Positions 1 to 64,000 of a stretch of DNA of 64,000 bases are shown here, one piece after another. The notes under the pieces are model-generated. The model was not told the DNA's origin, did not search any database, and was given only the letters and a program-made list of their open reading frames with translations. A program made the translations under genes and the position numbers. Source of the stretch: Bradyrhizobium sp. CCGB12 (GTDB lineage: Bacteria; Pseudomonadota; Alphaproteobacteria; Rhizobiales; Xanthobacteraceae); the NCBI RefSeq assembly GCF_024199845.1, contig NZ_JANADO010000001.1, positions 4,650,001 through 4,714,000 of the forward strand, given 5' to 3'. Position 1 is the stretch's first letter. Each line of letters starts with the position of its first letter.

Positions 1-1
1 G

Positions 2-109
2 CGCATCAAGTCCTGGAAGCGGCAGGGCTGTGACGTCTATGTCTATTTCGACAACGACCAGAAGAGCGCGGCGCCGGCCGATGCACAGACGCTGAAGCAA
101 TTGCTGTAG
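2..109 (+). CDS. DUF72 (YecE-like) protein, C-terminal fragment
   Basis: Only the last 35 codons are inside the window; the gene begins before base 1. The fragment carries the tail typical of DUF72 proteins, a YVYFDND motif followed by AAPADA and a short hydrophobic end before TAG. DUF72 proteins have a TIM-barrel-like fold and no firmly established function. The assignment rests on this tail alone, so the family call is good but nothing can be said about the rest of the protein. Confidence 0.7.
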   Translation, partial: RIKSWKRQGCDVYVYFDNDQKSAAPADAQTLKQLL

Positions 110-263
110 CAAGACGACGCCGGCTCGCCGCAATCCACCGCTCCCTCGATACCACCGTCGACGAAGTGGAACAGACGCCGCCGACCGCGCACGTTCCGCC
201 GGCCGCGCGCCCGTGCGCTTGACGGAAAGCGTTCTAAGGGCTCTAATGGAATTTAACAACAAT

Positions 264-280
264 TGTTCGCATTCCGAACA
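264..280. promoter_or_regulatory. Inverted repeat upstream of the symporter operon
   Basis: TGTTCG and CGAACA form perfect 6-bp arms around a 5-bp spacer, 63 bases before the chosen start of the symporter gene. The size suits an operator for a dimeric regulator. Regulator unknown. The rest of the 110-343 gap shows nothing else I recognise. Confidence 0.4.
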
Positions 281-343
281 TTGCTTTACCGGACAGAGCG
301 GGCTCACAACACCGCGTCCGGGTCACCAGAGGAAACCTCAACG

Positions 344-1780
344 ATGCGAGCCATCCTCACGGGCGAGAGCACGCTTATCGTCACGATGATCGTCGCCTAC
401 ATCGCATTCACGTCCTGGCTTACGCTCAAGCTGCGCAGCCGGACGAGCGAGCAGTTCATGACCGGCGCGCGCGCGATGCCGGCCGTCGTCGTCGGTGTGC
501 TGATGATGTCCGAGTTCGTCGGCGCCAAGTCGACCGTCGGCACCGCGCAGGAGGCGTTTCAATCAGGCATGGCGGCCGGATGGGCCGTTCTCGGCGCCTC
601 GATCGGCTTCCTGCTGTTCGGGTTCTTGATGGTGAAAAAGCTGTACAATTCCGGCGAATACACCATCTCGGCCGCGATCGCGCAGACATACGGCAAGTCG
701 ACCATGCTCACGGTCTCCGTGATCATGATCTATGCGCTCTTGCTGGTGAACGTCGGCAATTACATCAGCGGCGCGGCCGCGATCGCCACCGCGCTGCATG
801 TCAGCCTGCCGGTTGCGATGTGCATCATCGCCGTGGTCAGCACCTTCTACTACGTGTTCGGTGGATTGAAGGGTGTCGCCTGGGTGACGATCCTGCACAG
901 CGCCATCAAGGTCGTGGGCATCGTCATCATCTTCGCGGTCGCGATGTCGCTGACCGGCGGCGTTGCGCCGATGCAGGCCAAGCTGCCCGCATACTACTTC
1001 TCCTGGGACGGCAAGATCGGTTTTGCGACCATCTTCGCCTGGACCTTCGGAACGGTGGGCGCGATCTTCTCGACCCAATTCATCGTCCAGGCGATCTCCT
1101 CGACGCCGAGCGCCGACGACGCCCGCAAGGCGACCTTCTACGCCGCCGCGTTCTGCCTGCCGCTCGGCTTCCTGCTCGCCCTGATCGGCGTCGCCGCGAA
1201 ACACCTCTATCCTGACATGAACAGCCTCTACGCGCTGCCGGTGTTCCTGGAGAAGATGCCGCCGCTCGCCTCCGCCTTCGTGACGACCTCGCTGGTCGCC
1301 TCGATCTTCGTCAGCGTGTGCACCGTCGCGCTCGCGATCGCCTCGCTCGTGGTGCGCGACTTTTACGTCCCCTACTGGAAGCCGACGCCGGAGCGGGAAT
1401 TGAAGATGACGCGCCTGTTCTCTGTGGCGATCGGCATCGCGCCGCTGGTCTTCGTCTTCTTCGTACCGGAGATCCTAAAGCTGTCGTTCTTCACGCGCGC
1501 GCTGCGCCTGTCGATCACCATCATAGCGATGATGGGATTCTATCTGCCGCTGTTCGCGAGCAATCGTGGCGCGACCGCGGGCCTGATCGGCGCCGCGCTT
1601 TCGACCACGGTCTGGTACATGCTCGGCAACCCCTTCGGCATCGACAACATGTATGTGGCCGCGGCGACACCGCTGATCGTGATGGCGATCGAGCGCCTCG
1701 TGCTTGGCCGCGCCGGCGCCGCGACCGCGACGCCGCAGGCGGTGCAACCGAACGGATTCGTTGAAAGGACCTCGACATGA
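344..1780 (+). CDS. Sodium:solute symporter (SSS family)
   Basis: A 478-residue polytopic inner-membrane protein of the SSS/SLC5 family, which couples solute uptake to sodium. Hydrophobic segments run through the whole length, with short polar loops such as RSRTSEQF after helix 1. The ATG at 344 is preferred because AGAGGAAA lies 7-9 bases before it; an in-frame start at 263 would overlap the inverted repeat and add a polar, non-conserved tail. The stop overlaps the next start (ATGA), so it is translationally coupled to the sialidase-like gene, and that context suggests a carbohydrate or sugar acid as substrate. The substrate cannot be read from the sequence. Confidence 0.85.
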   Translation: MRAILTGESTLIVTMIVAYIAFTSWLTLKLRSRTSEQFMTGARAMPAVVVGVLMMSEFVGAKSTVGTAQEAFQSGMAAGWAVLGASIGFLLFGFLMVKKLYNSGEYTISAAIAQTYGKSTMLTVSVIMIYALLLVNVGNYISGAAAIATALHVSLPVAMCIIAVVSTFYYVFGGLKGVAWVTILHSAIKVVGIVIIFAVAMSLTGGVAPMQAKLPAYYFSWDGKIGFATIFAWTFGTVGAIFSTQFIVQAISSTPSADDARKATFYAAAFCLPLGFLLALIGVAAKHLYPDMNSLYALPVFLEKMPPLASAFVTTSLVASIFVSVCTVALAIASLVVRDFYVPYWKPTPERELKMTRLFSVAIGIAPLVFVFFVPEILKLSFFTRALRLSITIIAMMGFYLPLFASNRGATAGLIGAALSTTVWYMLGNPFGIDNMYVAAATPLIVMAIERLVLGRAGAATATPQAVQPNGFVERTST

Positions 1781-2991
1781 TCATCGAGACCGAGATCGCG
1801 ATCAGCGACATCGAGATCGCGGCCGACGGCATCGTTCGCCCGGCCGCCGGCGATTCCGACCGGTTCGAGGCCTTCATTCCCTCGCCCTGCGTGCAGAATC
1901 ACGCCGCCAACCTGATGCCGCTCGCCAATGGCGATCTCGCCTGCGTCTGGTTCGGCGGCACGCAGGAGGGCATGTCGGACATCTCGGTTTATTTCTCACG
2001 CCTTCCCCGCGGCGCCACGCAATGGTCGCCGGCAGAGAAGCTGTCTGACGATGCGGGACGTTCCGAGCAGAACCCGGTGCTGTTTCCCGCCCCCGACGGC
2101 ACGCTGTGGCTGATGTGGACGGCGCAACTGGCGGGCAACCAGGACACCGCGCTGATCCGCCGCCGTCTCTCGCGCGACAATGGCAAGAGCTGGGGCCCGA
2201 TCGAGACCCTGTTTCCTGAGCATCGCGGCCGCGGCACCTTCATCCGGCAGCCGATCGTGGTGCTCGACAATGGCGACTGGCTGTTGCCGGTGTTCTATTG
2301 TCACAGCACGCCGGGCCGCAAGTGGAACGGCGACGAGGACACCAGCGCGGTGAAGCTCTCGTCGGATGCCGGCGCGACCTGGCGCGATGTCGACGTGCCC
2401 GGCAGCCGCGGCTGCGTGCATATGAGCATCGTCCGGCTCGACGACGGCTCGCTGCTCGCGCTGTTCCGCAGCCGCTGGGCAGACAACATCTACCAGAGCA
2501 GGTCTTCAGATCACGGCCGCACCTGGTCGACACCTGAAACGACCGTGCTTCCCAACAACAATTCCTCGATCCAGCTCACGCGGCTCGGCAACGGACATCT
2601 CGCACTGGTCTTCAACGATTCCAGCGCCAGGGACGCAACCGGACGCCGCCTCTCGCTCTATGACGAGATCGAGGACGATTTGCCGCCCGTGCTCGCCGGC
2701 GACGGCAGCAAGGCGGACGGACGCACCGCGTTCTGGGGCGCGCCGCGGGCGCCGATGACACTGGCCGTTTCGGCCGACGACGGACGGAGCTGGACCAGGC
2801 GCAACGTCGAGACCGGCGACGGCTATTGCATGACCAACAATTCGCGCGACCAGACCAATCGCGAGTTGTCCTATCCTTCGGTCAAGCAGACCGCCGACGG
2901 CGCGATCCACACCGCGTTCACCTTCCACCGCCGCACGATCAAGTACGTGCGCGTGAGCGAACCGTGGGTGACGCGCACGGCGCGGGACTAA
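1777..2991 (+). CDS. Sialidase-fold (BNR/Asp-box) protein
   Basis: 404 residues resembling the exo-alpha-sialidase (BNR repeat-like) six-bladed propeller family. Asp-box motifs are visible: SRDNGKSW near residue 132, SSDAGATW near 195, SSDHGRTW near 243 and SADDGRSW near 330. There is no signal peptide, so it should be cytosolic, unlike classical secreted sialidases. It lies between a symporter (4-base overlap) and an SDR oxidoreductase (5-base gap), which fits an intracellular hydrolase or lyase acting on an imported glycoside or sugar acid. True sialidase activity is unproven; the fold is shared by several glycosidases and lyases. Confidence 0.75.
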   Translation: MIIETEIAISDIEIAADGIVRPAAGDSDRFEAFIPSPCVQNHAANLMPLANGDLACVWFGGTQEGMSDISVYFSRLPRGATQWSPAEKLSDDAGRSEQNPVLFPAPDGTLWLMWTAQLAGNQDTALIRRRLSRDNGKSWGPIETLFPEHRGRGTFIRQPIVVLDNGDWLLPVFYCHSTPGRKWNGDEDTSAVKLSSDAGATWRDVDVPGSRGCVHMSIVRLDDGSLLALFRSRWADNIYQSRSSDHGRTWSTPETTVLPNNNSSIQLTRLGNGHLALVFNDSSARDATGRRLSLYDEIEDDLPPVLAGDGSKADGRTAFWGAPRAPMTLAVSADDGRSWTRRNVETGDGYCMTNNSRDQTNRELSYPSVKQTADGAIHTAFTFHRRTIKYVRVSEPWVTRTARD

Positions 2992-2996
2992 GGAGG

Positions 2997-3677
2997 ATGG
3001 GCGAGAAGCCTCACGCGCTCGTCACCGGCGCCAGTTCAGGGATCGGCGCGGCGATCGTCGAGCGCCTGCTGCACGACGGCTGGCGCGTCACCGGCATCAG
3101 CCGGCGGCCCGGAGCCTTCGACCACCCGGCTTTCGAGCACCTGTCGCTTGACCTGAGCGAGGTCGATACCATTGCGAACGCCGTGACAGGCATCGCGCCG
3201 ACCGCGCTGGTTCATGGCGCCGGCCTGCTGAGGGTCGGTCAGCTCGGCTCGCTTGACCATGACGACGGCGCGGCGATGTGGCGGCTGCATGTCGAGGCCG
3301 CCGAGCGCCTCGCCAACACGCTGGCGCCGCGCCTGCCGCAGGGCGGACGCATCGTCTTCATCGGCAGCCGCACCGCGTCGGGCGCGCCCGGCCGCGGACA
3401 ATATGCCGCCACGAAGGCGGCGCTGGTTGCACTGGCACGGTCCTGGGCCATGGAGCTTGCGCCGCGCGGCGTCACGGTGAACGTGGTTGCGCCCGCCGCG
3501 ACCGAGACGCCAATGCTGAACGATCCCTCGCGCGCCAATGTCGCGCCAAAACTACCGCCGATCGGCCGCTACATCCGCTCCGACGAAGTCGCTCACGCCG
3601 TCGCATTCTTACTCTCGGCGCAGGCCGCCGCCATCACCGGCCAGCAACTGATCATCTGCGGCGGCAGTTCGCTGTGA
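2997..3677 (+). CDS. SDR family oxidoreductase
   Basis: 226-residue short-chain dehydrogenase/reductase. The NAD(P)-binding motif TGASSGIG is at residues 10-17, the catalytic serine lies in the FIGSRTAS segment, and the YAATK motif supplies Tyr and Lys. GGAGG ends directly against the ATG at 2997, unusually close for a ribosome site, so a slightly upstream GTG or coupling to the previous gene (5-base gap) is possible. Third gene of the symporter/sialidase operon, where it probably oxidises or reduces the released sugar or acid. Substrate unknown. Confidence 0.85.
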   Translation: MGEKPHALVTGASSGIGAAIVERLLHDGWRVTGISRRPGAFDHPAFEHLSLDLSEVDTIANAVTGIAPTALVHGAGLLRVGQLGSLDHDDGAAMWRLHVEAAERLANTLAPRLPQGGRIVFIGSRTASGAPGRGQYAATKAALVALARSWAMELAPRGVTVNVVAPAATETPMLNDPSRANVAPKLPPIGRYIRSDEVAHAVAFLLSAQAAAITGQQLIICGGSSL

Positions 3678-3797
3678 CTTCGCGGCCCGGTCATCGCCGG
3701 TCGGTCAGCGCTGCTGGCTGGGCGAGAGGAATGCAGCCCGTGGCGACCCCGGATCGGTTGCTGTACGATGTATCTCGCTCGAGCAGGCGAGATCCAG

Positions 3798-4946
3798 ATG
3801 AACCGACGCGAGTTTGTTTCGGGAGTGACCCTTGCAACCGCGCTTGCGGGCCTGCCGACAGGCGCCGCGGCGGAAGGCAAGCGGGTCGCGCTGGTGATCG
3901 GCAACGGCGCCTACAGGAACGTGCCCACACTGCTCAATCCGCCCAACGATGCCAGTGATATCGCCGCGGCGCTGAAGCGGCTCGGCTTCACGGTCACCCT
4001 GATCACCAACGCGAGCTTCGAGGACATGCGTCGCGGCCTGATCACATTGGGGCGTGACGCCGCCGGCGCCGACATGGCAGCCGCGTATTTCGCGGGCCAT
4101 GGCATGGAGATCAATGGCGAAAACTGGTTGATCCCGATCGACGCAGAACTGAAGCGGGACACGGATGCGGCAAATGAAGCCATCAGCCTCCAGAGCGTGA
4201 TGTTACAGGTGTCGAACACCACGAGCCTCGGCCTCATCATCCTCGACGCCTGCCGCAACAATCCGTTCGCCGCCAGGATGAACCGCTCGCTCGCCACGCG
4301 CGCGGCGCCAAATAGCGGGCTCGGCCGCATCGAACCCGTCGGCAATGTTCTGGTCGCTTATGCCGCGCGGGACGGCACCACGGCGCTCGACGGCGACGCG
4401 CGCAACAGCCCGTTCGCAGCAGCGCTCCTGCGCAATATGGAGACGCCTGGCGTCGAGGTCACATTCATGTTCCGTAACGTCCGCGACGACGTGATGGAGG
4501 CGACCCGAAACGAGCAGCAGCCCTTCGTCTACGGCTCGCTGTCGCGCAAGGCGATCTATTTGGCCGCTCGACCATCGGGCGGCGCCGTCGGGGCCGAGCC
4601 TGCACCCGCACTTCCGGCCGCCACCTCCCCTGCGCCTGCGCCGAAATCATCGACGATCGATCCCGCGCTGGTCGGCACCTGGGAGATCCTGGTGCCGAAC
4701 GGCCGCGGACAGTCGCGCTGGATCTGGCAGATCATGGCTGACGGCACCTACAAATTCCGCGCCGAGCCCCCGCGCTCGGCGCGTGCGCACGAGGGAATGA
4801 TGACCGCCGCGAATGGCCGCTGGACCCTGCATGCGCTCAGGGGCCTGTCAGGTTACAGCGATGGCGGCGCCTACGAGATCCACGACGCGCTGGCGATGAT
4901 CACGGGCAGGCTGGGCACCGGCGCCTGGAAGCGCAGCGCAGAATGA
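3798..4946 (+). CDS. Tat-exported caspase-like (peptidase C14) protein
   Basis: 382 residues if translation starts at 3798, which puts a twin-arginine signal (NRREFVSGV plus a hydrophobic stretch ending GAAA) at the N-terminus; a start at 3768 would bury it. The caspase p20-like domain follows, with VALVIGNGAY near residue 30, the catalytic histidine in YFAGHGME (about 101) and the catalytic cysteine in ILDACRNNP (about 152). After a Pro/Ala linker near 265-290 comes a C-terminal domain beginning GTWEILVPNG, with lipocalin-like beta repeats. Bacterial caspase homologues (orthocaspases) usually cleave after basic residues. The target and the role of the C-terminal domain are unknown. Confidence 0.8.
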   Translation: MNRREFVSGVTLATALAGLPTGAAAEGKRVALVIGNGAYRNVPTLLNPPNDASDIAAALKRLGFTVTLITNASFEDMRRGLITLGRDAAGADMAAAYFAGHGMEINGENWLIPIDAELKRDTDAANEAISLQSVMLQVSNTTSLGLIILDACRNNPFAARMNRSLATRAAPNSGLGRIEPVGNVLVAYAARDGTTALDGDARNSPFAAALLRNMETPGVEVTFMFRNVRDDVMEATRNEQQPFVYGSLSRKAIYLAARPSGGAVGAEPAPALPAATSPAPAPKSSTIDPALVGTWEILVPNGRGQSRWIWQIMADGTYKFRAEPPRSARAHEGMMTAANGRWTLHALRGLSGYSDGGAYEIHDALAMITGRLGTGAWKRSAE

Positions 4947-4967
4947 CGGCGCGGTGGTGCCTGTCCG

Positions 4968-6155
4968 CTAGATGATGCCGCCTTGCCGAAGCGCCGCGAT
5001 CTCGGTCTTGTCGTAGCCGAGTTCGGCGAGAACGAGATCAGTGTGCTCGCCGAGGGTCGGCGGGCGCGTGGTGATTTCGCCCGGCGTTTCCGACAGGCGG
5101 ACGGCGGCGCGCGCCACAGGTGCGTGTTTCGGCAGGCCGGGATAGTCGACATCCTGCATGAAGCCGGCGGCGCGGATGTGCGGATGATCCAGCGCCTGTT
5201 GCGGGCTGAGGACAGGTCCGGTCGGGATCATCGCTTGTCCCAGCGTGTCGACGGCCTCCTGCGTGGTGCGTTCGGCACACCAGCGCGCCATCCGCTCGCT
5301 GATGACAGGGCCGTTGTTGCCGCGGCTGATGTCGTCGGCGAAACGCGGGTCGTTCAGCCAAAGCTCCTCCTCGCCCATCAGCCTCGCCCAGCGCTTGAAC
5401 AGCGGATGCCCGGTGACCTGGCACAGCACCCAGCCGTCCTTGGTGCGGTAGATGTCGGCGGGAGCGGCGGTCTGGCCGAGATTGCCGGTCGGCACGCGAT
5501 TAACGTTGATGACGGCTTGCTCGATCAGCGTGGCATTGGTGAAGGACAAGGCGGTTGCGAGCAGCGCACCCTCGACGACTTGCCCGCGCCCGGATTTGTC
5601 GCGCTCGATCAGCGCGGCGAGCGTTCCGAACGCGCAGTGCAGCGCCGTGCCGAAATCGACCCAGTTCACCGCGGCCCGATACGGCGGATCGCCCGCGCCC
5701 GTCATGTAGACCGAGCCCGACATCACCTGGCCGACGCCGTCGAAGCCGACGCGGTCGGACCAGGGACCCGGCCCGCCGAACGCGGTGGCCGTCGTCAGGA
5801 TGATGTCGGGCTTGATCGCCTTCAAGGACTCGTAATCGAGCTTCATCGCGCGCAGGGTCTGCGGCGGCAGATTGGCGACGACCACGTCCGCAGTGGCAAC
5901 CAGGCGGCGCATCACCTTCTGCCCCTCCGGCTTCATCGGATCGAGCGTGATGCACTTCTTGTTGCGATTGACCTGAAGAAACAGCGCGCCTTCGCCATTT
6001 TCTCCCACCGGCGCCACGAAGCGATCCTCGCTGCCGTCGCGCTTCTCGACGCGAATGACCTCGGCGCCGAATTCGGCCAGCAACGTCGCGCAATAGGGGC
6101 CCGCGATATAGCGCCCGAAATCAAGGACGCGCACGCCCTCCAGAACTCCTCCCAT
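4968..6155 (-). CDS. Family III CoA transferase (CaiB/BaiF)
   Basis: 395-residue CaiB/BaiF acyl-CoA transferase, which moves CoA between carboxylic acids through an aspartyl intermediate. Family signatures include VRVLDFGRYIAGPYC at the N-terminus, GAEVIRVEKRDG, NRNKKCITLD, and a WVDFGTAL segment where the catalytic aspartate is expected. The start at 6155 is preceded by GGGAAGGGA; an in-frame ATG 69 bases upstream has no ribosome site. The next gene is divergent and the previous one convergent, so it appears monocistronic. Substrates cannot be deduced. Confidence 0.88.
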   Translation of the reverse strand: MGGVLEGVRVLDFGRYIAGPYCATLLAEFGAEVIRVEKRDGSEDRFVAPVGENGEGALFLQVNRNKKCITLDPMKPEGQKVMRRLVATADVVVANLPPQTLRAMKLDYESLKAIKPDIILTTATAFGGPGPWSDRVGFDGVGQVMSGSVYMTGAGDPPYRAAVNWVDFGTALHCAFGTLAALIERDKSGRGQVVEGALLATALSFTNATLIEQAVINVNRVPTGNLGQTAAPADIYRTKDGWVLCQVTGHPLFKRWARLMGEEELWLNDPRFADDISRGNNGPVISERMARWCAERTTQEAVDTLGQAMIPTGPVLSPQQALDHPHIRAAGFMQDVDYPGLPKHAPVARAAVRLSETPGEITTRPPTLGEHTDLVLAELGYDKTEIAALRQGGII

Positions 6156-6323
6156 CGATCCCTTCCCTGATGTTTTGCTCAGCTTACAGGGACTGGTTGC
6201 CACGGCAAGGTGGCAAGAGGGCATCCTGCCCTTCCCTCAAGATGTGATCGGCGAACAGTTTCGGCTGGCGGAAATTGTGCTCTAGTATGGGTCCATTAGT
6301 CCCTTTAGCCAGAGCGCACATCC

Positions 6324-7211
6324 ATGCCGCAACAATTCGACCGATCCGCAGAAGATCTCGGCAACGCGATCCATTTCGAGCACGTCAACATCCAGGTCCC
6401 CGATCAGCGCCTCGCCACCCTGTTCTATGTCGCGGGGCTCGGGCTCACCCGCGATCCCTATCTGATGGTGTCCGACACCAACATGTGGATCAATGCCGGA
6501 CGGAGCCAGTTTCATTTGCCGAGCGGTCGGCCGCAGGTGCTGCGCGGCCATATCGGGCTGGTCATCGCGGGCCGCGGGGCGCTGCTGGAGCGGCTGGCGT
6601 CGGTCGCGAAGAAGCTCGAGGGCACGGCCTTCGCATTCGCCGAGCACAATGACCATGTCGAGGCGACCTGCCCGTGGGGCAACCGCCTGCGCTGTTACGA
6701 GCCGGATGCGGCACGCTTCGGGCGCATCGCGCTCGGCATTCCCTATGTCGAATTCGACGTGCCGGTGGGCTCGGCCGCAGGGATCTGCGCGTTCTATCCC
6801 GAAGTCATGGGCATGCCCGCGAGCTTGCGGAACGGCGACGGCACGATTGCCGCGGTGAAGACGGGCCGCGACCAGCACCTGCTGTTCCGCGAGACCGACC
6901 GTCCCCAGGGCGAGTATGACGGCCACCACGTGCAGATGTACATCACCGACTTCTCCGGCCCGTACCGAAAACTCCTGGCGCGCGAGCTGATCTCGCGCGA
7001 GGACAATCAATACCAGTACCGGTTCTGCGACATCGTCGACCTCGATAGCGGCAAGCACCTCTTCACCGTCGAGCACGAGGTGCGCAGCGCCACCCACCCG
7101 ATGTTCATGCGCCCGATGGTCAATCGCAATCCGGTGATCAACAACCGAAATTACTCGTTCGGGCACGATGAAGCGTCGTGGGCGATGGGACCGGATCAGT
7201 ACGAGGGATAG
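6324..7211 (+). CDS. VOC family (glyoxalase/dioxygenase-like) protein
   Basis: 295 residues with two vicinal-oxygen-chelate modules. The first (about 15-120) begins HFEHVNIQVPD and includes GHIGLVI; the second (about 135-270) begins PYVEFDVPVG and includes HHVQMYITDF and a late FTVEHEVRS. The layout resembles type I extradiol dioxygenases and two-domain glyoxalase-like proteins, with candidate metal ligands His and Glu. It starts 168 bases from the divergent CoA transferase. Likely an enzyme of aromatic or related catabolism; substrate unknown. Confidence 0.75.
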   Translation: MPQQFDRSAEDLGNAIHFEHVNIQVPDQRLATLFYVAGLGLTRDPYLMVSDTNMWINAGRSQFHLPSGRPQVLRGHIGLVIAGRGALLERLASVAKKLEGTAFAFAEHNDHVEATCPWGNRLRCYEPDAARFGRIALGIPYVEFDVPVGSAAGICAFYPEVMGMPASLRNGDGTIAAVKTGRDQHLLFRETDRPQGEYDGHHVQMYITDFSGPYRKLLARELISREDNQYQYRFCDIVDLDSGKHLFTVEHEVRSATHPMFMRPMVNRNPVINNRNYSFGHDEASWAMGPDQYEG

Positions 7212-7286
7212 GCAGCGGCCTCCGGCTCTCGGCCCATTCGGCGAACAGCCCAGACAAACCGGCCGGGCCGAGCGCGGCCGTCATCG

Positions 7287-8219
7287 TCAGCGCGCGGCCG
7301 CGATCCTGGCGCGGAAGCTTGCCTGCCCCTGCACGATCTTGTCGAGCAGCGCATCGAGCGCCCAGAACCGCTCGCGAATGTCGAAATCGACGGCGCGGCT
7401 GCGGACGCAGGAGAACGTGCCGAGCCGCTGATGATACAGCTTCGCCAGCTTGGGATAGCCCATCGGCTCGGCCATCGCGGCGAGCGCGAGGAAGACGGAG
7501 AGTTCGTCCGCCAGCGCCGGCTGCTTCGCGCTGTGAGCGAGCAGCCATTTGTAGAGGTCGGGATGGAAGTTCGTGAACACGCCGGTGAAGCCGGCAGATC
7601 CGGCCCTCATGGCATCGAAGGCGATCGCCGCATTGGCGTTGACGACGGACAGGGCGGAATTTTTCGTCAGCGCCACGCGGCGTTTCACGGTTTCGAGGTC
7701 GCACGACACGTCCTTGAGAATGGCAAAGCGCCCGCTTTCGGCGCAGAACGCCAGCTCATCGTCGGACAGGAGCCGGCGGAAGGGCGCCGGGCATTCGTAA
7801 AGACCGAGCGGAAGATCGGCAGGGAGCGCATCGAGCAGATGGCGCAGATTGTCCATGAAGACCGTGCCGCCCTGCCCCTTCGGATCGAACCGGTTCGTGA
7901 CTAGGACCAGCCCGTCCACGCCCGTCTTGGCGATCGAGGTCAGTTCGGTCAATTGATCGTCACGTGATTCACTGACATGGCCGGACGCGATGACGGGCAC
8001 CCTGCCGGCCGCCTTTCGCACGACGAAACGCGCCAGCTCGATGCGCTCATCGAGGCTCAGAAACTGCATCTCGCTCGACTGGGCGACGGCGAACAGCGCA
8101 TCGGCGCCGTTGGCAATGTACCATTCGATGAGGTTTTCGAGGCCCGCATAGTCGATCGCGTCCGCTTCGGTGAACGGCGTCAGCATCACAGGAATGATGC
8201 CTTTGATGGTTGCGGTCAC
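7287..8219 (-). CDS. DHDPS/N-acetylneuraminate-lyase family aldolase
   Basis: 310-residue class I aldolase of the DapA/NanA family. The Schiff-base lysine is in FAILKD at about 169 and the catalytic tyrosine in LGLYECPAP at about 141. The GTG start has GGAG eight bases upstream. Members cleave or form C-C bonds of alpha-keto acids (dihydrodipicolinate, sialic acid, keto-deoxy sugar acids). Being downstream of a sugar-type binding protein and a LacI regulator, and not with lysine genes, it is more likely catabolic than a lysine-pathway DapA. The specific substrate is unknown. Confidence 0.85.
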   Translation of the reverse strand: MTATIKGIIPVMLTPFTEADAIDYAGLENLIEWYIANGADALFAVAQSSEMQFLSLDERIELARFVVRKAAGRVPVIASGHVSESRDDQLTELTSIAKTGVDGLVLVTNRFDPKGQGGTVFMDNLRHLLDALPADLPLGLYECPAPFRRLLSDDELAFCAESGRFAILKDVSCDLETVKRRVALTKNSALSVVNANAAIAFDAMRAGSAGFTGVFTNFHPDLYKWLLAHSAKQPALADELSVFLALAAMAEPMGYPKLAKLYHQRLGTFSCVRSRAVDFDIRERFWALDALLDKIVQGQASFRARIAAAR

Positions 8220-8402
8220 AAGTCATCTCCAAGACGTTGAATCGGTGATGAGGACAAGTCTCTCATGGACAGGCACATGCGCAAGTCGCCAGGCTCCGCT
8301 CAGGACAATTGGCCGGCGGTGGGCATGCCTCTCTGCGCGCCGTGTGCGAGGCAGGCCAGGGAGGCTCCGCGGCAGGCGCGGGCAAGCACCTCGTGCCAGA
8401 CC

Positions 8403-8428
8403 GCTCACGCGTCTTGCGACGCGTGAGC
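8403..8428. terminator. 11-bp perfect stem-loop after the solute-binding protein gene
   Basis: GCTCACGCGTC and GACGCGTGAGC pair perfectly around a TTGC loop, 21 bases past the binding-protein stop. There is no T-run, so it may be an mRNA-stabilising or attenuating hairpin, as often follows binding-protein genes, not a classic terminator. The rest of 8220-8448 holds no convincing gene. Confidence 0.6.
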
Positions 8429-8448
8429 CTAACGGTGCCGGCTGGCCG

Positions 8449-9846
8449 TCAGTTGCCGGCCACCTCCTTGATGCGCACGATCATGTCGTCGACGGCCTTC
8501 TCGACCGGCACCTTGTTGGTGACGATGGCGTTCACGGCCTTCATCCAGACGTTCTCGTTGTTGAGCGTGGTGAACTTGTAGTTCTTGCTCATCTCGTAGC
8601 CGCCGACGCCGGCGAAGAACTGGTCGCGCACCGCGCGACGATGAATGTCGCCGTCCCAGAAGGCGGACTTCTGGGCCGCGGTCTTGACCGGGAACCAGCG
8701 GCCGAGCGCGCCTTCGATATAGGGCTGGAGGTTTTCATCGCGCAGCAGGAACGAGACGAACTCCTTGGCGCGCTCCTTGTTCTTGGCCTGCTCGAAGATC
8801 AGACCGACCACCACGGACCCGCGGGTGTGGACCGGCGTGCCATCGGGCTTGTTGGGCCAGACCATGGTGCGGATGCGCTCGTAATAGTTCTTCTTCGCTT
8901 CCTCGCGCTGCTCGGCGGTGAGCGTTTCATTGGTGGAATCGTCCAGCCACTTGCCCGGGAGCGAAACCGTCGAATTGTGCGTCATGATCGTCGTCTTGTT
9001 GTGGAAGGCGACGTTGTTGTCGGGATCCTTCCAGCTCGTCGCCGATTGCGGCGTGCAGCCCTTCGCGGCGATCTCGACGTAGTCCTTCATGGCGGCGACG
9101 AGACCCGCCTTCACCTTGGGATCGTCGACCAGCAGCTTGCCGTTATCGTCGACGAGCACGACGTTGTAGGCATCCATGAACACCAGGAACGAGATGAAGC
9201 TGTCGGTGGCGTCGACGCCCATGGGATGGCCGATGCCGTAGATGCGCTTGCCGGATGCCTTGCGAACCGCCGGCTGCGCCTTGTCGCACCAGAACGACCA
9301 GAAGCCCTTCCAGTCCTTCGGGATGTCGGCCTCCTTGAGGCCTCCCTCCTCGAGCATGTCCTTCCAATAGTGCAGATGCAGCGTCGCCTGCTTCAGCGGG
9401 AAGGCGTAGTAGGCCTTCGCCTTGGTCTTGTCATTGTAAAGCATGACGGTTTCGAGCGCCTGCGGAGCGAACTCGCCCTTGATCGGCGCGAGGACTGAGG
9501 TCAGATCGACCAGCTTGCCCTCCGAAGCCCACTTGCCTGCGCCCTGGAAATGGTAGGTGTCCGCATAGGTGACGTCGGGCGGACTGCCGGCATCGAGCGC
9601 CGCCACCAGCTTCGGCATCATGTCCTGCGTCGCATATTGCGACAGCTCGACCTTGACGCCGGTCTTGGCTTCGAACTTCTTGATGACGTCGAGTAGCGCG
9701 TCTTCCTCGGCCTTGTAGTAGCCCTTGTTCCACCAGACGACGAGCTTCTCCTCGGCCGCTGCCGGGCTCACCGTCGCCATCGCCGGCACCAGCAGGGAAA
9801 CCGCCATCGCGCAGTTTCTGATCCATCGCAAAAGGCTGTCACGCAT
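8449..9846 (-). CDS. ABC transporter extracellular solute-binding protein (sugar type)
   Basis: 465-residue family 1 solute-binding protein. The N-terminus MRDSLLRWIRN plus a hydrophobic stretch ending SPAAAEE is a Sec signal peptide; the mature part starts KLVVWWNKGYY, typical of carbohydrate-binding proteins. The start at 9846 has AAAGAGGAAA upstream; a longer reading to 9933 would overlap the operator palindrome at 9917-9930. No permease or ATPase genes are adjacent, so it must use transporter subunits encoded elsewhere or be a remnant. It follows the LacI gene on the same strand and precedes the aldolase gene. Confidence 0.85.
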   Translation of the reverse strand: MRDSLLRWIRNCAMAVSLLVPAMATVSPAAAEEKLVVWWNKGYYKAEEDALLDVIKKFEAKTGVKVELSQYATQDMMPKLVAALDAGSPPDVTYADTYHFQGAGKWASEGKLVDLTSVLAPIKGEFAPQALETVMLYNDKTKAKAYYAFPLKQATLHLHYWKDMLEEGGLKEADIPKDWKGFWSFWCDKAQPAVRKASGKRIYGIGHPMGVDATDSFISFLVFMDAYNVVLVDDNGKLLVDDPKVKAGLVAAMKDYVEIAAKGCTPQSATSWKDPDNNVAFHNKTTIMTHNSTVSLPGKWLDDSTNETLTAEQREEAKKNYYERIRTMVWPNKPDGTPVHTRGSVVVGLIFEQAKNKERAKEFVSFLLRDENLQPYIEGALGRWFPVKTAAQKSAFWDGDIHRRAVRDQFFAGVGGYEMSKNYKFTTLNNENVWMKAVNAIVTNKVPVEKAVDDMIVRIKEVAGN

Positions 9847-9916
9847 CGTCGTTTCCTCTTTCGTCCCGTCCCGGCGAGAGCCGCCGACTGTTTTCATGGC
9901 TTTTCGGACGGCGTTA

Positions 9917-9930
9917 TGTAAGCGCTTACA
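9917..9930. promoter_or_regulatory. LacI-family operator palindrome
   Basis: TGTAAGCGCTTACA is a perfect 14-bp palindrome with the central CG typical of LacI/GalR operators. Symmetry extends outward by three more pairs (GTT/AAC) after one mismatch. It lies 71 bases before the binding-protein start and beside the LacI gene, so it is very probably that regulator's site. Confidence 0.8.
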
Positions 9931-10003
9931 CAACGACTGTCAAGCAACCTCTCGGGGGGCATTTTGCGCGCCATCGAGGGGAAGGAGCATTGCCGCGGGT
10001 GCT

Positions 10004-11059
10004 TCAGCGGGCTCTCGCCTTGCCGGTACTCTCGCGGATTTTCAGAACAGGCACGACTTCCCGGGGTTGTGCCCGCCCCTGCTTGCCTGCGATGACGGCG
10101 AGAAGCTCGTTGGCCGCCAAGACGCCGATCTCTTGGTTGTCGACCTTCATCGTCGTGAGGGCGGGAGAGAAGCGCGACGAGATCGCAAGGTCATCGAAGC
10201 CGGTGATGGAAAAATCCCGGGGCGCCTCCCGGCCGGATTCGCGCGCGGCCATCAAGGCCCCGAGCGCCAGATTGTCATTGCCGCAAATGATCGCGGTCGG
10301 CCGGGCACCAACTGTTCGCGTCATCAATTTCGCCAGACTTTCCGCGCCGAATTCCAGCGTCGAAGGTCCCATCAACAGGTCCTGCGCCGAGATCTCCAGA
10401 CCATCGGTCGCGAGCGCGTCGCCGATGCCGCAAAGCCTTTCCCTGACACGGTCGTTGTTGGTGTCTGGCTGAAAGATGGCGGCAAACCGGCGATGGCCGA
10501 GAGACAGCAGGTGCTCCGTCATGCGATGGAAGGCCGCGCGATTGTCGAAGCCGACGCACGGATGCCGTGACAGCTTGTTGTAGGAGTATGTCACGACATA
10601 GGGGATGCCCCGAGAATTGAGCGCGTCAAAAAGCTCGGGCGGATGGCTTTCGCCGACGACGGCAAGCGCCTCCACGCCTCGCGCAAGCATCGCATCGGCC
10701 TGTCTCAAGCCTTCGTCCGGATCGTAGTTCGAGCATCCCAGGAACAGCGTGAAGCCGCGCTCGCTGAAGACGCTCTGCATGCCGCTGATCTGGTGCGCGA
10801 AGATTTCGTTGTCGAGCGTCGGGATGATGGCGCCCGCGATGTGCGTCCTGCGCGACGCGAGCGCCCGTCCGGCCGCATTCGGAATCCAGTTCAGGGCACG
10901 CGCGGCGTCCTTGACCCGCTGCCTGACCTCTTCGGAAACCTTCTCCGGCTCGTTGAATGCGCGCGATACGGTCGCGGTCGAGACATTGGCCTTGCGGGCA
11001 ACCTCCTCGAGCTTGACGCGGCCGCTGCCCTCGCGCGCTCTCTTTGAACCAGCTGTCAT
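10004..11059 (-). CDS. LacI family transcriptional regulator
   Basis: 351 residues. The DNA-binding helix-turn-helix is VKLEEVARKANVSTATVSRA at about residues 15-34, followed by the hinge segment ALNWIPNAAGRALAS and a periplasmic-binding-protein-like effector domain starting near GAIIPTLDNEIF. It lies upstream of the solute-binding protein gene, with a LacI-type operator between them, so it probably represses the binding-protein/aldolase unit and responds to the transported sugar or a product. Effector unknown. Confidence 0.92.
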   Translation of the reverse strand: MTAGSKRAREGSGRVKLEEVARKANVSTATVSRAFNEPEKVSEEVRQRVKDAARALNWIPNAAGRALASRRTHIAGAIIPTLDNEIFAHQISGMQSVFSERGFTLFLGCSNYDPDEGLRQADAMLARGVEALAVVGESHPPELFDALNSRGIPYVVTYSYNKLSRHPCVGFDNRAAFHRMTEHLLSLGHRRFAAIFQPDTNNDRVRERLCGIGDALATDGLEISAQDLLMGPSTLEFGAESLAKLMTRTVGARPTAIICGNDNLALGALMAARESGREAPRDFSITGFDDLAISSRFSPALTTMKVDNQEIGVLAANELLAVIAGKQGRAQPREVVPVLKIRESTGKARAR

Positions 11060-11134
11060 CCCGACTTTCGGTCGAATGCGATCGATCAGTGCTTCGCCAT
11101 GGTATTCCGGCGCGGACAGGCTGTGCGAAAAATC

Positions 11135-11209
11135 TGGCTGGGGCGGGAGGGATCGAACCTCCGAATGGCGGAATCAAAATCCGCTGCCTTACCGCTTGGC
11201 TACGCCCCA
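11135..11209 (-). tRNA. tRNA-Gln (anticodon TTG), CCA encoded
   Basis: The minus strand folds as a 75-nt tRNA. The acceptor stem TGGGGCG pairs with CGCCCCA, the discriminator is G, and CCA is encoded. The anticodon arm is GCGGA-TTTTGAT-TCCGC, giving anticodon TTG, which reads CAA (Gln). The T arm contains GGTTCGATCCC. The flanking region to 11458 holds no gene I can support. Confidence 0.95.
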
Positions 11210-11458
11210 ACTGCGAGGGGACGCGGAAGATCGGGCTACCGCGGATTCCCCTCAGGTGCTGCCGGTCTATAGGGAGCGGCGCGGCATTTCAACCGCCTGG
11301 AGGGGCAAAATACCGCACGGGCCCAACGACCGCCCTCCTCACTTTATTATGGACCCCGGTGGCTTCGCTCCGGGCCGGCGCCATCCCCGCCTTCCGGCCA
11401 TTGAGACCGCCCCCGTTTCGTGGGAATACGGCGCCAATATTGTCCACGGGAGTGAGCC

Positions 11459-13237
11459 ATGGCCTACCGCGCGCCGATCTCTGACATGCTGCTGTCGCTC
11501 AACCATGGCGCGGGCCTGAAGGCCGCCGTGGAGGCCGGCCATTACGGCGATTTCGACGCGGACATTGCCGCGGCCGTGCTGGAGGAAGCCGGGAAGTTCG
11601 CAACCGACGTGCTGGCGCCGCTCAACCAGGTCGGCGACGAGCACGGCATCAAGCTTAGCGACGGCAAGGTCACGACCGCGCCGGGCTGGCCCGACGCCTA
11701 CAAGCGCTGGACCGAGGGCGGCTGGAACGCCGTCTCGGGCCCCGAAGATTTTGGCGGCCAGGGCCTGCCGCTTGCGATCAACGCCGCCTGCACCGAGATC
11801 TGGAGCGCCGCCAACCTCGCTTTCGGCCTCTGCCCGCTGCTGACGGCGTCCGCGATGGAGGCGCTGGAGGCGCATGGCAGCGACGAGCTGAAGAAAATCT
11901 ATCTCGAGAAGCTTATCTCCGGTGAATGGACCGGCACGATGCAGCTCACCGAGCCGCAGGCCGGCTCCGACGTCGGCGCGCTGCGCACCCGCGCCGATCG
12001 GCAGGCCGACGGCACCTACCGCATCAAGGGGACGAAGATCTTCATCACCTATGGCGAGCACGACATGACCGACAACATCGTGCATTTCGTGCTGGCGCGC
12101 CTGCCCGACGCGCCCGTCGGCACCAAGGGGATCTCGCTGTTCCTCGTGCCGAAGTTCATGGTCAATGAAGACGGCTCGCTGGGACAGCGCAACGACATCT
12201 ATGCGAGCGGCGTCGAGCACAAGCTCGGCATGCATGCCTCTCCGACCTGCACCATGACCATGGGCGATCATGGCGGCGCGATCGGCTTCCTGGTCGGCGA
12301 AGAGAACCAGGGCATGCGCTGCATGTTCACGATGATGAACCAGGCCCGCCTCGGCGTCGGCCTGGAGGGCGTCGGCGTCGCCGATCGCGCCTATCAGCAG
12401 GCGCTGTCCTACGCCCAGGAGCGCAAGCAGGGCCGCGCCGTCGGCAAGAAGGGCGACGGCTCGGATGCGATCTTCGTCCATCCCGACGTCAAGCGCATGC
12501 TGATGCGGATGCGGGCGCAGACTGCGGCCGCGCGCACCATCTGCTATGCGACCGCGGTCGCGATCGACGTCTCCACCCGCGCCAAGGACGCGAAGGTGCG
12601 CACTGAGGCGGCCGCGCGCGCGGCGCTGCTGACGCCGATCGCAAAGGGCTATTCCACCGACATCGGCAACGAGGTCGCTTATCTCGGCGTGCAGGTGCAT
12701 GGCGGCATGGGCTTCATCGAGGAGACCGGCGCTGCGCAGCATTATCGCGATGCCCGCATCACGGCGATCTACGAAGGCACCAACGGCATCCAGGCGATCG
12801 ACCTCGTCACGCGCAAGCTCGCGGCCAATGGCGGTGCCTCGGTCTGGGCGCTGCTCGACGAGCTCTCGACAACCGTCAGCCAAGTCGAGGCCTCAAACGA
12901 TCCCGCCTTCGGCACCACGGGCACGAAGCTGCGCGAGGCGCTGCAGGCATTGACGCGCACCAGCAAGTGGCTGTTGGAGCGCGTTGCCTCCGCACCGAAC
13001 GAGGCGCTCGCCGGCGCGACGCCGTATCTCCAGCAATTCGGCGCCACGCTCGGCGGCTGCATGCTGGCCTCCGAGGCGCTCGCCGCCAAGGCCGACGGCA
13101 CCGCGGATGCCGCACGCTACGTCTCGCTCGCGCGCTTCTTCGCCGAGAACATCACGGTGCAGGCGCCTTCGCTCGAGCGCACGGTGACCGAGAGCGCGGA
13201 GTCGGTCGCGGCAGCGGACGCGGTGTTGCTGGGATAA
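11459..13237 (+). CDS. Acyl-CoA dehydrogenase with C-terminal extension (DmdC-like)
   Basis: 592 residues, longer than ordinary 380-400-residue acyl-CoA dehydrogenases because of an extra C-terminal domain (about 465-592), the layout of the DmdC/AcdA-type subfamily. FAD-binding signature MQLTEPQAGSDVGALRTRA; the catalytic glutamate is probably in AIYEGTNGIQA. These flavoenzymes desaturate acyl-CoA thioesters and pass electrons to ETF; DmdC itself acts on 3-methylmercaptopropionyl-CoA, but many homologues have other substrates. It appears monocistronic. Exact substrate unknown. Confidence 0.9.
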   Translation: MAYRAPISDMLLSLNHGAGLKAAVEAGHYGDFDADIAAAVLEEAGKFATDVLAPLNQVGDEHGIKLSDGKVTTAPGWPDAYKRWTEGGWNAVSGPEDFGGQGLPLAINAACTEIWSAANLAFGLCPLLTASAMEALEAHGSDELKKIYLEKLISGEWTGTMQLTEPQAGSDVGALRTRADRQADGTYRIKGTKIFITYGEHDMTDNIVHFVLARLPDAPVGTKGISLFLVPKFMVNEDGSLGQRNDIYASGVEHKLGMHASPTCTMTMGDHGGAIGFLVGEENQGMRCMFTMMNQARLGVGLEGVGVADRAYQQALSYAQERKQGRAVGKKGDGSDAIFVHPDVKRMLMRMRAQTAAARTICYATAVAIDVSTRAKDAKVRTEAAARAALLTPIAKGYSTDIGNEVAYLGVQVHGGMGFIEETGAAQHYRDARITAIYEGTNGIQAIDLVTRKLAANGGASVWALLDELSTTVSQVEASNDPAFGTTGTKLREALQALTRTSKWLLERVASAPNEALAGATPYLQQFGATLGGCMLASEALAAKADGTADAARYVSLARFFAENITVQAPSLERTVTESAESVAAADAVLLG

Positions 13238-13255
13238 GGCGACGACGCAGGCAAC

Positions 13256-13386
13256 CCGTCATCCTGAGGTGCGAACCATGGGGCGCAATGCGTCCCATGG
13301 AGAGCCTCGAAGGATGAGCGGCCCCGATGCAGCCGGGCCGTCGCCCTTCGAGGCCTCCGCTTCGCTCCGGCACCTCAGGGTGACGG
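13256..13386. repeat. Palindromic intergenic repeat, CCTGAGGTGC type
   Basis: The outer arms CCGTCATCCTGAGGTGC and GCACCTCAGGGTGACGG match at 16 of 17 pairs and enclose smaller palindromes, including CCATGGG/CCCATGG. I recognise it as a common non-coding palindromic repeat of Bradyrhizobium genomes. The right arm runs into the 3' end of the MFS gene and supplies its stop codon. Confidence 0.8.
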
Positions 13387-14628
13387 TGATAGATTGTGCG
13401 ACTCTTTCGGGCGTTTGCCCGGCCGCCAAAGCACGACGCCCGCCGCGACGAGATCGAGCACGACGCACAGGGCGAACGCCGTCGTGTAATTGCCGGTGAA
13501 GCTCCGCACCAGGCCGACGATGCCGGGGCCGAAGGCGCTGACGATGCCGCTGATCGAGGTGCCCAGGCCCATCGCGGCCGCGAAGGCGGCAGAGCCGATC
13601 TCGCGCTGGATGATCAGCGGCGGGAACGTGATCATGTTGCCGATCGAGAAGCCGTAGACGGCGCAGCAGGCCAGCAGCACGGTCGGACTCGTGCTCTGGA
13701 GCAGCACGAAGAGAGCGGCGGCCTGGCTCGTCATCGACGCCGCGCAAGCGAGCCGCGGATCCAGTCTATCGACGAACAGGCCGAGCGACACGCGGCCGAC
13801 CACCGCCATCGCCGCCATGACGGTGACCGCGAGCCCTGCGGCCGAGCGGCCGATCAGCGGTTCGAGAAATGTCACCTGATGAATGATGAAGCCCATCTGC
13901 GCCAGCAGCGCGATCGCGATCGGCAGCACCATGGTCCAGAAAGCCGCGTTGGCGAGCAGCGCCTTGCGCGGGTGAGGCGGCGCGGCCGCGCCGTCACCGG
14001 AGGGACGTCCGCCCGATGCGTGCGACGCCCCCGCGGGCCAGCCGATGAACGTCACGACCACGGGCAGCACCAGCACCATCATCGCGAATGTGACCACCAG
14101 CATCGCGGAACGGAAGCCGATGCTGCCGGTCAGCGACAGCAGCAACGGGATGAGGATGATGCCGCCGCAGGTCGCGCCGTTGAAGGCGAGGCTGAGCGCG
14201 AGACCGCGGCGCTGCTCGAACCAGGAGTTCAGTACGGTCGCAATCACCACGGTGCCCATGCCGGTCCAGCCGACCGACATCAGCGCATAGGCGAGATAGA
14301 GCTGCCAGGGCGTCTGCATCAGCGCCAGCAGCATGGTCGAGGCGCCGAGCGCCGACAGGCCGCACAGGATCAGCGCGCGCAGCCCGATGCGGGCGAGCAG
14401 ATCGTCGGTGAAAATGACGAGGACCGAGGTCAGGAGGAACGAGAAGGTGCTGGCCGCGGAGACCAGCGTGCCCGGCCAGCCATGGGCGCGCTGGAGCTCC
14501 GCGAGATAGACGCCCTGGCCGTAGAGGCCGAAGCCGAACATGAAGAAGGCCATCAGGAAACAGGCCACCACCACGCGCCAGCCGCGATAGCGCAGCGAGG
14601 ATTCGTCAACACGCGTTGCTGAAATCAT
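13375..14628 (-). CDS. MFS transporter (monocarboxylate-porter/OFA-like)
   Basis: 417-residue major facilitator with about twelve membrane segments. It starts with a charged tail and RGWRVVVACFLMAFFMFGFG, then LLARIGLRALILCGL around the motif-A loop, and a central cytoplasmic loop rich in Gly/Ser/Ala/Pro (about 205-225). It resembles OFA/monocarboxylate-type carriers, but the substrate cannot be assigned. The last few codons (ending SPSP and stop) lie inside a palindromic repeat, so the C-terminus may have been altered by the repeat. It is divergent from the enoyl-CoA hydratase gene with a 263-bp gap. Confidence 0.85.
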   Translation of the reverse strand: MISATRVDESSLRYRGWRVVVACFLMAFFMFGFGLYGQGVYLAELQRAHGWPGTLVSAASTFSFLLTSVLVIFTDDLLARIGLRALILCGLSALGASTMLLALMQTPWQLYLAYALMSVGWTGMGTVVIATVLNSWFEQRRGLALSLAFNGATCGGIILIPLLLSLTGSIGFRSAMLVVTFAMMVLVLPVVVTFIGWPAGASHASGGRPSGDGAAAPPHPRKALLANAAFWTMVLPIAIALLAQMGFIIHQVTFLEPLIGRSAAGLAVTVMAAMAVVGRVSLGLFVDRLDPRLACAASMTSQAAALFVLLQSTSPTVLLACCAVYGFSIGNMITFPPLIIQREIGSAAFAAAMGLGTSISGIVSAFGPGIVGLVRSFTGNYTTAFALCVVLDLVAAGVVLWRPGKRPKESHNLSPSP

Positions 14629-14891
14629 CGATGGAGCAATCGGTCAAAGGAAAAGGAACCAGGCGCAATCGTGCCCCACAACCACCGGTTTTTCAAATGA
14701 AACATTGTAGCCGATTGTTGCAATCGCGCAACGGCACATGATGAGCGATTCGGCCGGCCTCGCACCGGCCACGTCACGAGATCGGAGTCGAAAAGCTCGA
14801 GCCAGCGCATTGGCACGCCTGCAAGATGATGTAGGCTGACGCCAGCGAGACTCGCCAACGGCAAGAGTCGCGGCGACCGCAGGGGGCTCTC

Positions 14892-15650
14892 ATGCCGAAT
14901 GGCAATATCGTCGTCACCGAGGAGCGTGGAACGCGCGTGATCACCCTGCGTCGTCCGAGCAAGAAGAACGCGATCACGCAGGACATGTATCGGGAGATGG
15001 GCCACGCGATCGACACCGCGCAGAACAACCCCGACATCCGCTGCATGATCATCACCGGCGGCTCCGGCGTGTTCACCGCCGGCGACGACATCGACGATTT
15101 CATGCGCGCCGACACCTCGCGCCCCGCGACGCTGTCGGAGGGTACGAAATTCCTCTATTCGCTCGCGCTCAACGCCAAGCCGATCATCGCAGCCGTGGAC
15201 GGCGCTTCGATCGGCATGGGCACCGTGATGCTGTTCCACTGCGACTACGTGCTCGCCTCGAACGCTGCGACCTTCTCCGCACCCTATATCCATCTCGGGC
15301 TCGTTCCGGTCGGCGCCGCCAGCCTCTTGATGCCGAACACGATGGGCTATCAGCGCGCCTTCGCGATGCTGGTGATGGGGCGGACCTTCACCGCCGCCGA
15401 GGCGCACGCCGCAGGCTTCGTCAACACCGTGGTCTCGCCGGGACACACCGAGGTCGAGGCGCGCAAGGTGGCGCGCGAAATCTGCCGGCTGCCGGCCGAT
15501 GCGGTCGCGACCTCGCGCAAGCTCCTGCGCGCCCCGCCCGAAGAGCTCACCCGCCGCATCGACCAGGAAGGCCATCTGTTCGGCGAGCGGCTGAAGTCGG
15601 AAGAGGCGGTGGCGGCGTTCAATGCGTTTGCGAACAGGAAGAAGAGATAG
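14892..15650 (+). CDS. Enoyl-CoA hydratase/isomerase family protein
   Basis: 252-residue crotonase-fold enzyme. The oxyanion-hole segments GVFTAGDDIDDF and VDGASIGMGTVMLFHCDYVL, and the ITLRRPSKKNAI N-terminus, are standard for the family. The aspartate in GDDIDD sits where many isomerase-type members differ from classical hydratases, so hydratase versus isomerase cannot be fixed. GCAGGGGGCTCTC precedes the ATG. The 14629-14891 gap to the divergent MFS gene has no gene. Confidence 0.88.
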   Translation: MPNGNIVVTEERGTRVITLRRPSKKNAITQDMYREMGHAIDTAQNNPDIRCMIITGGSGVFTAGDDIDDFMRADTSRPATLSEGTKFLYSLALNAKPIIAAVDGASIGMGTVMLFHCDYVLASNAATFSAPYIHLGLVPVGAASLLMPNTMGYQRAFAMLVMGRTFTAAEAHAAGFVNTVVSPGHTEVEARKVAREICRLPADAVATSRKLLRAPPEELTRRIDQEGHLFGERLKSEEAVAAFNAFANRKKR

Positions 15651-15677
15651 GGGGGCTGGCGCGCGCCTCATCCACGC

Positions 15678-15783
15678 CGTCATTCCGGGGCGCGCGAAGC
15701 ACGAACCCGGAATCCATCAAGCAGCAGAGCCGGTGGATGAATGGATTCCGGGCTCGACGCTGCGCGTCGCCCCGGAATGACGA
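15678..15783. repeat. Palindromic intergenic repeat, CATTCCGGGGCG type (copy 1)
   Basis: Outer arms CGTCATTCCGGGGCG and CGCCCCGGAATGACG are perfect complements; inner arms GGAATCCAT and ATGGATTCC also pair. The same core recurs at 35184, 56554 and, shortened, at 57991. Non-coding. Confidence 0.8.
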
Positions 15784-15829
15784 CAACAACCTTCGTGAAA
15801 TCTTCGCCGGGAATGACTAGTCTGGTTCC

Positions 15830-17488
15830 ATGCGACATCTCCTCCGCCTGACCGCCTTCACGCTCGCCCTCGCCACCCTCCCCGCCTCGGCCCAGACCGC
15901 CGCGCCGGTCGATCTGCGCATCCTCGCGATCAACGATTTTCACGGCAATTTGCGTCCGCCGCCGGGCGGCATCCGCATCGGAGATCCCGAGGACAAGGCC
16001 AAGAAGGTCATGGTGGCGGCCGGCGGGGCCGAATACATGGCGACGCTGATCAAGCAGCTGCGCGAAGGACACAGGAACACGATCTTCGTCGCCGCCGGCG
16101 ACCTGATCGGCGCGAGCCCGTTCCTGTCGGCAATGTTCCACGACGAGCCTTCGATCGAGTCGCTCTCGATGATGGGGCTCGCGATCAGTTCGGTCGGCAA
16201 TCACGAATTCGACGAGGGCAAGACCGAGCTGCTGAGAATGCAGAACGGCGGCTGCCATCCGGTCGACGGCTGCCAGGGACCGCATCCCTTCACGGGCGCC
16301 AAATTCCACTATCTCGCGGCCTCCACCATCGAGACCGCGACGGGCAAGAGCGTGCTGCCGCCCTACGAGATCCGGGAGTTCGAAGGCATCCCCGTCGCCT
16401 TCATCGGCCTGACCTTGAAAGAGACCGCGGGCATCGTGTCGCCATCAGGCATTGCCGGTCTCGAATTCCGCGACGAAGCCGAGACGGTGAACGCGCTGGT
16501 ACCGCAGTTGAAGGCGCGCGGCGTCGAAGCGATCGTGGTGCTGATCCATCAGGGCGGAGAGCCCTCAGGCGATTACAATGAATGCCCCGCCATTACCGGG
16601 CCCATCGTCGACATCGTCAAGAAATTCGATCGTGCCGTCGACGTCGTCGTCAGCGGACATACCCATCGCGCCTATGTCTGCGATATCGACGGACGGCTCG
16701 TCACCAGCGGCGACAAATACGGCACGCTGGTCACGGCCATCGATCTCAAGCTCGATCCGGCAACGCACGACATCGTGAGTGCCAAGGGCGAGAACGTCAT
16801 CGTCGCCAATGCCTCGCTGGCGAAGGACCCCGAGCAAACCGCGCTGATCGAGGCCTATGACAAGCTGTCGGCGCCGATCGCCAACCGGCCGGCCGGATCG
16901 GTGACGCAGACGCTGTCGCGCGTGCCGAACGAAGCCGGCGAAAGCGCGCTCGGCGATGTCATCGCCGATGCGCAATTGTTCGCAACCCGCGACGCCAAGG
17001 ATGGCGCCGCCGTCATCGCGCTCACCAATCCCGGCGGCATCCGCACCGATATTGTTCCGAAGGAGAACGGCGCGATCACGTTCGGCGATGTCTTCGCCAG
17101 CCAGCCGTTCCGCAATCGCCTCGTCACCATGACGCTGACGGGCAGCCAGCTCAAGGACATGCTGGAACAGCAATGGTTGGACCCGAAGCGGCCGCGGATC
17201 CTCCAGGTGTCGAACGGATTCAGCTATGCCTGGGATGCGGCGAAGCCATTCGGCGAGCGCGTGATCCCTGAGAAGATGACGCTGAGCGGCAGGCCGATCG
17301 AAGCCGGGAGCGGCTACCGCATCACCCTCAACGACTACCTCGCCGTCGGCGGCGACGGCTTTACCGTCGCCAAACAGGGCACGGCGCCACAATATGGCGG
17401 CTACGACGCGGACGCGCTGTTCGCGTTCTTCCGGGCGCACGGGCCGATCGGTCCACTACCACCGACCCGCATCCTGCGCGTGAATTGA
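15830..17488 (+). CDS. Periplasmic bifunctional metallophosphatase/5'-nucleotidase
   Basis: 552 residues. The signal peptide (MRHLLRLTAFT through LPASAQ) is followed by a calcineurin-like metallophosphatase domain with LAINDFHGN, AAGDLIGASPF, GNHEFDEG and VSGHTHRAY metal-ligand motifs. A 5'-nucleotidase C-terminal domain follows from about residue 350, with NPGGIRTD and NDYLAVGGDGFT. This layout is typical of UshA-like periplasmic enzymes that hydrolyse nucleotides or UDP-sugars for nucleoside and phosphate salvage. No operon partner is visible. The gene starts 46 bases after a palindromic repeat. Confidence 0.92.
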   Translation: MRHLLRLTAFTLALATLPASAQTAAPVDLRILAINDFHGNLRPPPGGIRIGDPEDKAKKVMVAAGGAEYMATLIKQLREGHRNTIFVAAGDLIGASPFLSAMFHDEPSIESLSMMGLAISSVGNHEFDEGKTELLRMQNGGCHPVDGCQGPHPFTGAKFHYLAASTIETATGKSVLPPYEIREFEGIPVAFIGLTLKETAGIVSPSGIAGLEFRDEAETVNALVPQLKARGVEAIVVLIHQGGEPSGDYNECPAITGPIVDIVKKFDRAVDVVVSGHTHRAYVCDIDGRLVTSGDKYGTLVTAIDLKLDPATHDIVSAKGENVIVANASLAKDPEQTALIEAYDKLSAPIANRPAGSVTQTLSRVPNEAGESALGDVIADAQLFATRDAKDGAAVIALTNPGGIRTDIVPKENGAITFGDVFASQPFRNRLVTMTLTGSQLKDMLEQQWLDPKRPRILQVSNGFSYAWDAAKPFGERVIPEKMTLSGRPIEAGSGYRITLNDYLAVGGDGFTVAKQGTAPQYGGYDADALFAFFRAHGPIGPLPPTRILRVN

Positions 17489-17617
17489 TCAGAAAACGGG
17501 CCGGCGCGGCACGACCCTTTGCCATTGCCGTTCAAACGCCTAGATTGGGTTTTGCATTGCGTTTTGGCGCCGGATGCGCCAAGCGAGTCAAGAGCCGTTT
17601 TCTGTGAGGCCGACCTG

Positions 17618-18547
17618 ATGAGCACGCTTCTTCTCTCCCACAAGGCCTGCCTCGACCACGTCACGCCGCCGGGACATCCTGAAAGGCCGGATCGCCTGCG
17701 CGCGGTGGAGGAAGCGTTGTCGCACGAGCGTTTCCAGTTTCTGGTGCGCGACCAGGCGCCGGAGGGCGATCTCGATCTCGTCACGCTGTGCCACAACGAG
17801 CATTACGTCACCGAGCTGCGCCACATCGCGCCGACCAGCGGCCAGGTCTATATCGACGGCGACACCTCGATGTCGCCGGGCACCTGGGAAGCGGTGATGC
17901 GCGGCGTCGGCGGCGCCGTCGCGGCGACCGAAGCGGTGATGGCGGGTGAGCATCGCAACGCCTTCGTCGCGGTGCGCCCGCCCGGGCATCACGCCGAGAT
18001 CGGCAAGCCGATGGGCTTCTGCTTCTTCGACAATGTCGCGATCGCCGCGCGCCACGCCCAGCGCAAATACGGCATCAAGCGCGCGGCCATCGTCGATTTT
18101 GACGTGCATCACGGCAACGGCACGCAGGACATCTTCTGGTCGGATCCGACCGTGATGTACTGTTCGACGCACCAGATGCCGCTGTTTCCGGGCACCGGCG
18201 CCAAGAGCGAGCGCGGCGACCACGACACCATCGTCAACGCGCCGCTCGCGTCCGAAGACGGCGGCCCTGAATTCCGCAGCGCGTTCGAGAATCTGATCCT
18301 GCCGCAGCTCGAAAAATTCAGCCCCGAGCTGCTCATCATCTCCGCCGGCTTCGATGCGCATTACCGCGATCCGCTGGCCTCGCTGAATTTGCGCGCGGAA
18401 GACTATGCCTGGGTGACGCGCAAGCTGATGGACCTCGCCGAGAAGAGCGCTGGAGGCCGCGTTGTTTCGGTGCTCGAGGGCGGCTATGACCTGCAGGGAT
18501 TGAAAGAATCTGTTACGGCGCATGTCGGCGCCCTGATGGGCGCCTGA
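17618..18547 (+). CDS. Histone deacetylase family protein (class II type)
   Basis: 309-residue zinc-dependent amidohydrolase of the HDAC/acetylpolyamine amidohydrolase superfamily. Visible motifs: RPPGHHAE (catalytic histidines), [27 protein letters not shown] (zinc Asp/His) and [13 protein letters not shown] (zinc Asp). The ATG at 17618 starts the conserved [21 protein letters not shown]; a longer reading from 17519 is not conserved in character. It opens the HDAC-xseB-dxs-tlyA arrangement. The physiological substrate is not known; polyamine or protein lysine deacetylation is likely. Confidence 0.93.
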
Positions 18548-18620
18548 CGCACCCGCCACATTAAGCCCGCAAAACCCGCCTTCATTGCGAGGCAAGCGAA
18601 ACGGGCAATCGGAAACGGAT

Positions 18621-18872
18621 ATGGCCGAAAACACCCAAATCGACGTCTCCAGGCTCACTTTCGAGCGCGCGATCGAGGAACTCGAAACGATCGTGAAGCG
18701 GCTCGAAGACGGCAAGGTGCCGCTCGAGGAATCCGTGACGATCTACGAGCGTGGTGAGGCGCTGAAGCGCCGCTGCGAGGACCTGCTGCGTCAGGCCGAG
18801 GCCCGTGTCGACAAGATCACCACCGATGCCAGCGGCCAAGCCACCGGCACCGCGCCGCTCGACGTTCAGTAA
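18621..18872 (+). CDS. xseB: Exodeoxyribonuclease VII small subunit
   Basis: 83 residues matching XseB: LTFERAIEELETIVKRLEDG, then PLEESVTIYERGEALKRRCE and a short acidic tail. XseB assembles with XseA into the single-strand exonuclease VII. GGAAACGG lies just before the ATG at 18621; a start at 18585 would add a non-conserved polar leader. It is 73 bases after the HDAC gene. Confidence 0.95.
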   Translation: MAENTQIDVSRLTFERAIEELETIVKRLEDGKVPLEESVTIYERGEALKRRCEDLLRQAEARVDKITTDASGQATGTAPLDVQ

Positions 18873-19477
18873 GCCAAGGGTTCCACACTCGTGTCTGACC
18901 GCGCTTGATCCCCGTCGTAGTGCACGGAGGTCACAGTCGGCTGCCTTTTCATTGATCGCACGGCACCGTCCCGTGCGACATGACGGTTCCATATCTCGGG
19001 AACACGATGGATCCCAGTTCTGGAAACGGGCCGTCGGAGGATAAAAAGTTCTGATTCCGACGAAAAAGCCCGCCAAACGGCCGGGCCGGCCAGGAACCCC
19101 TCGTCGCGGGGCGCAGTTAACCACTCTGGCCCACCGGTTGCACCTGCATACCCCCAATCGGCCCGGCGGGTTGGCTTTGGCCCAAGCTTTGGTGTAAAGC
19201 TGCGCGGAGTGTGGCTTTTTGTAAGCCTTGCGTGGGCACTGATTGCTGACGACAAGTGCTTCAAACTGCTGATGAAATTGGTTGGGACGGGCGACGCCGA
19301 TCTAAGTGACAGGGATCACAGAGACTGAACCGGAGCGCACTTAAGCTTACCTAAGCTTGAAGACGGGGCCTTGCCCCAAGCAGGTGGCTCCGGTTTGAGG
19401 ACTCGCGCTGCGCCGATATTGTGCAAACCCATCGCGGACCGGAATGACCTTCCGGCGCTGACAAATTGGAAATCGCT
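18873..19477. other. 605-bp non-coding stretch before dxs
   Basis: No ORF here looks coding. It holds a 7-bp stem-loop (CGCACGG/CCGTGCG, 18957-18977), a minus-strand intrinsic terminator (19063-19086), and an AAGCTT-ACCT-AAGCTT inverted repeat near 19342. Its length and structure suggest a long dxs leader and/or a small RNA on the minus strand. Confidence 0.5.
19063..19086 (-). terminator. Minus-strand intrinsic terminator in the xseB-dxs gap
   Basis: Read on the minus strand, a GC-rich hairpin (GCCCG + CC, GTTT loop, GGCGGGC, one bulge) is followed directly by five T. No minus-strand protein gene ends before it, so it may close a small non-coding RNA starting between about 19120 and 19460. 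Confidence 0.45.
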
Positions 19478-21406
19478 GTGAACGCATACAGTAAAACGCC
19501 GCTCCTCGACACCATCCGGACGCCAGAAGATCTGCGCAAGCTCAAGATCGAGCAGGTTCGCCAGGTCGCCGACGAGCTGCGGCAGGAGACCATCGATGCC
19601 GTCTCGGTGACCGGCGGTCACTTCGGCGCGGGCCTCGGCGTGGTCGAGCTCACCACCGCGATCCATTACGTCTTCGACACGCCGCGCGACCGGCTGATCT
19701 GGGACGTCGGCCACCAGGCCTATCCGCACAAGATCCTCACCGGCCGGCGCGACCGCATCCGCACGCTGCGCACCGGCGGCGGCCTGTCCGGCTTCACCAA
19801 GCGCAGCGAGAGCGATTACGATCCGTTCGGCGCGGCGCATTCCTCGACCTCGATTTCCGCCGGCCTCGGCATGGCGGTCGCGCGCGACCTCTCCGGCGGC
19901 AAGAACAACGTTATCGCCGTGATCGGTGACGGCGCGATGTCGGCGGGCATGGCCTACGAGGCCATGAACAACGCCGGTGCGATGAATTCGCGCCTGATCG
20001 TCATCCTCAACGACAACGACATGTCGATCGCACCTCCGGTCGGCGCCATGAGCGCCTATCTGTCGCGCCTCTATTCGGGCAAGACCTATCGCACGCTGCG
20101 CGATGCGGCCAAGCAGATCAACAAGCGCCTGCCCAAGATCATCGCCAACCGCGCCAACCGCGTCGAGGAATACTCCCGCGGCTTCATGATGGACGGCGGC
20201 ACGCTGTTCGAAGAGCTCGGCTTCTACTATGTCGGCCCGATCGACGGTCACAACCTCGACCATCTCCTGCCCGTGCTGAAGAACGTCCGCGATATGGAGA
20301 CCGGCCCGATCCTGGTCCACGTCGTGACGCAGAAGGGCAAGGGCTACGGCCCGGCGGAAGCGTCCGCCGACAAGTACCATGCCGTCGTCAAGTTCGACGT
20401 CGCGACCGGCACGCAGGCCAAGGCCAAGCCGAACGCGCCGGCCTACCAGAACGTGTTCGGCCAGAGCCTCGTCAAGGAAGCGCAGAAGGACGAGAAGATC
20501 GTCGCCATCACCGCGGCCATGCCGTCGGGTACCGGCGTCGACATCTTCAACAAGGCGTTCCCCGACCGCACCTTCGACGTCGGCATCGCCGAGCAGCACG
20601 CGGTGACGTTCGCTGCCGGTCTTGCCAGCGAAGGCTACAAGCCGTTCTGCGCGATCTACTCCACCTTCCTCCAGCGCGGCTACGACCAGATCGTGCATGA
20701 CGTCGCGATCCAGAACCTGCCCGTACGCTTCGCGATCGACCGTGCTGGCCTCGTGGGCGCCGATGGCGCCACCCATGCCGGCTCGTTCGACAACGCCTAT
20801 CTCGGCTGCCTGCCGAACATGGTGATCATGGCGGCGGCGGACGAAGCCGATCTCGTGCACATGGTCGCAACTCAGGTCGCGATCGACGACCGTCCGAGTT
20901 CGCTGCGTTATCCGCGCGGCGAAGGCCGCGGCATCGAGATGCCCGAGGTCGGCATTCCGCTCGAAATCGGCAAGGGCCGCATGATCCGAGAGGGCAGCAA
21001 GATCGCCCTGCTCTCCTTCGGCACGCGCCTCGCCGAATGCGAGAAGGCGGCCGACGAGCTCGCAGCCCATGGCCTCTCGACCACGATCGCCGATGCGCGC
21101 TTCATGAAGCCGCTCGACACCGAGCTGGTGCTCAAGCTCGCCCGCGACCACGAGATCCTGATCACGATCGAGGAAGGCGCGGTCGGCGGCTTTGGCTCGC
21201 ATGTCGCCCAGTACCTGACCGACCAGGGCGTGCTCGACACCGGCATGGTCAAGTTCCGCTCGATGGTGCTGCCCGACGTGTTCCAGGACCACGACACGCC
21301 GGCGGCGATGTACGGCCGCGCCGGTCTCGACGCCAAGGGCATCGTCGCCAAGGTGTTCGAAGCGCTCGGCAAGGACGTCAAGGCCGAGACGGTCAAGCTG
21401 GCTTGA
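19478..21406 (+). CDS. dxs: 1-deoxy-D-xylulose-5-phosphate synthase
   Basis: 642-residue thiamine-diphosphate enzyme that makes DXP from pyruvate and glyceraldehyde-3-phosphate, the first step of the MEP isoprenoid pathway. Motifs: [15 protein letters not shown], the ThDP-binding [18 protein letters not shown], and IDGHNLDHL; the transketolase-type pyrimidine domain contains [17 protein letters not shown] and the C-terminal domain [16 protein letters not shown] at 19478 is chosen because GGAA lies before it; an in-frame TTG at 19466 lacks a ribosome site. tlyA and an RNA methyltransferase follow downstream. Confidence 0.96.
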
Positions 21407-21413
21407 GCTGGTT

Positions 21414-21540
21414 TCACCTCTCCCGCTTGCGGGAGAGGTCGGATCGCGAAGCGATGCGGGTGAGGGCTTTCGCCTCTTGGGGGCTCTCGCCTGTGGAGAC
21501 ACCCTCTCCCCAACCCTCCCCCGCAAGCGGGAGAGGGAGC
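21414..21540. repeat. Palindromic repeat, CCTCTCCCGC type
   Basis: CCTCTCCCGC-TT-GCGGGAGAGG (21418-21439) forms a perfect 10-bp stem right after dxs. An inverted partial copy CCGCAAGCGGGAGAGGG lies near 21520-21537. Non-coding; it may end the dxs transcript or be a dispersed repeat. Confidence 0.75.
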
Positions 21541-21590
21541 ACAGTTTTCGCCGCGGTTCGCAGCTCGCCTGATTTCTCCGACGGTCATCC

Positions 21591-22145
21591 ATGAAAATCT
21601 ATCTGGCAGGCCCCGACGTGTTCCTGCCGGATGCGGTCGAGATCGGCCGGCAGAAGGTTGCGATCTGCGCTTCGCACGGGCTCACCGGCCTCTATCCCCT
21701 CGACAACGCGATCGACCTCACCTTGCCTGATGCCTCGCGCCGGATTTTCTGTGGCAACGAGGCGATGATGGATGCGGCCGACGCCATCATCGCAAATCTC
21801 ACCCCGTTTCGCGGCGCAGGCGCCGATCCCGGCACCGTCTACGAGCTCGGCTACATGGCCGGGCGGCGCAAACTTTGCCTCGCCTATTCCAACGACGGCG
21901 CCGTCTATGCCGACCGCGTCGGCCGTTTCATGGACGTCGCCTCCGAGGACGGACGGCTGGTCGACGCACAGGGACTGACAATCGAGGATTTCGGCCTCGT
22001 CGACAACCTCATGATGATCCATGCGCTGGAGCTGCACGGCTGCCCGCTGGTGACGCCGGCGCAGATGCCGATCGACGTCTGGCACGATCTCGCCGCGTTC
22101 GAGGCTTGCGTCCGGATGGCGGCTGCGCGATTGATCGTTACATAA
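21591..22145 (+). CDS. Nucleoside 2-deoxyribosyltransferase family protein
   Basis: 184 residues of the nucleoside 2-deoxyribosyltransferase fold: MKIYLAGPDVFLPD at the N-terminus, IIANLTPFRGAGADPGT (with the aspartate of the catalytic loop) and VYELGYMAGRRK, whose glutamate is the likely nucleophile. Family members move deoxyribose between bases or hydrolyse nucleoside 5'-phosphates. It lies between dxs and tlyA on the same strand, after a repeat element. Acceptor specificity unknown. Confidence 0.9.
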   Translation: MKIYLAGPDVFLPDAVEIGRQKVAICASHGLTGLYPLDNAIDLTLPDASRRIFCGNEAMMDAADAIIANLTPFRGAGADPGTVYELGYMAGRRKLCLAYSNDGAVYADRVGRFMDVASEDGRLVDAQGLTIEDFGLVDNLMMIHALELHGCPLVTPAQMPIDVWHDLAAFEACVRMAAARLIVT

Positions 22146-22187
22146 GCACGTCAGTCGTGCCCAGTCAGTCGTGTCCATGAGAGCGTG

Positions 22188-22922
22188 ATGTCCCCTGCCC
22201 GCAAGCGCGCGGATGTATTGCTGGTCGAGCGCGGCCTGTTCGAGAGCCGGGCGCGGGCGCGCGCCGCGATCGAGGCCGGCCTCGTCACGGCTGACGACAA
22301 GCCGGTTTCAAAACCATCGGAGACGATCGCCGAGGATGCGGTGATCCAGGCCGAACCGGCGCATCCCTATGTCTCCCGCGGCGGCGTCAAGCTCGCGGGG
22401 GCGCTGGAGCACTACCCGATCGAGATCGAGGACCATGTCTGCCTCGACGTCGGCGCATCCACCGGCGGTTTCACTGAAGTGCTGCTGGCCAACGGCGCGA
22501 GCCTTGTATTCGCCATCGATGTCGGCACCAGCCAGCTGCATCCCTCGTTGCGCGGCCATCCCAAGATCGTGTCGATGGAGGAGACCGATATCCGGTCCTA
22601 CGAAGGCAAACGTCTGCCGGCGCGGCCCGACATCGTTGTCATCGACGTCAGCTTCATCTCGCTCAAGACGGTGCTGCCGGTGGCGCTGTCGCTGGCGGCG
22701 GCGCCCATGAGCCTGCTGGCACTGATCAAGCCGCAATTCGAGGCGGAGCGAAAGCACAACAAGAAGGGCATCATCCGCGACACCGCTGTGCACCGGGAAG
22801 TCTGCGACGACATCGCGGCGTTCGCCGCCTCGCTCGGCTGCACCGATATCGAGGTGTTTCCGTCATCGATCACGGGCGGCGACGGCAATGTCGAATTCTT
22901 CCTGGGCGCGCACCGTGGTTGA
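22188..22922 (+). CDS. tlyA: TlyA family rRNA (cytidine-2'-O)-methyltransferase
   Basis: 244 residues. An S4 RNA-binding domain ([20 protein letters not shown]) is followed by an FtsJ-like Rossmann methyltransferase with the SAM motif [23 protein letters not shown] and IKPQFEAE. TlyA proteins 2'-O-methylate 16S and 23S rRNA and can also act as haemolysin-like proteins. The ATG at 22188 directly follows a GTG at 22185 and either could start. The 3' end overlaps the next gene. The dxs-tlyA neighbourhood is common in alphaproteobacteria. Confidence 0.92.
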
Positions 22923-24162
22923 GCGCCTGACCATCGACCATGTCGGCCATCGCGGCGACGGTATCTCGCTCGCGGCGAGCGAAGCGATCTACGTGCCCTA
23001 TGCGCTTCGAGGCGAGACCGTCGAGGTCGACCAGGTCGCAGGCCACCATCCCGACCGCCGCAAGCTGCTCGCAGTCGACGTCGCAAGCCCCGAGCGCATC
23101 GCGCCATTCTGTCCGCATTTCGGTGTCTGTGGCGGCTGTGCGATCCAGCACTGGGCGGCTGAGCCGTATCAGGCCTGGAAGCGCGGCATCGTGGTCGAGA
23201 CGTTGGTGCAGGCCGGCGTCGATTGCGAGGTGGCACCGCTGGTCGATGCCCACGGCGCCGGCCGCAGGCGCATCACGCTGCACGGCCGCTTCGGCACGCA
23301 CGACATCCTCAAGGTCGGCTTTTCCGCGACGAGCTCGCACGACGTCATTCCGATTCATCGCTGCCCCATCCTCGATCCCGCACTCGAGGGGGCGCTCGAT
23401 GCCGCCTGGGCGCTCGCCGAACAGCTGACCACGAAAATGCCGGTGACGAAGCCGCTCGACATCCAGGTCACCGCGACCGCCAGCGGCCTCGATGTCGACG
23501 TGCGCGGCTCCGGCCCACTGCCGACGCCGCTGGTCACGGCGCTGTCGCGCGTCGCCGAGCAGCACCGCCTGGCACGATTGACGCGGCACGGCGAGCTGGT
23601 GCTGCAACGCTTGCCGCCGACGGTAAGGATGGGACGCGCGGAGGTGACGCTGCCGCCGGGCTCGTTCCTGCAGGCGACCGTCGCAGGCGAAGAGACGCTT
23701 GCGGCGCTCGTCGCCGAGCGCGTCGGCAAGGCCAAGGAGATCGCAGACCTCTTCTGCGGCGTTGGCCCGTTCGCGTTGAGGCTGGCCGAGAAGGCGCGCA
23801 TCGCCGCCTTTGACAGCGATGCCGGCGCCATCGCGGCGCTTGCGAAGGCGGCGCGCACACCGGGCCTGAAGCCGATCAAGGCCGAGCCGCGCGATCTGTT
23901 CCGCCGCCCGCTGGTGCCGCCGGAGCTGCGCGACTTCGACGCTGTCGTATTCGATCCTCCGCGCCAGGGCGCGCAGGCCCAGGCGTTGAAACTCGCCGCG
24001 AGCAAGGTGCCCGTCGTGGTGGCGGTGTCCTGCAACGTCGCGACCTTCGCCCGCGACGCACGCCTGCTGATCGACGGTGGCTACAAGATCGACAGCATCG
24101 TGCCGGTCGATCAGTTCCGGCACACGCCGCATGTGGAGCTGGTGGCGCGGTTCAGCCGGTAA
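22888..24162 (+). CDS. Class I SAM-dependent RNA methyltransferase (TrmA/RlmD family)
   Basis: Up to 424 residues. N-terminal TRAM domain ([18 protein letters not shown]), a four-cysteine iron-sulfur motif [10 protein letters not shown] preceded by a loop, a uracil-C5 methyltransferase domain with [16 protein letters not shown], and the catalytic cysteine in [13 protein letters not shown]. Such enzymes make 5-methyluridine in rRNA or tRNA. The ATG at 22888 overlaps tlyA by 35 bases; a GTG at 22915 would start right at the TRAM domain and overlap by 8, and is equally plausible. It is coupled to tlyA and so is probably also for rRNA. Confidence 0.9.
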
Positions 24163-24176
24163 CGTCGTATCATGCT

Positions 24177-25028
24177 CTAAGCCGACGGCTCGAATTGCGG
24201 CTGCCATCGCAGCAAATAGGACTGCAACGAACGCACCGCGATTGCCAGCAGGATGCCGACGAACATCATGACGAAGATGGCGACCATCATCTCGCTGGCA
24301 TTGGCCCGCGCCTCGGCTTCGATGATGAGCTTGCCGAGCCCGCGCTCGGCGCCGATGAATTCACCGACGATGACGCCGATCAATGCAAAAGACACGGCCG
24401 GCAGCAGCGACGCGAACACCCAGGCCAGCGCGGACGGGATCACGACCGTGCGCAGCACAGTGAATTCGCTGGCGCCGAGAAGACGGGCGGCGGCGATCTG
24501 GTCGCGGTCGACTGCACGCGTTCCCTCAAAGGTGTTGAAGAACACCACGAAGAACACGACGAGCCAGGCCGTGGCGATCTTGGAGAGATCGCCGAGACCG
24601 AAGATCAGGATGACGAGCGGCACCAGCGCGATGCGCGGTATCGAGTTGAGCGCCACGATATAGGGTCCGAACACGCGGGCCAGGAAATCCGAACGACCGA
24701 GGATCAGGCCTGCCGCGATGCCGCTCGCCGAGCCAAACAGAAAGCCCCACCAGGTGTTCTTCAGCGTGACGAGCGTCGCCAGCCACAGATTATTGTCGTT
24801 GCCCTTGATGCAGGCGGCAAAGCCGGCAGCGTCAGAGAAGCAGCCAAGCCGCAGAAAACTCTGCCAGATCAGCGATGGCTTGGCGACGAAATAGGGATCG
24901 AGGATCTTTGGCACGTAGGCCTTCGGCAGCAACGCCTTGCTCCATTCGAAGCCCCACTGCCAGATGACGAGAACTGCGGCGAGAATGGCCAGTTGCCAGA
25001 ACAGGATGACGGGGCGGCTGTTGGACAT
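24177..25028 (-). CDS. ABC transporter permease (NitT/TauT type)
   Basis: 283-residue inner-membrane permease with about six helices and the permease EAA-like loop ARLLGASEFTVLRTVVIPSA, which contacts the ATPase. Last gene of a five-gene minus-strand operon; its ATG is two bases after the ATPase stop, while an in-frame TTG at 25034 would overlap it. An unusually long periplasmic loop (about 45-85, with CFSDAAGFAACIKGNDNN) lies between helices 1 and 2. It works with the ATPase and Tat-exported binding protein upstream, probably importing an organic acid. Confidence 0.92.
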   Translation of the reverse strand: MSNSRPVILFWQLAILAAVLVIWQWGFEWSKALLPKAYVPKILDPYFVAKPSLIWQSFLRLGCFSDAAGFAACIKGNDNNLWLATLVTLKNTWWGFLFGSASGIAAGLILGRSDFLARVFGPYIVALNSIPRIALVPLVILIFGLGDLSKIATAWLVVFFVVFFNTFEGTRAVDRDQIAAARLLGASEFTVLRTVVIPSALAWVFASLLPAVSFALIGVIVGEFIGAERGLGKLIIEAEARANASEMMVAIFVMMFVGILLAIAVRSLQSYLLRWQPQFEPSA

Positions 25029-25030
25029 GG

Positions 25031-25879
25031 TCAATCGGCCCTGGTGCGGCGGAATTCTTCGCCGAGCGAATGCCAGATGTGGGAATAGAGCCGGCCGAAC
25101 TCGGCGGTTTCGCGCACGCCCACGGGATCGCGCGGACGCGGGATGGCGACGTCGAAGTCTTCCTTGAGACGTCCGGGCCGCGCCGAGAGCAGGATGATGC
25201 GGCTCGCCAGCGTCAAGGCCTCGCCGAGATCGTGCGTCACGAACAGCACCGTCTGCCGCTCGCGTTCCCAGATCTCCAGCAGCGTCTTGTGCATCTCGAG
25301 CTTGGTATGGGTGTCGAGCGCGCCGAACGGCTCGTCCATCAGCAGGATTTCGGGCTCCAGGATCAGCGTGCGCATCAAGGCGACACGCTGGCGCATGCCG
25401 CCGGACAGCATGCGCGGAAAGCTCTGCGCAAAACCTGTGAGCCCGGCCTTCTCGATGGCCGCATCGACGCGCCCTGCGCGCGCGGCCTTCGGCAGCCGCG
25501 CGATCTCCAGCCCATAGCCGATGTTCTGCTCCACGGTCCGCCAGGGAAACAGCGTATCCCGCTGGAAGACATAGCCGACCCTGGGGTTGACCTTGCCGGT
25601 CTCGACCGTGTCCTCGTCGATCAGGATGCGTCCGCCCGAGCGCGGCAACAGCCCGGCGACCATGTTGAGGATGGTGCTCTTGCCGCAGCCGGATGGACCG
25701 AGCAGCGCGACGAATTCGCCCTGCTTGACCTCGAAGGACACGTCATCCACCGCCACGAACTCGCGGCCGGACGCGTTGAAGCGTTTGGCAAGACCCTGCA
25801 CGGCAATGCGGGTGCGCGCCGCCGCTGTTTGATCCTCGCCTCGCGCGAGCGCGAGGCCCTGGCCTGGCGCGGCGATCAT
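25031..25879 (-). CDS. ABC transporter ATP-binding protein (NitT/TauT type)
   Basis: 282-residue ATPase: Walker A GPSGCGKST, Q-loop VFQRDTLFPWRTVEQN, ABC signature LSGGMRQRVALMR, Walker B ILLMDEPFGALD and the H-loop VTHDLGEA. This is the layout of nitrate/sulfonate/taurine-type importers. The ATG overlaps the binding-protein stop (ATGA), showing tight coupling; an upstream in-frame start at 25969 would intrude into that gene. It energises the permease encoded next. Confidence 0.95.
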   Translation of the reverse strand: MIAAPGQGLALARGEDQTAAARTRIAVQGLAKRFNASGREFVAVDDVSFEVKQGEFVALLGPSGCGKSTILNMVAGLLPRSGGRILIDEDTVETGKVNPRVGYVFQRDTLFPWRTVEQNIGYGLEIARLPKAARAGRVDAAIEKAGLTGFAQSFPRMLSGGMRQRVALMRTLILEPEILLMDEPFGALDTHTKLEMHKTLLEIWERERQTVLFVTHDLGEALTLASRIILLSARPGRLKEDFDVAIPRPRDPVGVRETAEFGRLYSHIWHSLGEEFRRTRAD

Positions 25880-26922
25880 TTGTATTTTGCCCTGGCCGCC
25901 TGGAGGAAGCTCATGTCGACGACATCCTCGTATCTGGTCTCGGGAATGTCGGTTCCCTTGCGGTACCACGGCTTGGCGCCGCGTTCGAACGAGGGCTTGT
26001 CGATGACACCGTCATAGGCCCAGGTCGACTTGTCGAAGCCGAGCTCGGCACTGACGGCGTCGGGGTCGATGCCCGAGAAATATTTCGGCGTGACCAGCGC
26101 CTGCACCTCGGCGAGCGGCGTCGCCTTCACGAAGGCCATGGCGCGGTAGATCGCGTTGACATAGGCCTGCACCATCGCCTTGTCCTGCTCGACCGTGTCC
26201 TGGAGCGTATAGATCACGAGAACGGGCAGCGTCCCGCCGAAATCCTTCTCGAACACGCCGGGTTTTGACGTGTCGTAGATCGTCCTGCCAAAACCCTTCT
26301 TCTCGACCTCGACGATCCAGCTCGGCGGCGCCATGATGGCGTCGAACTGCTTGGTCTGGAGCGAGGGGAACATCGTGTTGGTCCCGCCGCCCGCGACCCA
26401 GTTCACCTTGCTGCCGAGCCCGCGCGCTTCGAACACGTAGGTGCCGAACACCCAGGTGCCCGAGCCGATGGCGGTCGCGGCGACGATCGGCTTGGCGCCG
26501 TCCGGACGCTTGTAGTCCGCGAGCTTCTCGACCGAATTGATGCCGCTCTCGTAGAGGTCCTGCCGGACCATGATGCTGGCATAGGAGCACACCATCTCGG
26601 TCGCGAGCAGGATCTTGCACGGCTTGCCGCGCGCGCCGAGCTGGAGCGGATGGCTGGCGTCGCCATGCGCGAACAGCGCTTGCCCCGCCGCCAGCGTCTG
26701 GCGACCGAATGTGCCGGCATTGCCGGTGACGAGCTTGGAATCGAGCCCTTCGTCCTTGAAGTAGCCCTTCAGCTCCGCGATCATGCCGATGGCATAGACC
26801 GGCGAGACCGGCCCGAACGCGAGCGAGACCTGCTTGGCCTCGGCGCGCAGCTGCCCCGGCAGCAGCGATGCGCCGGCCCATGCGGAGCCCGCGATCAGCG
26901 CCTGACGCCTGGTAATGCTCAT
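25876..26922 (-). CDS. ABC transporter substrate-binding protein, Tat-exported
   Basis: 348 residues of the SsuA/TauA/ThiY-like binding-protein family. The N-terminus MSITRRQALIAGSAW is a twin-arginine signal, so it is probably exported folded, and the mature protein starts near EAKQVSLAFGP. A strong GGGAGGAGG ribosome site precedes the ATG. It lies in one operon with an HMG-CoA-lyase-like enzyme and a CoA transferase, so the ligand is likely a carboxylic acid feeding that route, not nitrate or taurine. Ligand not determined from sequence. Confidence 0.92.
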   Translation of the reverse strand: MSITRRQALIAGSAWAGASLLPGQLRAEAKQVSLAFGPVSPVYAIGMIAELKGYFKDEGLDSKLVTGNAGTFGRQTLAAGQALFAHGDASHPLQLGARGKPCKILLATEMVCSYASIMVRQDLYESGINSVEKLADYKRPDGAKPIVAATAIGSGTWVFGTYVFEARGLGSKVNWVAGGGTNTMFPSLQTKQFDAIMAPPSWIVEVEKKGFGRTIYDTSKPGVFEKDFGGTLPVLVIYTLQDTVEQDKAMVQAYVNAIYRAMAFVKATPLAEVQALVTPKYFSGIDPDAVSAELGFDKSTWAYDGVIDKPSFERGAKPWYRKGTDIPETRYEDVVDMSFLQAARAKYK

Positions 26923-26962
26923 GTGCTCCTCCTCCCTTGGTTTGTTCGATTGCGCCGGTCAG

Positions 26963-28177
26963 TCAGGACGGCGCGACCTTGATCGTTCCTGCCTGGCGCA
27001 GCGCTTCGACGTCCTTCGGGGAGATGCCGATCTCGCGCAGGATCTCGCCGCTGTGCTCACCGATCCCTGGAGGATCGTAGCGGTTGGGCAGGCGCCTTCC
27101 GTCCATGGAAATCGGCAACAGCGGCGTCTTGGCCTCGCCGCCGTCAGGCAGCCTGATGTCGGTCAGGCCGCCCGACTGGTTGAGGTGCGGATCATCGAAG
27201 AGATCACCGGGCTTGTTGACGGGCGCATAGGGCAGATCGAGCTGCTCGAGGCGCGCGGCGAGATCGGCCTTGTCCCATTGCTTGAAGATCTTCGCGATCT
27301 CGGGGATCAGCCAGCTGCGGTGATCGACGCGGTCGTTGCTCGTCGCAAAGCGGGGATCGGTAAGCCAGACCTCCCGATCGAAGGCACGGCAGAACGCTTC
27401 CCATTGCTCTTCACCGACGATGGTGACGAACAGCTTCGAGCCGTCTTTGGTGTCGAAGAGATCGTAAACCGGCCACGGGCTGTCCTTGATCGAATACGGA
27501 ATCGAGGGCTGGCCGCTGACCACCTCGCACATCATGGCTTGCGCCATCAGGAACACGTTGTTCTCGTACAGCGCACTCTGGATGTAGCGACCCCGGCCGG
27601 TTCGCTGCCGCTCGGCGAGCGCAGCCTGGATCGCGATCACGCCGAACATGCCGCCCATGATGTCGTTGACCGAGGCACCGGCGCGCATGGGACGGTCGGG
27701 CAAGCCGGTCATGTAGGCAAGGCCACCCATCATCTGCACGACCTCGTCCAGCGCGAGACGGTTCTCGTAAGGGCCGGGCAAATAGCCCTTGAGCGAGCAA
27801 TAGATCAGGCGTGGTGCAAAGGCCGCGACGCTCTCGTAATCGAGGCCGATCCGCTTCAACAGGCCCGGTCGAAAATTCTCGATCAGAACGTCGCTGTTCT
27901 CGATCAGTTTGCGCGCGATGCTCTGGCCTTCCGGGGTCGACGTATCCAGCGCGATGCTGCGTTTGTTGCGGCTGTAGGTCGCAAAGAAGCCTGCGGCGGG
28001 CCCTTTGAAATAGCGGGTGCGGTCGCCCTTGGGCGGCTCGACCTTGATCACGTCGGCGCCGAGATCGGCGAGGATCAGGCCGCAGCTCGGCCCCATCACC
28101 ATCTGGCTGAACTCGATCACACGAAGGCCTGCCAGCGGACGAAGCTCCGATGCCGTCTCACGCGCAGCGATGGTCAT
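26963..28177 (-). CDS. Family III CoA transferase in the HMG-lyase operon
   Basis: 404-residue CaiB/BaiF transferase: LAGLRVIEFSQMVMGPSCG, GADVIKVEPPKGDRTR, NKRSIALDTSTPEG and the YMTGLPDRPMRAG region near the catalytic aspartate. The ATG at 28177 overlaps the stop of the upstream lyase gene (ATGA); a longer reading to 28621 is just the lyase gene read out of frame. Family members include succinyl-CoA:3-hydroxy-3-methylglutarate/itaconate transferases, which would fit the adjacent lyase. Substrate is inferred from context only. Confidence 0.93.
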   Translation of the reverse strand: MTIAARETASELRPLAGLRVIEFSQMVMGPSCGLILADLGADVIKVEPPKGDRTRYFKGPAAGFFATYSRNKRSIALDTSTPEGQSIARKLIENSDVLIENFRPGLLKRIGLDYESVAAFAPRLIYCSLKGYLPGPYENRLALDEVVQMMGGLAYMTGLPDRPMRAGASVNDIMGGMFGVIAIQAALAERQRTGRGRYIQSALYENNVFLMAQAMMCEVVSGQPSIPYSIKDSPWPVYDLFDTKDGSKLFVTIVGEEQWEAFCRAFDREVWLTDPRFATSNDRVDHRSWLIPEIAKIFKQWDKADLAARLEQLDLPYAPVNKPGDLFDDPHLNQSGGLTDIRLPDGGEAKTPLLPISMDGRRLPNRYDPPGIGEHSGEILREIGISPKDVEALRQAGTIKVAPS

Positions 28178-29109
28178 GCCGCGCTCCGCAGAACCTTGGG
28201 AACGCCGGCCTCGTGCAGATGCCCCGTCAGATGTTTTGCCGGGATATGGCGGGCGAGAATCTCGCGCGTTTGCATCAGGCGGTCGAGGTCGATGCCGGTG
28301 GAGAGCCCCATGCGCTCCAGCATGAACACGAGATCCTCGGTGACGATGTTGCCGCGCGCACCGGGAGCAAAGGGACAGCCACCGAGGCCGGACACCGCGG
28401 CGTCGAAACGGCGAATGCCCGCTTCGAGGCCGGCGACGGCATTGGCGAGGCCCGCACCGAGCGTATCGTGCAGATGCAGCCGCAGCGTCATTTGCGAGCC
28501 GACCTCGCGCCGCACGGCCGTCACGATCTGCCCGACCGATCTTGGGGTCGCATAACCGACGGTGTCGGCAAGCCCGATCTCGTCGGCCCGGGCTTCGGCA
28601 AAAGCGCGCGCAACCCGGCACACGGCTGCTTCGCTCACCTCGCCTTCCAGCGAGCAGCCGAAGGAGGTGGAGATCGCGCCCATCAGTTGCGGCTGCTGAT
28701 CCGCGGGGCGGGCATCGATCGCGGCGCGGACTGCGCGAAACCCGTCGAGCTGCTCCTCGACCGAGCGACGCACATTGGCGCGATTATGCGTCTCGCTTGC
28801 CGAGATGACGAAATAGACGGCATTGACGCCGGCGCCGATGGCGCGCTCGGCGCCCTTCGGGTTCGGCACCAGCGCGCCAATGGTTGCAGATTTGTGTGTG
28901 AGCGCATGCGCCATCACGGCGTCGACGTCGGCGAATTGCGGCACGACCTTTGGCGGGACGAACGATCCGGCATCGATCTCGCGTACGCCCGCCGCGGCGA
29001 TCGCGTCGATCAGCGCGCATTTGGCGTCGGTGGGAACGAAGACGTCCAGGTTCTGAAGACCATCGCGAGGGGCCACCTCGCAAATGTGGACATCGGGCGT
29101 GCGCGCCAT
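28174..29109 (-). CDS. Hydroxymethylglutaryl-CoA lyase-like enzyme
   Basis: 311-residue HMGL-like TIM barrel. It begins VHICEVAPRDGLQN (catalytic Arg-Asp motif), has LHLHDT metal-ligand histidines and GLGGCPFAPGARGN, containing the signature cysteine of HMG-CoA lyase. These enzymes cleave 3-hydroxy-3-methylglutaryl-CoA or related 3-hydroxyacyl-CoAs (citramalyl-CoA, for instance) by retro-aldol chemistry. GGGAGAG precedes the ATG at 29109. First gene of a five-gene operon with a CoA transferase and an importer; leucine catabolism is less likely because no other leucine-pathway genes are present. Confidence 0.92.
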   Translation of the reverse strand: MARTPDVHICEVAPRDGLQNLDVFVPTDAKCALIDAIAAAGVREIDAGSFVPPKVVPQFADVDAVMAHALTHKSATIGALVPNPKGAERAIGAGVNAVYFVISASETHNRANVRRSVEEQLDGFRAVRAAIDARPADQQPQLMGAISTSFGCSLEGEVSEAAVCRVARAFAEARADEIGLADTVGYATPRSVGQIVTAVRREVGSQMTLRLHLHDTLGAGLANAVAGLEAGIRRFDAAVSGLGGCPFAPGARGNIVTEDLVFMLERMGLSTGIDLDRLMQTREILARHIPAKHLTGHLHEAGVPKVLRSAA

Positions 29110-29124
29110 CGGGCTCTCCCTGGG

Positions 29125-29152
29125 TCGATTGTATATTGTTGCATAAAAGAAC
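29125..29152. promoter_or_regulatory. Candidate GntR operator between lyase and regulator
   Basis: In the 89-bp gap between the divergent lyase and GntR genes, an AT-rich stretch contains ATTGT ... ACAAT inverted arms about 18 bases apart around TATATTGTTGCATAAAAG. FCD-family GntR regulators often bind ATTGTATACAAT-like sites, so this is the best candidate site for the adjacent regulator. Confidence 0.45.
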
Positions 29153-29198
29153 AATCCATGGGACAGTCTGTCAAGCCCTAAAACTTGCGTGCACTGCA

Positions 29199-30107
29199 AT
29201 GATCGCATCCGACAGCTCCCCAGAGCGCAGCCCCAAGAACGGTTCCGAGCGCGCCGAACATCTCGCCGGCTTGATCATGGCGCTGGCCCGCCGCGAAGGC
29301 ATGAAGGCCGGCGACCGCTTGATCGAACAAAGGCTTGCGGACGCGCTGGACCTTTCGCGCGCGCCGATCCGGCTCGGGCTGAAGGCACTGGAAGCGGCGG
29401 GGCTGGCGCGCGGCGAGCCGCATCGCGGCTTCGTGCTGGCAAAGAATCCCACCAGCGGCGCCGCCCAGCCGGCACTCGCGGCTGTCAAGCGCAGCGAGCA
29501 AGTCTATGCGACCATCGCGGGCGACGTGCTCGCGAGCCGGCTGCCGGCCGACGTCACCGAGGCAGAACTCATGCGCCGCTATGGCCTCAGCCGGGCCGAG
29601 CTACAGCGGCTGCTGGACCGGATCGCCGCCGAGGGCTGGATCGCGCGTCTGCCGGGCTATGGCTGGCGCTTCGCCGAGACGGTCTCGAGTCCCGAAGCTC
29701 TGGCCAAGGCCATGGCGTTTCGCGCGGTGATCGAGCCGGCGGCGATCGCGCAGCCCGGCTTTGCGCTGCCGCAGGAGGTGATCATACGCTTGCGCGAGCG
29801 CCAACAGCGCGTTTTCGAAGGCGAGCTCGAGAAGATGACGATCGGCGAGATCTTTCACTCCGGTTGCGAATTCCACGAGGAGATCATCCGCGGTGCGGGC
29901 AACCCCTTCTTCCTCGAAGCGCTCAAGCGCGTGAACTCCATCAGGCGCCTGTTCGCCTATCGCAGCTTCGCCGACCGCGACGGCATGCGGCGGCACGTGC
30001 GTGAGCATTTGCGCCTGCTCGACGTTCTGGAGACGCGACGCTACGCCGAAGCGGCCGACCTGATGGCCCGGCACCTGCAACGCCCGCTGGTGGCGGGCTT
30101 GTCGTGA
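29199..30107 (+). CDS. GntR/FCD family regulator with a second winged helix
   Basis: 302 residues. The first GntR winged helix is at about 25-87 (DRLIEQRLADALDLSRAPIR), and a second helix-turn-helix-like segment follows at about 100-155 (DVTEAELMRRYGLSRAELQR), before the FCD effector domain with REHLRLLDVLETRRYAEAADL. Ordinary FCD regulators have only one winged helix. The ATG at 29199 starts 89 bases from the divergent lyase gene, so it probably controls that import/lyase operon, sensing the acid or its CoA ester. Confidence 0.88.
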   Translation: MIASDSSPERSPKNGSERAEHLAGLIMALARREGMKAGDRLIEQRLADALDLSRAPIRLGLKALEAAGLARGEPHRGFVLAKNPTSGAAQPALAAVKRSEQVYATIAGDVLASRLPADVTEAELMRRYGLSRAELQRLLDRIAAEGWIARLPGYGWRFAETVSSPEALAKAMAFRAVIEPAAIAQPGFALPQEVIIRLRERQQRVFEGELEKMTIGEIFHSGCEFHEEIIRGAGNPFFLEALKRVNSIRRLFAYRSFADRDGMRRHVREHLRLLDVLETRRYAEAADLMARHLQRPLVAGLS

Positions 30108-30122
30108 CGGCTTGACGATCTC

Positions 30123-30725
30123 TCAGCGACGCAAGCCAGTCAACGCCGGCGACTCGCCTGGCAGCATGTTCGATCTGATATCGCTGTCCATGCGACTCGC
30201 ATCCCGCTGGATGACGCCGGCGCCGAACGAGAGACTGAGATTAGAGGTCGGCTTGAACTCGACACCCGCGAACGCGCCGTAACCCGGTGCTGCGCCCGAG
30301 GTGAGTGGAGCGAGCGAGCTACCAATACCGTCACCGTACCTCACCGAATTGAAACCGGCGAAGAACGTGACGGGCATGCCGCCCGCGGACTTGGTGTTGT
30401 AGCCGAACTGCGTGCTATCATAATTGAGCGCGCTGAAATTGCCGGCGGGCGCGCCCTGGCTGAGGCCGCTCAAACCGAGATTGCCGCGTTGGCTTCCGAC
30501 AAAGAAGCCAGGCCGAAAATCGTAGCCTCCACCATCGCTGCCATTGAAGCTCGGAAAATTGCCGTAGCTGTCAGCGCTCTGGACGGCGGCGCTGCCGCCG
30601 AGGCCGAAAGGCCCGCCCGGGATCCAATATTGCAGGGGCGCGACTTGCGCATGCGCCGGCGCTCCGCCGAAGCAGAGCACGGCGAGGAGAGTTGCAAGAC
30701 CGCAGGAACGAGCAAGGTTGGGCAT
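30123..30725 (-). CDS. Secreted glycine-rich hypothetical protein
   Basis: 200 residues. A Sec signal peptide (MPNLARSCGLATLLAVLC through APAHAQ) precedes a mature part rich in Gly, Ser and aromatic residues (FGLGGSAAV, SDGGGYDFRPGFFVG) and short alternating stretches such as NLSLSFGAGV that could be beta strands of a small outer-membrane barrel. No conserved enzyme motif. It is convergent with the GntR gene (15-base gap). Possibly an outer-membrane surface protein; I do not recognise a named family. Confidence 0.65.
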   Translation of the reverse strand: MPNLARSCGLATLLAVLCFGGAPAHAQVAPLQYWIPGGPFGLGGSAAVQSADSYGNFPSFNGSDGGGYDFRPGFFVGSQRGNLGLSGLSQGAPAGNFSALNYDSTQFGYNTKSAGGMPVTFFAGFNSVRYGDGIGSSLAPLTSGAAPGYGAFAGVEFKPTSNLSLSFGAGVIQRDASRMDSDIRSNMLPGESPALTGLRR

Positions 30726-30945
30726 ACAGGCTGACCGTTAAAAGCTCCGCAAATTATACGCCCGGGACCGTGCAAATGCCAGTGACGCAACGCCGGTGAT
30801 CACCCCATCCAGTTCCGGGATCACCTTTTCCTGACGCGTTGAACCTCCCCTGTGACGGGCTGACCCATTTGCAGGGGCACGCAGGCGCGCTCGTATTGTG
30901 AGTGCGCAGACCTCGAGAAGTGCTCGACATTGAATGGAGGCTGTC

Positions 30946-32004
30946 ATGAATGTCGATTCCGACAGGTTGAATGCCTTTATGGGCAAGATGGTCACCGAAT
31001 TCGGCGCGGCGATGAACTCATCGCTGGTGCTGCTCGGCGACAAGCTCGGTCTCTACCGCGCCCTCGCCGCCAAGGGACCGATGAACTCTTCCGAACTCGC
31101 AAGCGCTACTGGAACGAAGGAGCGCTATGTCCGCGAATGGCTCGCGAGCCAGGCCGCATCCGGTTACATCGAATACGATTCGGCCTCGAGCAAATTCTCG
31201 ATGCTGCCCGAGCAAGCGATGGCGCTCGCCGACGAGGACAGCCCGGTCTTCCTCGGCGCGTTCGGCAACGTCATCGCCTCGACATTCCTCGACGAGCCGA
31301 AGATTACGGAGGCATTTAAGTCCGGCAAAGGCGTCGGCTGGAACCGGCGCAGCGAGTGCCTGTTCTGCGGCACGGCCCGCTTCTTCCGCACCGGCTACAT
31401 GCATCACCTTGTGCAGGAATGGCTGCCCGCGCTCGACGGCGTCGTGGACAAGCTCAAGCGCGGCGCCAGGGTCGCCGATGTCGGCTGCGGTCACGGCGTC
31501 TCGACACGGTTGATGGCGGAAGCCTTCCCCAATTCGCGCTTCTACGGCTTCGACTATCACGAGGGCTCAATCGAAGCGGCGCGAAAGGCGGCGAACGAGG
31601 CAAAGCTGGGCGACCGTGTCAGCTTCACGGTTCATTCGGCCAAGTCTTATCCGGCCGAAGGCTACGATCTCGTCTGCTTCTTCGATTGCCTACACGACAT
31701 GGGCGATCCGGTCGGCGCCATCAATCATGTGCGCGAGAGCATGGCGAAGGACGGCACCTGCATGCTGGTCGAACCGTTCGCGAACGACCGCCTCGAGGAC
31801 AATCTCAATCCGGTCGGACGCGTCTACTACGCAGCGTCGACCATGATCTGCACGCCGGCCTCGCTCGATCAGGAGGTGGGCCTCGGCCTCGGCGCCCAGG
31901 CCGGCGAGGCCAGGCTGCGCAAGGTCGCCAGTGAAGGCGGCCTGTCGCGCTTCCGCCGCGCCGCCGAGACGCCGTTCAATCTGATCCTGGAGGCACGCAT
32001 CTGA
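30946..32004 (+). CDS. Class I SAM-dependent methyltransferase with winged-helix N-terminus
   Basis: 352 residues. The N-terminal part (about 15-90, GDKLGLYRALAAKGP and ERYVREWLASQ) looks like the dimerisation winged helix of O-methyltransferase-type enzymes. The SAM-binding Rossmann domain follows, with VADVGCGHGVSTRLMAEAF, then YDLVCFFDCLHDMGDP. GGAGG precedes the ATG at 30946; an in-frame ATG at 30934 has no ribosome site. No operon partners. Related proteins methylate small molecules, but the substrate is not known. Confidence 0.85.
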   Translation: MNVDSDRLNAFMGKMVTEFGAAMNSSLVLLGDKLGLYRALAAKGPMNSSELASATGTKERYVREWLASQAASGYIEYDSASSKFSMLPEQAMALADEDSPVFLGAFGNVIASTFLDEPKITEAFKSGKGVGWNRRSECLFCGTARFFRTGYMHHLVQEWLPALDGVVDKLKRGARVADVGCGHGVSTRLMAEAFPNSRFYGFDYHEGSIEAARKAANEAKLGDRVSFTVHSAKSYPAEGYDLVCFFDCLHDMGDPVGAINHVRESMAKDGTCMLVEPFANDRLEDNLNPVGRVYYAASTMICTPASLDQEVGLGLGAQAGEARLRKVASEGGLSRFRRAAETPFNLILEARI

Positions 32005-32033
32005 CCCAACGGCGGACGTCGCGGCCAACGATG

Positions 32034-32417
32034 TCAGGCCGCGGCGCCCGTCCCCATGCCGAACGTGACCTGATTGCCGTCGGCATCCACGACGTCGAAG
32101 TCGCGCATGCCGTAGTCGCGGTCCTCCGGTTGATTGAGGAGCCTGGCGCCGCGTCCTGACACCTCGGCATAGATCCCGTCGACATCCCTGACGAAGACGC
32201 AAAGACCGCCCTGTCCGGGCAGCCGTTTCGTTGCGGCCGCCGCGAGCAAGTGCAGGCCGACCTCATCACGGCAAAGGCAGGCATAAGACGGAGGCTGGCC
32301 GTATTCGAACGTGACCTCGAAGCCGAGCACGTCGCGGTAATAAGCGAGGCTGGCAGTGATGTCGGAGACGACAAAAACGGTGGCGGATCCGGCCATCATC
32401 GGCTGTTCGTTGGTCAT
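32034..32417 (-). CDS. VOC family protein (glyoxalase-like, single domain)
   Basis: 127-residue vicinal-oxygen-chelate protein: FVVSDITASLAYYRDVLGF at the N-terminus, and VVDADGNQVTFG at the end. The start at 32417 has GGAGG seven bases before it; a longer reading runs into the upstream gap. It overlaps nothing and is convergent with the methyltransferase. Such small VOC proteins are often glyoxalase/bleomycin-resistance homologues acting as dimers. Function unknown. Confidence 0.8.
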   Translation of the reverse strand: MTNEQPMMAGSATVFVVSDITASLAYYRDVLGFEVTFEYGQPPSYACLCRDEVGLHLLAAAATKRLPGQGGLCVFVRDVDGIYAEVSGRGARLLNQPEDRDYGMRDFDVVDADGNQVTFGMGTGAAA

Positions 32418-32536
32418 CAATCCTCCATCTCGCGAGCGATCTCCTGCACGCAACCTAGCATGCGCGCCCGAGGTCTTGTACCTGCCGGGCCGCAACATAA
32501 GCTGGGCCATCGCATGGCCGAAGCACGGAGAACCCG

Positions 32537-33310
32537 GTGACATCCGACAGTCCCGTCACTTACGAGCGCGCAGGCAACATCGCCCGCATCACGCTGCGCC
32601 GTCCGCCCGTCAACGCGCTGAGCCTCGAGGTCATCCGCGCAGTGGTCGCAGCTTTCCGCCGGGCGGCGGACGATCAGGACGCGCGCGTGGTCGTGCTGGC
32701 GAGTGCGGTTCCAAAACGCTTTTCGGCTGGCCTCGATCTCGACATCCTGCTCGGCAAGTCCGGCGCCCAGATCCGCGAATTCCTGCAGGCGCTCTATATC
32801 GACCTCTACGACGCCCAGTACGGGCTCGGAAAACCCTCGATCGCCGCCGTCGCTGGCGCCGCGCGCGGCGGCGGCATGACCATGGCGGTGTCCTGCGACG
32901 TCGTGCTGGCAGCCGAGAGCGCGACGTTCGGCTATCCCGAGATCGACGTCGGCGTGATCCCGGCGATCCACTATGCACATCTGCCGCGCATCGTCGGACG
33001 TCACCGCGCCTTCGAGCTGCTGTTCACCGGCCGCGTCTTCAGCGCCGCGGAGGCGCGCGAGCTCGGCGTGGTGAACCGCGTCGTCGGCGATGCGGAGCTC
33101 GAGGCCGAGGTCGCGAGGCTCGCGGCGCAGTTCGCAGGAAAATCAGCGGCGGTGCTGCGGATGGGCCGCGACGCCTTCATGCGCCAGATCGATCTCGATT
33201 ATCGGCGCAGCATCGCAAGCGCCGTGGACGATTTCTGCAATGTCGCGACGTCGGATGAAGCGCAGGAGGGCTTGAGAGCGTTCGTGGAGAAGCGGCCGCC
33301 GAAATGGTGA
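32537..33310 (+). CDS. Enoyl-CoA hydratase/isomerase family protein
   Basis: 257-residue crotonase-fold enzyme with ITLRRPPVNALS, FSAGLDLDILL and VAGAARGGGMTMAVSCDVVL oxyanion-hole segments. The GTG start at 32537 has GGAG upstream. The predicted active-site glutamates of a classic hydratase are not obvious, so an isomerase, hydrolase or decarboxylase role is possible. It is convergent with the next gene. Confidence 0.85.
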   Translation: MTSDSPVTYERAGNIARITLRRPPVNALSLEVIRAVVAAFRRAADDQDARVVVLASAVPKRFSAGLDLDILLGKSGAQIREFLQALYIDLYDAQYGLGKPSIAAVAGAARGGGMTMAVSCDVVLAAESATFGYPEIDVGVIPAIHYAHLPRIVGRHRAFELLFTGRVFSAAEARELGVVNRVVGDAELEAEVARLAAQFAGKSAAVLRMGRDAFMRQIDLDYRRSIASAVDDFCNVATSDEAQEGLRAFVEKRPPKW

Positions 33311-33321
33311 GGCAGCAGGCT

Positions 33322-33957
33322 TTACGCGGTTTTGTCGAGAGTAGACGACGAATCGGCCGGCGGATATTTCGTCACCGGCACCATGAAGGATTTCGTGCCG
33401 ACCTGGTAGATGACCCTGCCGTTCTGTCCGTCATCGGTCGAGATCTGCGCCTGCCCGAACATGATGACGTTCTGGTAGACGATGCCGGTGCCTTGGCGGG
33501 TGACGCCGTCAGTGGTGACGCTGACCTCGGCTTCCTTGCCATTGACCGAGAGCACCTTGAAGCTCGCGCTCTTGCCGTTGTCGCTGGAATAGCCGCCCCA
33601 GCTTCCCATGAGACGGCTATCGGACGCCGGCGGATCCTGCTTCTCGAGATTCGCTGTCTGCTTGCCAGCGCCGCCGGCCGAGAACAGCAGCACCATGTTC
33701 TTGCCGTCCTTGGTGCCGACCGTGACGCCGCCGAAGGTGATCAGCGAGCCATTGACCTCGGCAAACCCCCGCTCGGTATGCCCGTTATGGGTGTACTCCA
33801 CCTGCGCCCGGGCGCCGCGGATGTTGACGACCTTGAAGCCGACAGGCTGATTGTTCCCCACCCAATTGCCCTTCCACTCACCGAGCAGCGCGCTCTGGCG
33901 GAAGACTCGCTCATTGGCGGGCGAAATCTGGCTGGTGCTCGATGTGACGATGGCCAT
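33322..33957 (-). CDS. Hypothetical protein with two tandem beta-rich repeats
   Basis: 211 residues. Two similar halves of about 75 residues: one starting GEWKGNWVG with FKVVNIRGARAQVEY, the other starting GSWGGYSSD with FKVLSVNGKEAEVSV. Both then have a glycine-rich turn and a phenylalanine-glycine strand (ITFG, IMFG). This looks like an internal duplication of a lipocalin-like or small beta-barrel unit. No signal peptide is evident with the ATG at 33957; a TTG at 34020 would give 232 residues. I do not recognise the family. Confidence 0.65.
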   Translation of the reverse strand: MAIVTSSTSQISPANERVFRQSALLGEWKGNWVGNNQPVGFKVVNIRGARAQVEYTHNGHTERGFAEVNGSLITFGGVTVGTKDGKNMVLLFSAGGAGKQTANLEKQDPPASDSRLMGSWGGYSSDNGKSASFKVLSVNGKEAEVSVTTDGVTRQGTGIVYQNVIMFGQAQISTDDGQNGRVIYQVGTKSFMVPVTKYPPADSSSTLDKTA

Positions 33958-34137
33958 TTGATTGCTCGGTGGACGGGTTCGGCAAACCCGCTCTCGTTCG
34001 TGCCCCGACAGCAAAGTCAAAACAGCGATCGGAAACGAACTGAAACAACCGGATTAGGGCCATGTGCCGGTTAACGAGCGGTTAAATTCAATGGCCGGCC
34101 GAGATGAGGCGAAAGGTCCCAACCCACGGGTGTGCCG

Positions 34138-35019
34138 TCAACGGCCCCAGCGATCCGACCAGATTTTCTCGCCGATCATGCAATTGACGCGCGGCTCCTT
34201 GTCCGAAACCCGCATCACGGGGCGCTCCGGCGTGCGGCCAGCGACCTCCATCAGCAGCTTGGTGCGGATCGCTTCCTTGAACTTGTCGCGGTCCTTGATC
34301 GTGATGACGAAAGAACCGGGACCGCCGATGACGCAGTCCTCGTAGTAGAAGTCGAGATTGTCGATATCCATGGTCGAGTAGGACGGCTCCTTGACCATGA
34401 TCGGCAGACCGTTGATGACGATGCCCTTCTCGAGCGCGGCGTCGCGCGCCACCGTGACCGGGCCGCCATTGTTGTTGGGGCCGTCACCGGAAATGTCGAT
34501 CACGCGACGCAGGCCCCGATACGGATCTTCGTCGAACAGCGGCATCGCGAACGTGATCGCGCCTGATATCGAGGTGCGCGAGGCACGCCGGATCGGCGTC
34601 TTCATGATCTCGGCGGCGACCGCATCCGCCGTCTCCGGTCCGTCGACTAGCCGCCAGGGAATGATGATCTTCTGATCGCTGGAGGCGGCCCATTCGAAAT
34701 AGGTCACCGCGATCCGGCCGTTCGGACCGAGCTTCAGTGCCTGGAGGAATTCCTTCGACTGGATCGCCTGCGCGTAGCCTTCGCGCTGGACCGCGAGCTC
34801 GTCCATGTCCATGGAGTAGGAGACGTCGACCGCCAGGATCAGTTCGACATCAACTGTCTGCGCGTCCTTGTCGGCGGCCAGCCGCTGTGGCTGATTTTTG
34901 TGTGGCTCAGACTTGGGTGACGGCTCAAACCTGGGTCCCGGTGCGGCGATGCCTGCGACATCCCCTCCGGCAAGCACTCCGGCCACCAGCACAGCCCCGA
35001 TCGAGAACAGCATGCGCAT
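34138..35019 (-). CDS. DUF1194 (von Willebrand factor A-like) protein
   Basis: 293 residues. A hydrophobic N-terminus (MRMLFSIGAVLVAGVLAGG) suggests export, then a proline/lysine linker, then a vWA-like domain with the metal-ion adhesion motif LAVDVSYSMDMDEL and DISGDGPNNNGGPV. DUF1194 proteins are predicted metal-dependent protein-binding modules of the cell envelope; their ligands are unknown. No operon partners. Confidence 0.85.
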   Translation of the reverse strand: MRMLFSIGAVLVAGVLAGGDVAGIAAPGPRFEPSPKSEPHKNQPQRLAADKDAQTVDVELILAVDVSYSMDMDELAVQREGYAQAIQSKEFLQALKLGPNGRIAVTYFEWAASSDQKIIIPWRLVDGPETADAVAAEIMKTPIRRASRTSISGAITFAMPLFDEDPYRGLRRVIDISGDGPNNNGGPVTVARDAALEKGIVINGLPIMVKEPSYSTMDIDNLDFYYEDCVIGGPGSFVITIKDRDKFKEAIRTKLLMEVAGRTPERPVMRVSDKEPRVNCMIGEKIWSDRWGR

Positions 35020-35329
35020 CGCAGTCTCCCGTCGTATGACGCGATGGTGACATGCAAACGCCTTGCCGCAAAGTGCGAAGATCGCTTGCGGTTCACATTC
35101 GAGTTAGGAATTCGCGCGCTTGGCGCAAAGCTGCCGCGGTGTTGCCGCGCTCGCGCCGTCGGAAGGCGAGCGATCGCACACACCCTCATTCCGGGGCGAT
35201 GCGCAGCATCGAGCCCGGAATCTCGAGCTTCCGGGTTCTCGTTTCGCGAGCCCCGGAATGACAGCGCGATGTGGAGACACTGCCCTCGCCCACTTGTCCG
35301 GCACAATTTCCATGCTAGGCTGGCCGCAC
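35020..35329. other. 310-bp non-coding gap before the fluoride riboswitch
   Basis: Apart from the palindromic repeat at 35184-35263, I see nothing that looks coding. The gap separates the divergent DUF1194 gene from the fluoride operon, so it must contain that operon's promoter, but I cannot point to convincing -35/-10 boxes. Confidence 0.4.
35184..35263. repeat. Palindromic intergenic repeat, CATTCCGGGGCG type (copy 2)
   Basis: CTCATTCCGGGGC and GCCCCGGAATGA-type arms, with internal GAGCCCGGAA and TTCCGGGTTCTC segments. It shares the core with the copy at 15678. Non-coding. Confidence 0.75.
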
Positions 35330-35397
35330 AGATGGGGATGGAGTCCCCCGACAACCGCCCGGCGGTCTGTGACCGTAGTGGGCTGATGACTCCTGCT
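35330..35397 (+). ncRNA. Fluoride riboswitch (crcB motif)
   Basis: The sequence fits the crcB RNA consensus: a P1 hairpin GGGG-AUGGAGU-CCCC with the GAUGG loop, then ACAACCGCC, a variable stem (GGCGGUC...GACCG), and the hallmark GGGCUGAUGACUCCUGC. The pseudoknot is perfect: GGAGU (35340-35344) pairs with ACUCC (35389-35393). An intrinsic terminator follows 44 bases later, so fluoride should let transcription of the MFS and crcB genes proceed. The coupled CrcB gene makes the call very likely. Confidence 0.9.
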
Positions 35398-35441
35398 TGA
35401 GGTGAGGCATTTGAGCCTCTGCCTTTGGCGGGAGCATGGAC

Positions 35442-35466
35442 AAACCCGCCGATGGCGGGTTTTTTG
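35442..35466 (+). terminator. Intrinsic terminator of the fluoride riboswitch platform
   Basis: ACCCGCC-GAT-GGCGGGT plus six T form a strong terminator. An upstream GGCGGG (35427-35432) can pair with the same CCCGCC, so it can form an alternative antiterminator hairpin. This is the expected off/on switch for the fluoride riboswitch. Confidence 0.85.
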
Positions 35467-35518
35467 TTGCCTGAAGACTTTGTTGCCTGAAGACGAAGGC
35501 CAAGGAGAACGCGAAGGC

Positions 35519-36727
35519 GTGACCACGACGACACCGAATGCTGCACGAACCACACTGCCCCGGGGAATCTGGGTGCTCGGCTTCGTCTCGATGCTGATGG
35601 ACATCTCCTCGGAGATGATCCATGCGCTGCTGCCGATCTATCTCGTGACCGTGCTCGGCGCCTCCACGCTCACCGTCGGTTTCATCGAGGGCATTGCCGA
35701 GGCGACCGCCTCGATCACGAAGATCTTCTCCGGTGCGCTGTCGGACTGGCTCGGCCGCCGCAAGCTGCTCGCCGCACTCGGCTATGGGCTGGCCGCCCTC
35801 ACCAAACCGCTGTTTCCGCTCGCGCCAAGCGTCGGATGGCTGGTGGCGGCACGCTTCATCGACCGCGTCGGAAAGGGCATTCGCGGCGCGCCGCGCGATG
35901 CGCTGATCGCCGATATCGCCCCGGTCGGCCTGCGCGGCGCGAGTTTCGGGTTGCGGCAATCGCTCGACACCATCGGCGCCTTCGTCGGACCGCTCGTAGC
36001 GATCGCCCTGATGTGGTGGACGGCGGACAACTTCACGATCGTGTTCTGGGTCGCCGTGCTGCCGGCCTTTCTGTCCTTTGCACTGATCGCCTTCGCCGTG
36101 AACGAGCCAGAGCCGGACCCGAGCCGGGAGCCAGCGAAGAATCCGCTCAATCTTGCCGCGATGCGGCAAGTCGGAGCGGTCTACTGGCGCGTCGTCGCGG
36201 TCGGCGTCGTCTTCACGCTGGCGCGCTTCAGCGAGGCCTTCCTGATCCTGCGCGCGCAGAACATCGGGCTCAACATGATGTGGGTGCCGGCGGTGCTGGT
36301 GCTGATGAACGTCGCTTATGCGCTGTCAGCCTATCCGGCCGGCGTGCTGTCGGACCGGATCAACCGCACCGGCCTGCTCGCGCTCGGCCTGGTCTTTCTC
36401 GCCGGCGCCGACCTCGCACTGGCCTTGCTCCCGAGCCTTCCGGGCCTCGCGCTCGGCGTCGTGCTGTGGGGGCTGCATATGGGACTGACGCAAGGCCTTC
36501 TCTCGGCCATGGTCGCCGATGCCGCGCCGCCGAGCCTGCGCGGCACCGCATTCGGCTATTTCAACCTGTTCACGGGGCTTGCCCTGCTGGCCGCGAGCGT
36601 GATCGCCGGTGCGTTGTGGGATGCCTACGGTCCGGCAGGCACGTTCCTGGCGGGGCTCGGCTTTGCGCTGATCTCGCTCATCGGACTACTCGCGGTCGGC
36701 AACGGACTGGCGGCAAGAGATCAATAA
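35519..36727 (+). CDS. MFS transporter in the fluoride operon
   Basis: 402-residue major facilitator. Signature segments include GIWVLGFVSMLMDISSEMIH, then the motif-A region SDWLGRRKLLAALGYGLA, RFIDRVGKGIRGAPRDALIA in the centre, and a duplicated motif A (GVLSDRINRTGLLALG) in the second half. GTG at 35519 is preferred: AAGGAG lies 11 bases upstream, and the longer reading from 35402 would cross the riboswitch terminator. Preceded by the fluoride riboswitch and followed 28 bases later by crcB, so it probably takes part in fluoride resistance or in a fluoride-sensitive transport step. Substrate unknown. Confidence 0.88.
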   Translation: MTTTTPNAARTTLPRGIWVLGFVSMLMDISSEMIHALLPIYLVTVLGASTLTVGFIEGIAEATASITKIFSGALSDWLGRRKLLAALGYGLAALTKPLFPLAPSVGWLVAARFIDRVGKGIRGAPRDALIADIAPVGLRGASFGLRQSLDTIGAFVGPLVAIALMWWTADNFTIVFWVAVLPAFLSFALIAFAVNEPEPDPSREPAKNPLNLAAMRQVGAVYWRVVAVGVVFTLARFSEAFLILRAQNIGLNMMWVPAVLVLMNVAYALSAYPAGVLSDRINRTGLLALGLVFLAGADLALALLPSLPGLALGVVLWGLHMGLTQGLLSAMVADAAPPSLRGTAFGYFNLFTGLALLAASVIAGALWDAYGPAGTFLAGLGFALISLIGLLAVGNGLAARDQ

Positions 36728-36755
36728 TTTAGATCGCAAATCGGGGAATGAGGCG

Positions 36756-37139
36756 TTGAACACCCAATACATTCTGGCAGTCGCCGCCGGCGGAGCGCTC
36801 GGCGCGGTCGTGCGCTATCTCGTTGCAATCGGTTCGGGCCGCGCGTTCGGCACCGACTTTCCCTGGGGCACCCTGATCATCAACGTGACGGGATCATTTC
36901 TGATCGGCATCTTCACCGCGCTGTTCGCGACGAGATGGAACCTGCCGCAGGCCGGCCGGATCTTTTTGACGGTCGGGATTTGTGGCGGATACACGACGTT
37001 CTCGACGTTCTCGCTGGATGCCTGGTATCTGATCGAGCGGGGGCAGACGTTCGCGTCGGCTGTCTACATGATTGCATCGATGCTGCTGTCCGTGGGCGCG
37101 CTGATCGCCGCCTTGCAGGTTGTTCGCGCCTTTCCCTAG
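36756..37139 (+). CDS. crcB: Fluoride channel CrcB/FluC
   Basis: 127-residue small membrane protein with four helices and the conserved FluC motifs: GGALGAVVRY, GTLIINVTGSFLIG and GGYTTFSTFS. FluC forms dual-topology dimers with two fluoride pores and exports fluoride from the cytosol. The TTG at 36756 is the only start near a GAGG; no ATG in frame fits. It is 28 bases after the MFS gene, in a fluoride-riboswitch-controlled operon. Confidence 0.94.
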   Translation: MNTQYILAVAAGGALGAVVRYLVAIGSGRAFGTDFPWGTLIINVTGSFLIGIFTALFATRWNLPQAGRIFLTVGICGGYTTFSTFSLDAWYLIERGQTFASAVYMIASMLLSVGALIAALQVVRAFP

Positions 37140-37279
37140 GTGGCACACGCGCGATCGGCGCATCCCTGCCCATCCGCAATGGCATGATGACGAGCGCGCC
37201 GGTCATCTTGGAGAAGCCCGGGCGCCTGCATAGGATGAGACGGCTAGAGCTCACCAGGGCCGGGGCGTTTCAGGAAACG

Positions 37280-37585
37280 ATGAACGATACCGTTACCAAA
37301 CCGAAAACCAGGACGAAGACCAAGGTCGAGCGGCCCAAGCTGCACAAGGTCATCCTGATCAACGACGATTACACGCCGCGCGAATTCGTCACCAGGATCC
37401 TCAAGGCCGAATTCCGCATGACGGAGGATCAGGCCTACAAGGTGATGATCACCGCGCACAAACTGGGCGTCTGCGTCGTTGCCGTGTTCACCAAGGACGT
37501 CGCCGAAACTAAGGCGACGCGCGCCACCGACGCCGGCCGCGCCAAGGGCTATCCGCTGCTGTTCACGACGGAGCCGGAGGAATAG
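37280..37585 (+). CDS. clpS: ATP-dependent Clp protease adaptor ClpS
   Basis: 101-residue adaptor: a short basic N-terminal tail (KPKTRTKTKVERPKL), then HKVILINDDYTPREFV, with the acidic pocket that binds N-degron substrates, and AHKLGVCVVAVFTKDVAETK. ClpS delivers substrates with destabilising N-terminal residues to ClpAP. The ATG at 37280 fits with AGGAAACG; an in-frame ATG upstream lies in the crcB-clpS gap. clpA is not adjacent here. Confidence 0.93.
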   Translation: MNDTVTKPKTRTKTKVERPKLHKVILINDDYTPREFVTRILKAEFRMTEDQAYKVMITAHKLGVCVVAVFTKDVAETKATRATDAGRAKGYPLLFTTEPEE

Positions 37586-37666
37586 GCCGCAAGCGTCTCT
37601 CGACTGCCATAGATCATCAGCAAACACCGTAAAACGGATGCGGGCCGGACAACGCAGCAACGTCCA

Positions 37667-38848
37667 CTAGGCGCCTGCCAACGTGTCGCGCAAGTTGACG
37701 CGCACACCGTCCGGCTTGCTGACATAGAGATGGCTCTCCAGTACGGACTGCATGTTCTCAAACATCGAATAGAGATCGTCGCAATAGACTGACGGATTGT
37801 CGTAGCCGTTTCTCTTGGAGAAACGATGCGGAAGATAGCCTCCCCCGCAGGCGTTCATGAACTTGCATTGGCGACACTTCGCACAAAGATTGATTGAGGC
37901 ATCGCGCGCCGCTTTCCAGCGCGGCTCATTCCTGACCTCATCGATCGCGTGATCGAAGATGTTGAACCCGGTGTTGGTGAAGCCGTCGCCTGCGATCCGC
38001 AGCACATCGTGGGCCTCCACGGTGCCGTCGGTCATCACGGTGCAAAGCTCGACAGGCTTGTGGCCCACGCCCTCGGTCGGTGAATTGTTGCCAAGCAGGG
38101 CGGTGATCATGTCCGAGATGATGCGGATGTCGGTCGCCGGCGTCGAGCGATTTGCCTCCAGCCACAGGTCGAACAGCCCCTTGTAGAAAGCGGCAATGGA
38201 TGGCGGACTCTCATCCACCGTCGCATCGGGAATCATAATGTCGTAGTTGGAGATTCCACAGGCGGCGAAAAAATCGGCGTATTGCTGCGGCGCGTAAGCG
38301 GGATTGCAGACGGCCAGGGCAATGACGCCAATGTTGCGCGACACCAGCATGCGAACGGCACGTTCCACGGCAGCATGGGTGCCCGTCCCCTGAAACGTCC
38401 TGCGATGAAGGTCGTGAATATGCTCCGGTCCGTCCACGCTGATCGCAACCGAAATGTTGTGAGCCTCGAAGCAGGCCAGCCATTCATCATCGATCAACAC
38501 ACCATTGGTCGTGACCGCGATCGGTATGCCGCATCCGGTCCGCGATGAAATGGCCTCGCAGGCCTCGGCAAAGCGGTGGAAATTCTCGACGCCCCACAGC
38601 AACGGCTCGCCGCCGTGCAGAATGACGGGAAAATCGGCGAGCGAGAACCTGACGACGTGCTCCTCGATGCGCTGCAGCAGACGATGCTGCACGTCAGGGC
38701 TCATTAGCTTCGGCTTGGTGTAAACGGACGCGTCGCGAAACCAGTAACAATAGGAGCAGTCGATGTTACATCTCGTCGCGACCTTGACCAGCAATTGCGT
38801 GATCGGCTGATCCTGGAAGGCGACACAATCTGGACCGTCAGCCGACAT
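37667..38848 (-). CDS. Radical SAM/SPASM peptide maturase
   Basis: 393 residues. The radical SAM cluster is CNIDCSYC (Cys27, 31, 34) followed by YWF, then LHGGEPLLWG, TTNGVLID and ISVDGPEHIHDLHR. The C-terminal SPASM region has cysteines near 269, 322, 325, 328, 334 and 356, with the block CGGGYLPHR and NPSVYC typical of FxsB-like peptide maturases; at the usual second SPASM position a His (AHDVLR) replaces Cys. It follows a small precursor gene by 32 bases, so the pair is a RiPP system. By family, cyclophane (triceptide) crosslinks on the precursor's aromatic residues are the likely product; this is inferred. Confidence 0.85.
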   Translation of the reverse strand: MSADGPDCVAFQDQPITQLLVKVATRCNIDCSYCYWFRDASVYTKPKLMSPDVQHRLLQRIEEHVVRFSLADFPVILHGGEPLLWGVENFHRFAEACEAISSRTGCGIPIAVTTNGVLIDDEWLACFEAHNISVAISVDGPEHIHDLHRRTFQGTGTHAAVERAVRMLVSRNIGVIALAVCNPAYAPQQYADFFAACGISNYDIMIPDATVDESPPSIAAFYKGLFDLWLEANRSTPATDIRIISDMITALLGNNSPTEGVGHKPVELCTVMTDGTVEAHDVLRIAGDGFTNTGFNIFDHAIDEVRNEPRWKAARDASINLCAKCRQCKFMNACGGGYLPHRFSKRNGYDNPSVYCDDLYSMFENMQSVLESHLYVSKPDGVRVNLRDTLAGA

Positions 38849-38880
38849 GCCGACACCGAGGCGAGCTGGAAAAAGTTTAT

Positions 38881-39159
38881 CTAGTACCCTCGAACGAATC
38901 CGCCTCGGCGGAACGCGCCCACGCCCGGAGCGTATGCCCCCCTGCGGAAGGCACCTGCGTTGGCGCCTTTAGCAAAAGCGGCTCGTCTGAAAGCAGCCTG
39001 GGTCGCCACAGGATCGTCGGAGACGACGCCCTGCCCCGCACCCTGTCCTCGCAGATCGTTCAGCAATGCGTCGATACCCTGATGGTCGCTCTGAATGGTT
39101 GCACCAGGCCCATGCAATTGGATGAGGCTAGCCAAAACCTTTAGCGTCGTAATCGGCAT
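38881..39159 (-). CDS. Putative RiPP precursor with repeated AFRRxx[F/Y] core
   Basis: 92 residues. An N-terminal leader (about 1-50, MPITTLKVLASLIQLHG) is followed by a core with three near-identical heptads: AFRRAAF (56-62), AFRRGAY (70-76) and AFRRGGF (82-88), ending VRGY. GGGGAG lies 8 bases before the ATG at 39159; a longer reading to 39267 is not supported. Directly upstream of the radical SAM maturase in the same orientation. Each aromatic-Arg-Arg unit fits the aromatic-X-X pattern crosslinked in triceptides. There is no signal peptide, and no exporter or peptidase is next to it. Confidence 0.8.
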   Translation of the reverse strand: MPITTLKVLASLIQLHGPGATIQSDHQGIDALLNDLRGQGAGQGVVSDDPVATQAAFRRAAFAKGANAGAFRRGAYAPGVGAFRRGGFVRGY

Positions 39160-39237
39160 GATTATGCTCCCCTTTTTCGCGACGCAATGCAGGGATCGAA
39201 CGAAAGGCCGGACTATCGAGCCGGCTGAGCAATGACG

Positions 39238-39260
39238 AACAATATACCTTTTCCATTGTT
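39238..39260. promoter_or_regulatory. Inverted repeat upstream of the RiPP precursor
   Basis: AACAAT and ATTGTT are perfect 6-bp arms 11 bases apart, about 80 bases before the precursor ATG, overlapping an AT-rich TATATT that could be a -10 box on the minus strand. Possible operator controlling the RiPP pair; regulator unknown. Confidence 0.4.
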
Positions 39261-39287
39261 GCGGCAATGTGTCGGGACCCGGCTGGT

Positions 39288-39308
39288 CTGCTCCACCTCA
39301 TGGAGCAG
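39288..39308. terminator. Stem-loop between the cyclase and RiPP genes
   Basis: CTGCTCCA-CCTCA-TGGAGCAG is a perfect 8-bp stem 22 bases after the cyclase stop (minus strand). No T-run, but it could help end the cyclase transcript and insulate the RiPP unit. Confidence 0.45.
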
Positions 39309-39330
39309 ACATCGCTCCTGGAAAGACGCC

Positions 39331-40521
39331 CTAATCCATCACCACCGGCGTCTCTTCCGCCAGGCCGTACACGCGCTGCGCCTTGGAAAATCCTGCGATC
39401 GGAAATTCGCCGAGCTCGTGCCAATCGTGGCGGCAGACATTGGCGAACCCTTCCGACGCCACGACGGTTCGCCCCAGCCGCCCCGTGATCTTCTCCAGCC
39501 TTGCCGCGAGATTGACGGCGGGGCCGATGCAGGTGAAGTCCAACCGGTTGCCGCCACCGATATTGCCGTAGAGGATGTTGCCGACGTGCAGCGCCACGCC
39601 AAAGCGGAAGCGCTCGATGATGTCGCCTACCGGAAAGGCGAGCGCCTCGACGCTCGCGCGCGATTCACGCGCCGCCTCCAGCACGCGCGTGCAGACATGG
39701 GCGGCATCGCCGACATATTCGTCGATCGGAAATACCGCGAGCAAGCCGTCACCCATGAATTTCAGCACCTCGCCGCCGTGGCCGCGGATCGCGGTGACCT
39801 GGCAGTCGAAATAATGGTTGAGAATTGCGACCACCGTCTCGGCTGGCAGCCGGTCAGACAGCGCGGTGAAGCCGCGCAGATCCGAGAGCCAGATCGCGGC
39901 CTGCATGGTGTCGTTGTGACCGCGGCGGATCTGGCCGCCGAGGATGCGGGCGCCCGCGCGATTGCCGACATAGGTGTCGAGCAGCATCTCGGCCGTGCGG
40001 CGCAGGCTGATGATCTCGCTGACGCGCGCGAGCGGCGCCATGACGGCGCGGATCGCCGCGATGTCGTCGTCGCTGAAGCCGCCGGGCTGCCGTGTCATCC
40101 AGCTCGTCGCGTGGACCGAGCCGTCGAGGAACGGCAGCGGCACCGCGACATAGTCGGTCCCGCCTTCGGCGCGCATGTCGTTGATGATCGGAAACCGCTT
40201 GCTGTCGGGATCATCGACGCGTCCCCTCACCTCGACCCCCTGCTCGAATACGATTCGAAGCGGGCTCTGGGCAAATTCGGGGGTATCCAGGATATCGAAA
40301 TCGACGGTGCCGATCTCGACCTCCCCGCCCTGCCGCCAGATGAAGTTGCGGCCGAAGATCTCGGGGTGGAGTGTGCGGATGAAGATGCCGAACCGCCACA
40401 GCGGCAGGCCGCCTACGACCAGACGTTCGCAGAAATCGGCGACCATCTCGGCCGGCTCTACCGACGACCAGGCGCCGTCGATCAGCCAGTTGGAGACGCG
40501 CTGAAGCTCGGAGCCGTTCAT
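39331..40521 (-). CDS. Class III adenylate/guanylate cyclase
   Basis: 396 residues. The N-terminal half (about 1-200) has no clear catalytic motif and resembles sensory or regulatory regions of such cyclases. The C-terminal catalytic domain has LSDLRGFTALSDRLP (metal Asp), GGEVLKFMGDGLLAVFP (second metal Asp) and IGPAVNLAARLEKITG. These enzymes make cAMP or cGMP. The ATG at 40521 is preferred; a longer reading to 40686 overlaps aroC's 3' end. No obvious operon partner; the regulatory input is unknown. Confidence 0.9.
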   Translation of the reverse strand: MNGSELQRVSNWLIDGAWSSVEPAEMVADFCERLVVGGLPLWRFGIFIRTLHPEIFGRNFIWRQGGEVEIGTVDFDILDTPEFAQSPLRIVFEQGVEVRGRVDDPDSKRFPIINDMRAEGGTDYVAVPLPFLDGSVHATSWMTRQPGGFSDDDIAAIRAVMAPLARVSEIISLRRTAEMLLDTYVGNRAGARILGGQIRRGHNDTMQAAIWLSDLRGFTALSDRLPAETVVAILNHYFDCQVTAIRGHGGEVLKFMGDGLLAVFPIDEYVGDAAHVCTRVLEAARESRASVEALAFPVGDIIERFRFGVALHVGNILYGNIGGGNRLDFTCIGPAVNLAARLEKITGRLGRTVVASEGFANVCRHDWHELGEFPIAGFSKAQRVYGLAEETPVVMD

Positions 40522-40636
40522 GGCCGCATTTGCGGACGAAGTTGTGGGCGCGTCAAGCTGCGCGGTGGCTGGTACCGCGACACGAACGCCGGCCTTCGGC
40601 GTCTTCACCTCTTCCCGTCGGGGAGAGGCGAAGAAC

Positions 40637-41725
40637 TCAACGCCCGACCTGCCCGCGATCGCGCAAGAAATGATCCGCCAGCACACAGGCCATCATCGCC
40701 TCGCCGACGGGGACGGCACGGATGCCGACACAGGGGTCGTGACGCCCCTTGGTGAAGATCTCGGTATCGGCGCCCTTGCGATCGACGGTGAGACGCGGCT
40801 GCAGGATCGACGAGGTCGGCTTCACTGCGAAACGCACCACCACCGGCTGCCCCGTGGAGATGCCGCCGAGAACGCCGCCGGCATGGTTGGACAGGAAGCG
40901 CGTGCCGTCATTGCCGGTGCGCATCTCGTCGGCATTCTCTTCGCCGGTCAATTCAGCCGCGCCAAAGCCGGCGCCGATCTCGACGCCCTTCACCGCGTTG
41001 ATGGTCATCATCGCACCGGCGAGATCGGAATCGAGCTTGGCATAGATCGGCGCGCCGAGGCCGGCCGGCACACCTTCGGCGACGACCTCGATGACAGCGC
41101 CGATCGAGGATCCACTCTTGCGGATGCCGTCGAGATAGCTCTCGAAGAACGCGGCCTTGTCCTTGTCGGGACAGAAGAACGGGTTCTTCGCGATCTCGTC
41201 CCAGTCCCACTTCTCGCGGTCGATCTTGTGCGGGCCGATCTGCACCAGCGCACCACGCACCTTGACGTCGGGCAGCACTTTTCGCGCGATCGCGCCGGCG
41301 GCAACGCGCATCGCAGTCTCGCGCGCCGAGGCGCGCCCGCCGCCGCGATAGTCGCGCAGGCCGTACTTCGCCTCATAGGTGAAGTCGGCGTGACCGGGGC
41401 GAAACTTGTCCTTGATCTCGGAATAGTCCTTCGAGCGCTGGTCGGTGTTCTCGATCAGGAGCCCGATCGGGGTGCCCGTCGTCACCTGCACGCCGGTCTC
41501 CGGATGTGCCATCACGCCGGACAGGATTTTCACCTGGTCCGGCTCCTGGCGCTGGGTGGTGAAGCGCGACTGGCCCGGCCGGCGGCGATCGAGATCCTGC
41601 TGGATGTCGGCCTCGGTGAGCGGGATCATGGGCGGACAGCCGTCGACCACGCAGCCGATTGCCACCCCGTGACTCTCGCCAAAGGTGGTGACGCGGAACA
41701 TGTGGCCGAAGGTGTTGAAGGACAT
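40637..41725 (-). CDS. aroC: Chorismate synthase
   Basis: 362-residue flavin-dependent lyase converting 5-enolpyruvylshikimate-3-phosphate to chorismate, the last shared step for aromatic amino acids and folate. Signatures: [47 protein letters not shown] and [15 protein letters not shown]. Full-length. It is upstream of the cyclase on the same strand but 115 bases away, with aroC-phosphatase-fabI in a common rhizobial order. Confidence 0.96.
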
Positions 41726-41795
41726 CGCTGCTCGCTGGCCTGTAAGTCAGCGCTGACTTAACTCGCCCTGAAATATGGGTCAAATATTCCCAGGG

Positions 41796-41930
41796 TCGTC
41801 ATGGCCGGGCTTGTCCCGGCCATCCACGTTCTTGCCTGCCGAGAGGAAGAAAGTGCGTGGATGCCCGGGCCTTCGCCTCGCCGAAGCGGCTTCGGCCGCG
41901 CGGGCGGGACAGGCCCGGGCATGACGGCGG
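41796..41930. repeat. Palindromic repeat, GGCCGGGCTTG type (copy 1)
   Basis: The left part reads TCATGGCCGGGCTTGTCCC and the right part GGCCCGGGCATGACGG. Inside is the segment GGCCTTCGCCTCGCCGAAGC. The copy at 54451-54577 is the same element in inverted orientation, matching over most of its length. Non-coding. Confidence 0.8.
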
Positions 41931-41951
41931 AGGGACGACGCGGCGCCGCCG

Positions 41952-42551
41952 TTAGCTGAACTTCGCTAGCCGCCCGTCCCGGAACACGTAGACGGCGCCC
42001 TGCTGGATGTAGAGCTCGGCGGCGCTGGCGGGGGTCTCGATCCCCAGGGCCACCATCAGGGCCCGGCAGGTGCCGCCATGGGCGACGGCGACGGTGTCGA
42101 CCAGGAGCGACTCGTACCAATCGAGCATACGCAGCTGCACGGCCGCATAGGTCTCGCCGCCGGCGGGCGCGACCGTCCATTTGTCGGCAAGGCGCATTGC
42201 ATAGACATCGGGATCGGACGCCTCGCTCTCGGCCAGCGTCAGCCCCTCCCAGGTGCCGTAGCCGATCTCCCGCAGGCGGTCGTCGAGCGAATAGTCGGCA
42301 AACGGGACGGCGAGCCTGCCACGAACGAGTTCCATGGTCTGGCGCGCACGCCCGAGCGGGCTCGACACGTAGGGCAGCGCCGCCTTGTCCTTGCCGTCGC
42401 GCCTGAACAGATCAGCCAGAACGTCAGCTGCATGCACCGCCTGGCCGCGGCCGCGTGCGTTGAGCGGGATGTCTTTGGCGCCCTGGAGCCGCCCGAGCGC
42501 GTTCCACTCGGTCTCGCCGTGGCGAAGGAAGTAGATCGTGGGCACGGGCAT
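41952..42551 (-). CDS. Histidine phosphatase family protein
   Basis: 199 residues of the phosphoglycerate-mutase-like superfamily. The phosphate-binding motif TIYFLRHGETEWNALGR carries the catalytic His; VAHGGTCRALM carries the second. Such enzymes hydrolyse phosphoesters (for example phosphoserine, alpha-ribazole-phosphate or sugar phosphates). It follows fabI on the same strand with a 12-base gap, so they are probably co-transcribed. Substrate unknown. Confidence 0.9.
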   Translation of the reverse strand: MPVPTIYFLRHGETEWNALGRLQGAKDIPLNARGRGQAVHAADVLADLFRRDGKDKAALPYVSSPLGRARQTMELVRGRLAVPFADYSLDDRLREIGYGTWEGLTLAESEASDPDVYAMRLADKWTVAPAGGETYAAVQLRMLDWYESLLVDTVAVAHGGTCRALMVALGIETPASAAELYIQQGAVYVFRDGRLAKFS

Positions 42552-42563
42552 TCCAGCTAAAGG

Positions 42564-43379
42564 CTAGTCCTTCCCGCCGAACGAGATGTCCGGCGCGTCC
42601 GGGCGCTTCATGCCGAGCACGTGATAGCCGGAATCGACGTGGTGCACCTCGCCGGTGACGCCGCGCGACAGGTCGGAGAGGAAATACAGCGCGCTGCCGC
42701 CGACGTCTTCGGTCGAGACGTTGCGCCGCATCGGCGCGTTGTACTCGTTCCACTTCAGGATATAGCGGAAATCGCCGATGCCGGATGCTGCGAGCGTCTT
42801 GATCGGACCTGCCGAGATCGCGTTGACGCGGATGTTCTTCTCGCCAAGATCGGCGGCGAGATAGCGCACGCTGGCTTCCAGCGCCGCCTTGGCCACGCCC
42901 ATCACGTTGTAATGCGGCATCCATTTCTCGGCGCCGTAATAGCTGAGCGTGATCAGCGAGCCGCCATCCGTCATCAGCTTCTCGGCGCGCTGCGCCACCG
43001 CGGTGAACGAATAGCAGGAGATCAGCATCGACTTGGAGAAATTCTCCTGCGTGGTGTCGACGTAGCGGCCGTCGAGCTGCTCGCCATAGGCGATCGCGTG
43101 CACCAGGAAGTCGATCTTGCCCCACTTCTCCTTCAGCACCGCAAAGGCGGCATCGATGGTCGCAGCGTCGGTGACGTCGCAATGGCCGAGCACGAGCCCG
43201 CCGATCTCCGCGGCGAGCGGTTCGACGCGCTTCTTCAACGCATCGCCCTGATAGGTGAAGGCGAGCTCGGCACCGGCCGCGTGGCATGCCTTGGCGATGC
43301 CCCAGGCGATCGAGCGGTTGTTGGCAACGCCGAGGATCACGCCCCGTTTGCCCTGCATCAGACCTGAATTCTGCGCCAT
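42564..43379 (-). CDS. fabI: Enoyl-[acyl-carrier-protein] reductase FabI
   Basis: 271-residue NADH-dependent enoyl-ACP reductase, reducing the last double bond in each fatty-acid elongation round. Signatures: GKRGVILGVANNRSIAWGIAK, HAIAYGEQLDGRY, and the catalytic Tyr/Lys motif YYGAEKWMPHYNVMGVAKAALE. Probably first gene of a fabI-phosphatase unit. The 43380-43549 gap before the divergent sigma factor holds no gene. Confidence 0.95.
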   Translation of the reverse strand: MAQNSGLMQGKRGVILGVANNRSIAWGIAKACHAAGAELAFTYQGDALKKRVEPLAAEIGGLVLGHCDVTDAATIDAAFAVLKEKWGKIDFLVHAIAYGEQLDGRYVDTTQENFSKSMLISCYSFTAVAQRAEKLMTDGGSLITLSYYGAEKWMPHYNVMGVAKAALEASVRYLAADLGEKNIRVNAISAGPIKTLAASGIGDFRYILKWNEYNAPMRRNVSTEDVGGSALYFLSDLSRGVTGEVHHVDSGYHVLGMKRPDAPDISFGGKD

Positions 43380-43549
43380 TTTCTCAATGTCCCATCGAGC
43401 GGGTTGAGGTCTGGAGGTACACCAGCCCTCCCCTGCGGTACAGTCCTAATACGCGGCGTTAACGCTGTTTCGAACGCCGGAATAGCCGTTTCATTCGGGT
43501 GTTATGATGGTTGAGGGTTCGCGCCTGATACCGGGACGTCAAGACCGCA

Positions 43550-44038
43550 ATGAACGCGTTTCGCCAGAGTGTGGAAGCCATGATCCCGGCGTTGCGCCGT
43601 TATGCGCGCGCGCTCACGCGCGATGCGGATGCGGCCGACGATCTGGTGCAGGATACGTTGGTGCGCGCGCTGCGTTCGGAGCGCCTCTTCCTCGGAGGCG
43701 ACGTCAGGAGCTGGCTCTATACCATCCTGACCAACCTCAACAAGAACCGGCGGCGCTCGCTAGCAAGGCGGCCGCAATTCATGCCGCTGACGGAGAACAA
43801 CCCGGATGCGAGCGGGACCGAGGCCGAAGGCCGCGACATCGAGAAGGCGCTGGCCACCCTCGTCGAGGAGCAGCGTTCGGTGCTGCTGCTGGTGATGCTG
43901 GAGGGCATGAGCTATCGCGAGGTCGCCGACATCCAGGGCGTGCCGATCGGCACCGTGATGTCGCGCCTGGCGCGCGCCCGTGCCCACGTTAAAGCCTCGC
44001 TGGAGGGCGAGCGCCCGAGGCTCAGGCGGGTGAAATGA
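43550..44038 (+). CDS. ECF-type RNA polymerase sigma factor
   Basis: 162 residues with sigma region 2 (IPALRRYARALTRDADAADD, LVQDTLVRALRSE, DVRSWLYTILTNLNKNRRR) and region 4 (LLVMLEGMSYREVADIQGVP, GTVMSRLARARAHVK); it lacks regions 1 and 3, as expected for ECF sigmas. It is followed 103 bases later by an anti-sigma-like membrane gene, the usual pairing. A GGAATA...TGTT stretch near 43481 is not a clear promoter. Signal unknown. Confidence 0.93.
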   Translation: MNAFRQSVEAMIPALRRYARALTRDADAADDLVQDTLVRALRSERLFLGGDVRSWLYTILTNLNKNRRRSLARRPQFMPLTENNPDASGTEAEGRDIEKALATLVEEQRSVLLLVMLEGMSYREVADIQGVPIGTVMSRLARARAHVKASLEGERPRLRRVK

Positions 44039-44141
44039 TGGCAGGTTTGATGCATCGCGTGTTGTCGCCCCAGCTGCCGATAGAGCGAACGACGTTGAGC
44101 CACGAAGAACATTTTGGGCCGCAAAGCCAGAGACGACCGAT

Positions 44142-44915
44142 ATGAACGACCGCAACATTCCGATCACCGAAGACGAGCTGCATGCCTATGTCGACGACGA
44201 GCTGCCGGCCGAACGTCGCGTCGACGTCGAGGCTTGGCTTGCCGCCCATCCTGACGAGGCCGAGCGCGTGCAGTCCTGGCGGGCCATGGCCGAGATGCTG
44301 CACGCCCGCTACGATTCCGTCGCGCAGGAGCCGGTGCCCAAACGGCTGGAGCTCGAGCGGCTGGAGCGTCGCCCCCGGCAATGGTTCTATGGCGCCGCCG
44401 CGGCTGTGCTGGTTGCTTTCGTCGCCGGCGGCACGGCCGGCTGGGTGGCGCATGGCGCCGCCAACGCGCCCTCCGCCTTCCGGAGTTTTACGACGGACGC
44501 GCTCGACGCCCACCGCCTCTACGTCGTCGAGGTCCGCCACCCCGTCGAAGTCGGCGGCAACGAGCGTGACCACCTTCAGGCCTGGTTGACCCGGCGCTGC
44601 GGCTGGAGCGTGTTCGCGCCGAACCTGGAGGCGAGTGGGCTGAAGCTCGTCGGCGGCCGGCTGTTGCCGGGGCCGAACGGTCCGGCGTCGTTCCTGATGT
44701 ATGAAGGCGCCTCCGGCGAGCGGTACACGATCTACGCCGCCAAGACGGAGAATGGTGCGACGCAAATGCGTTACGCCAAAACGGACAAGGACGGCGCATT
44801 GTTCTGGGCCGAGCGCGGGGTCGGCTACGTCGTCAGCGGCGGCGGTGCCGACCGCGACCGGCTGACCAAGGTGGCGCAAGCGGTGTACGACCAAGCAGAG
44901 AAGAACGGCACCTGA
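44142..44915 (+). CDS. Membrane anti-sigma factor
   Basis: 257 residues. The N-terminal anti-sigma domain has DELHAYVDDELPAERRVDVE, but no HxxxCxxC zinc motif, so it is a zinc-free anti-sigma. One membrane helix follows at about residue 81-103 (WFYGAAAAVLVAFVAGG), then a large C-terminal periplasmic domain with LYVVEVRHPVEVGGNERDHL and a repeated strand pattern. It is expected to hold the preceding sigma factor at the membrane until a signal frees it. Confidence 0.85.
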   Translation: MNDRNIPITEDELHAYVDDELPAERRVDVEAWLAAHPDEAERVQSWRAMAEMLHARYDSVAQEPVPKRLELERLERRPRQWFYGAAAAVLVAFVAGGTAGWVAHGAANAPSAFRSFTTDALDAHRLYVVEVRHPVEVGGNERDHLQAWLTRRCGWSVFAPNLEASGLKLVGGRLLPGPNGPASFLMYEGASGERYTIYAAKTENGATQMRYAKTDKDGALFWAERGVGYVVSGGGADRDRLTKVAQAVYDQAEKNGT

Positions 44916-45239
44916 GCAACCGCATAGAGGCGGTGCCTCGATTCCGTCATTGAAAATTTGGAATCAAGACATCGACGCGTCTCATTATCGCACCGGATGT
45001 TCACGAGAAAATGAGCAGCGTTCGATCCGCCGATCGACGCGGGCGGCCTCGATTGGGGTTTTTGGTACCGCGCTGGTCCCCCTCTCGAGGCCGCACCTAT
45101 TTATCGGCTGCCCCGCCGGACAACCGACACGCCGAGCATATGAGCCGAGAAGCGCTATCACGCCTCGGGCATATGACGAGCATCATCTTGGCGGACGATG
45201 CTCAAGGCCTCTAGGAGAACCCCTTCATTGCGTTCGCGC
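44916..45239. other. 324-bp gap between anti-sigma and dnaJ-like genes
   Basis: The longest reading (45011-45214, 67 codons) has no recognisable composition or family, no ribosome site, and I do not call it a gene. Nothing else stands out in the stretch. Confidence 0.4.
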
Positions 45240-46199
45240 CTAACCGAGCCCGCTACGTGGATTGTAGGGGTGTTGGTCCCGCCACTTTCCCATCAATGCC
45301 TCAAGCCCGGCATCGTTCCCGTCCGGTAGCATAATCCTGACGACGACGAAGAGATCCCCGGTTCCGCCAGCTTTCGGCAGTCCCTTGCCCTTGAGACGGA
45401 AGGTCCGGCCGCTGGACGTGTTTTTCGGGACCGAAAGCTCCACGGCATTGCCGAGCGTGGGCACGCGGACCTTAGCCCCGAGCACCGCCTCGTAGAGCGT
45501 AACCGGCAGGTCGATTCGCAAGTCGGCGCCCTCGACCTTGAAATGGGGGTGAGGCGCGATGTTGATGGTGATCAGGAGATCGCCGGGCGGATGACCGTGC
45601 GCACTTTCGCCCTGCCCCCTCAGCCGGATCTGCTGGCCTTCGGTGACGCCGGCCGGAATCTTGACGTTGAGCTCCTTGCCCGTGGGCAGCCGGACGCGCT
45701 TCTCGCCACCCTTGACCGCCTCTTCCAGTGAGACGGACATGGCGACGTTCACGTCGAGATCGAGCCCGATCCCGCCGGTGTCGAATTCGAAATTCCCGGC
45801 ACTGCCGGCGCCGGGCCGCCCGCCACGGCCGCCCCCGAACATGCTGTTGAGGATATCCTCGAATGCGCCGCCGCCCTGGCCCGGGCCGCCGCCAGAGCGG
45901 AACGTATAGTTCTCGAACCCGCCCGGGCCCGCGCGCCCGCGGGGCCCGCCGCCACCCGGAAAGCCCTGGAAGCGCGGCTTGCCGTCGGCGTCGATCTCGC
46001 CGCGGTCGAACTGCTTGCGCTTGTCCTCATCGCCGAGAATCTCGTTGGCCGAGTTGATCTCGGCGAAGCGCTCGGCGGCCTTCGGGTCACCCTTGTTGCT
46101 GTCGGGATGGTGCTTCTTGGCAAGCTTGCGATAGGCGCTCTTGATCGCGGCAGCGTTGGCGCTCCGCGGCACCCCCAAGACCTCATAGGGGTCGCGCAT
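45240..46199 (-). CDS. DnaJ-like chaperone (CbpA type)
   Basis: 319 residues. J domain at the N-terminus (DPYEVLGVPRSANAAAIK, with the HPD motif in KKHHPDSNKG), then a Gly/Phe-rich linker (about 80-130), and a DnaJ C-terminal substrate-binding domain with LPTGKELNVKIPAGVTEGQ. The zinc-finger domain of classical DnaJ is missing, as in CbpA-type cochaperones. It stimulates DnaK ATPase; it may also bind curved DNA. No dnaK adjacent. Confidence 0.92.
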   Translation of the reverse strand: MRDPYEVLGVPRSANAAAIKSAYRKLAKKHHPDSNKGDPKAAERFAEINSANEILGDEDKRKQFDRGEIDADGKPRFQGFPGGGGPRGRAGPGGFENYTFRSGGGPGQGGGAFEDILNSMFGGGRGGRPGAGSAGNFEFDTGGIGLDLDVNVAMSVSLEEAVKGGEKRVRLPTGKELNVKIPAGVTEGQQIRLRGQGESAHGHPPGDLLITINIAPHPHFKVEGADLRIDLPVTLYEAVLGAKVRVPTLGNAVELSVPKNTSSGRTFRLKGKGLPKAGGTGDLFVVVRIMLPDGNDAGLEALMGKWRDQHPYNPRSGLG

Positions 46200-46318
46200 C
46201 CGTCACGTCTCCTTCAAAGGATTCGAATTGATCAAAGGGCTCCCCGCCCCACCTGCGATCCATGTGGGGTCCGAGTGGCATTTTTGCAACTAGTCGGGCC
46301 AGCCGACGTTCTACGGTT

Positions 46319-46372
46319 CGAGCATGATCTTATCGGAGAACCGGTTCCCACTTCTTCCGGATCATGCTCAGC
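46319..46372. repeat. Palindromic repeat, GAGCATGATC type
   Basis: TTCGAGCATGATC at the left and GATCATGCTC at the right pair around CCGGTTCCCACTTC-like inner sequence with GGAGAACCGG and CCGG cores. It is a dispersed Rhizobiales/Bradyrhizobium intergenic repeat. It reaches the stop of the next (minus-strand) lipoprotein gene. Confidence 0.7.
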
Positions 46373-46769
46373 TCCGCCACGGCTTTAGCGTATGAATCTC
46401 CCAACGGCCACGACTGCTTTGGCAGCCTGCGCCCTGGAGCCAGCTTTCGGTGTTGCCGTTGACGTAGCTCGCCAGGAAGTCGCGGCACTTGCGGCCGTCC
46501 TCCGCGGCATAAGACTGCGCGATCGGAGTCACCGAGCCGCGCGCGCCGGTCTCCGGGTTCTCCCAGTGCTGGCTGGAATCCTTGTCGCCCTTGCTGAGGA
46601 CGTCGGAAGCGGCGTTGCGGGCGAAGGCGAGATCGGTCTCGGTCGGCGGGGCGTCCCTCGCCTGCCGCGCGATCGAGCCGGTCAGGTCGCTGTCGTCGGC
46701 CTTGGCATAGGCGCGGCTGTCATTGCGGGAAAAGCTGCAGCCGCCGGCACCAAACCCGATCAGAATCAT
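46368..46769 (-). CDS. RT0821/Lpp0805-like surface lipoprotein
   Basis: 133 residues from the ATG at 46769 or up to 160 from upstream TTG codons (46847). A lipobox-like sequence IGFGAGGC marks a lipid-anchored protein; a basic residue-containing n-region (IRPSGFIVTM) is only present with an upstream start. The mature domain has WENPETGARGSVTPIAQSY, CRDFLASYVNG and WEIHTLKPW, which resembles the small surface-protein family with glycine-rich 2TM-like neighbours in rickettsiae. The start is uncertain; function unknown. Confidence 0.7.
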   Translation of the reverse strand: MILIGFGAGGCSFSRNDSRAYAKADDSDLTGSIARQARDAPPTETDLAFARNAASDVLSKGDKDSSQHWENPETGARGSVTPIAQSYAAEDGRKCRDFLASYVNGNTESWLQGAGCQSSRGRWEIHTLKPWRS

Positions 46770-46821
46770 CGTCACGATGAAGCCGGACGGCCGGATCGCC
46801 GATAGGCCAACGCGTCCCCAT

Positions 46822-46835
46822 GCCCTATATAGGGC
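46822..46835. promoter_or_regulatory. 14-bp perfect palindrome between the lipoprotein gene and pdxH
   Basis: GCCCTATATAGGGC is a perfect palindrome located 54 bases before the pdxH start, in the divergent gap. CTATAT within it could serve as a -10 box in either direction. Could be an operator, or overlapping divergent promoters. Confidence 0.4.
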
Positions 46836-46888
46836 GGTAGCGGTCAACAACGCGTTTTGGGCCGCGGGACGCAACTCGGACTCCGGAC

Positions 46889-47530
46889 ATGACCGACACG
46901 ACCTCGATGAAACACCAGACACCCTTAACATCCGGTGATTTCACCGCCGCCGAGGAGCCATTTGCGTTGTTCGAGTCCTGGCTCAATGAGGCGCTCAAGA
47001 GCGAGCCGAACGATCCGAACGCGATGGCGCTCGCAACCGTCGACCCGGACGGGCTCCCGGACGTGCGCATGGTGCTGATGAAGGGCTTCGATGCCGAGGG
47101 TTTTGTCTTCTACAGCCACATCGCGAGCCAGAAGGGCCGCGAACTTGCCGCAAATCCTAAGGCAGCGTTACTTTTTCACTGGAAGTCGCTGCGCCGTCAG
47201 GTCCGCATCCGCGGCAACGTGACGCCGGTGACCGACGCGGAGGCCGATGCCTATTTCGCCACCCGGCCCAAGCAGGCTCAGATCGGCGCCTGGGCGAGCA
47301 AGCAGTCCGAGGCGCTGGAGAGCCGCTTCGCCTTCGAGCAGGCCCTTGCAAAAGTCGCGGCCAAATACGTCATCGGCGAGGTGCCGCGACCGCCGGGCTG
47401 GAGCGGGTGGCGTATCACGCCGGTCCGCATCGAGTTCTGGCACGATCGCCCATTCCGCCTGCACGACCGCATCGAATTTCGCCGTGACGCGGCTGGCCGG
47501 CCGTGGTCCAAGACGCGGATGTATCCTTGA
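46889..47530 (+). CDS. pdxH: Pyridoxamine 5'-phosphate oxidase
   Basis: 213-residue FMN enzyme that oxidises pyridoxine or pyridoxamine 5'-phosphate to PLP. Signatures: [21 protein letters not shown], the FMN/PLP site region [19 protein letters not shown] and the C-terminal [18 protein letters not shown]. Full length and intact. It is divergent from the surface lipoprotein gene and followed by an SDR 33 bases later. Confidence 0.95.
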
Positions 47531-47562
47531 GCCCTGCCGTCAGCTTCGGGCCGACCTGAAAG

Positions 47563-48321
47563 ATGTCCATGCCGCATTCGTCGAACATGCCGCGTCGTAC
47601 GCTGCTCCTGACAGGAGCCAGCCGCGGCATCGGCCACGCCACGGTGATCCGCTTCTCTTCGGCGGGCTGGCGCGTCATCACATGCTCGCGGCATCCTTTC
47701 CCGGAGGACTGCCCGTGGGACGCAGGACCCGAGGACCACATCCAGGTCGACCTCGGCAATCCCGAGGATACCGCGCGCGCGATCACCGAGATTCGCAACC
47801 GGCTCGAGGGCGGCACGCTGCATGCGCTGGTCAACAACGCCGCGATCTCGCCGAAGGGCCCGGGCGGCGGGCGGCTCGGCTCGGTCGACACCGATCTCGA
47901 GACCTGGACGCACGTCTTCCACGTCAACTTCTTCGCGCCGATCATGATCGCGCGCGGGCTGATCGAGGAATTGAAGGCGGCCAAGGGATCGGTCGTGAAC
48001 GTCACCTCGATCGCGGGCTCGCGCGTGCATCCCTTCGCGGGCGCCGCCTACGCGACCTCCAAAGCCGCTCTCGCCTCGCTGACGCGCGAGATGGCCTCCG
48101 ACTTCGGCCGCGTCGGCGTGCGCGTCAACGCGATCGCGCCGGGCGAGATCGACACCTCGATCCTGTCGCCGGGCACCGAGAAGATCGTCGACCAGCAGAT
48201 CCCGATGCACCGGCTCGGCACCCCCGACGAGGTCGCCAAGATCATCTACGTGCTGTGCACGGACACCAGCTCCTACGTCAACGGCGCCGAGATCCACATC
48301 AACGGCGGCCAGCACGTGTAG
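47563..48321 (+). CDS. SDR family oxidoreductase
   Basis: 252-residue short-chain dehydrogenase/reductase with LLTGASRGIGHAT, NNAAISPKG, a catalytic serine in VVNVTSIAGS and the YATSK motif, ending with a canonical GAEIHINGGQHV. It could be a beta-ketoacyl reductase-like or sugar/alcohol dehydrogenase; nothing in its neighbours decides. It begins 33 bases after pdxH and ends 17 bases before the next gene, so the three may share a transcript. Confidence 0.88.
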   Translation: MSMPHSSNMPRRTLLLTGASRGIGHATVIRFSSAGWRVITCSRHPFPEDCPWDAGPEDHIQVDLGNPEDTARAITEIRNRLEGGTLHALVNNAAISPKGPGGGRLGSVDTDLETWTHVFHVNFFAPIMIARGLIEELKAAKGSVVNVTSIAGSRVHPFAGAAYATSKAALASLTREMASDFGRVGVRVNAIAPGEIDTSILSPGTEKIVDQQIPMHRLGTPDEVAKIIYVLCTDTSSYVNGAEIHINGGQHV

Positions 48322-48338
48322 GCTAGAACGGCGGAAGC

Positions 48339-49109
48339 ATGGGCCGGTTCGCGAGCACGGCGTCATTCTACGAGCATTTGCGACCGCCCTATCCGAGCGA
48401 GTTCTTTCGCAGCGTCGCGCACAAGCTCGGCCTCTCCAGACATAGCAGCCTGATCGATCTCGGCACCGGACCCGGGCTCTTGGCGCTCGGCTTCGCGCCT
48501 TATGTCGGCCGCATCGTCGGCGTCGACCCGGAGCCTGCGATGCTCGATGCGGCGCGACGCGCGGCTGCGAGCGCAGGCCAAGCGCTCACGCTGATCGAAG
48601 GCAAGAGCGAAACGCTTACCCACGACATCGGCAACTTCGATGTCGTGACGATCGGCCGCGCGCTGCATTGGATGGACCGCGAGCCGACGCTGGCACGGCT
48701 CGACCGGCTGGTCGCGCACGACGGTGCGATTGCCATCTGCGCCTCGTTCTCGGCGACCGACGGCAGCAACGCATGGCTCGATGGCTACAACGAGATCCGC
48801 CGCCGCTGGTCGCCGGCGCGGCTCTGGGAGGAGGCAGGCCGGGGCACGCGCACCCATCGCGACTTGCCCACGTTCTTTCGCGGCAGCGCCTTTGCCCCCA
48901 CTGAGCTCGTCGCGGTCGAAACCAGCCACGCGGTCAGCGTGCAAGATCTGACACAACGTGTGCTGACCTACTCGTCATCGTCGCCCGAAGCGTTAGGCGA
49001 CAATGTCGGGGTGGCGCTACGCGATGTCGAGAACCATCTCGTCTCGTTCCACCACGACGGCGCCATCACCGAAACCATCGTCTCGATGGCTGAGATCGTC
49101 AAGCGCTAG
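48339..49109 (+). CDS. Class I SAM-dependent methyltransferase
   Basis: 256-residue methyltransferase with the Rossmann SAM motif LIDLGTGPGLLALGFAPYVG, the acidic end of strand 2 in VGVDPEPAMLDAAR, and DVVTIGRALHWMDREPT, typical of the UbiE/methyltransferase-11/25 group. It starts 17 bases after the SDR. Substrate not known. It is followed by a gap holding one small minus-strand gene. Confidence 0.87.
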   Translation: MGRFASTASFYEHLRPPYPSEFFRSVAHKLGLSRHSSLIDLGTGPGLLALGFAPYVGRIVGVDPEPAMLDAARRAAASAGQALTLIEGKSETLTHDIGNFDVVTIGRALHWMDREPTLARLDRLVAHDGAIAICASFSATDGSNAWLDGYNEIRRRWSPARLWEEAGRGTRTHRDLPTFFRGSAFAPTELVAVETSHAVSVQDLTQRVLTYSSSSPEALGDNVGVALRDVENHLVSFHHDGAITETIVSMAEIVKR

Positions 49110-49190
49110 TGATTGTCGGAAGGGCGGGAAGCAAGGCGATCCAGACAACGCCGCCGCAAGACCTGGATCGCCCGCCCTTCCTTCCGTTCC

Positions 49191-49409
49191 TCAATCGACT
49201 CGAATCCGACGCGACCTATCGCGCGGCCGCGGAATGGCCGCATTGAATGCAGTCGAGCAGTCGTCGTCGTTCTCGCCATCGAGCAGCGGAGCACCACAGT
49301 GCCGGCACAGGCGTGCCGACATCGACGACGCCTTGCCGCTCGCCAGGACCTGGCGATAGTTCGCCAGATCGATGACGTTGCGGGGCGACGTTATGTGTTT
49401 TTCAACCAT
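49191..49409 (-). CDS. Small zinc-ribbon-like hypothetical protein
   Basis: 72 residues. A CRHCGAPLLDGENDDDC segment contains a CxxC pair and a later cysteine, suggesting a small metal-binding knuckle, after an N-terminal helical part (VIDLANYRQVLASGKAS). GAGGAA lies 7 bases before the ATG, which supports it as real. The position between a methyltransferase and CorA gives no clue to function. 49410-49613 shows nothing. Confidence 0.6.
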   Translation of the reverse strand: MVEKHITSPRNVIDLANYRQVLASGKASSMSARLCRHCGAPLLDGENDDDCSTAFNAAIPRPRDRSRRIRVD

Positions 49410-49613
49410 GGCTGTTCCTCGCGGCTACGCACTGCTTATCGCAGACAAGTTTCGCGCAAACGTTCAGCCCACCGCTCAAATTTTACCGGAGGAATTGGGG
49501 CACAACGCACACATCACGGCACGGCCGCAATCCCGATCTATTCTGCGACACGATCGACCTTGTCTCTGCGACTTGCGTAAGGTCTCGGTAGCTATCTTCC
49601 GAGAGCCATGAGG

Positions 49614-50591
49614 TCACAGCCACTTCTTGAACTTGAAGATCCAGTACGGGACGATCGCGGCAATCAGCATCATCACCAGCGCCATCGGATAGCCGTGGAC
49701 CCATTCGAGCTCCGGCATCACCTTGAAGTTCATGCCGTAGATCGAGGCGATCAACGTCGGTGGCATCAGGACAACAGCCATGACCGAGAACAGCTTGATG
49801 ATGTTGTTCTGCTCGAGGTTAACGACGCCGAGCATGGCGTCGAGCACGAAGGTGATCTTGCTGGAGAGGTAGGAGGCGTGGTCGGTCAGCGAGGCCACGT
49901 CGCGCTGCATGGTCTTGAGCTGCTCGCGCATGTCCTTCGACCATTTCACGCCCTCGACCACCGCTGAGAGGAAGGTGACGACGCGGCCGATCGAGACCAG
50001 GCTCTCGCGAACCTTCGAGGTCAGGTCGCCCTTGCGGCCGATCGAGATCAGGATCTGGGAATATTGCTTGGCGTGGCCGTGGCGCTCGCTCTCGGGCTCG
50101 AAGATATCGTGCGAGACCTGGTCGATCTCGGCGCCGCAGCGCTCAAGAATGTCGGCGCAACGGTCGATCACCGCGTCCAGGAGTTCCATCAGCACCATCT
50201 CGCCGGTGATCGCCGGCGTGCAGGAGCGGCCGAGCTTGGCCTCCACCAGGGCGAACGGTTTTGGCAGGTCGTAGCGCACGGTCACCAGGCGGTGGTCGCC
50301 GAGGATGAAGGTCACCGCCGTGGTCCTGGGCATGTCGGTATCGGAGTGGCACATCAGCGTCGCGGTCATGTAGCGTGCGCCGTTCTCGATATAGAGACGG
50401 CTGGAGATCTCGATCTCCTGCATGTCTTCCCGGGTCGGGATCGCGATGCCCGCGAGCCGCTCCACCGCCTTGTCCTCGGCCGCACTGGGGTTGACGAGGT
50501 CGATCCAGACCGCGCTCTCCGGCAGCGCGGTGAGATCCTCGATGACGGCCTTCTTGAGGGAGGACTCGGAGGGAACAAATACCGAAAACAT
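49614..50591 (-). CDS. CorA-family magnesium transporter
   Basis: 325 residues. The large N-terminal cytoplasmic domain is followed by two C-terminal membrane helices with the YGMNF selectivity motif and a short basic tail (FKFKKWL), characteristic of CorA pentamers. ADKAVERLAG and other helical stretches form the funnel. It imports magnesium (or cobalt/nickel in some members). No operon partner. Confidence 0.93.
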   Translation of the reverse strand: MFSVFVPSESSLKKAVIEDLTALPESAVWIDLVNPSAAEDKAVERLAGIAIPTREDMQEIEISSRLYIENGARYMTATLMCHSDTDMPRTTAVTFILGDHRLVTVRYDLPKPFALVEAKLGRSCTPAITGEMVLMELLDAVIDRCADILERCGAEIDQVSHDIFEPESERHGHAKQYSQILISIGRKGDLTSKVRESLVSIGRVVTFLSAVVEGVKWSKDMREQLKTMQRDVASLTDHASYLSSKITFVLDAMLGVVNLEQNNIIKLFSVMAVVLMPPTLIASIYGMNFKVMPELEWVHGYPMALVMMLIAAIVPYWIFKFKKWL

Positions 50592-50916
50592 GACAACTCC
50601 AGAGAACCTGCGACAGAATGACAGCCCTTAGCGCGATTCTGACAAGTTCACGATGACAGACGGATTAATGGAGCGTTGGTATTTGTGGCTCAACTGTGGC
50701 ATGGAATCGACAGTTCGAGCTCTTGGTGCCTCAAAATCCCCGCAGCGCTGAAGAATTTGCGGCAGAAAAGCCACAGCTTGGCTCTTGCAGCGCGGGATAA
50801 GGCCTTCAGTGCTGGAATTGTGGCAGATTTCAACCATAATGGGATTAACGGAGTCGAGGAAGTTGGGCGGTAAGCTCGGGCCTTCCGCACGGTATTGTTT
50901 TGATTGGAACCAAATC
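50592..50916. other. 325-bp gap between corA-like and L,D-transpeptidase genes
   Basis: No convincing gene. Two similar short stretches (GGATTAATGGAG near 50662 and GGGATTAACGGAG near 50840) are the only repeated element seen. The region must hold promoters for both divergent genes. Confidence 0.35.
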
Positions 50917-51597
50917 ATGTCGTCGCTGAAAGTTAAGTTGGGAATTCTGGCCGCTGGCCTGATGCTGTCGGGCTGCATGCAGGCCACGCATTTCGAGGCG
51001 ACGGATACCAAGGCCTTCAAGCCGAAGGACAAGGAACTCCTCGCGAAGGTCCGGTACGAGAACACCCCGGTTGCAGAGCCGTTCCGCCGCGCCATCGTCG
51101 AGTATCACCGCAAGGAATCGCCGGGCTCGATCGTGGTCGATTCCGACAATCACTATCTCTACTGGGTAATGGATGGCGGCAAGGCGATCCGGTACGGCAT
51201 TACCGTCGGCGAAGAGGCCATGGCCTGGTCGGGCATCGCCAAGGTCGGCAGCATGACCGAATGGCCGGCCTGGCATCCGACGCCGGGCGAGATTTCGCGC
51301 CTGGGCGTGCCGACCTACGTCGCGCCCGGCCCTGATAATCCGATGGGCTCCCGCGCGATGTACCTTTATTCGGGCGGCAAGGACACGCTGTTCCGCATCC
51401 ACGGCACCAACCAGCCGGAATATATCGGCGCCTCGATCTCGTCGGGCTGCATCCGCCTGACCAACGAGGATGCGATTGACCTCTACAACCGCGTCAAGGT
51501 CGGCACCATCGTCGTGGTGCTCGAGCCCAAGCATGGCGACTCGCCCTACAATTCGCGCCTCGCGCTGCAGGGCGGCGGTTCCCCTAATTCTTACTAA
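50917..51597 (+). CDS. L,D-transpeptidase lipoprotein (YkuD domain)
   Basis: 226 residues. Lipoprotein signal (MSSLKVKLGILAAGLMLSGC), then a YkuD domain with FRIHGTNQPEYIG and the catalytic motif SSGCIRLTNEDAIDLY (His and Cys). Such enzymes make 3-3 crosslinks in peptidoglycan or attach proteins to it, common in rhizobia. The ATG at 50917 gives a clean signal; a start at 50785 would put 44 extra residues ahead of it. It ends 25 bases before a terminator it shares with the convergent extensin-like gene. Confidence 0.92.
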   Translation: MSSLKVKLGILAAGLMLSGCMQATHFEATDTKAFKPKDKELLAKVRYENTPVAEPFRRAIVEYHRKESPGSIVVDSDNHYLYWVMDGGKAIRYGITVGEEAMAWSGIAKVGSMTEWPAWHPTPGEISRLGVPTYVAPGPDNPMGSRAMYLYSGGKDTLFRIHGTNQPEYIGASISSGCIRLTNEDAIDLYNRVKVGTIVVVLEPKHGDSPYNSRLALQGGGSPNSY

Positions 51598-51621
51598 AGA
51601 GGCCCTGCCTGAGGCTTTGCA

Positions 51622-51646
51622 AAAGCGCCGGTATCACCGGCGCTTT
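51622..51646. terminator. Bidirectional terminator between L,D-transpeptidase and extensin-like genes
   Basis: AGCGCCGGT-ATC-ACCGGCGCT is a perfect 9-bp stem with T and A runs on each side, so it can end transcription from both strands. The TGA stop of the minus-strand gene (51634-51636) lies within its loop and right arm. Confidence 0.9.
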
Positions 51647-52743
51647 TTTGTTGCCGGCTTGTGCGGCTTTGCCTTGTTGTCATCGGACGCCCGCTTGTCC
51701 GAGGGGGCAGGAGATTTCTCCGCCGCCGCGTCGTCAGAACCATCCTTTGCCTCAGGCTTGGCCGCAACTTCGCGCGGTGGCGCCTCCTCGGGCCGTTCGG
51801 CCGGCAGCAGCGGGGCGATCTGCGGCAGGGGATCCCAGACGTTCCACTGGCAGATCCGGTAGTCGTTGCGCCGCTGCGCCAGGTCGAGATGGATGTGGTC
51901 CTCGTGGTACCAGTCCGAGCCCGGACCGAGCACGGTGGAAAAACGCGCGCAAACCGAATGCAGCACGCGCTCGCGCACGTCGCGCGACATGGTGCGGTCG
52001 GTGAAGCCGATCGACTGCCCGTTGGCGAGCTTGATGGCGCGGACGTCGAGCGCATTGGCCTTGCCGTGCTCGGACAGCATCGCGCCGACGACGCGGTTAC
52101 GGCCACGGCACTCGAAGCTATCGAAATTGTCGAGATCGCTGATGGTCGAGCCGAGACCTGTCGCCAGCGGCACCATGTCCTTGCGCACCCAGTCGGCGAT
52201 CGCCGACGCCATGGTGCAGCGGAGGATGGCCGCCGGCTTCACCGCCACCTTGCGCTTGTCCGGCAGCACGATGGCCTCCAAGCGCACCAGATCCTCGCCG
52301 CCGCAGGCGCCGGGGCCGCGGATATCCGGAATTGAGGGCGCGATCGCGATCTCCTCGGTCAGCGCAAGCCGGCAGGCCGAGACCTGCTTCTCGGGCGGCG
52401 GTGCGGCCTCGGCGGGCTTATCGGCGGTCGGCTTGTCAGGAGATGGCTTGTTGTCAGGAGATGGTTTGCCGTCTGCCTCCGGCCGGGCCTCGTCCGATGA
52501 TGCCTTGGGGGCCTCGTCGGGGCGCGGTTTTGGTAGCGGAATCTTCTTGGCGGCATGAACGGCCGCGCGCGGCCTTGGTGTACCAAGATTGAAGATATCG
52601 AACGGCGCAGGATATTTCCGCGCCTCCGCCCTCTCGGCGAGGACGACCGACAGCCCGAGCGCGGCGGTAACCATTGCCGCGCCGGCGGACATATAGCCGC
52701 GACAAGACCATTTGCGGCGAAAGTCCGGCACGCTAAAACTCAT
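51634..52743 (-). CDS. Extensin-family envelope protein
   Basis: 369 residues. An N-terminal membrane/signal segment (GAAMVTAALGLSVVLAERAEA) is followed by a low-complexity Pro/Lys/Asp/Ala stretch (about 70-125, KPSPDNKPSPDKPTADKP) and a conserved extensin-like C-terminal domain with CRGRNRVVGAMLSEHGKANA, SDWYHEDHIHLDLA (metal-type His/Asp) and CQWNVWD, and a Lys/Ala/Asp-rich tail. The domain resembles peptidoglycan DD-peptidase-like folds. A TTG at 52761 is possible but less likely. Confidence 0.85.
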   Translation of the reverse strand: MSFSVPDFRRKWSCRGYMSAGAAMVTAALGLSVVLAERAEARKYPAPFDIFNLGTPRPRAAVHAAKKIPLPKPRPDEAPKASSDEARPEADGKPSPDNKPSPDKPTADKPAEAAPPPEKQVSACRLALTEEIAIAPSIPDIRGPGACGGEDLVRLEAIVLPDKRKVAVKPAAILRCTMASAIADWVRKDMVPLATGLGSTISDLDNFDSFECRGRNRVVGAMLSEHGKANALDVRAIKLANGQSIGFTDRTMSRDVRERVLHSVCARFSTVLGPGSDWYHEDHIHLDLAQRRNDYRICQWNVWDPLPQIAPLLPAERPEEAPPREVAAKPEAKDGSDDAAAEKSPAPSDKRASDDNKAKPHKPATKKRR

Positions 52744-52808
52744 GACAATTCTTTGGCCCAACGCTGAGAGCGATAACGCGCCCAGCGACTTCTCGGAGGA
52801 ACGTCAGA

Positions 52809-54437
52809 ATGCTCGGTTTGATGCAAGATTGGCCCCTGCTCTGCCACCGGATCATCGAACACGCCGCCAGGATTCATGGCAAGCAGGAGGTGGTCACGCG
52901 CTCGGTCGAGGGACCGATCCATCGCACCAACTATGCCGAAATCCACCAGCGCGCGCTCAAGGTCTCGCAGATGCTGGAGCGCGACGGCATCAAGCTCGGC
53001 GACCGTGTCGCGACGATTGCCTGGAACACCTGGCGCCATCTTGAGGTGTGGTACGGCATCATGGGGATCGGCGCCATCTGCCATACCGTCAATCCCCGTC
53101 TTTTCCCCGAGCAGATCGCCTGGATCATCAACCATGCGCAGGACCGCATCGTGGTGACCGACATCACCTTCGTTCCGATCCTGGAGAAGATCGCCGACAA
53201 GCTGCCGAGCGTGGAACGCTACGTCGTGCTCACCGACAAGGCGCACATGCCGCAGACCACGCTGAAGCAGGCGGTGGCCTACGAGGACTGGATTGCGCAA
53301 GCCGACGGCAAATTCAAATGGAAGGACTTTGACGAGAACACGGCAGCCGCGATGTGCTACACGTCCGGCACGACCGGCGACCCGAAGGGTGTGCTCTATT
53401 CGCATCGCTCCAACGTGCTGCACGCGCTGATGGCCAACAACGTCGACGCGCTCGGCACCAGCGCCTCCGAGACAATGCTGCCGGTGGTGCCGCTGTTCCA
53501 TGCCAACAGCTGGGGCATCGCCTTCTCTGCGCCCTCGCAGGGCACCAAGCTGGTGATGCCCGGCGCCAAGCTCGACGGCGCCTCGGTTTACGAGCTGCTC
53601 TCGACCGAGAGGGTGACGCATACCGCGGGCGTGCCCACGGTATGGCTGATGCTGCTTCAGCACATGGCCGCGAACAATCTGAAGCTGCCGGACCTGAAGA
53701 TGGTGATCTGCGGCGGCTCGGCCATGCCGCGCTCGATGATCAAGGCCTTCCTCGACATGGGCTCGAACGTCCGCCACGCCTGGGGCATGACCGAGATGAG
53801 CCCGATCGGCAGCGTCGCGGCGCTGAAGCCGCCGTTCCAGAACGCGACCGGCGATGCCAAGCTCGACGTGCTGCAGATGCAGGGCTATGCGCCCTTCGCG
53901 GTCGAGATGAAGATCACCGACGATGCCGGCAAGGTGCTGCCCTGGGACGGCAAGACCTTCGGCCGCCTCAAGGTCTCCGGCCCCGCGGTCGCCCAGGCCT
54001 ATTTCCGCCTCGACGCCAACATTCTCGACGAGGACGGCTTCTTCGACACCGGCGACGTCGCGACCATCGACGAGGCCGGCTACATGCGGATCACCGACCG
54101 CTCCAAGGACGTGATCAAGTCCGGCGGCGAGTGGATCTCCTCGATCGACCTCGAAAACCTCGCAGTCGGCCATCCCGCCGTGGCGGAAGCCGCCGTGATC
54201 GGCGTGTTCCACCCAAAATGGGACGAGCGGCCGCTGCTGATCGTGCAGCTCAAGCAGGGCCAGCAGGCCACGCGAGAGGACATCCTGAAGTTCATGGACG
54301 GCAAGATCGCCAAATGGTGGATGCCCGACGACGTCGCCTTCGTCGACGGCATTCCGCACACGGCCACAGGCAAGATCCTGAAGACGGCGCTGCGCGACCA
54401 ATTCAAGGATTATCGCTTCCCGAACGCGGCGGCTTAG
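52809..54437 (+). CDS. Acyl-CoA synthetase (long/medium-chain type)
   Basis: 542-residue AMP-forming ligase: ATP/AMP signature [20 protein letters not shown], the [11 protein letters not shown] motif, [14 protein letters not shown] and the lysine of the C-terminal hinge in [14 protein letters not shown]. It activates a carboxylic acid as an acyl-CoA with ATP. Substrate chain length is not readable; homologues in rhizobia act on medium/long-chain fatty acids. No operon partner; the flanking genes are unrelated. Confidence 0.92.
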
Positions 54438-54450
54438 TTCGGCACGGGGC

Positions 54451-54577
54451 GCCATGCCCGGGGCTTGACCCGCCTGCGCGGCCGAAGCCGCTTCGGCGAG
54501 GCGAAGGCCCGGGTATCCACGTATCGACCGCGGCAAAGATAGACGTGGATGGCCGGGTCAAGCCCGGCCATGACGGC
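54451..54577. repeat. Palindromic repeat, GGCCGGGCTTG type (copy 2, inverted)
   Basis: The reverse complement of 54451-54520 matches most of 41840-41928. It contains GCCGAAGCCGCTTCGGCGAG and ends GGCCATGACGGCG. Non-coding; same element as at 41796, opposite orientation. Confidence 0.8.
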
Positions 54578-54687
54578 GAGATGGGTGGCGGAACCCTTGA
54601 ATTTGCCGTCGCGCCGTGGTCTCAACGGCGCATCGTCGCGCCAAATCGGCCGGCGCCGTCTCCCAGACCCCGGCAGAGCTTAACCCG

Positions 54688-55542
54688 ATGGCCCGCAGGT
54701 TTTCCGCTCCCTACCAGTCGGAGCCCGTGTCCAGCCTCGCGAACTGGGCGCGCAATCTGGCCGTGTTCGCGGTGGTGGCAGTGGTGGTCTCGATCATCAT
54801 CGTCCGCTTCGACTTCCTGGAGATGAAGCCGGCGCTGATGACCTTCTTCGGCGGGCTCGTGATCGCCGGCCTCTCGATCCTGTTCGGGCTCGCCGGCTTT
54901 GCCGCGATCTGGCAGAACGGCTCGCGCGGCATGGGGCGCATCCTGCTTGCTTTCCTGATCAATGCGCTGATCCTCGCCTATCCCGCCTATCTCGCCCTGC
55001 AATATCGCAAGCTTCCGGCGATCCACGACATCACCACCAACCCGATCGACCCGCCGCGTTTCGACGCGCTGGCGCCCGTACGCACCGGCGATGGCACCAA
55101 CACCGCGGTCTATGCCGGCCTCTACTCGGCCGAGCAGCAGCGCCAGTTCTATCCCGACATCGAGCCGATCGAGCTGGAGATCCCGGTCGACCGCGCCTAT
55201 GCCATCGCGCGTCAGCTCGTCAACAAACGCAAATGGCTGGTCATCGACGAGCGCGCGCCGCAGCCGCCGCGCCGTGTCGGCCGCATCGAGGCGGTGGCGC
55301 GCACGCCGATCATGGGTTTCCGCGAGGACGTCTCGATACGGGTCGTGCCCGATGGCGATGATTCCCGCGTCGATATCCGCTCCTCCTCGCGCTATTTCGA
55401 GAGCGACCTCGGCAGCAACGCCGCCCGCGTCAAGAAATTCATTGAAGATCTCAACACGGCCGCCGATGCCGATGCGCTGAAGCCGGTGAAGAAGACGCCG
55501 GTCGCGCCACCGAAGGCACCGGCGAAGACGGTGAAGAAGTGA
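54688..55542 (+). CDS. DUF1499 membrane-anchored protein
   Basis: 284 residues. Two to three N-terminal membrane helices (LAVFAVVAVVVSIIIVRF, MTFFGGLVIAGLSILFG, ILLAFLINALILAYPAYLAL) precede a DUF1499 domain (about 125-265) with YPDIEPIELEIPVDRAYA and VRIDVRSSSRYFESDLGS-like segments. The C-terminus is Lys/Pro/Ala-rich. The ATG at 54688 is preferred over 54616, which lies just after a repeat. DUF1499 proteins have no assigned function. Confidence 0.8.
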   Translation: MARRFSAPYQSEPVSSLANWARNLAVFAVVAVVVSIIIVRFDFLEMKPALMTFFGGLVIAGLSILFGLAGFAAIWQNGSRGMGRILLAFLINALILAYPAYLALQYRKLPAIHDITTNPIDPPRFDALAPVRTGDGTNTAVYAGLYSAEQQRQFYPDIEPIELEIPVDRAYAIARQLVNKRKWLVIDERAPQPPRRVGRIEAVARTPIMGFREDVSIRVVPDGDDSRVDIRSSSRYFESDLGSNAARVKKFIEDLNTAADADALKPVKKTPVAPPKAPAKTVKK

Positions 55543-55547
55543 GATTG

Positions 55548-55613
55548 GCGAATAGGGAGTAGCGAATGGCGAATGGAAAGATCACATTCGCTACTCGCCA
55601 TTCGCTATTCGCG
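55548..55613. repeat. GCGAATGG-type inverted repeat cluster
   Basis: GCGAATAGGGAGTAGCGAAT at the left and CATTCGCTACTCGCCATTCG at the right are largely complementary, forming a long imperfect hairpin just after the DUF1499 gene and ending at the stop of the convergent MBL gene. It could work as a bidirectional terminator. Confidence 0.6.
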
Positions 55614-55615
55614 CC

Positions 55616-56533
55616 CTAAGCCATCCGATATGTCCCACCGATCACCGGATCGCCGTCCGTGGCGACCACGCCGCGCGCGACGAGATCTTCCAAGTGCGCC
55701 AGGACGGAATAGCCGGCCGCCGTCGTGAGCCGGGGATCGATGCCGATATAGATCGCACGCACCATGGTCGGGATGTCGGTCTCGCCCTTGGCGAGGCGAT
55801 GCAGGATCGAAGCCTCACGCGCCTTGCGGTGACGGATCAGGAACCGCACGAAACGCGGGCCGTCCGGGATCTCGGGGCCGTGGCCGGAGAAATAGAGATC
55901 CTCCTCACGCGCGGCGAGGCGGTCGAGCGAGTCCATATAGTCGGTCATCGAGCCGTCGGGCGGCGCCACGATCGATGTCGACCAGCCCATGACGTGATCG
56001 CCGACGAAGCTGAACTTCTGCTCGGACCAGGCGAACGCGAGATGGTTCGCGGTGTGGCCGGGCGTTGCCACCGCCTCGAGCCGCCAACCGTCTCCTTCGA
56101 CGACGTCGCCATGCGCGATCCTGATATCGGGCGCGAAATCGCGGTCGGCGCCGGATTCCGGATTGTGCTTCTCGCTTTCGAAGCGCGGTCGCGAGGCGCG
56201 GTGCGGGCCCTCGGCATAAACGGGCGCGCCGGTCGCCTGCTTGATCCGCGCGGTGTTCGGCGAATGGTCGCGGTGGGTGTGGGTGACGAAGATATGGCTC
56301 ACCGTCTCACCGCGCACGGCGTCGAGCAGCGCCGCCGCATGCGCCGCGTCGTCCGGGCCGGGGTCGATGATTGCGACGTTACCTCGGCCGACGATGTAGC
56401 TGACTGTGCCGGTGAAGGTGAACGGGCTCGGATTGTTACAGAGCACCCGCCGCACGCCGGGGCGGACTTCCTCGACGACACCAGGCTGAAGCGGAAAGTT
56501 GCGGTTGAACGGCACGTCGTCGTTGTCGGCCAT
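55616..56533 (-). CDS. MBL-fold metallo-hydrolase
   Basis: 305 residues with the zinc-binding motif VTHTHRDHSPN (HxHxDH), a later GHTANHLAF histidine, SFVGDHVMGW (Asp) and FSGHGPEIPDG (His), and a C-terminal helical region with LEDLVARGVVA. The layout matches the LACTB2/glyoxalase-II-like metallo-beta-lactamase group, which hydrolyses thioesters, phosphoesters or RNA. The start at 56533 has AAGAAG before it. Substrate unknown. Confidence 0.9.
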   Translation of the reverse strand: MADNDDVPFNRNFPLQPGVVEEVRPGVRRVLCNNPSPFTFTGTVSYIVGRGNVAIIDPGPDDAAHAAALLDAVRGETVSHIFVTHTHRDHSPNTARIKQATGAPVYAEGPHRASRPRFESEKHNPESGADRDFAPDIRIAHGDVVEGDGWRLEAVATPGHTANHLAFAWSEQKFSFVGDHVMGWSTSIVAPPDGSMTDYMDSLDRLAAREEDLYFSGHGPEIPDGPRFVRFLIRHRKAREASILHRLAKGETDIPTMVRAIYIGIDPRLTTAAGYSVLAHLEDLVARGVVATDGDPVIGGTYRMA

Positions 56534-56553
56534 GGCTTCTTCTTTGTTCTTTG

Positions 56554-56680
56554 ACGTCATTCCGGGATGGCCCGCGAGGGCCAGACCCGGAGTCTCGATG
56601 AACAGTAGCGATGCGGCCCGAGATTCTCAGGTGCGCAATTGCGCACCTGAGTTCGCGCTTCGCACGCCCCGGAATGACGG
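56554..56680. repeat. Palindromic intergenic repeat, CATTCCGGG type (copy 3)
   Basis: Outer ACGTCATTCCGGG and GCCCCGGAATGACG arms flank a 24-bp perfect palindrome, TCAGGTGCGCAA and its complement, at 56627-56650. Its core is shared with 15678 and 35184. Non-coding. Confidence 0.75.
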
Positions 56681-56689
56681 AAGACGTGG

Positions 56690-57904
<1,215 letters not shown>

Positions 57905-57990
57905 GAAACGTCCTTTCGCGTCTGGTTCCGTCAATAATTGCCCGACAAATTAAAGCGCCGCGGCAACAAGTGCAATTGCATCCTGGTTTC

Positions 57991-58021
57991 GGTCATTCCG
58001 GGTCGCGCAACGGCGCGACCC
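57991..58021. repeat. Short partial copy of the CATTCCGGG repeat
   Basis: GGTCATTCCGGGTCGCGC leads into a GGGTCGCGC/GCGCGACCC stem (58000-58021). It looks like a truncated copy of the element at 15678 and lies just past the ribB stop, where it may work as a terminator hairpin. Confidence 0.55.
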
Positions 58022-58035
58022 CAGAAACGATGTCG

Positions 58036-59112
58036 TCAGCTTTCGAGCTGCTCGTTGGCGACGATCTCGATGCCGAAGCCCGACAGACCCTTGTAGTCGT
58101 GCACCGAGGAGGTGAGATGCCGGATCGAGGTGACGCCGAGATCGCGCAGGATCTGTGCGCCGACGCCGACCTCTCGCCACTGGCGGTTGCGGTCGGCCTC
58201 CGTCGAGCTCTCATCGGGCAGCGGCGCCACGGGCACACCGGCTGCGCCGTCGCGCAAGTAAACCAGCACGCCACGGCCGGATTTCTTGAAGTGCTCGAGC
58301 ACCGTCGCCATGCGCTTGTGGCCGGTAAAGGTGTCCTTGACGATATTGGGCTTGTGGAAGCGCGTCAGCACGTTCTTGCCGTCGCCGACGCCGTTGTAGA
58401 CGAAAGCGACGTGGGCGATGGAATCGAACGGCGAGCGGTAAGCATAGCCCTGCAAGGGCCCGATCGGGCTTTCGGTGACGAAGGTCGAAACCCGCTCGAT
58501 CAGTTTTTCGCGCGCCTGACGGTAGGCGATCATGTCCGCGATGGTGACGTGCTTGAGCTTGTGCTGGGCGGCGAAGCGGGCGACCTGCTCCCCCTTCATC
58601 ACGCTGCCGTCGTCGTTCATCAACTCGCTGATGACGCCAACCGGCGGCAGGCCGGAGAGCTTGCAGAGATCAACCGCGGCCTCGGTATGGCCGGAGCGCA
58701 GCAGCACGCCGCCGTCCTTGGCGATCAGCGGGAAGATGTGGCCGGGCCGGGCGAAATCGTTGGCGCCTACATTGGGATTGGACAGTGCGCGGCAGCATGA
58801 GGCGCGCTCCTCGGCGGAGATGCCGGTGCCGCCGTCGGGCTTGTAATCGATCGAGACCGTGAACGCAGTGGTGTGCGCAGAATCATTATGGGCGACCATC
58901 GGGTCGAGCCGCAGGCGGCGCGCGTCCTCGGTGGTCACGGGTGCGCAGACGATGCCGGAGGTGTGGCGGATGATGAACGCCATCTTCTCGGCGGTGCAGA
59001 GCGAGGCGGCGACGATCAAATCGCCCTCGCCCTCGCGGTCCTCGTCGTCGGTGACGACCACGAGCTCACCCCGGGCAAAGGCCTGCAAGACTTCCTGAAT
59101 GCTATCGGGCAT
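58036..59112 (-). CDS. ribB: 3,4-dihydroxy-2-butanone-4-phosphate synthase with degenerate GTP cyclohydrolase II half (RibBX type)
   Basis: 358 residues. The N-terminal DHBP synthase domain (about 1-205) is intact: DDEDREGEGDLIVAA, TAFTVSIDY, ARPGHIFPLIA and GHTEAAVDLCKL. The C-terminal half aligns with the GTP cyclohydrolase II fold but lacks its zinc motif (C-x2-GD-x8-CxC), having FHKPNIVKDTF and GRGVLVYLRDG instead. It matches the RibBX group of alphaproteobacteria, in which this half has lost GCH-II activity. It supplies the four-carbon unit for riboflavin; another gene must provide GTP cyclohydrolase II. Confidence 0.88.
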   Translation of the reverse strand: MPDSIQEVLQAFARGELVVVTDDEDREGEGDLIVAASLCTAEKMAFIIRHTSGIVCAPVTTEDARRLRLDPMVAHNDSAHTTAFTVSIDYKPDGGTGISAEERASCCRALSNPNVGANDFARPGHIFPLIAKDGGVLLRSGHTEAAVDLCKLSGLPPVGVISELMNDDGSVMKGEQVARFAAQHKLKHVTIADMIAYRQAREKLIERVSTFVTESPIGPLQGYAYRSPFDSIAHVAFVYNGVGDGKNVLTRFHKPNIVKDTFTGHKRMATVLEHFKKSGRGVLVYLRDGAAGVPVAPLPDESSTEADRNRQWREVGVGAQILRDLGVTSIRHLTSSVHDYKGLSGFGIEIVANEQLES

Positions 59113-59201
59113 TTCCCAATCTCTATCCGTTATGGCCGGGAGGCTTAGCCGGACTTGGGCCGGGGCGCTAGTCTTCCCGGCGCAACCACTTATGCCGGAC
59201 G

Positions 59202-59226
59202 GCAAGCCTGCCAGGTTCAGGCTTGC
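59202..59226. other. Structured leader hairpin upstream of ribB
   Basis: GCAAGCCTG and CAGGCTTGC form a perfect 9-bp stem with loop CCAGGTT, 90 bases before the ribB start (minus strand) and past the antiporter stop. Further GC-rich pairing is possible. It does not match the FMN riboswitch consensus. It could instead end the antiporter transcript. Confidence 0.5.
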
Positions 59227-59283
59227 ACCGAAGATACCAGGGATATAGGCGCGGAGCGCCGGAGAGGAAGGCGGCCGGGGCGG

Positions 59284-61014
59284 TCAGGGCAAAACTTCGC
59301 GCCGCTCGCCAAGCCGCTGATCGAGCTCGGCGCGTTTGTCGGCCAAAAGCCCGGCCTGCGCGGCTTCGATCACCGTGACCAGCTCGTGGGCATCGCTGAG
59401 CCGGGTCACGGTGACATAGCTGGCGCCGGCCTCGTAGAGCTCGCCGACATCGGCCAGGAGATCGGCCGTCGCCACGATCAGGGCGGTGGGATTGAGCGCG
59501 CGGACGTGGCGGACCAGCTTCTCGTTGGTGGCGCCCTTCAGCAGCGAATCCGGCACGCTCAGGATGATCATCTCGGACTTGCCGACGCCGGCATGGAGCA
59601 GCGTGTCAGCGCTACTGATGTCGCCGTAGATCACATGCAGGCCGCGCGAAAGCAGGGTCTTGTACACATTGGGGTTGAAGTCGACCACGGTGATCTGGTC
59701 GAGCAGCACCGGTGCCTGCCGCTCGATCTCAGCCAGCAGCGCGCTCGCCGCCCGGAAAAAACCGAGGATGACGATGCGGCGGGCCTCGCCATGGCCGCCC
59801 TCCTGGGCCTCCTCGGCATGACCGCTGCCGTGATCGAGGTCGCGGAGGCCGATCCGCTTCAGGGGACCGATCGCCCAGCGGGTGATCTCGTCGCTGCGGG
59901 TCATCACGAAGGTCGAGAGCACCGCCAGCACCACGAAGGCGAAGGAGGCCGCGTTCGCCGTCTGCGCTGAGATGTGGTGGTCGGCGACGCCGGTCTGGAT
60001 CACCACCAGCGAGAACTCGGAGATCTGGGCAAGGTTGAGGGCCGGCAGCAGGCTCGCCCGCAGCCCCTGCTTCATCAGGTAAAGTGGGGTAAAGGTGGTG
60101 ACGAGGCGGCTCACAACCGTGAACGCCGCGATCATCAAGGCAAGACCGATCACCGAGAGGCCGGGCACGGGAATCGTCATGCCGAGCGCGACAAAGAACA
60201 GCGTGATGAAGAAGTCGCGGAGCGTGGTGACCTTAGCCGTGACGTCGAGCGCGTAAGGAAAGGTCGAGAGCGAGACGCCGGCGATCAGTGCGCCCATCTC
60301 GCGCGACAGTGACAGCCGCTCCGCGGTCTCGGCGACGGCGAAGCACCAGGCCAGCGCGCCGAGCAGGATCAACTCGGGGCGGCGGGCAATCTGATGGAAC
60401 AGGCGCGGCAGCACATAGCGGCTGACCAGCAGCGCGGCGGTGACCAGCACCGCGACGCGGCCGACCGAGAGCAGGATGACGCTGACCTGCAGATTGGCAA
60501 GGCTCGGCTGCACCGCCAGAAACAGGATGGCGAAGATGTCCTGGAGCACCAGCACGCCGAGGGTGATGCGGCCCGGCAGCGTGTCGAGCTCGCGCTTCTC
60601 GTAGAGCACCTTGACGATGATGACGGTGCTCGACAACGCGCAGGCGACACAGAGATAGATTGCATCGAAATGCCCGCCGCCGAGGGACAGGCCGAGGCCG
60701 ACGAAGAACAGGACCCCGAGCAGGCAGCCCCCGAGCAGCTGGCCGCCCGCCGCGAACAGGATCACGCGCCCTGCTCGCACGATCTTCTTCAGGTCGATCT
60801 CCAGCCCGATCATGAACAGCATGAAGATCAGGCCGAGCTCGGAAATGACGCCGATCGATTCCTGCGAATGGACCCAGCCGGCGCCGAATGGACCTATGCA
60901 GAAGCCGGCGATAAGGTAGGCCAGGATCAAGGGTTGCCGGGAGAAATGGGCGAGCAGGCCCAGCATCCAGGCAAACAGAATACAGAGAGTGATGTCGCGA
61001 ATGAGCTCGTGCAT
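59284..61014 (-). CDS. CPA2-family cation:proton antiporter with RCK-type domain
   Basis: 576 residues. A KefB/KefC-like antiporter part (about 1-380) with many helices including ALSSTVIIVKVLYEKRE and GVLVLQDIFAILFLAVQ, then a C-terminal TrkA-N-like domain from about 415 (RIVILGFFRAASALLAEIER, VVDFNPNVYKTLLSRG). In that domain the usual GxGxxG is replaced by GFFRAAS, so NAD binding may be altered. The ATG at 61014 (HELIRDITLCILFAWM) is preferred. Probably a potassium- or sodium-efflux system. Confidence 0.88.
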   Translation of the reverse strand: MHELIRDITLCILFAWMLGLLAHFSRQPLILAYLIAGFCIGPFGAGWVHSQESIGVISELGLIFMLFMIGLEIDLKKIVRAGRVILFAAGGQLLGGCLLGVLFFVGLGLSLGGGHFDAIYLCVACALSSTVIIVKVLYEKRELDTLPGRITLGVLVLQDIFAILFLAVQPSLANLQVSVILLSVGRVAVLVTAALLVSRYVLPRLFHQIARRPELILLGALAWCFAVAETAERLSLSREMGALIAGVSLSTFPYALDVTAKVTTLRDFFITLFFVALGMTIPVPGLSVIGLALMIAAFTVVSRLVTTFTPLYLMKQGLRASLLPALNLAQISEFSLVVIQTGVADHHISAQTANAASFAFVVLAVLSTFVMTRSDEITRWAIGPLKRIGLRDLDHGSGHAEEAQEGGHGEARRIVILGFFRAASALLAEIERQAPVLLDQITVVDFNPNVYKTLLSRGLHVIYGDISSADTLLHAGVGKSEMIILSVPDSLLKGATNEKLVRHVRALNPTALIVATADLLADVGELYEAGASYVTVTRLSDAHELVTVIEAAQAGLLADKRAELDQRLGERREVLP

Positions 61015-61081
61015 GCCAAATTGGTCCGTTTTGCCGCACCCTAGAGATGGGTCGCGGTGCGGCAAGCGAGCAATTCGTCAC

Positions 61082-61609
61082 ATGCGGAAAGGGCTCTTCG
61101 CAGCAATGCTGCTATGCCCCCTCGCCTTTGTCGTGCCCGCCGCCGCGCAATCCAAGGTCAATATCGAACAAAACTTTGCCGATTCGCTCACCGCGCTTCC
61201 GAAGCAGGAACTCGCCGTCTCCGGCGGGTTCTACGTGCCCGCCTATTCCAGCGTCGCGATGAGCCAGGGTAAGCTGCGTGTCGACTTCTCGGTGACGCTG
61301 AGTGTGCACAACGCCTCCGAGACCCAGCCGCTGGTGATCAAACGCATCGCCTATTTCGACACCGCAGGCAAGCAGGTCGAGACCTACCTGAAGGGTCAGG
61401 TGGCGCTGAAGCCACTGGCGACCGTCTCGATCTTCATCCCGACCGACGACGTGCGCGGTGGGACCGGGGCCAATTTCCTCGTCGACTGGGCCGCAACCGG
61501 TGAGATCGCCGAGCCGGTGGTCGAGGCCTTGATGGTTGGCGGCGTCGCCAATGCGCATTACGCTTTCATCAGCCAGGGGCGTCCGACCCGGACGGCCGGC
61601 AATAAGTAA
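61082..61609 (+). CDS. DUF3124 secreted protein
   Basis: 175 residues. A signal peptide (MRKGLFAAMLLCPLAFVVP through AAAQ) then a DUF3124 domain with GGFYVPAYSSVAMSQGK, LSVHNASETQPLVIKRIAYF and TVSIFIPTDD. Function of DUF3124 is unknown; it is likely periplasmic. It is divergent from the antiporter with 67 bases between starts, so both may respond to the same signal. Confidence 0.85.
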   Translation: MRKGLFAAMLLCPLAFVVPAAAQSKVNIEQNFADSLTALPKQELAVSGGFYVPAYSSVAMSQGKLRVDFSVTLSVHNASETQPLVIKRIAYFDTAGKQVETYLKGQVALKPLATVSIFIPTDDVRGGTGANFLVDWAATGEIAEPVVEALMVGGVANAHYAFISQGRPTRTAGNK

Positions 61610-61665
61610 GGCCGGCCGGCGCAACGCCGGCCAGCTCAACAAGAACAGAAACGAGGAAAACCCCC

Positions 61666-62898
61666 ATGACGTCCAGCTTCGATTTCGCGCCCCTGTTTCC
61701 CGCAGGGCTGCCGGCCCCTTCTGCGCGCTGGACGGGCCTTGCCAAATACAGCTTCGTCGGTGGCAACAATGATTCCGAACAGGTGCCGCTCGAAGGCCTG
61801 ATCGAGGCGACCAATCTCGCGCTACAACGCGAGGGCCGCTCGCTCGCCACCTACGGGCTGGCGCACGGCCCGCAGGGTTACGTGCCCCTGCGTGAATTCC
61901 TGGTGACGAAACTCAAGCGCGACGCCGGCATCGCCTGCACCGTGGACGACCTCCTGATCGTGTCCGGCTCACTCCAGGCGCTCGACCTCGTCAACGCGAC
62001 GCTGCTCGCGCGCGGCGACACCGTGATCTTCGAGCAGGAAAGCTATCAGGGCTCGTTGACCCGCCTCGCCCGGCTTGGGGTCAACGTCGTCGGCATCCCG
62101 CTCGACAAGGATGGCATGCGCATGGACGTGCTGGCGTCGACGCTCGCTGACCTCAAAGGCCGTGGCATCCGTCCCAAATACATCTACACGATCCCGACCG
62201 TGCAGAACCCGACCGGCAGCATCATGCCGGAGAGCCGGCGCGCCGAGCTGCTGCGCCTGTCATCCGAATACGGCGTACCCATCTTCGAGGACGATTGCTA
62301 TGCCGACCTCATCTGGTCGGGACAGCGGCCGCCGGCGATCTACGCGATGAGCCCGAATGGTGGCGTCATCCATATCGGCTCCTTCTCCAAGTCGATCGCG
62401 CCGGCGCTGCGCGTCGGCTTCATCGTCGCACCCTGGGATGTGATGTCGCGCATGCTGTCGCTGAAGACGGATGCCGGCTCGGGCGCGCTGGAGCAGATGG
62501 TGCTCGCCACCTATTGCAAGCCGCATTTTTCGACCCACGTGCCGGCCCTGACAAAGGTGCTGCGCACGAAGCTCGATACGCTGATGGAAGCCCTCAACGA
62601 GCAGTTCGGGACGGCGGCCGAGTTCGAGGCGCCCAAGGGCGGCATCTTCCTCTGGGTGAAGCTGCCCGACCAGGTCGATACGCTGAAGCTCTATCAGGCC
62701 GCGCTCGCCGCCGGCGTCTCGATCAACCCGGGGCCGGAATGGTCGACCGACAAGAGCCGTTCCAGCTCGCGGCTGAGACTGTGCTTTGCGAGCCCGACGC
62801 ATCAGCAGATCCGCGAGGGGATCGCCGTGCTGGCCGAGGTCTGCCGCCGGGAGTTCGGCGTGCCGGCCCGCAGCGCCAATGTCGAGAAGCGGGCCTAG
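61666..62898 (+). CDS. PLP-dependent aminotransferase (class I/II, MocR-like fold)
   Basis: 410 residues with the PLP lysine in HIGSFSKSIAPALRVGFI, LIVSGSLQALDLVNATLL at the N-terminal half, TIPTVQNPTGSIMPES and a C-terminal arginine in SSRLRLCFASP. It resembles 2-aminoadipate or aromatic aminotransferases without the MocR regulatory domain. GAGGAAAACCC precedes the ATG. Amino donor and keto acid unknown. The XRE-type gene is convergent 21 bases away. Confidence 0.92.
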   Translation: MTSSFDFAPLFPAGLPAPSARWTGLAKYSFVGGNNDSEQVPLEGLIEATNLALQREGRSLATYGLAHGPQGYVPLREFLVTKLKRDAGIACTVDDLLIVSGSLQALDLVNATLLARGDTVIFEQESYQGSLTRLARLGVNVVGIPLDKDGMRMDVLASTLADLKGRGIRPKYIYTIPTVQNPTGSIMPESRRAELLRLSSEYGVPIFEDDCYADLIWSGQRPPAIYAMSPNGGVIHIGSFSKSIAPALRVGFIVAPWDVMSRMLSLKTDAGSGALEQMVLATYCKPHFSTHVPALTKVLRTKLDTLMEALNEQFGTAAEFEAPKGGIFLWVKLPDQVDTLKLYQAALAAGVSINPGPEWSTDKSRSSSRLRLCFASPTHQQIREGIAVLAEVCRREFGVPARSANVEKRA

Positions 62899-62919
62899 AC
62901 TTGGCTTGAGGCCGCCTCC

Positions 62920-63225
62920 TCAAGCCGCCTTGGGCTGGCTGCCGTGGATCGCGGAGGCCAGCCGCAGCAGGAGGACGATCGAGACGTTGCCTTTGCCGGC
63001 CTCGATCTGGGCGATGTAGCGCTCGGAAATCCCGGAGCGGCGGGCCAGCTCGCGGCGCGACAGATCGCAGCGCGTGCGCGAGGACCTTAAGCGCTCGCCG
63101 AGCTCAGCCAGAAACGCGATCTCGGAATAAGGCGGCGCGGCGCAGCGCCCCGGGAGCACTTCGCCCGCAAAATCCACAACTTGATTCAGCATCGGTCTAT
63201 CCACGTTCGCCTTCGGGAAGCGCAT
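62920..63225 (-). CDS. Small XRE/HTH_3 transcriptional regulator
   Basis: 101 residues. The helix-turn-helix region LGERLRSSRTRCDLSRRELA then RRSGISERYIAQIEAGKGN is typical of the Cro/C1-type (HTH_3) family; only a short tail follows. The ATG at 63225 has AGGGGTAGG before it; an in-frame ATG at 63192 would give 90 residues. Similar HTH domains occur fused to a shikimate-kinase-like domain in BzdR/BoxR regulators, which is absent here. Targets unknown. Confidence 0.8.
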   Translation of the reverse strand: MRFPKANVDRPMLNQVVDFAGEVLPGRCAAPPYSEIAFLAELGERLRSSRTRCDLSRRELARRSGISERYIAQIEAGKGNVSIVLLLRLASAIHGSQPKAA

Positions 63226-63350
63226 CCTACCCCTGATGCGGCCGGCCTCATTGACGCGGATCAAATTCGCGCGCGATCGGCGGCTGGCGTGGACGGCCGC
63301 GCGCGGAATGCTACACTTTGGAAATCTTCGAGGCGGGGGCTTGCCAGGAC

Positions 63351-63803
63351 ATGACGGGTTGTTTGAGCCGCTGGAACGCGGCCATGCTGCTGTGGGTCGC
63401 ACTCGCGCCCACGGCGCGTGCCGAAACGCTTGCTGCGACGGTCGAGCAATGGGGCCTACTTGGCTCCTGGGCAGTCGACTGCGCGGCTCGGCCCGACCGC
63501 GACAAGGGCGCGCTCTTGACTTACGAGATCAGGAAGGACGGCCGGGTGATGTACCAGCGCAATTTCGGCGACGTTAGGGACGAGAACGAGGTCGTCTCCG
63601 CCATGATCAATGACGAGGGCCTGCTCGATGTGATGGTGTTCTTCCCCTCGCTGCATCAGACCCGCGAATTCGGACTCCTCTTGCAGAAGGACGGCAGCCT
63701 CCGCGCGATCTACAATCGCAGTGAGCGCGGCGAATACACGATCCGGGACGGCAAATACATTGCGACCGGCGCGCCAACACCCGCACAACAACGCTGCGAT
63801 TAA
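63351..63803 (+). CDS. Secreted hypothetical protein
   Basis: 150 residues from ATG 63351 (161 from 63318). The first 20 or so residues (MTGCLSRWNAAMLLWVALAP through ARAE) look like a signal peptide, then a globular part with VEQWGLLGSWAVDCAAR, GRVMYQRNFGDVRDENEV and SERGEYTIRDGKYIATGAP. Two cysteines (in VDCAA and near the C-terminus QQRCD) may form a disulfide. No family recognised. Confidence 0.7.
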   Translation: MTGCLSRWNAAMLLWVALAPTARAETLAATVEQWGLLGSWAVDCAARPDRDKGALLTYEIRKDGRVMYQRNFGDVRDENEVVSAMINDEGLLDVMVFFPSLHQTREFGLLLQKDGSLRAIYNRSERGEYTIRDGKYIATGAPTPAQQRCD

Positions 63804-63899
63804 CCACCTGAACGCCTGTTCAGAATTCTCTTCCAGTTCCTCCGGAACGTTCGCCCGCATGCGCGGTTTAGTTTGGCATTCGATTGGAGGAAGGACATC

Positions 63900-64000
63900 A
63901 TGAAGAAGCTTGGTTATGTGGTTGCCGCTCTCGGTGCGATCGTGATCGCGGCGCCGACGCTGGCAAGTGCGGAGACGGTGGTGATCAAGCGCGGTCATCA
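63900..64000 (+). CDS. Small secreted protein, N-terminal part
   Basis: The ATG at 63900 (GGAGGAAGG before it) begins a signal peptide MKKLGYVVAALGAIV, ending TLASAE, followed by TVVIKRGHH, at the window's edge. It is likely a small secreted or periplasmic protein; the His-rich start suggests metal binding, but the rest lies outside the window. Confidence 0.7.
   Translation, partial: MKKLGYVVAALGAIVIAAPTLASAETVVIKRGH

Follow-up and report, generated by a model that had tools for sequence, protein, structure and literature searches.

Triceptides, that is, peptides that carry three-residue cyclophanes, are made by several described families of radical SAM/SPASM maturases, and the residues that are joined differ from family to family. 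According to passages on triceptides in PMC11002830, YhhB links the Cβ of Arg to Tyr (at C3) and to His (at C2), while the link made by XncB runs from Trp to Arg or Asn. The partners described there for Phe are Asn or Ser, and those described for Arg are Trp, Tyr or His; Phe-Arg and Phe-Lys links are absent from the triceptide linkages given in those passages. Related enzymes form other bonds, for example the C-N link of dynobactin and the C-O link of darobactin (PMC11002830, in part). One further enzyme, ChlB, is called a "multiple cyclophane synthase" in the title of its study, as cited in the reference list of PMC12636437.

The locus discussed here lies in a window of 64,000 nucleotides (the whole stretch of DNA that was analysed) from Bradyrhizobium sp. 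CCGB12. It consists of two genes separated by 32 nt:

37667..38848, minus strand: radical SAM/SPASM maturase gene, 393 aa, a single domain with no HExxH extension
38881..39159, minus strand: precursor peptide gene, 92 aa (leader approximately residues 1-38, linker 39-54, core 55-92)

A preliminary description of this DNA had taken the pair to be a minimal two-gene radical SAM RiPP system of the triceptide kind, and profiles, a ChlB-like fold and linkage of the two genes in 18 of 18 other neighbourhoods all bear this out. Its coordinates, sizes, 32-nt gap and motifs were correct as well, the minus strand being left unstated. Its remark that the motif could be matched to none of the described classes finds no support, as aromatic-x-Arg cross-linking is described for YhhB and XncB (PMC11002830).

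We consider it probable that this is a two-gene triceptide cassette in which each F-x-[R/K] site of the precursor is closed as a cyclophane, five of them in the window. One cyclophane is assigned to each site because of the analogy with the aromatic-x-Arg sites of YhhB and YhhA. On this analogy, which supplies the ring chemistry, the cassette would constitute a new triceptide subfamily with Arg/Lys acceptors.

Directly 5' of the precursor ATG stands the purine-rich AAGGGGAG. The 92 residues of the precursor include neither Cys nor Trp. Because Cys is absent, thioethers are disfavoured, and the thioether RiPPs (sactipeptides and ranthipeptides) were ruled out. A Pfam match of the precursor to C_LFY_FLO (15.8 of 25 bits) was taken as chance.

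The core had been read as three heptads, AFRRAAF, AFRRGAY and AFRRGGF, of a repeat AFRRxx[F/Y]. The heptads are indeed present, and in two of the three the final aromatic doubles as the first residue of the following site. The conserved unit, however, is F-x-[R/K]-[G/A], because R/K at +2 is nearly universal for Phe and +3 is mostly Gly or Ala. The core sites run FRR, FAK, FRR, FRR, FVR. Thus, the window holds five F-x-[R/K] sites rather than the three crosslink sites proposed earlier, when FAK and FVR were missed. Their predicted rings, with conservation taken from a 16-row alignment (A2), are:

38983..38991, minus strand: predicted ring 1, F57-R58-R59, by the F-x-[R/K] rule; invariant in A2
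38968..38976, minus strand: predicted ring 2, F62-A63-K64, by the F-x-[R/K] rule; F62 invariant in A2
38941..38949, minus strand: predicted ring 3, F71-R72-R73; F71 and R72 invariant in A2, R73 being R or K in relatives
38905..38913, minus strand: predicted ring 4, F83-R84-R85; F83 and R84 invariant in A2, R85 nearly so
38890..38898, minus strand: predicted ring 5, F88-V89-R90, within a C-terminal F-x-R-x-x-COOH; F88 and R90 invariant in A2

The rule was counted over 153 distinct precursors, drawn from 121 proteins (the window precursor together with 120 listed homologues) and from 50 loci, with duplicates removed. Counted from the first FRR, 768 of 773 Phe have R/K at +2; four of the five exceptions lie in frameshifted-looking tails (in three database proteins) and one in an over-extended start. 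Counted from the leader end, F-x-[R/K] accounts for 767 of 776 Phe, against a mean of 135 and a maximum of 160 in 200 composition-preserving shuffles. Five of the nine exceptions on this count proved, when the sequences were read, to be FLS or FQE in the linker. The residue at +1 is Arg in 60%, Val in 17%, Ala in 13% and Ile in 6%, so that the triplets other than FRR include FVR, FAK, FIR, FAR and FVK; the residue at +3 is Gly in 85% and Ala in 12%. A variable residue at +1 together with a fixed R/K at +2 is, of course, what a link from i to i+2 would be expected to leave. Among the 145 cores with a regular C-terminus (8 of the 153 were excluded), 133 have five sites and 12 have six. These regular cores also contain 361 Tyr, of which 142 lie too close to the end to have a +2 residue; R/K stands at +2 in only 1 of the other 219, and the rule is therefore specific to Phe. 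Thus, the precursor next to the maturase does carry conserved aromatic-x-x acceptor sites of the kind that membership among triceptides calls for.

It might be argued that ring closure is confined to the three FRR sites, leaving FAK and FVR linear. FRR or FRK does occur three or more times in 150 of the 153 cores, and FRR keeps its middle Arg where FAK, FVR, FIR and FAR are more variable. This difference counts against a uniform set of rings, since the enzyme might treat two sites with small or hydrophobic middle residues differently. Restricting closure to FRR is nevertheless unlikely, for the other two Phe and their +2 R/K are kept with very few exceptions, and a variable middle residue is tolerated in YhhA (YDR, HHR, HNR) and in the repeats of a related precursor, L039 (YTR, YDR, YAR).

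The probable closure of all five sites would fall to the maturase, whose motifs CNIDCSYC, CGGGYLPHR and NPSVYC lie in two regions:

38747..38770, minus strand: radical SAM cluster motif CNIDCSYC (C27, C31, C34); CxxxCxxC in 120 of 120 listed homologues
37781..38047, minus strand: SPASM region (C322, C325, C328, C334, C356); CxxCxxCx5CGGG in 117 and NPSVYC in 116 of 120 listed homologues

The maturase passes the Pfam Radical_SAM model (PF04055, 56 bits). In the NCBIfam scan, for which the best 25 of 71 models at E ≤ 10 were considered, it scored highest with YhhB (304 bits, cut-off 445), FxsB (283, cut-off 370) and XyeB (182, cut-off 450). All three are cyclophane-forming by name, and the sulfatase maturase model gave 140 bits (cut-off 349). 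The comparison with radical SAM RiPP families that had been proposed earlier puts cyclophane-forming families at the top of the list, with every score below its cut-off; neither precursor nor maturase reached any curated NCBIfam cut-off.

The fold points the same way. An AF2 model built from 25 sequences (pLDDT 89.7) was compared by Foldseek with the PDB, where the first matches were the ChlB entries 9gmc, with a ChlA mutant, and 9gm3, with a precursor leader region (E 4e-35, TM 0.84-0.85, 33-34% identity). Anaerobic sulfatase-maturating enzymes came next. By sequence profile and by modelled fold, then, the maturase belongs with the cyclophane-forming radical SAM/SPASM group. That YhhB, FxsB and XyeB lead the profiles and ChlB leads the folds supports the triceptide reading.

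A maturase that falls below every curated cut-off, at 33-35% identity to the annotated YhhB enzymes, could of course be a radical SAM peptide enzyme that forms no C-C cyclophane between i and i+2. It might instead, for example, epimerise a residue, join Phe to Arg by a C-N bond or make a longer link, the bonds of dynobactin and darobactin being a precedent in related enzymes. We regard such a product as quite improbable, as the nearest relatives of assigned chemistry are cyclophane formers by profile, by tree and by fold, and the spacing of R/K is fixed at +2.

Thus, a triceptide is the preferred reading, and the described systems can be compared with it one at a time. YhhA/YhhB (NF041707) supplies the best maturase profile and, as in the window, has its precursor directly upstream. 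YhhA has aromatic-x-Arg sites, the two annotated peptides (L181, L182) ending YDRMHHRHNRS. The two annotated YhhB, however, are 711 and 715 aa long, against 393 aa for the window maturase, which lies outside their clade as well as below the YhhB cut-off; and the three sites of YhhA are packed and use Tyr and His, where those of the window precursor are five, Gly-rich and use Phe.

FxsA/FxsB (TIGR04269) supplies the second-best profile, and ChlB is a structural relative. The C-terminal F-x-R-x-x-COOH of the window precursor resembles the FxSxx-COOH from which FxsA takes its name. The window maturase nevertheless lies under the FxsB cut-off and lacks an HExxH extension, and no partner gene is common to the neighbourhoods. 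The i+2 residue is Arg/Lys in the window but Ser for MscB (PMC11002830, in part).

Repeated Gly-rich Phe sites recall GrrA/OscA1 (TIGR04260). The GrrA model matched 5 of 16 precursors weakly (best E 0.0019), and when 8 precursors were rescanned only P0020 matched (18 bits, cut-off 31); the window precursor gave no GrrA match at E ≤ 10. With GrrM/OscB (TIGR04261) the window maturase scores 122 bits against a cut-off of 310, and the acceptors of OscB are Asn/Asp (PMC11002830, in part) where the candidate acceptors here are Arg/Lys. XyeA/XyeB (TIGR04496) has a related maturase and, in XncB, the Trp-to-Arg link, but the score lies below the cut-off and the window precursor has no Trp. Assignment to YhhB, FxsB, XyeB or GrrM/GrrA was rejected, as all scores are below cut-off. 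The literature searched contained no paper on a two-gene F-x-[R/K] system; the motif may stand in tables beyond that search, for example in Sugiyama et al. 2022.

The leader of the precursor is more strongly constrained than its core, and one block within it is strongly conserved:

39052..39108, minus strand: conserved leader block PGATIQSDHQGIDALLNDL, with 10 positions invariant in the 16 rows of A2 (P18, A20, T21, S24, D25, H26, G28, I29, L32, L33)

The block is probably, judging from its conservation, the recognition element for the maturase, and TIQSDHQGIDALL within the leader is a candidate for an element needed for modification. Against the block VTLKSTNPALDGIV of the sister precursors described below it gives a weak profile match (hhalign probability 34%, E 4e-4). 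Pooled dN/dS between the window copy and 15 equal-length relatives (three evident duplicates among them, so that not all are independent) was 0.021 in the leader, 0.112 in the core and 0.329 in the linker. Purifying selection acts on both leader and core.

It is highly unlikely that the pair instead encodes an RGG-like nucleic-acid-binding peptide, its repeats selected for binding RNA or DNA and the enzyme acting elsewhere or only tuning it. FRRGGF and FVRGY do resemble RGG boxes, and the core is basic (R7 K1, with no acidic residue in 36 residues). In the PDB, the precursor profile matched nothing but the Gly/Arg-rich tails of two 153-residue chains, one deposited as mS86 and the other as an RRM domain-containing protein (E 4.4 and 4.8). 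These matches, however, are compositional and not significant, and the fixed F-x-[R/K] spacing, a leader conserved above the core and co-occurrence with a maturase are features of a RiPP. The modified product might still bind RNA.

The pair is no chance arrangement. A protein search at E ≤ 0.001 gave 755 homologues for the precursor and 2357 relatives for the maturase (other subfamilies surely among the latter); among the 120 listed of each, every match with a named organism is Bradyrhizobium. Among 265 Bradyrhizobium genomes, 44 have the precursor at E ≤ 1e-6 and 45 the maturase at E ≤ 1e-60. One of these 45 (G492) has the sister type, at 43% identity. The precursor genomes and those with the FRR-type maturase are the same 44 (lists compared by eye), and none of the 265 was found with only one of the two genes, which supports the triceptide reading. 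Conservation of the pair across Bradyrhizobium, suggested in the preliminary description as a check, was thus found: the precursor stands beside the maturase at 51 loci, 50 of them by script, with the precursor of the remaining one (L023) located separately. Some genomes are counted twice among these loci, and L108, whose maturase is cut by a contig end, was dropped. At L023 (in G411) the maturase is interrupted by a single in-frame TGA and the adjacent precursor looks intact, possibly decay or a sequencing error. CCGB12 itself has one copy of the cassette; further orphan precursors in its genome were rejected, the best other match having E 0.03.

Of 397 genomes sampled across the order, 10 match the maturase at E ≤ 1e-40: 5 of 15 Bradyrhizobium (CCGB12 included), none of the 4 others from the family, one with the Tat-leader type described below (G065, 42% identity), and four with frames of 717-760 aa that group with annotated YhhB in the tree. 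The YhhB profile, in a phylum-wide sample, matched 7 of 398 genomes at E ≤ 1e-50, none above its cut-off. Among titled genome contigs (the best 80 of 421 relatives), every locus with a precursor of the genus type is Bradyrhizobium. In these samples, then, the cassette is restricted to Bradyrhizobium, a statement confined to them because the contig scan kept the best 80 of 421. A plasmid home was rejected, since the 20 plasmid records that match at E ≤ 1e-30 are all below 60% identity.

A 43-row maturase tree places the Bradyrhizobium enzymes in one clade (support 100/100) on a long stem. The clade falls within a 30-row set (100/97) that also holds the Tat-leader clade, L083/L084 with L086, Blastococcus and two gammaproteobacteria; the two annotated YhhB (on plasmids L181 and L182) lie outside it. 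The branching order within the set is unsupported. A 42-row tree without the annotated YhhB recovers the same set. For these trees, in which the program warned of long branches that meet, L111, L113, L114, L118 and L119 were left out, as were L123 and L132 from the 43-row tree (long branches).

The unnamed Tat-leader clade (L007, L039, L074-L081, L107; 11 precursors) holds enzymes among the nearest outside the Bradyrhizobium clade (38-42% identity); those of L082, L084 and L086 are equally near (39-40%). Its precursors have SRRxFLDRLK-like N-termini (SRH in L075), a VTLKSTNPAL-like block, similar if weakly so to the window's leader block, and Y/F-x-R repeats. They are unlike the window precursor in the Tat-like N-terminus, in repeats that are Tyr-rich and packed, and in a gene often found beside them: a carbon-nitrogen hydrolase (nitrilase-type) homologue lies just downstream, by tblastn, in 6 of the 11 loci (L076, L077, L078, L080, L081, L107; PF00795 confirmed in L077, L080 and L107). 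Two of the five loci with no hydrolase match, L075 and L079, end less than approximately 1 kb from the maturase. No such homologue occurs in 18 Bradyrhizobium neighbourhoods. NCBIfam Tat models match the sister precursors weakly, formate_TAT in 9 of 11 and TAT_signal_seq in 2 of 11, with scores under the cut-off in the three for which bits were shown (L007, L039, L077). Tat export of the sister precursors is therefore put forward as a suggestion.

Other relatives vary the theme. L083 (Gemmatimonadetes) and L084 (Filimonas) repeat FDRCFNK in the precursor, and their maturase is followed by a PhyH-type oxygenase; possibly, to judge from these genes, Phe-Asp-Arg rings are formed and later hydroxylated. 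The L086 maturase (Mesorhizobium sp. CA8) is preceded, upstream of 3001, by a peptide that repeats NFANYAM, possibly another type of site. The Y-x-R and Y/F-R-R sites of the sister clade, F-D-R of L083/L084 and the YhhA sites support the triceptide reading.

The surroundings of the cassette are less constant than the cassette. By Pfam, the plus-strand neighbours in the window are an MFS transporter, crcB and clpS; those on the minus strand are chorismate synthase and a guanylate-cyclase-domain gene. Two of these bear on the earlier statement that no transporter or peptidase gene is adjacent:

35402-36727, plus strand: MFS transporter gene, ending 0.9 kb from the cassette
37280-37585, plus strand: clpS, a protease adaptor gene, adjacent and convergent to the cassette

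The statement calls for this qualification in the window, but the MFS gene is absent from 14 and clpS from 13 of 18 other neighbourhoods (4 kb each side). In these, precursor and maturase occur in 18 of 18, clpS, the cyclase and chorismate synthase in 5 each, and crcB and the MFS gene in 4 each. A linked third gene was rejected, since no window neighbour tested exceeds 5 of 18. A separate count over 19 neighbourhoods, omitting ORFs under 90 aa, gave the maturase in 19 and the precursor in 15; some larger recurrent clusters in it are antisense or other-frame ORFs.

The clpS locus was also compared in 18 other Bradyrhizobium genomes, with flanks up to 1.5 kb. In six of them, genomes without the FRR-type cassette, the matches to clpS and the cyclase end 10-78 nt apart (L162, L164, L167, L170, L174, L175; L170 is G492, with a sister-type system elsewhere in its genome). 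In L173 and L176 they end 29-64 nt apart, and both genomes carry the cassette elsewhere. In L166, L171 and L172 clpS and the cyclase are separated by a different gene, and L169 carries the cassette at this locus; in L160, L161, L163, L165, L168 and L177 the cyclase is absent from the stretch examined beside clpS. The interval (37585-39331 in the window) is thus empty, or holds the cassette or other genes, depending on the Bradyrhizobium lineage. Because its contents differ among genomes, it looks like a place where genes are gained and lost. The G+C content of the cassette is 57-60%, that of the flanks mostly 63-67%.

Upstream of the precursor stands a possible promoter or operator, formed of a palindrome-like element and a TATA-like box:

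39241..39269, minus strand: upstream element CATTGCCGCAACAATG, then GAAAAGG and TATATT, approximately 110 nt before the precursor start codon

CATTG-N6-CAATG, with at most 2 mismatches and at -99 to -127, occurs in 24 of 40 distinct upstream regions and is not so placed in the other 16. The 16-mer CATTGCCGCAACAATG is exact in the CCGB12 genome at the cassette only; 4 other places have 1 mismatch.

How might such a cassette work? By homology, the maturase would bind the conserved leader block. Its 5'-deoxyadenosyl radical chemistry would then abstract a hydrogen from Cβ of the i+2 residue (Arg or Lys), and this Cβ, by analogy with YhhB, would be joined to the ring of the Phe at i. Each site would become one strained three-residue cyclophane; with five of them, the peptide would lose approximately 10 Da. 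What results would be rigid, free of acidic residues and approximately 36 residues long, with a charge of +8. As a guess, it would be released by an unlinked housekeeping protease, or act with its leader on. Most likely, again as a guess, it would bind an anionic partner, whether the envelope, nucleic acid or the membrane of a competitor. Export, removal of the leader and self-protection are left unexplained by the triceptide reading, because no other gene is consistently linked.

A broader picture can be offered with slightly more doubt than confidence. Here, the product would be an uncatalogued polycyclophane, so far seen only in Bradyrhizobium, with five or six Phe-(Arg/Lys) rings in a Gly-rich cationic peptide. 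It would belong to a wider unnamed clade of aromatic-x-Arg triceptide systems. In one branch of that clade the precursor would be directed to Tat and a nitrilase-fold enzyme added, so that Tat would export modified repeat peptides.

If the triceptide reading is true, Phe-Arg and Phe-Lys would be added to the linkages described in those passages of PMC11002830. One small enzyme would close five or six rings per chain without linked partners, and the cassette would offer a simple test case for how triceptide enzymes count and order their sites. The sister clade, with its Tat-like leaders, raises the question of whether Tat can carry a RiPP precursor that has been modified. For Bradyrhizobium itself, with both genes in 44 of 265 genomes, no genome found with one alone, and an empty site in several relatives, the function of the peptide is open to test by deletion.
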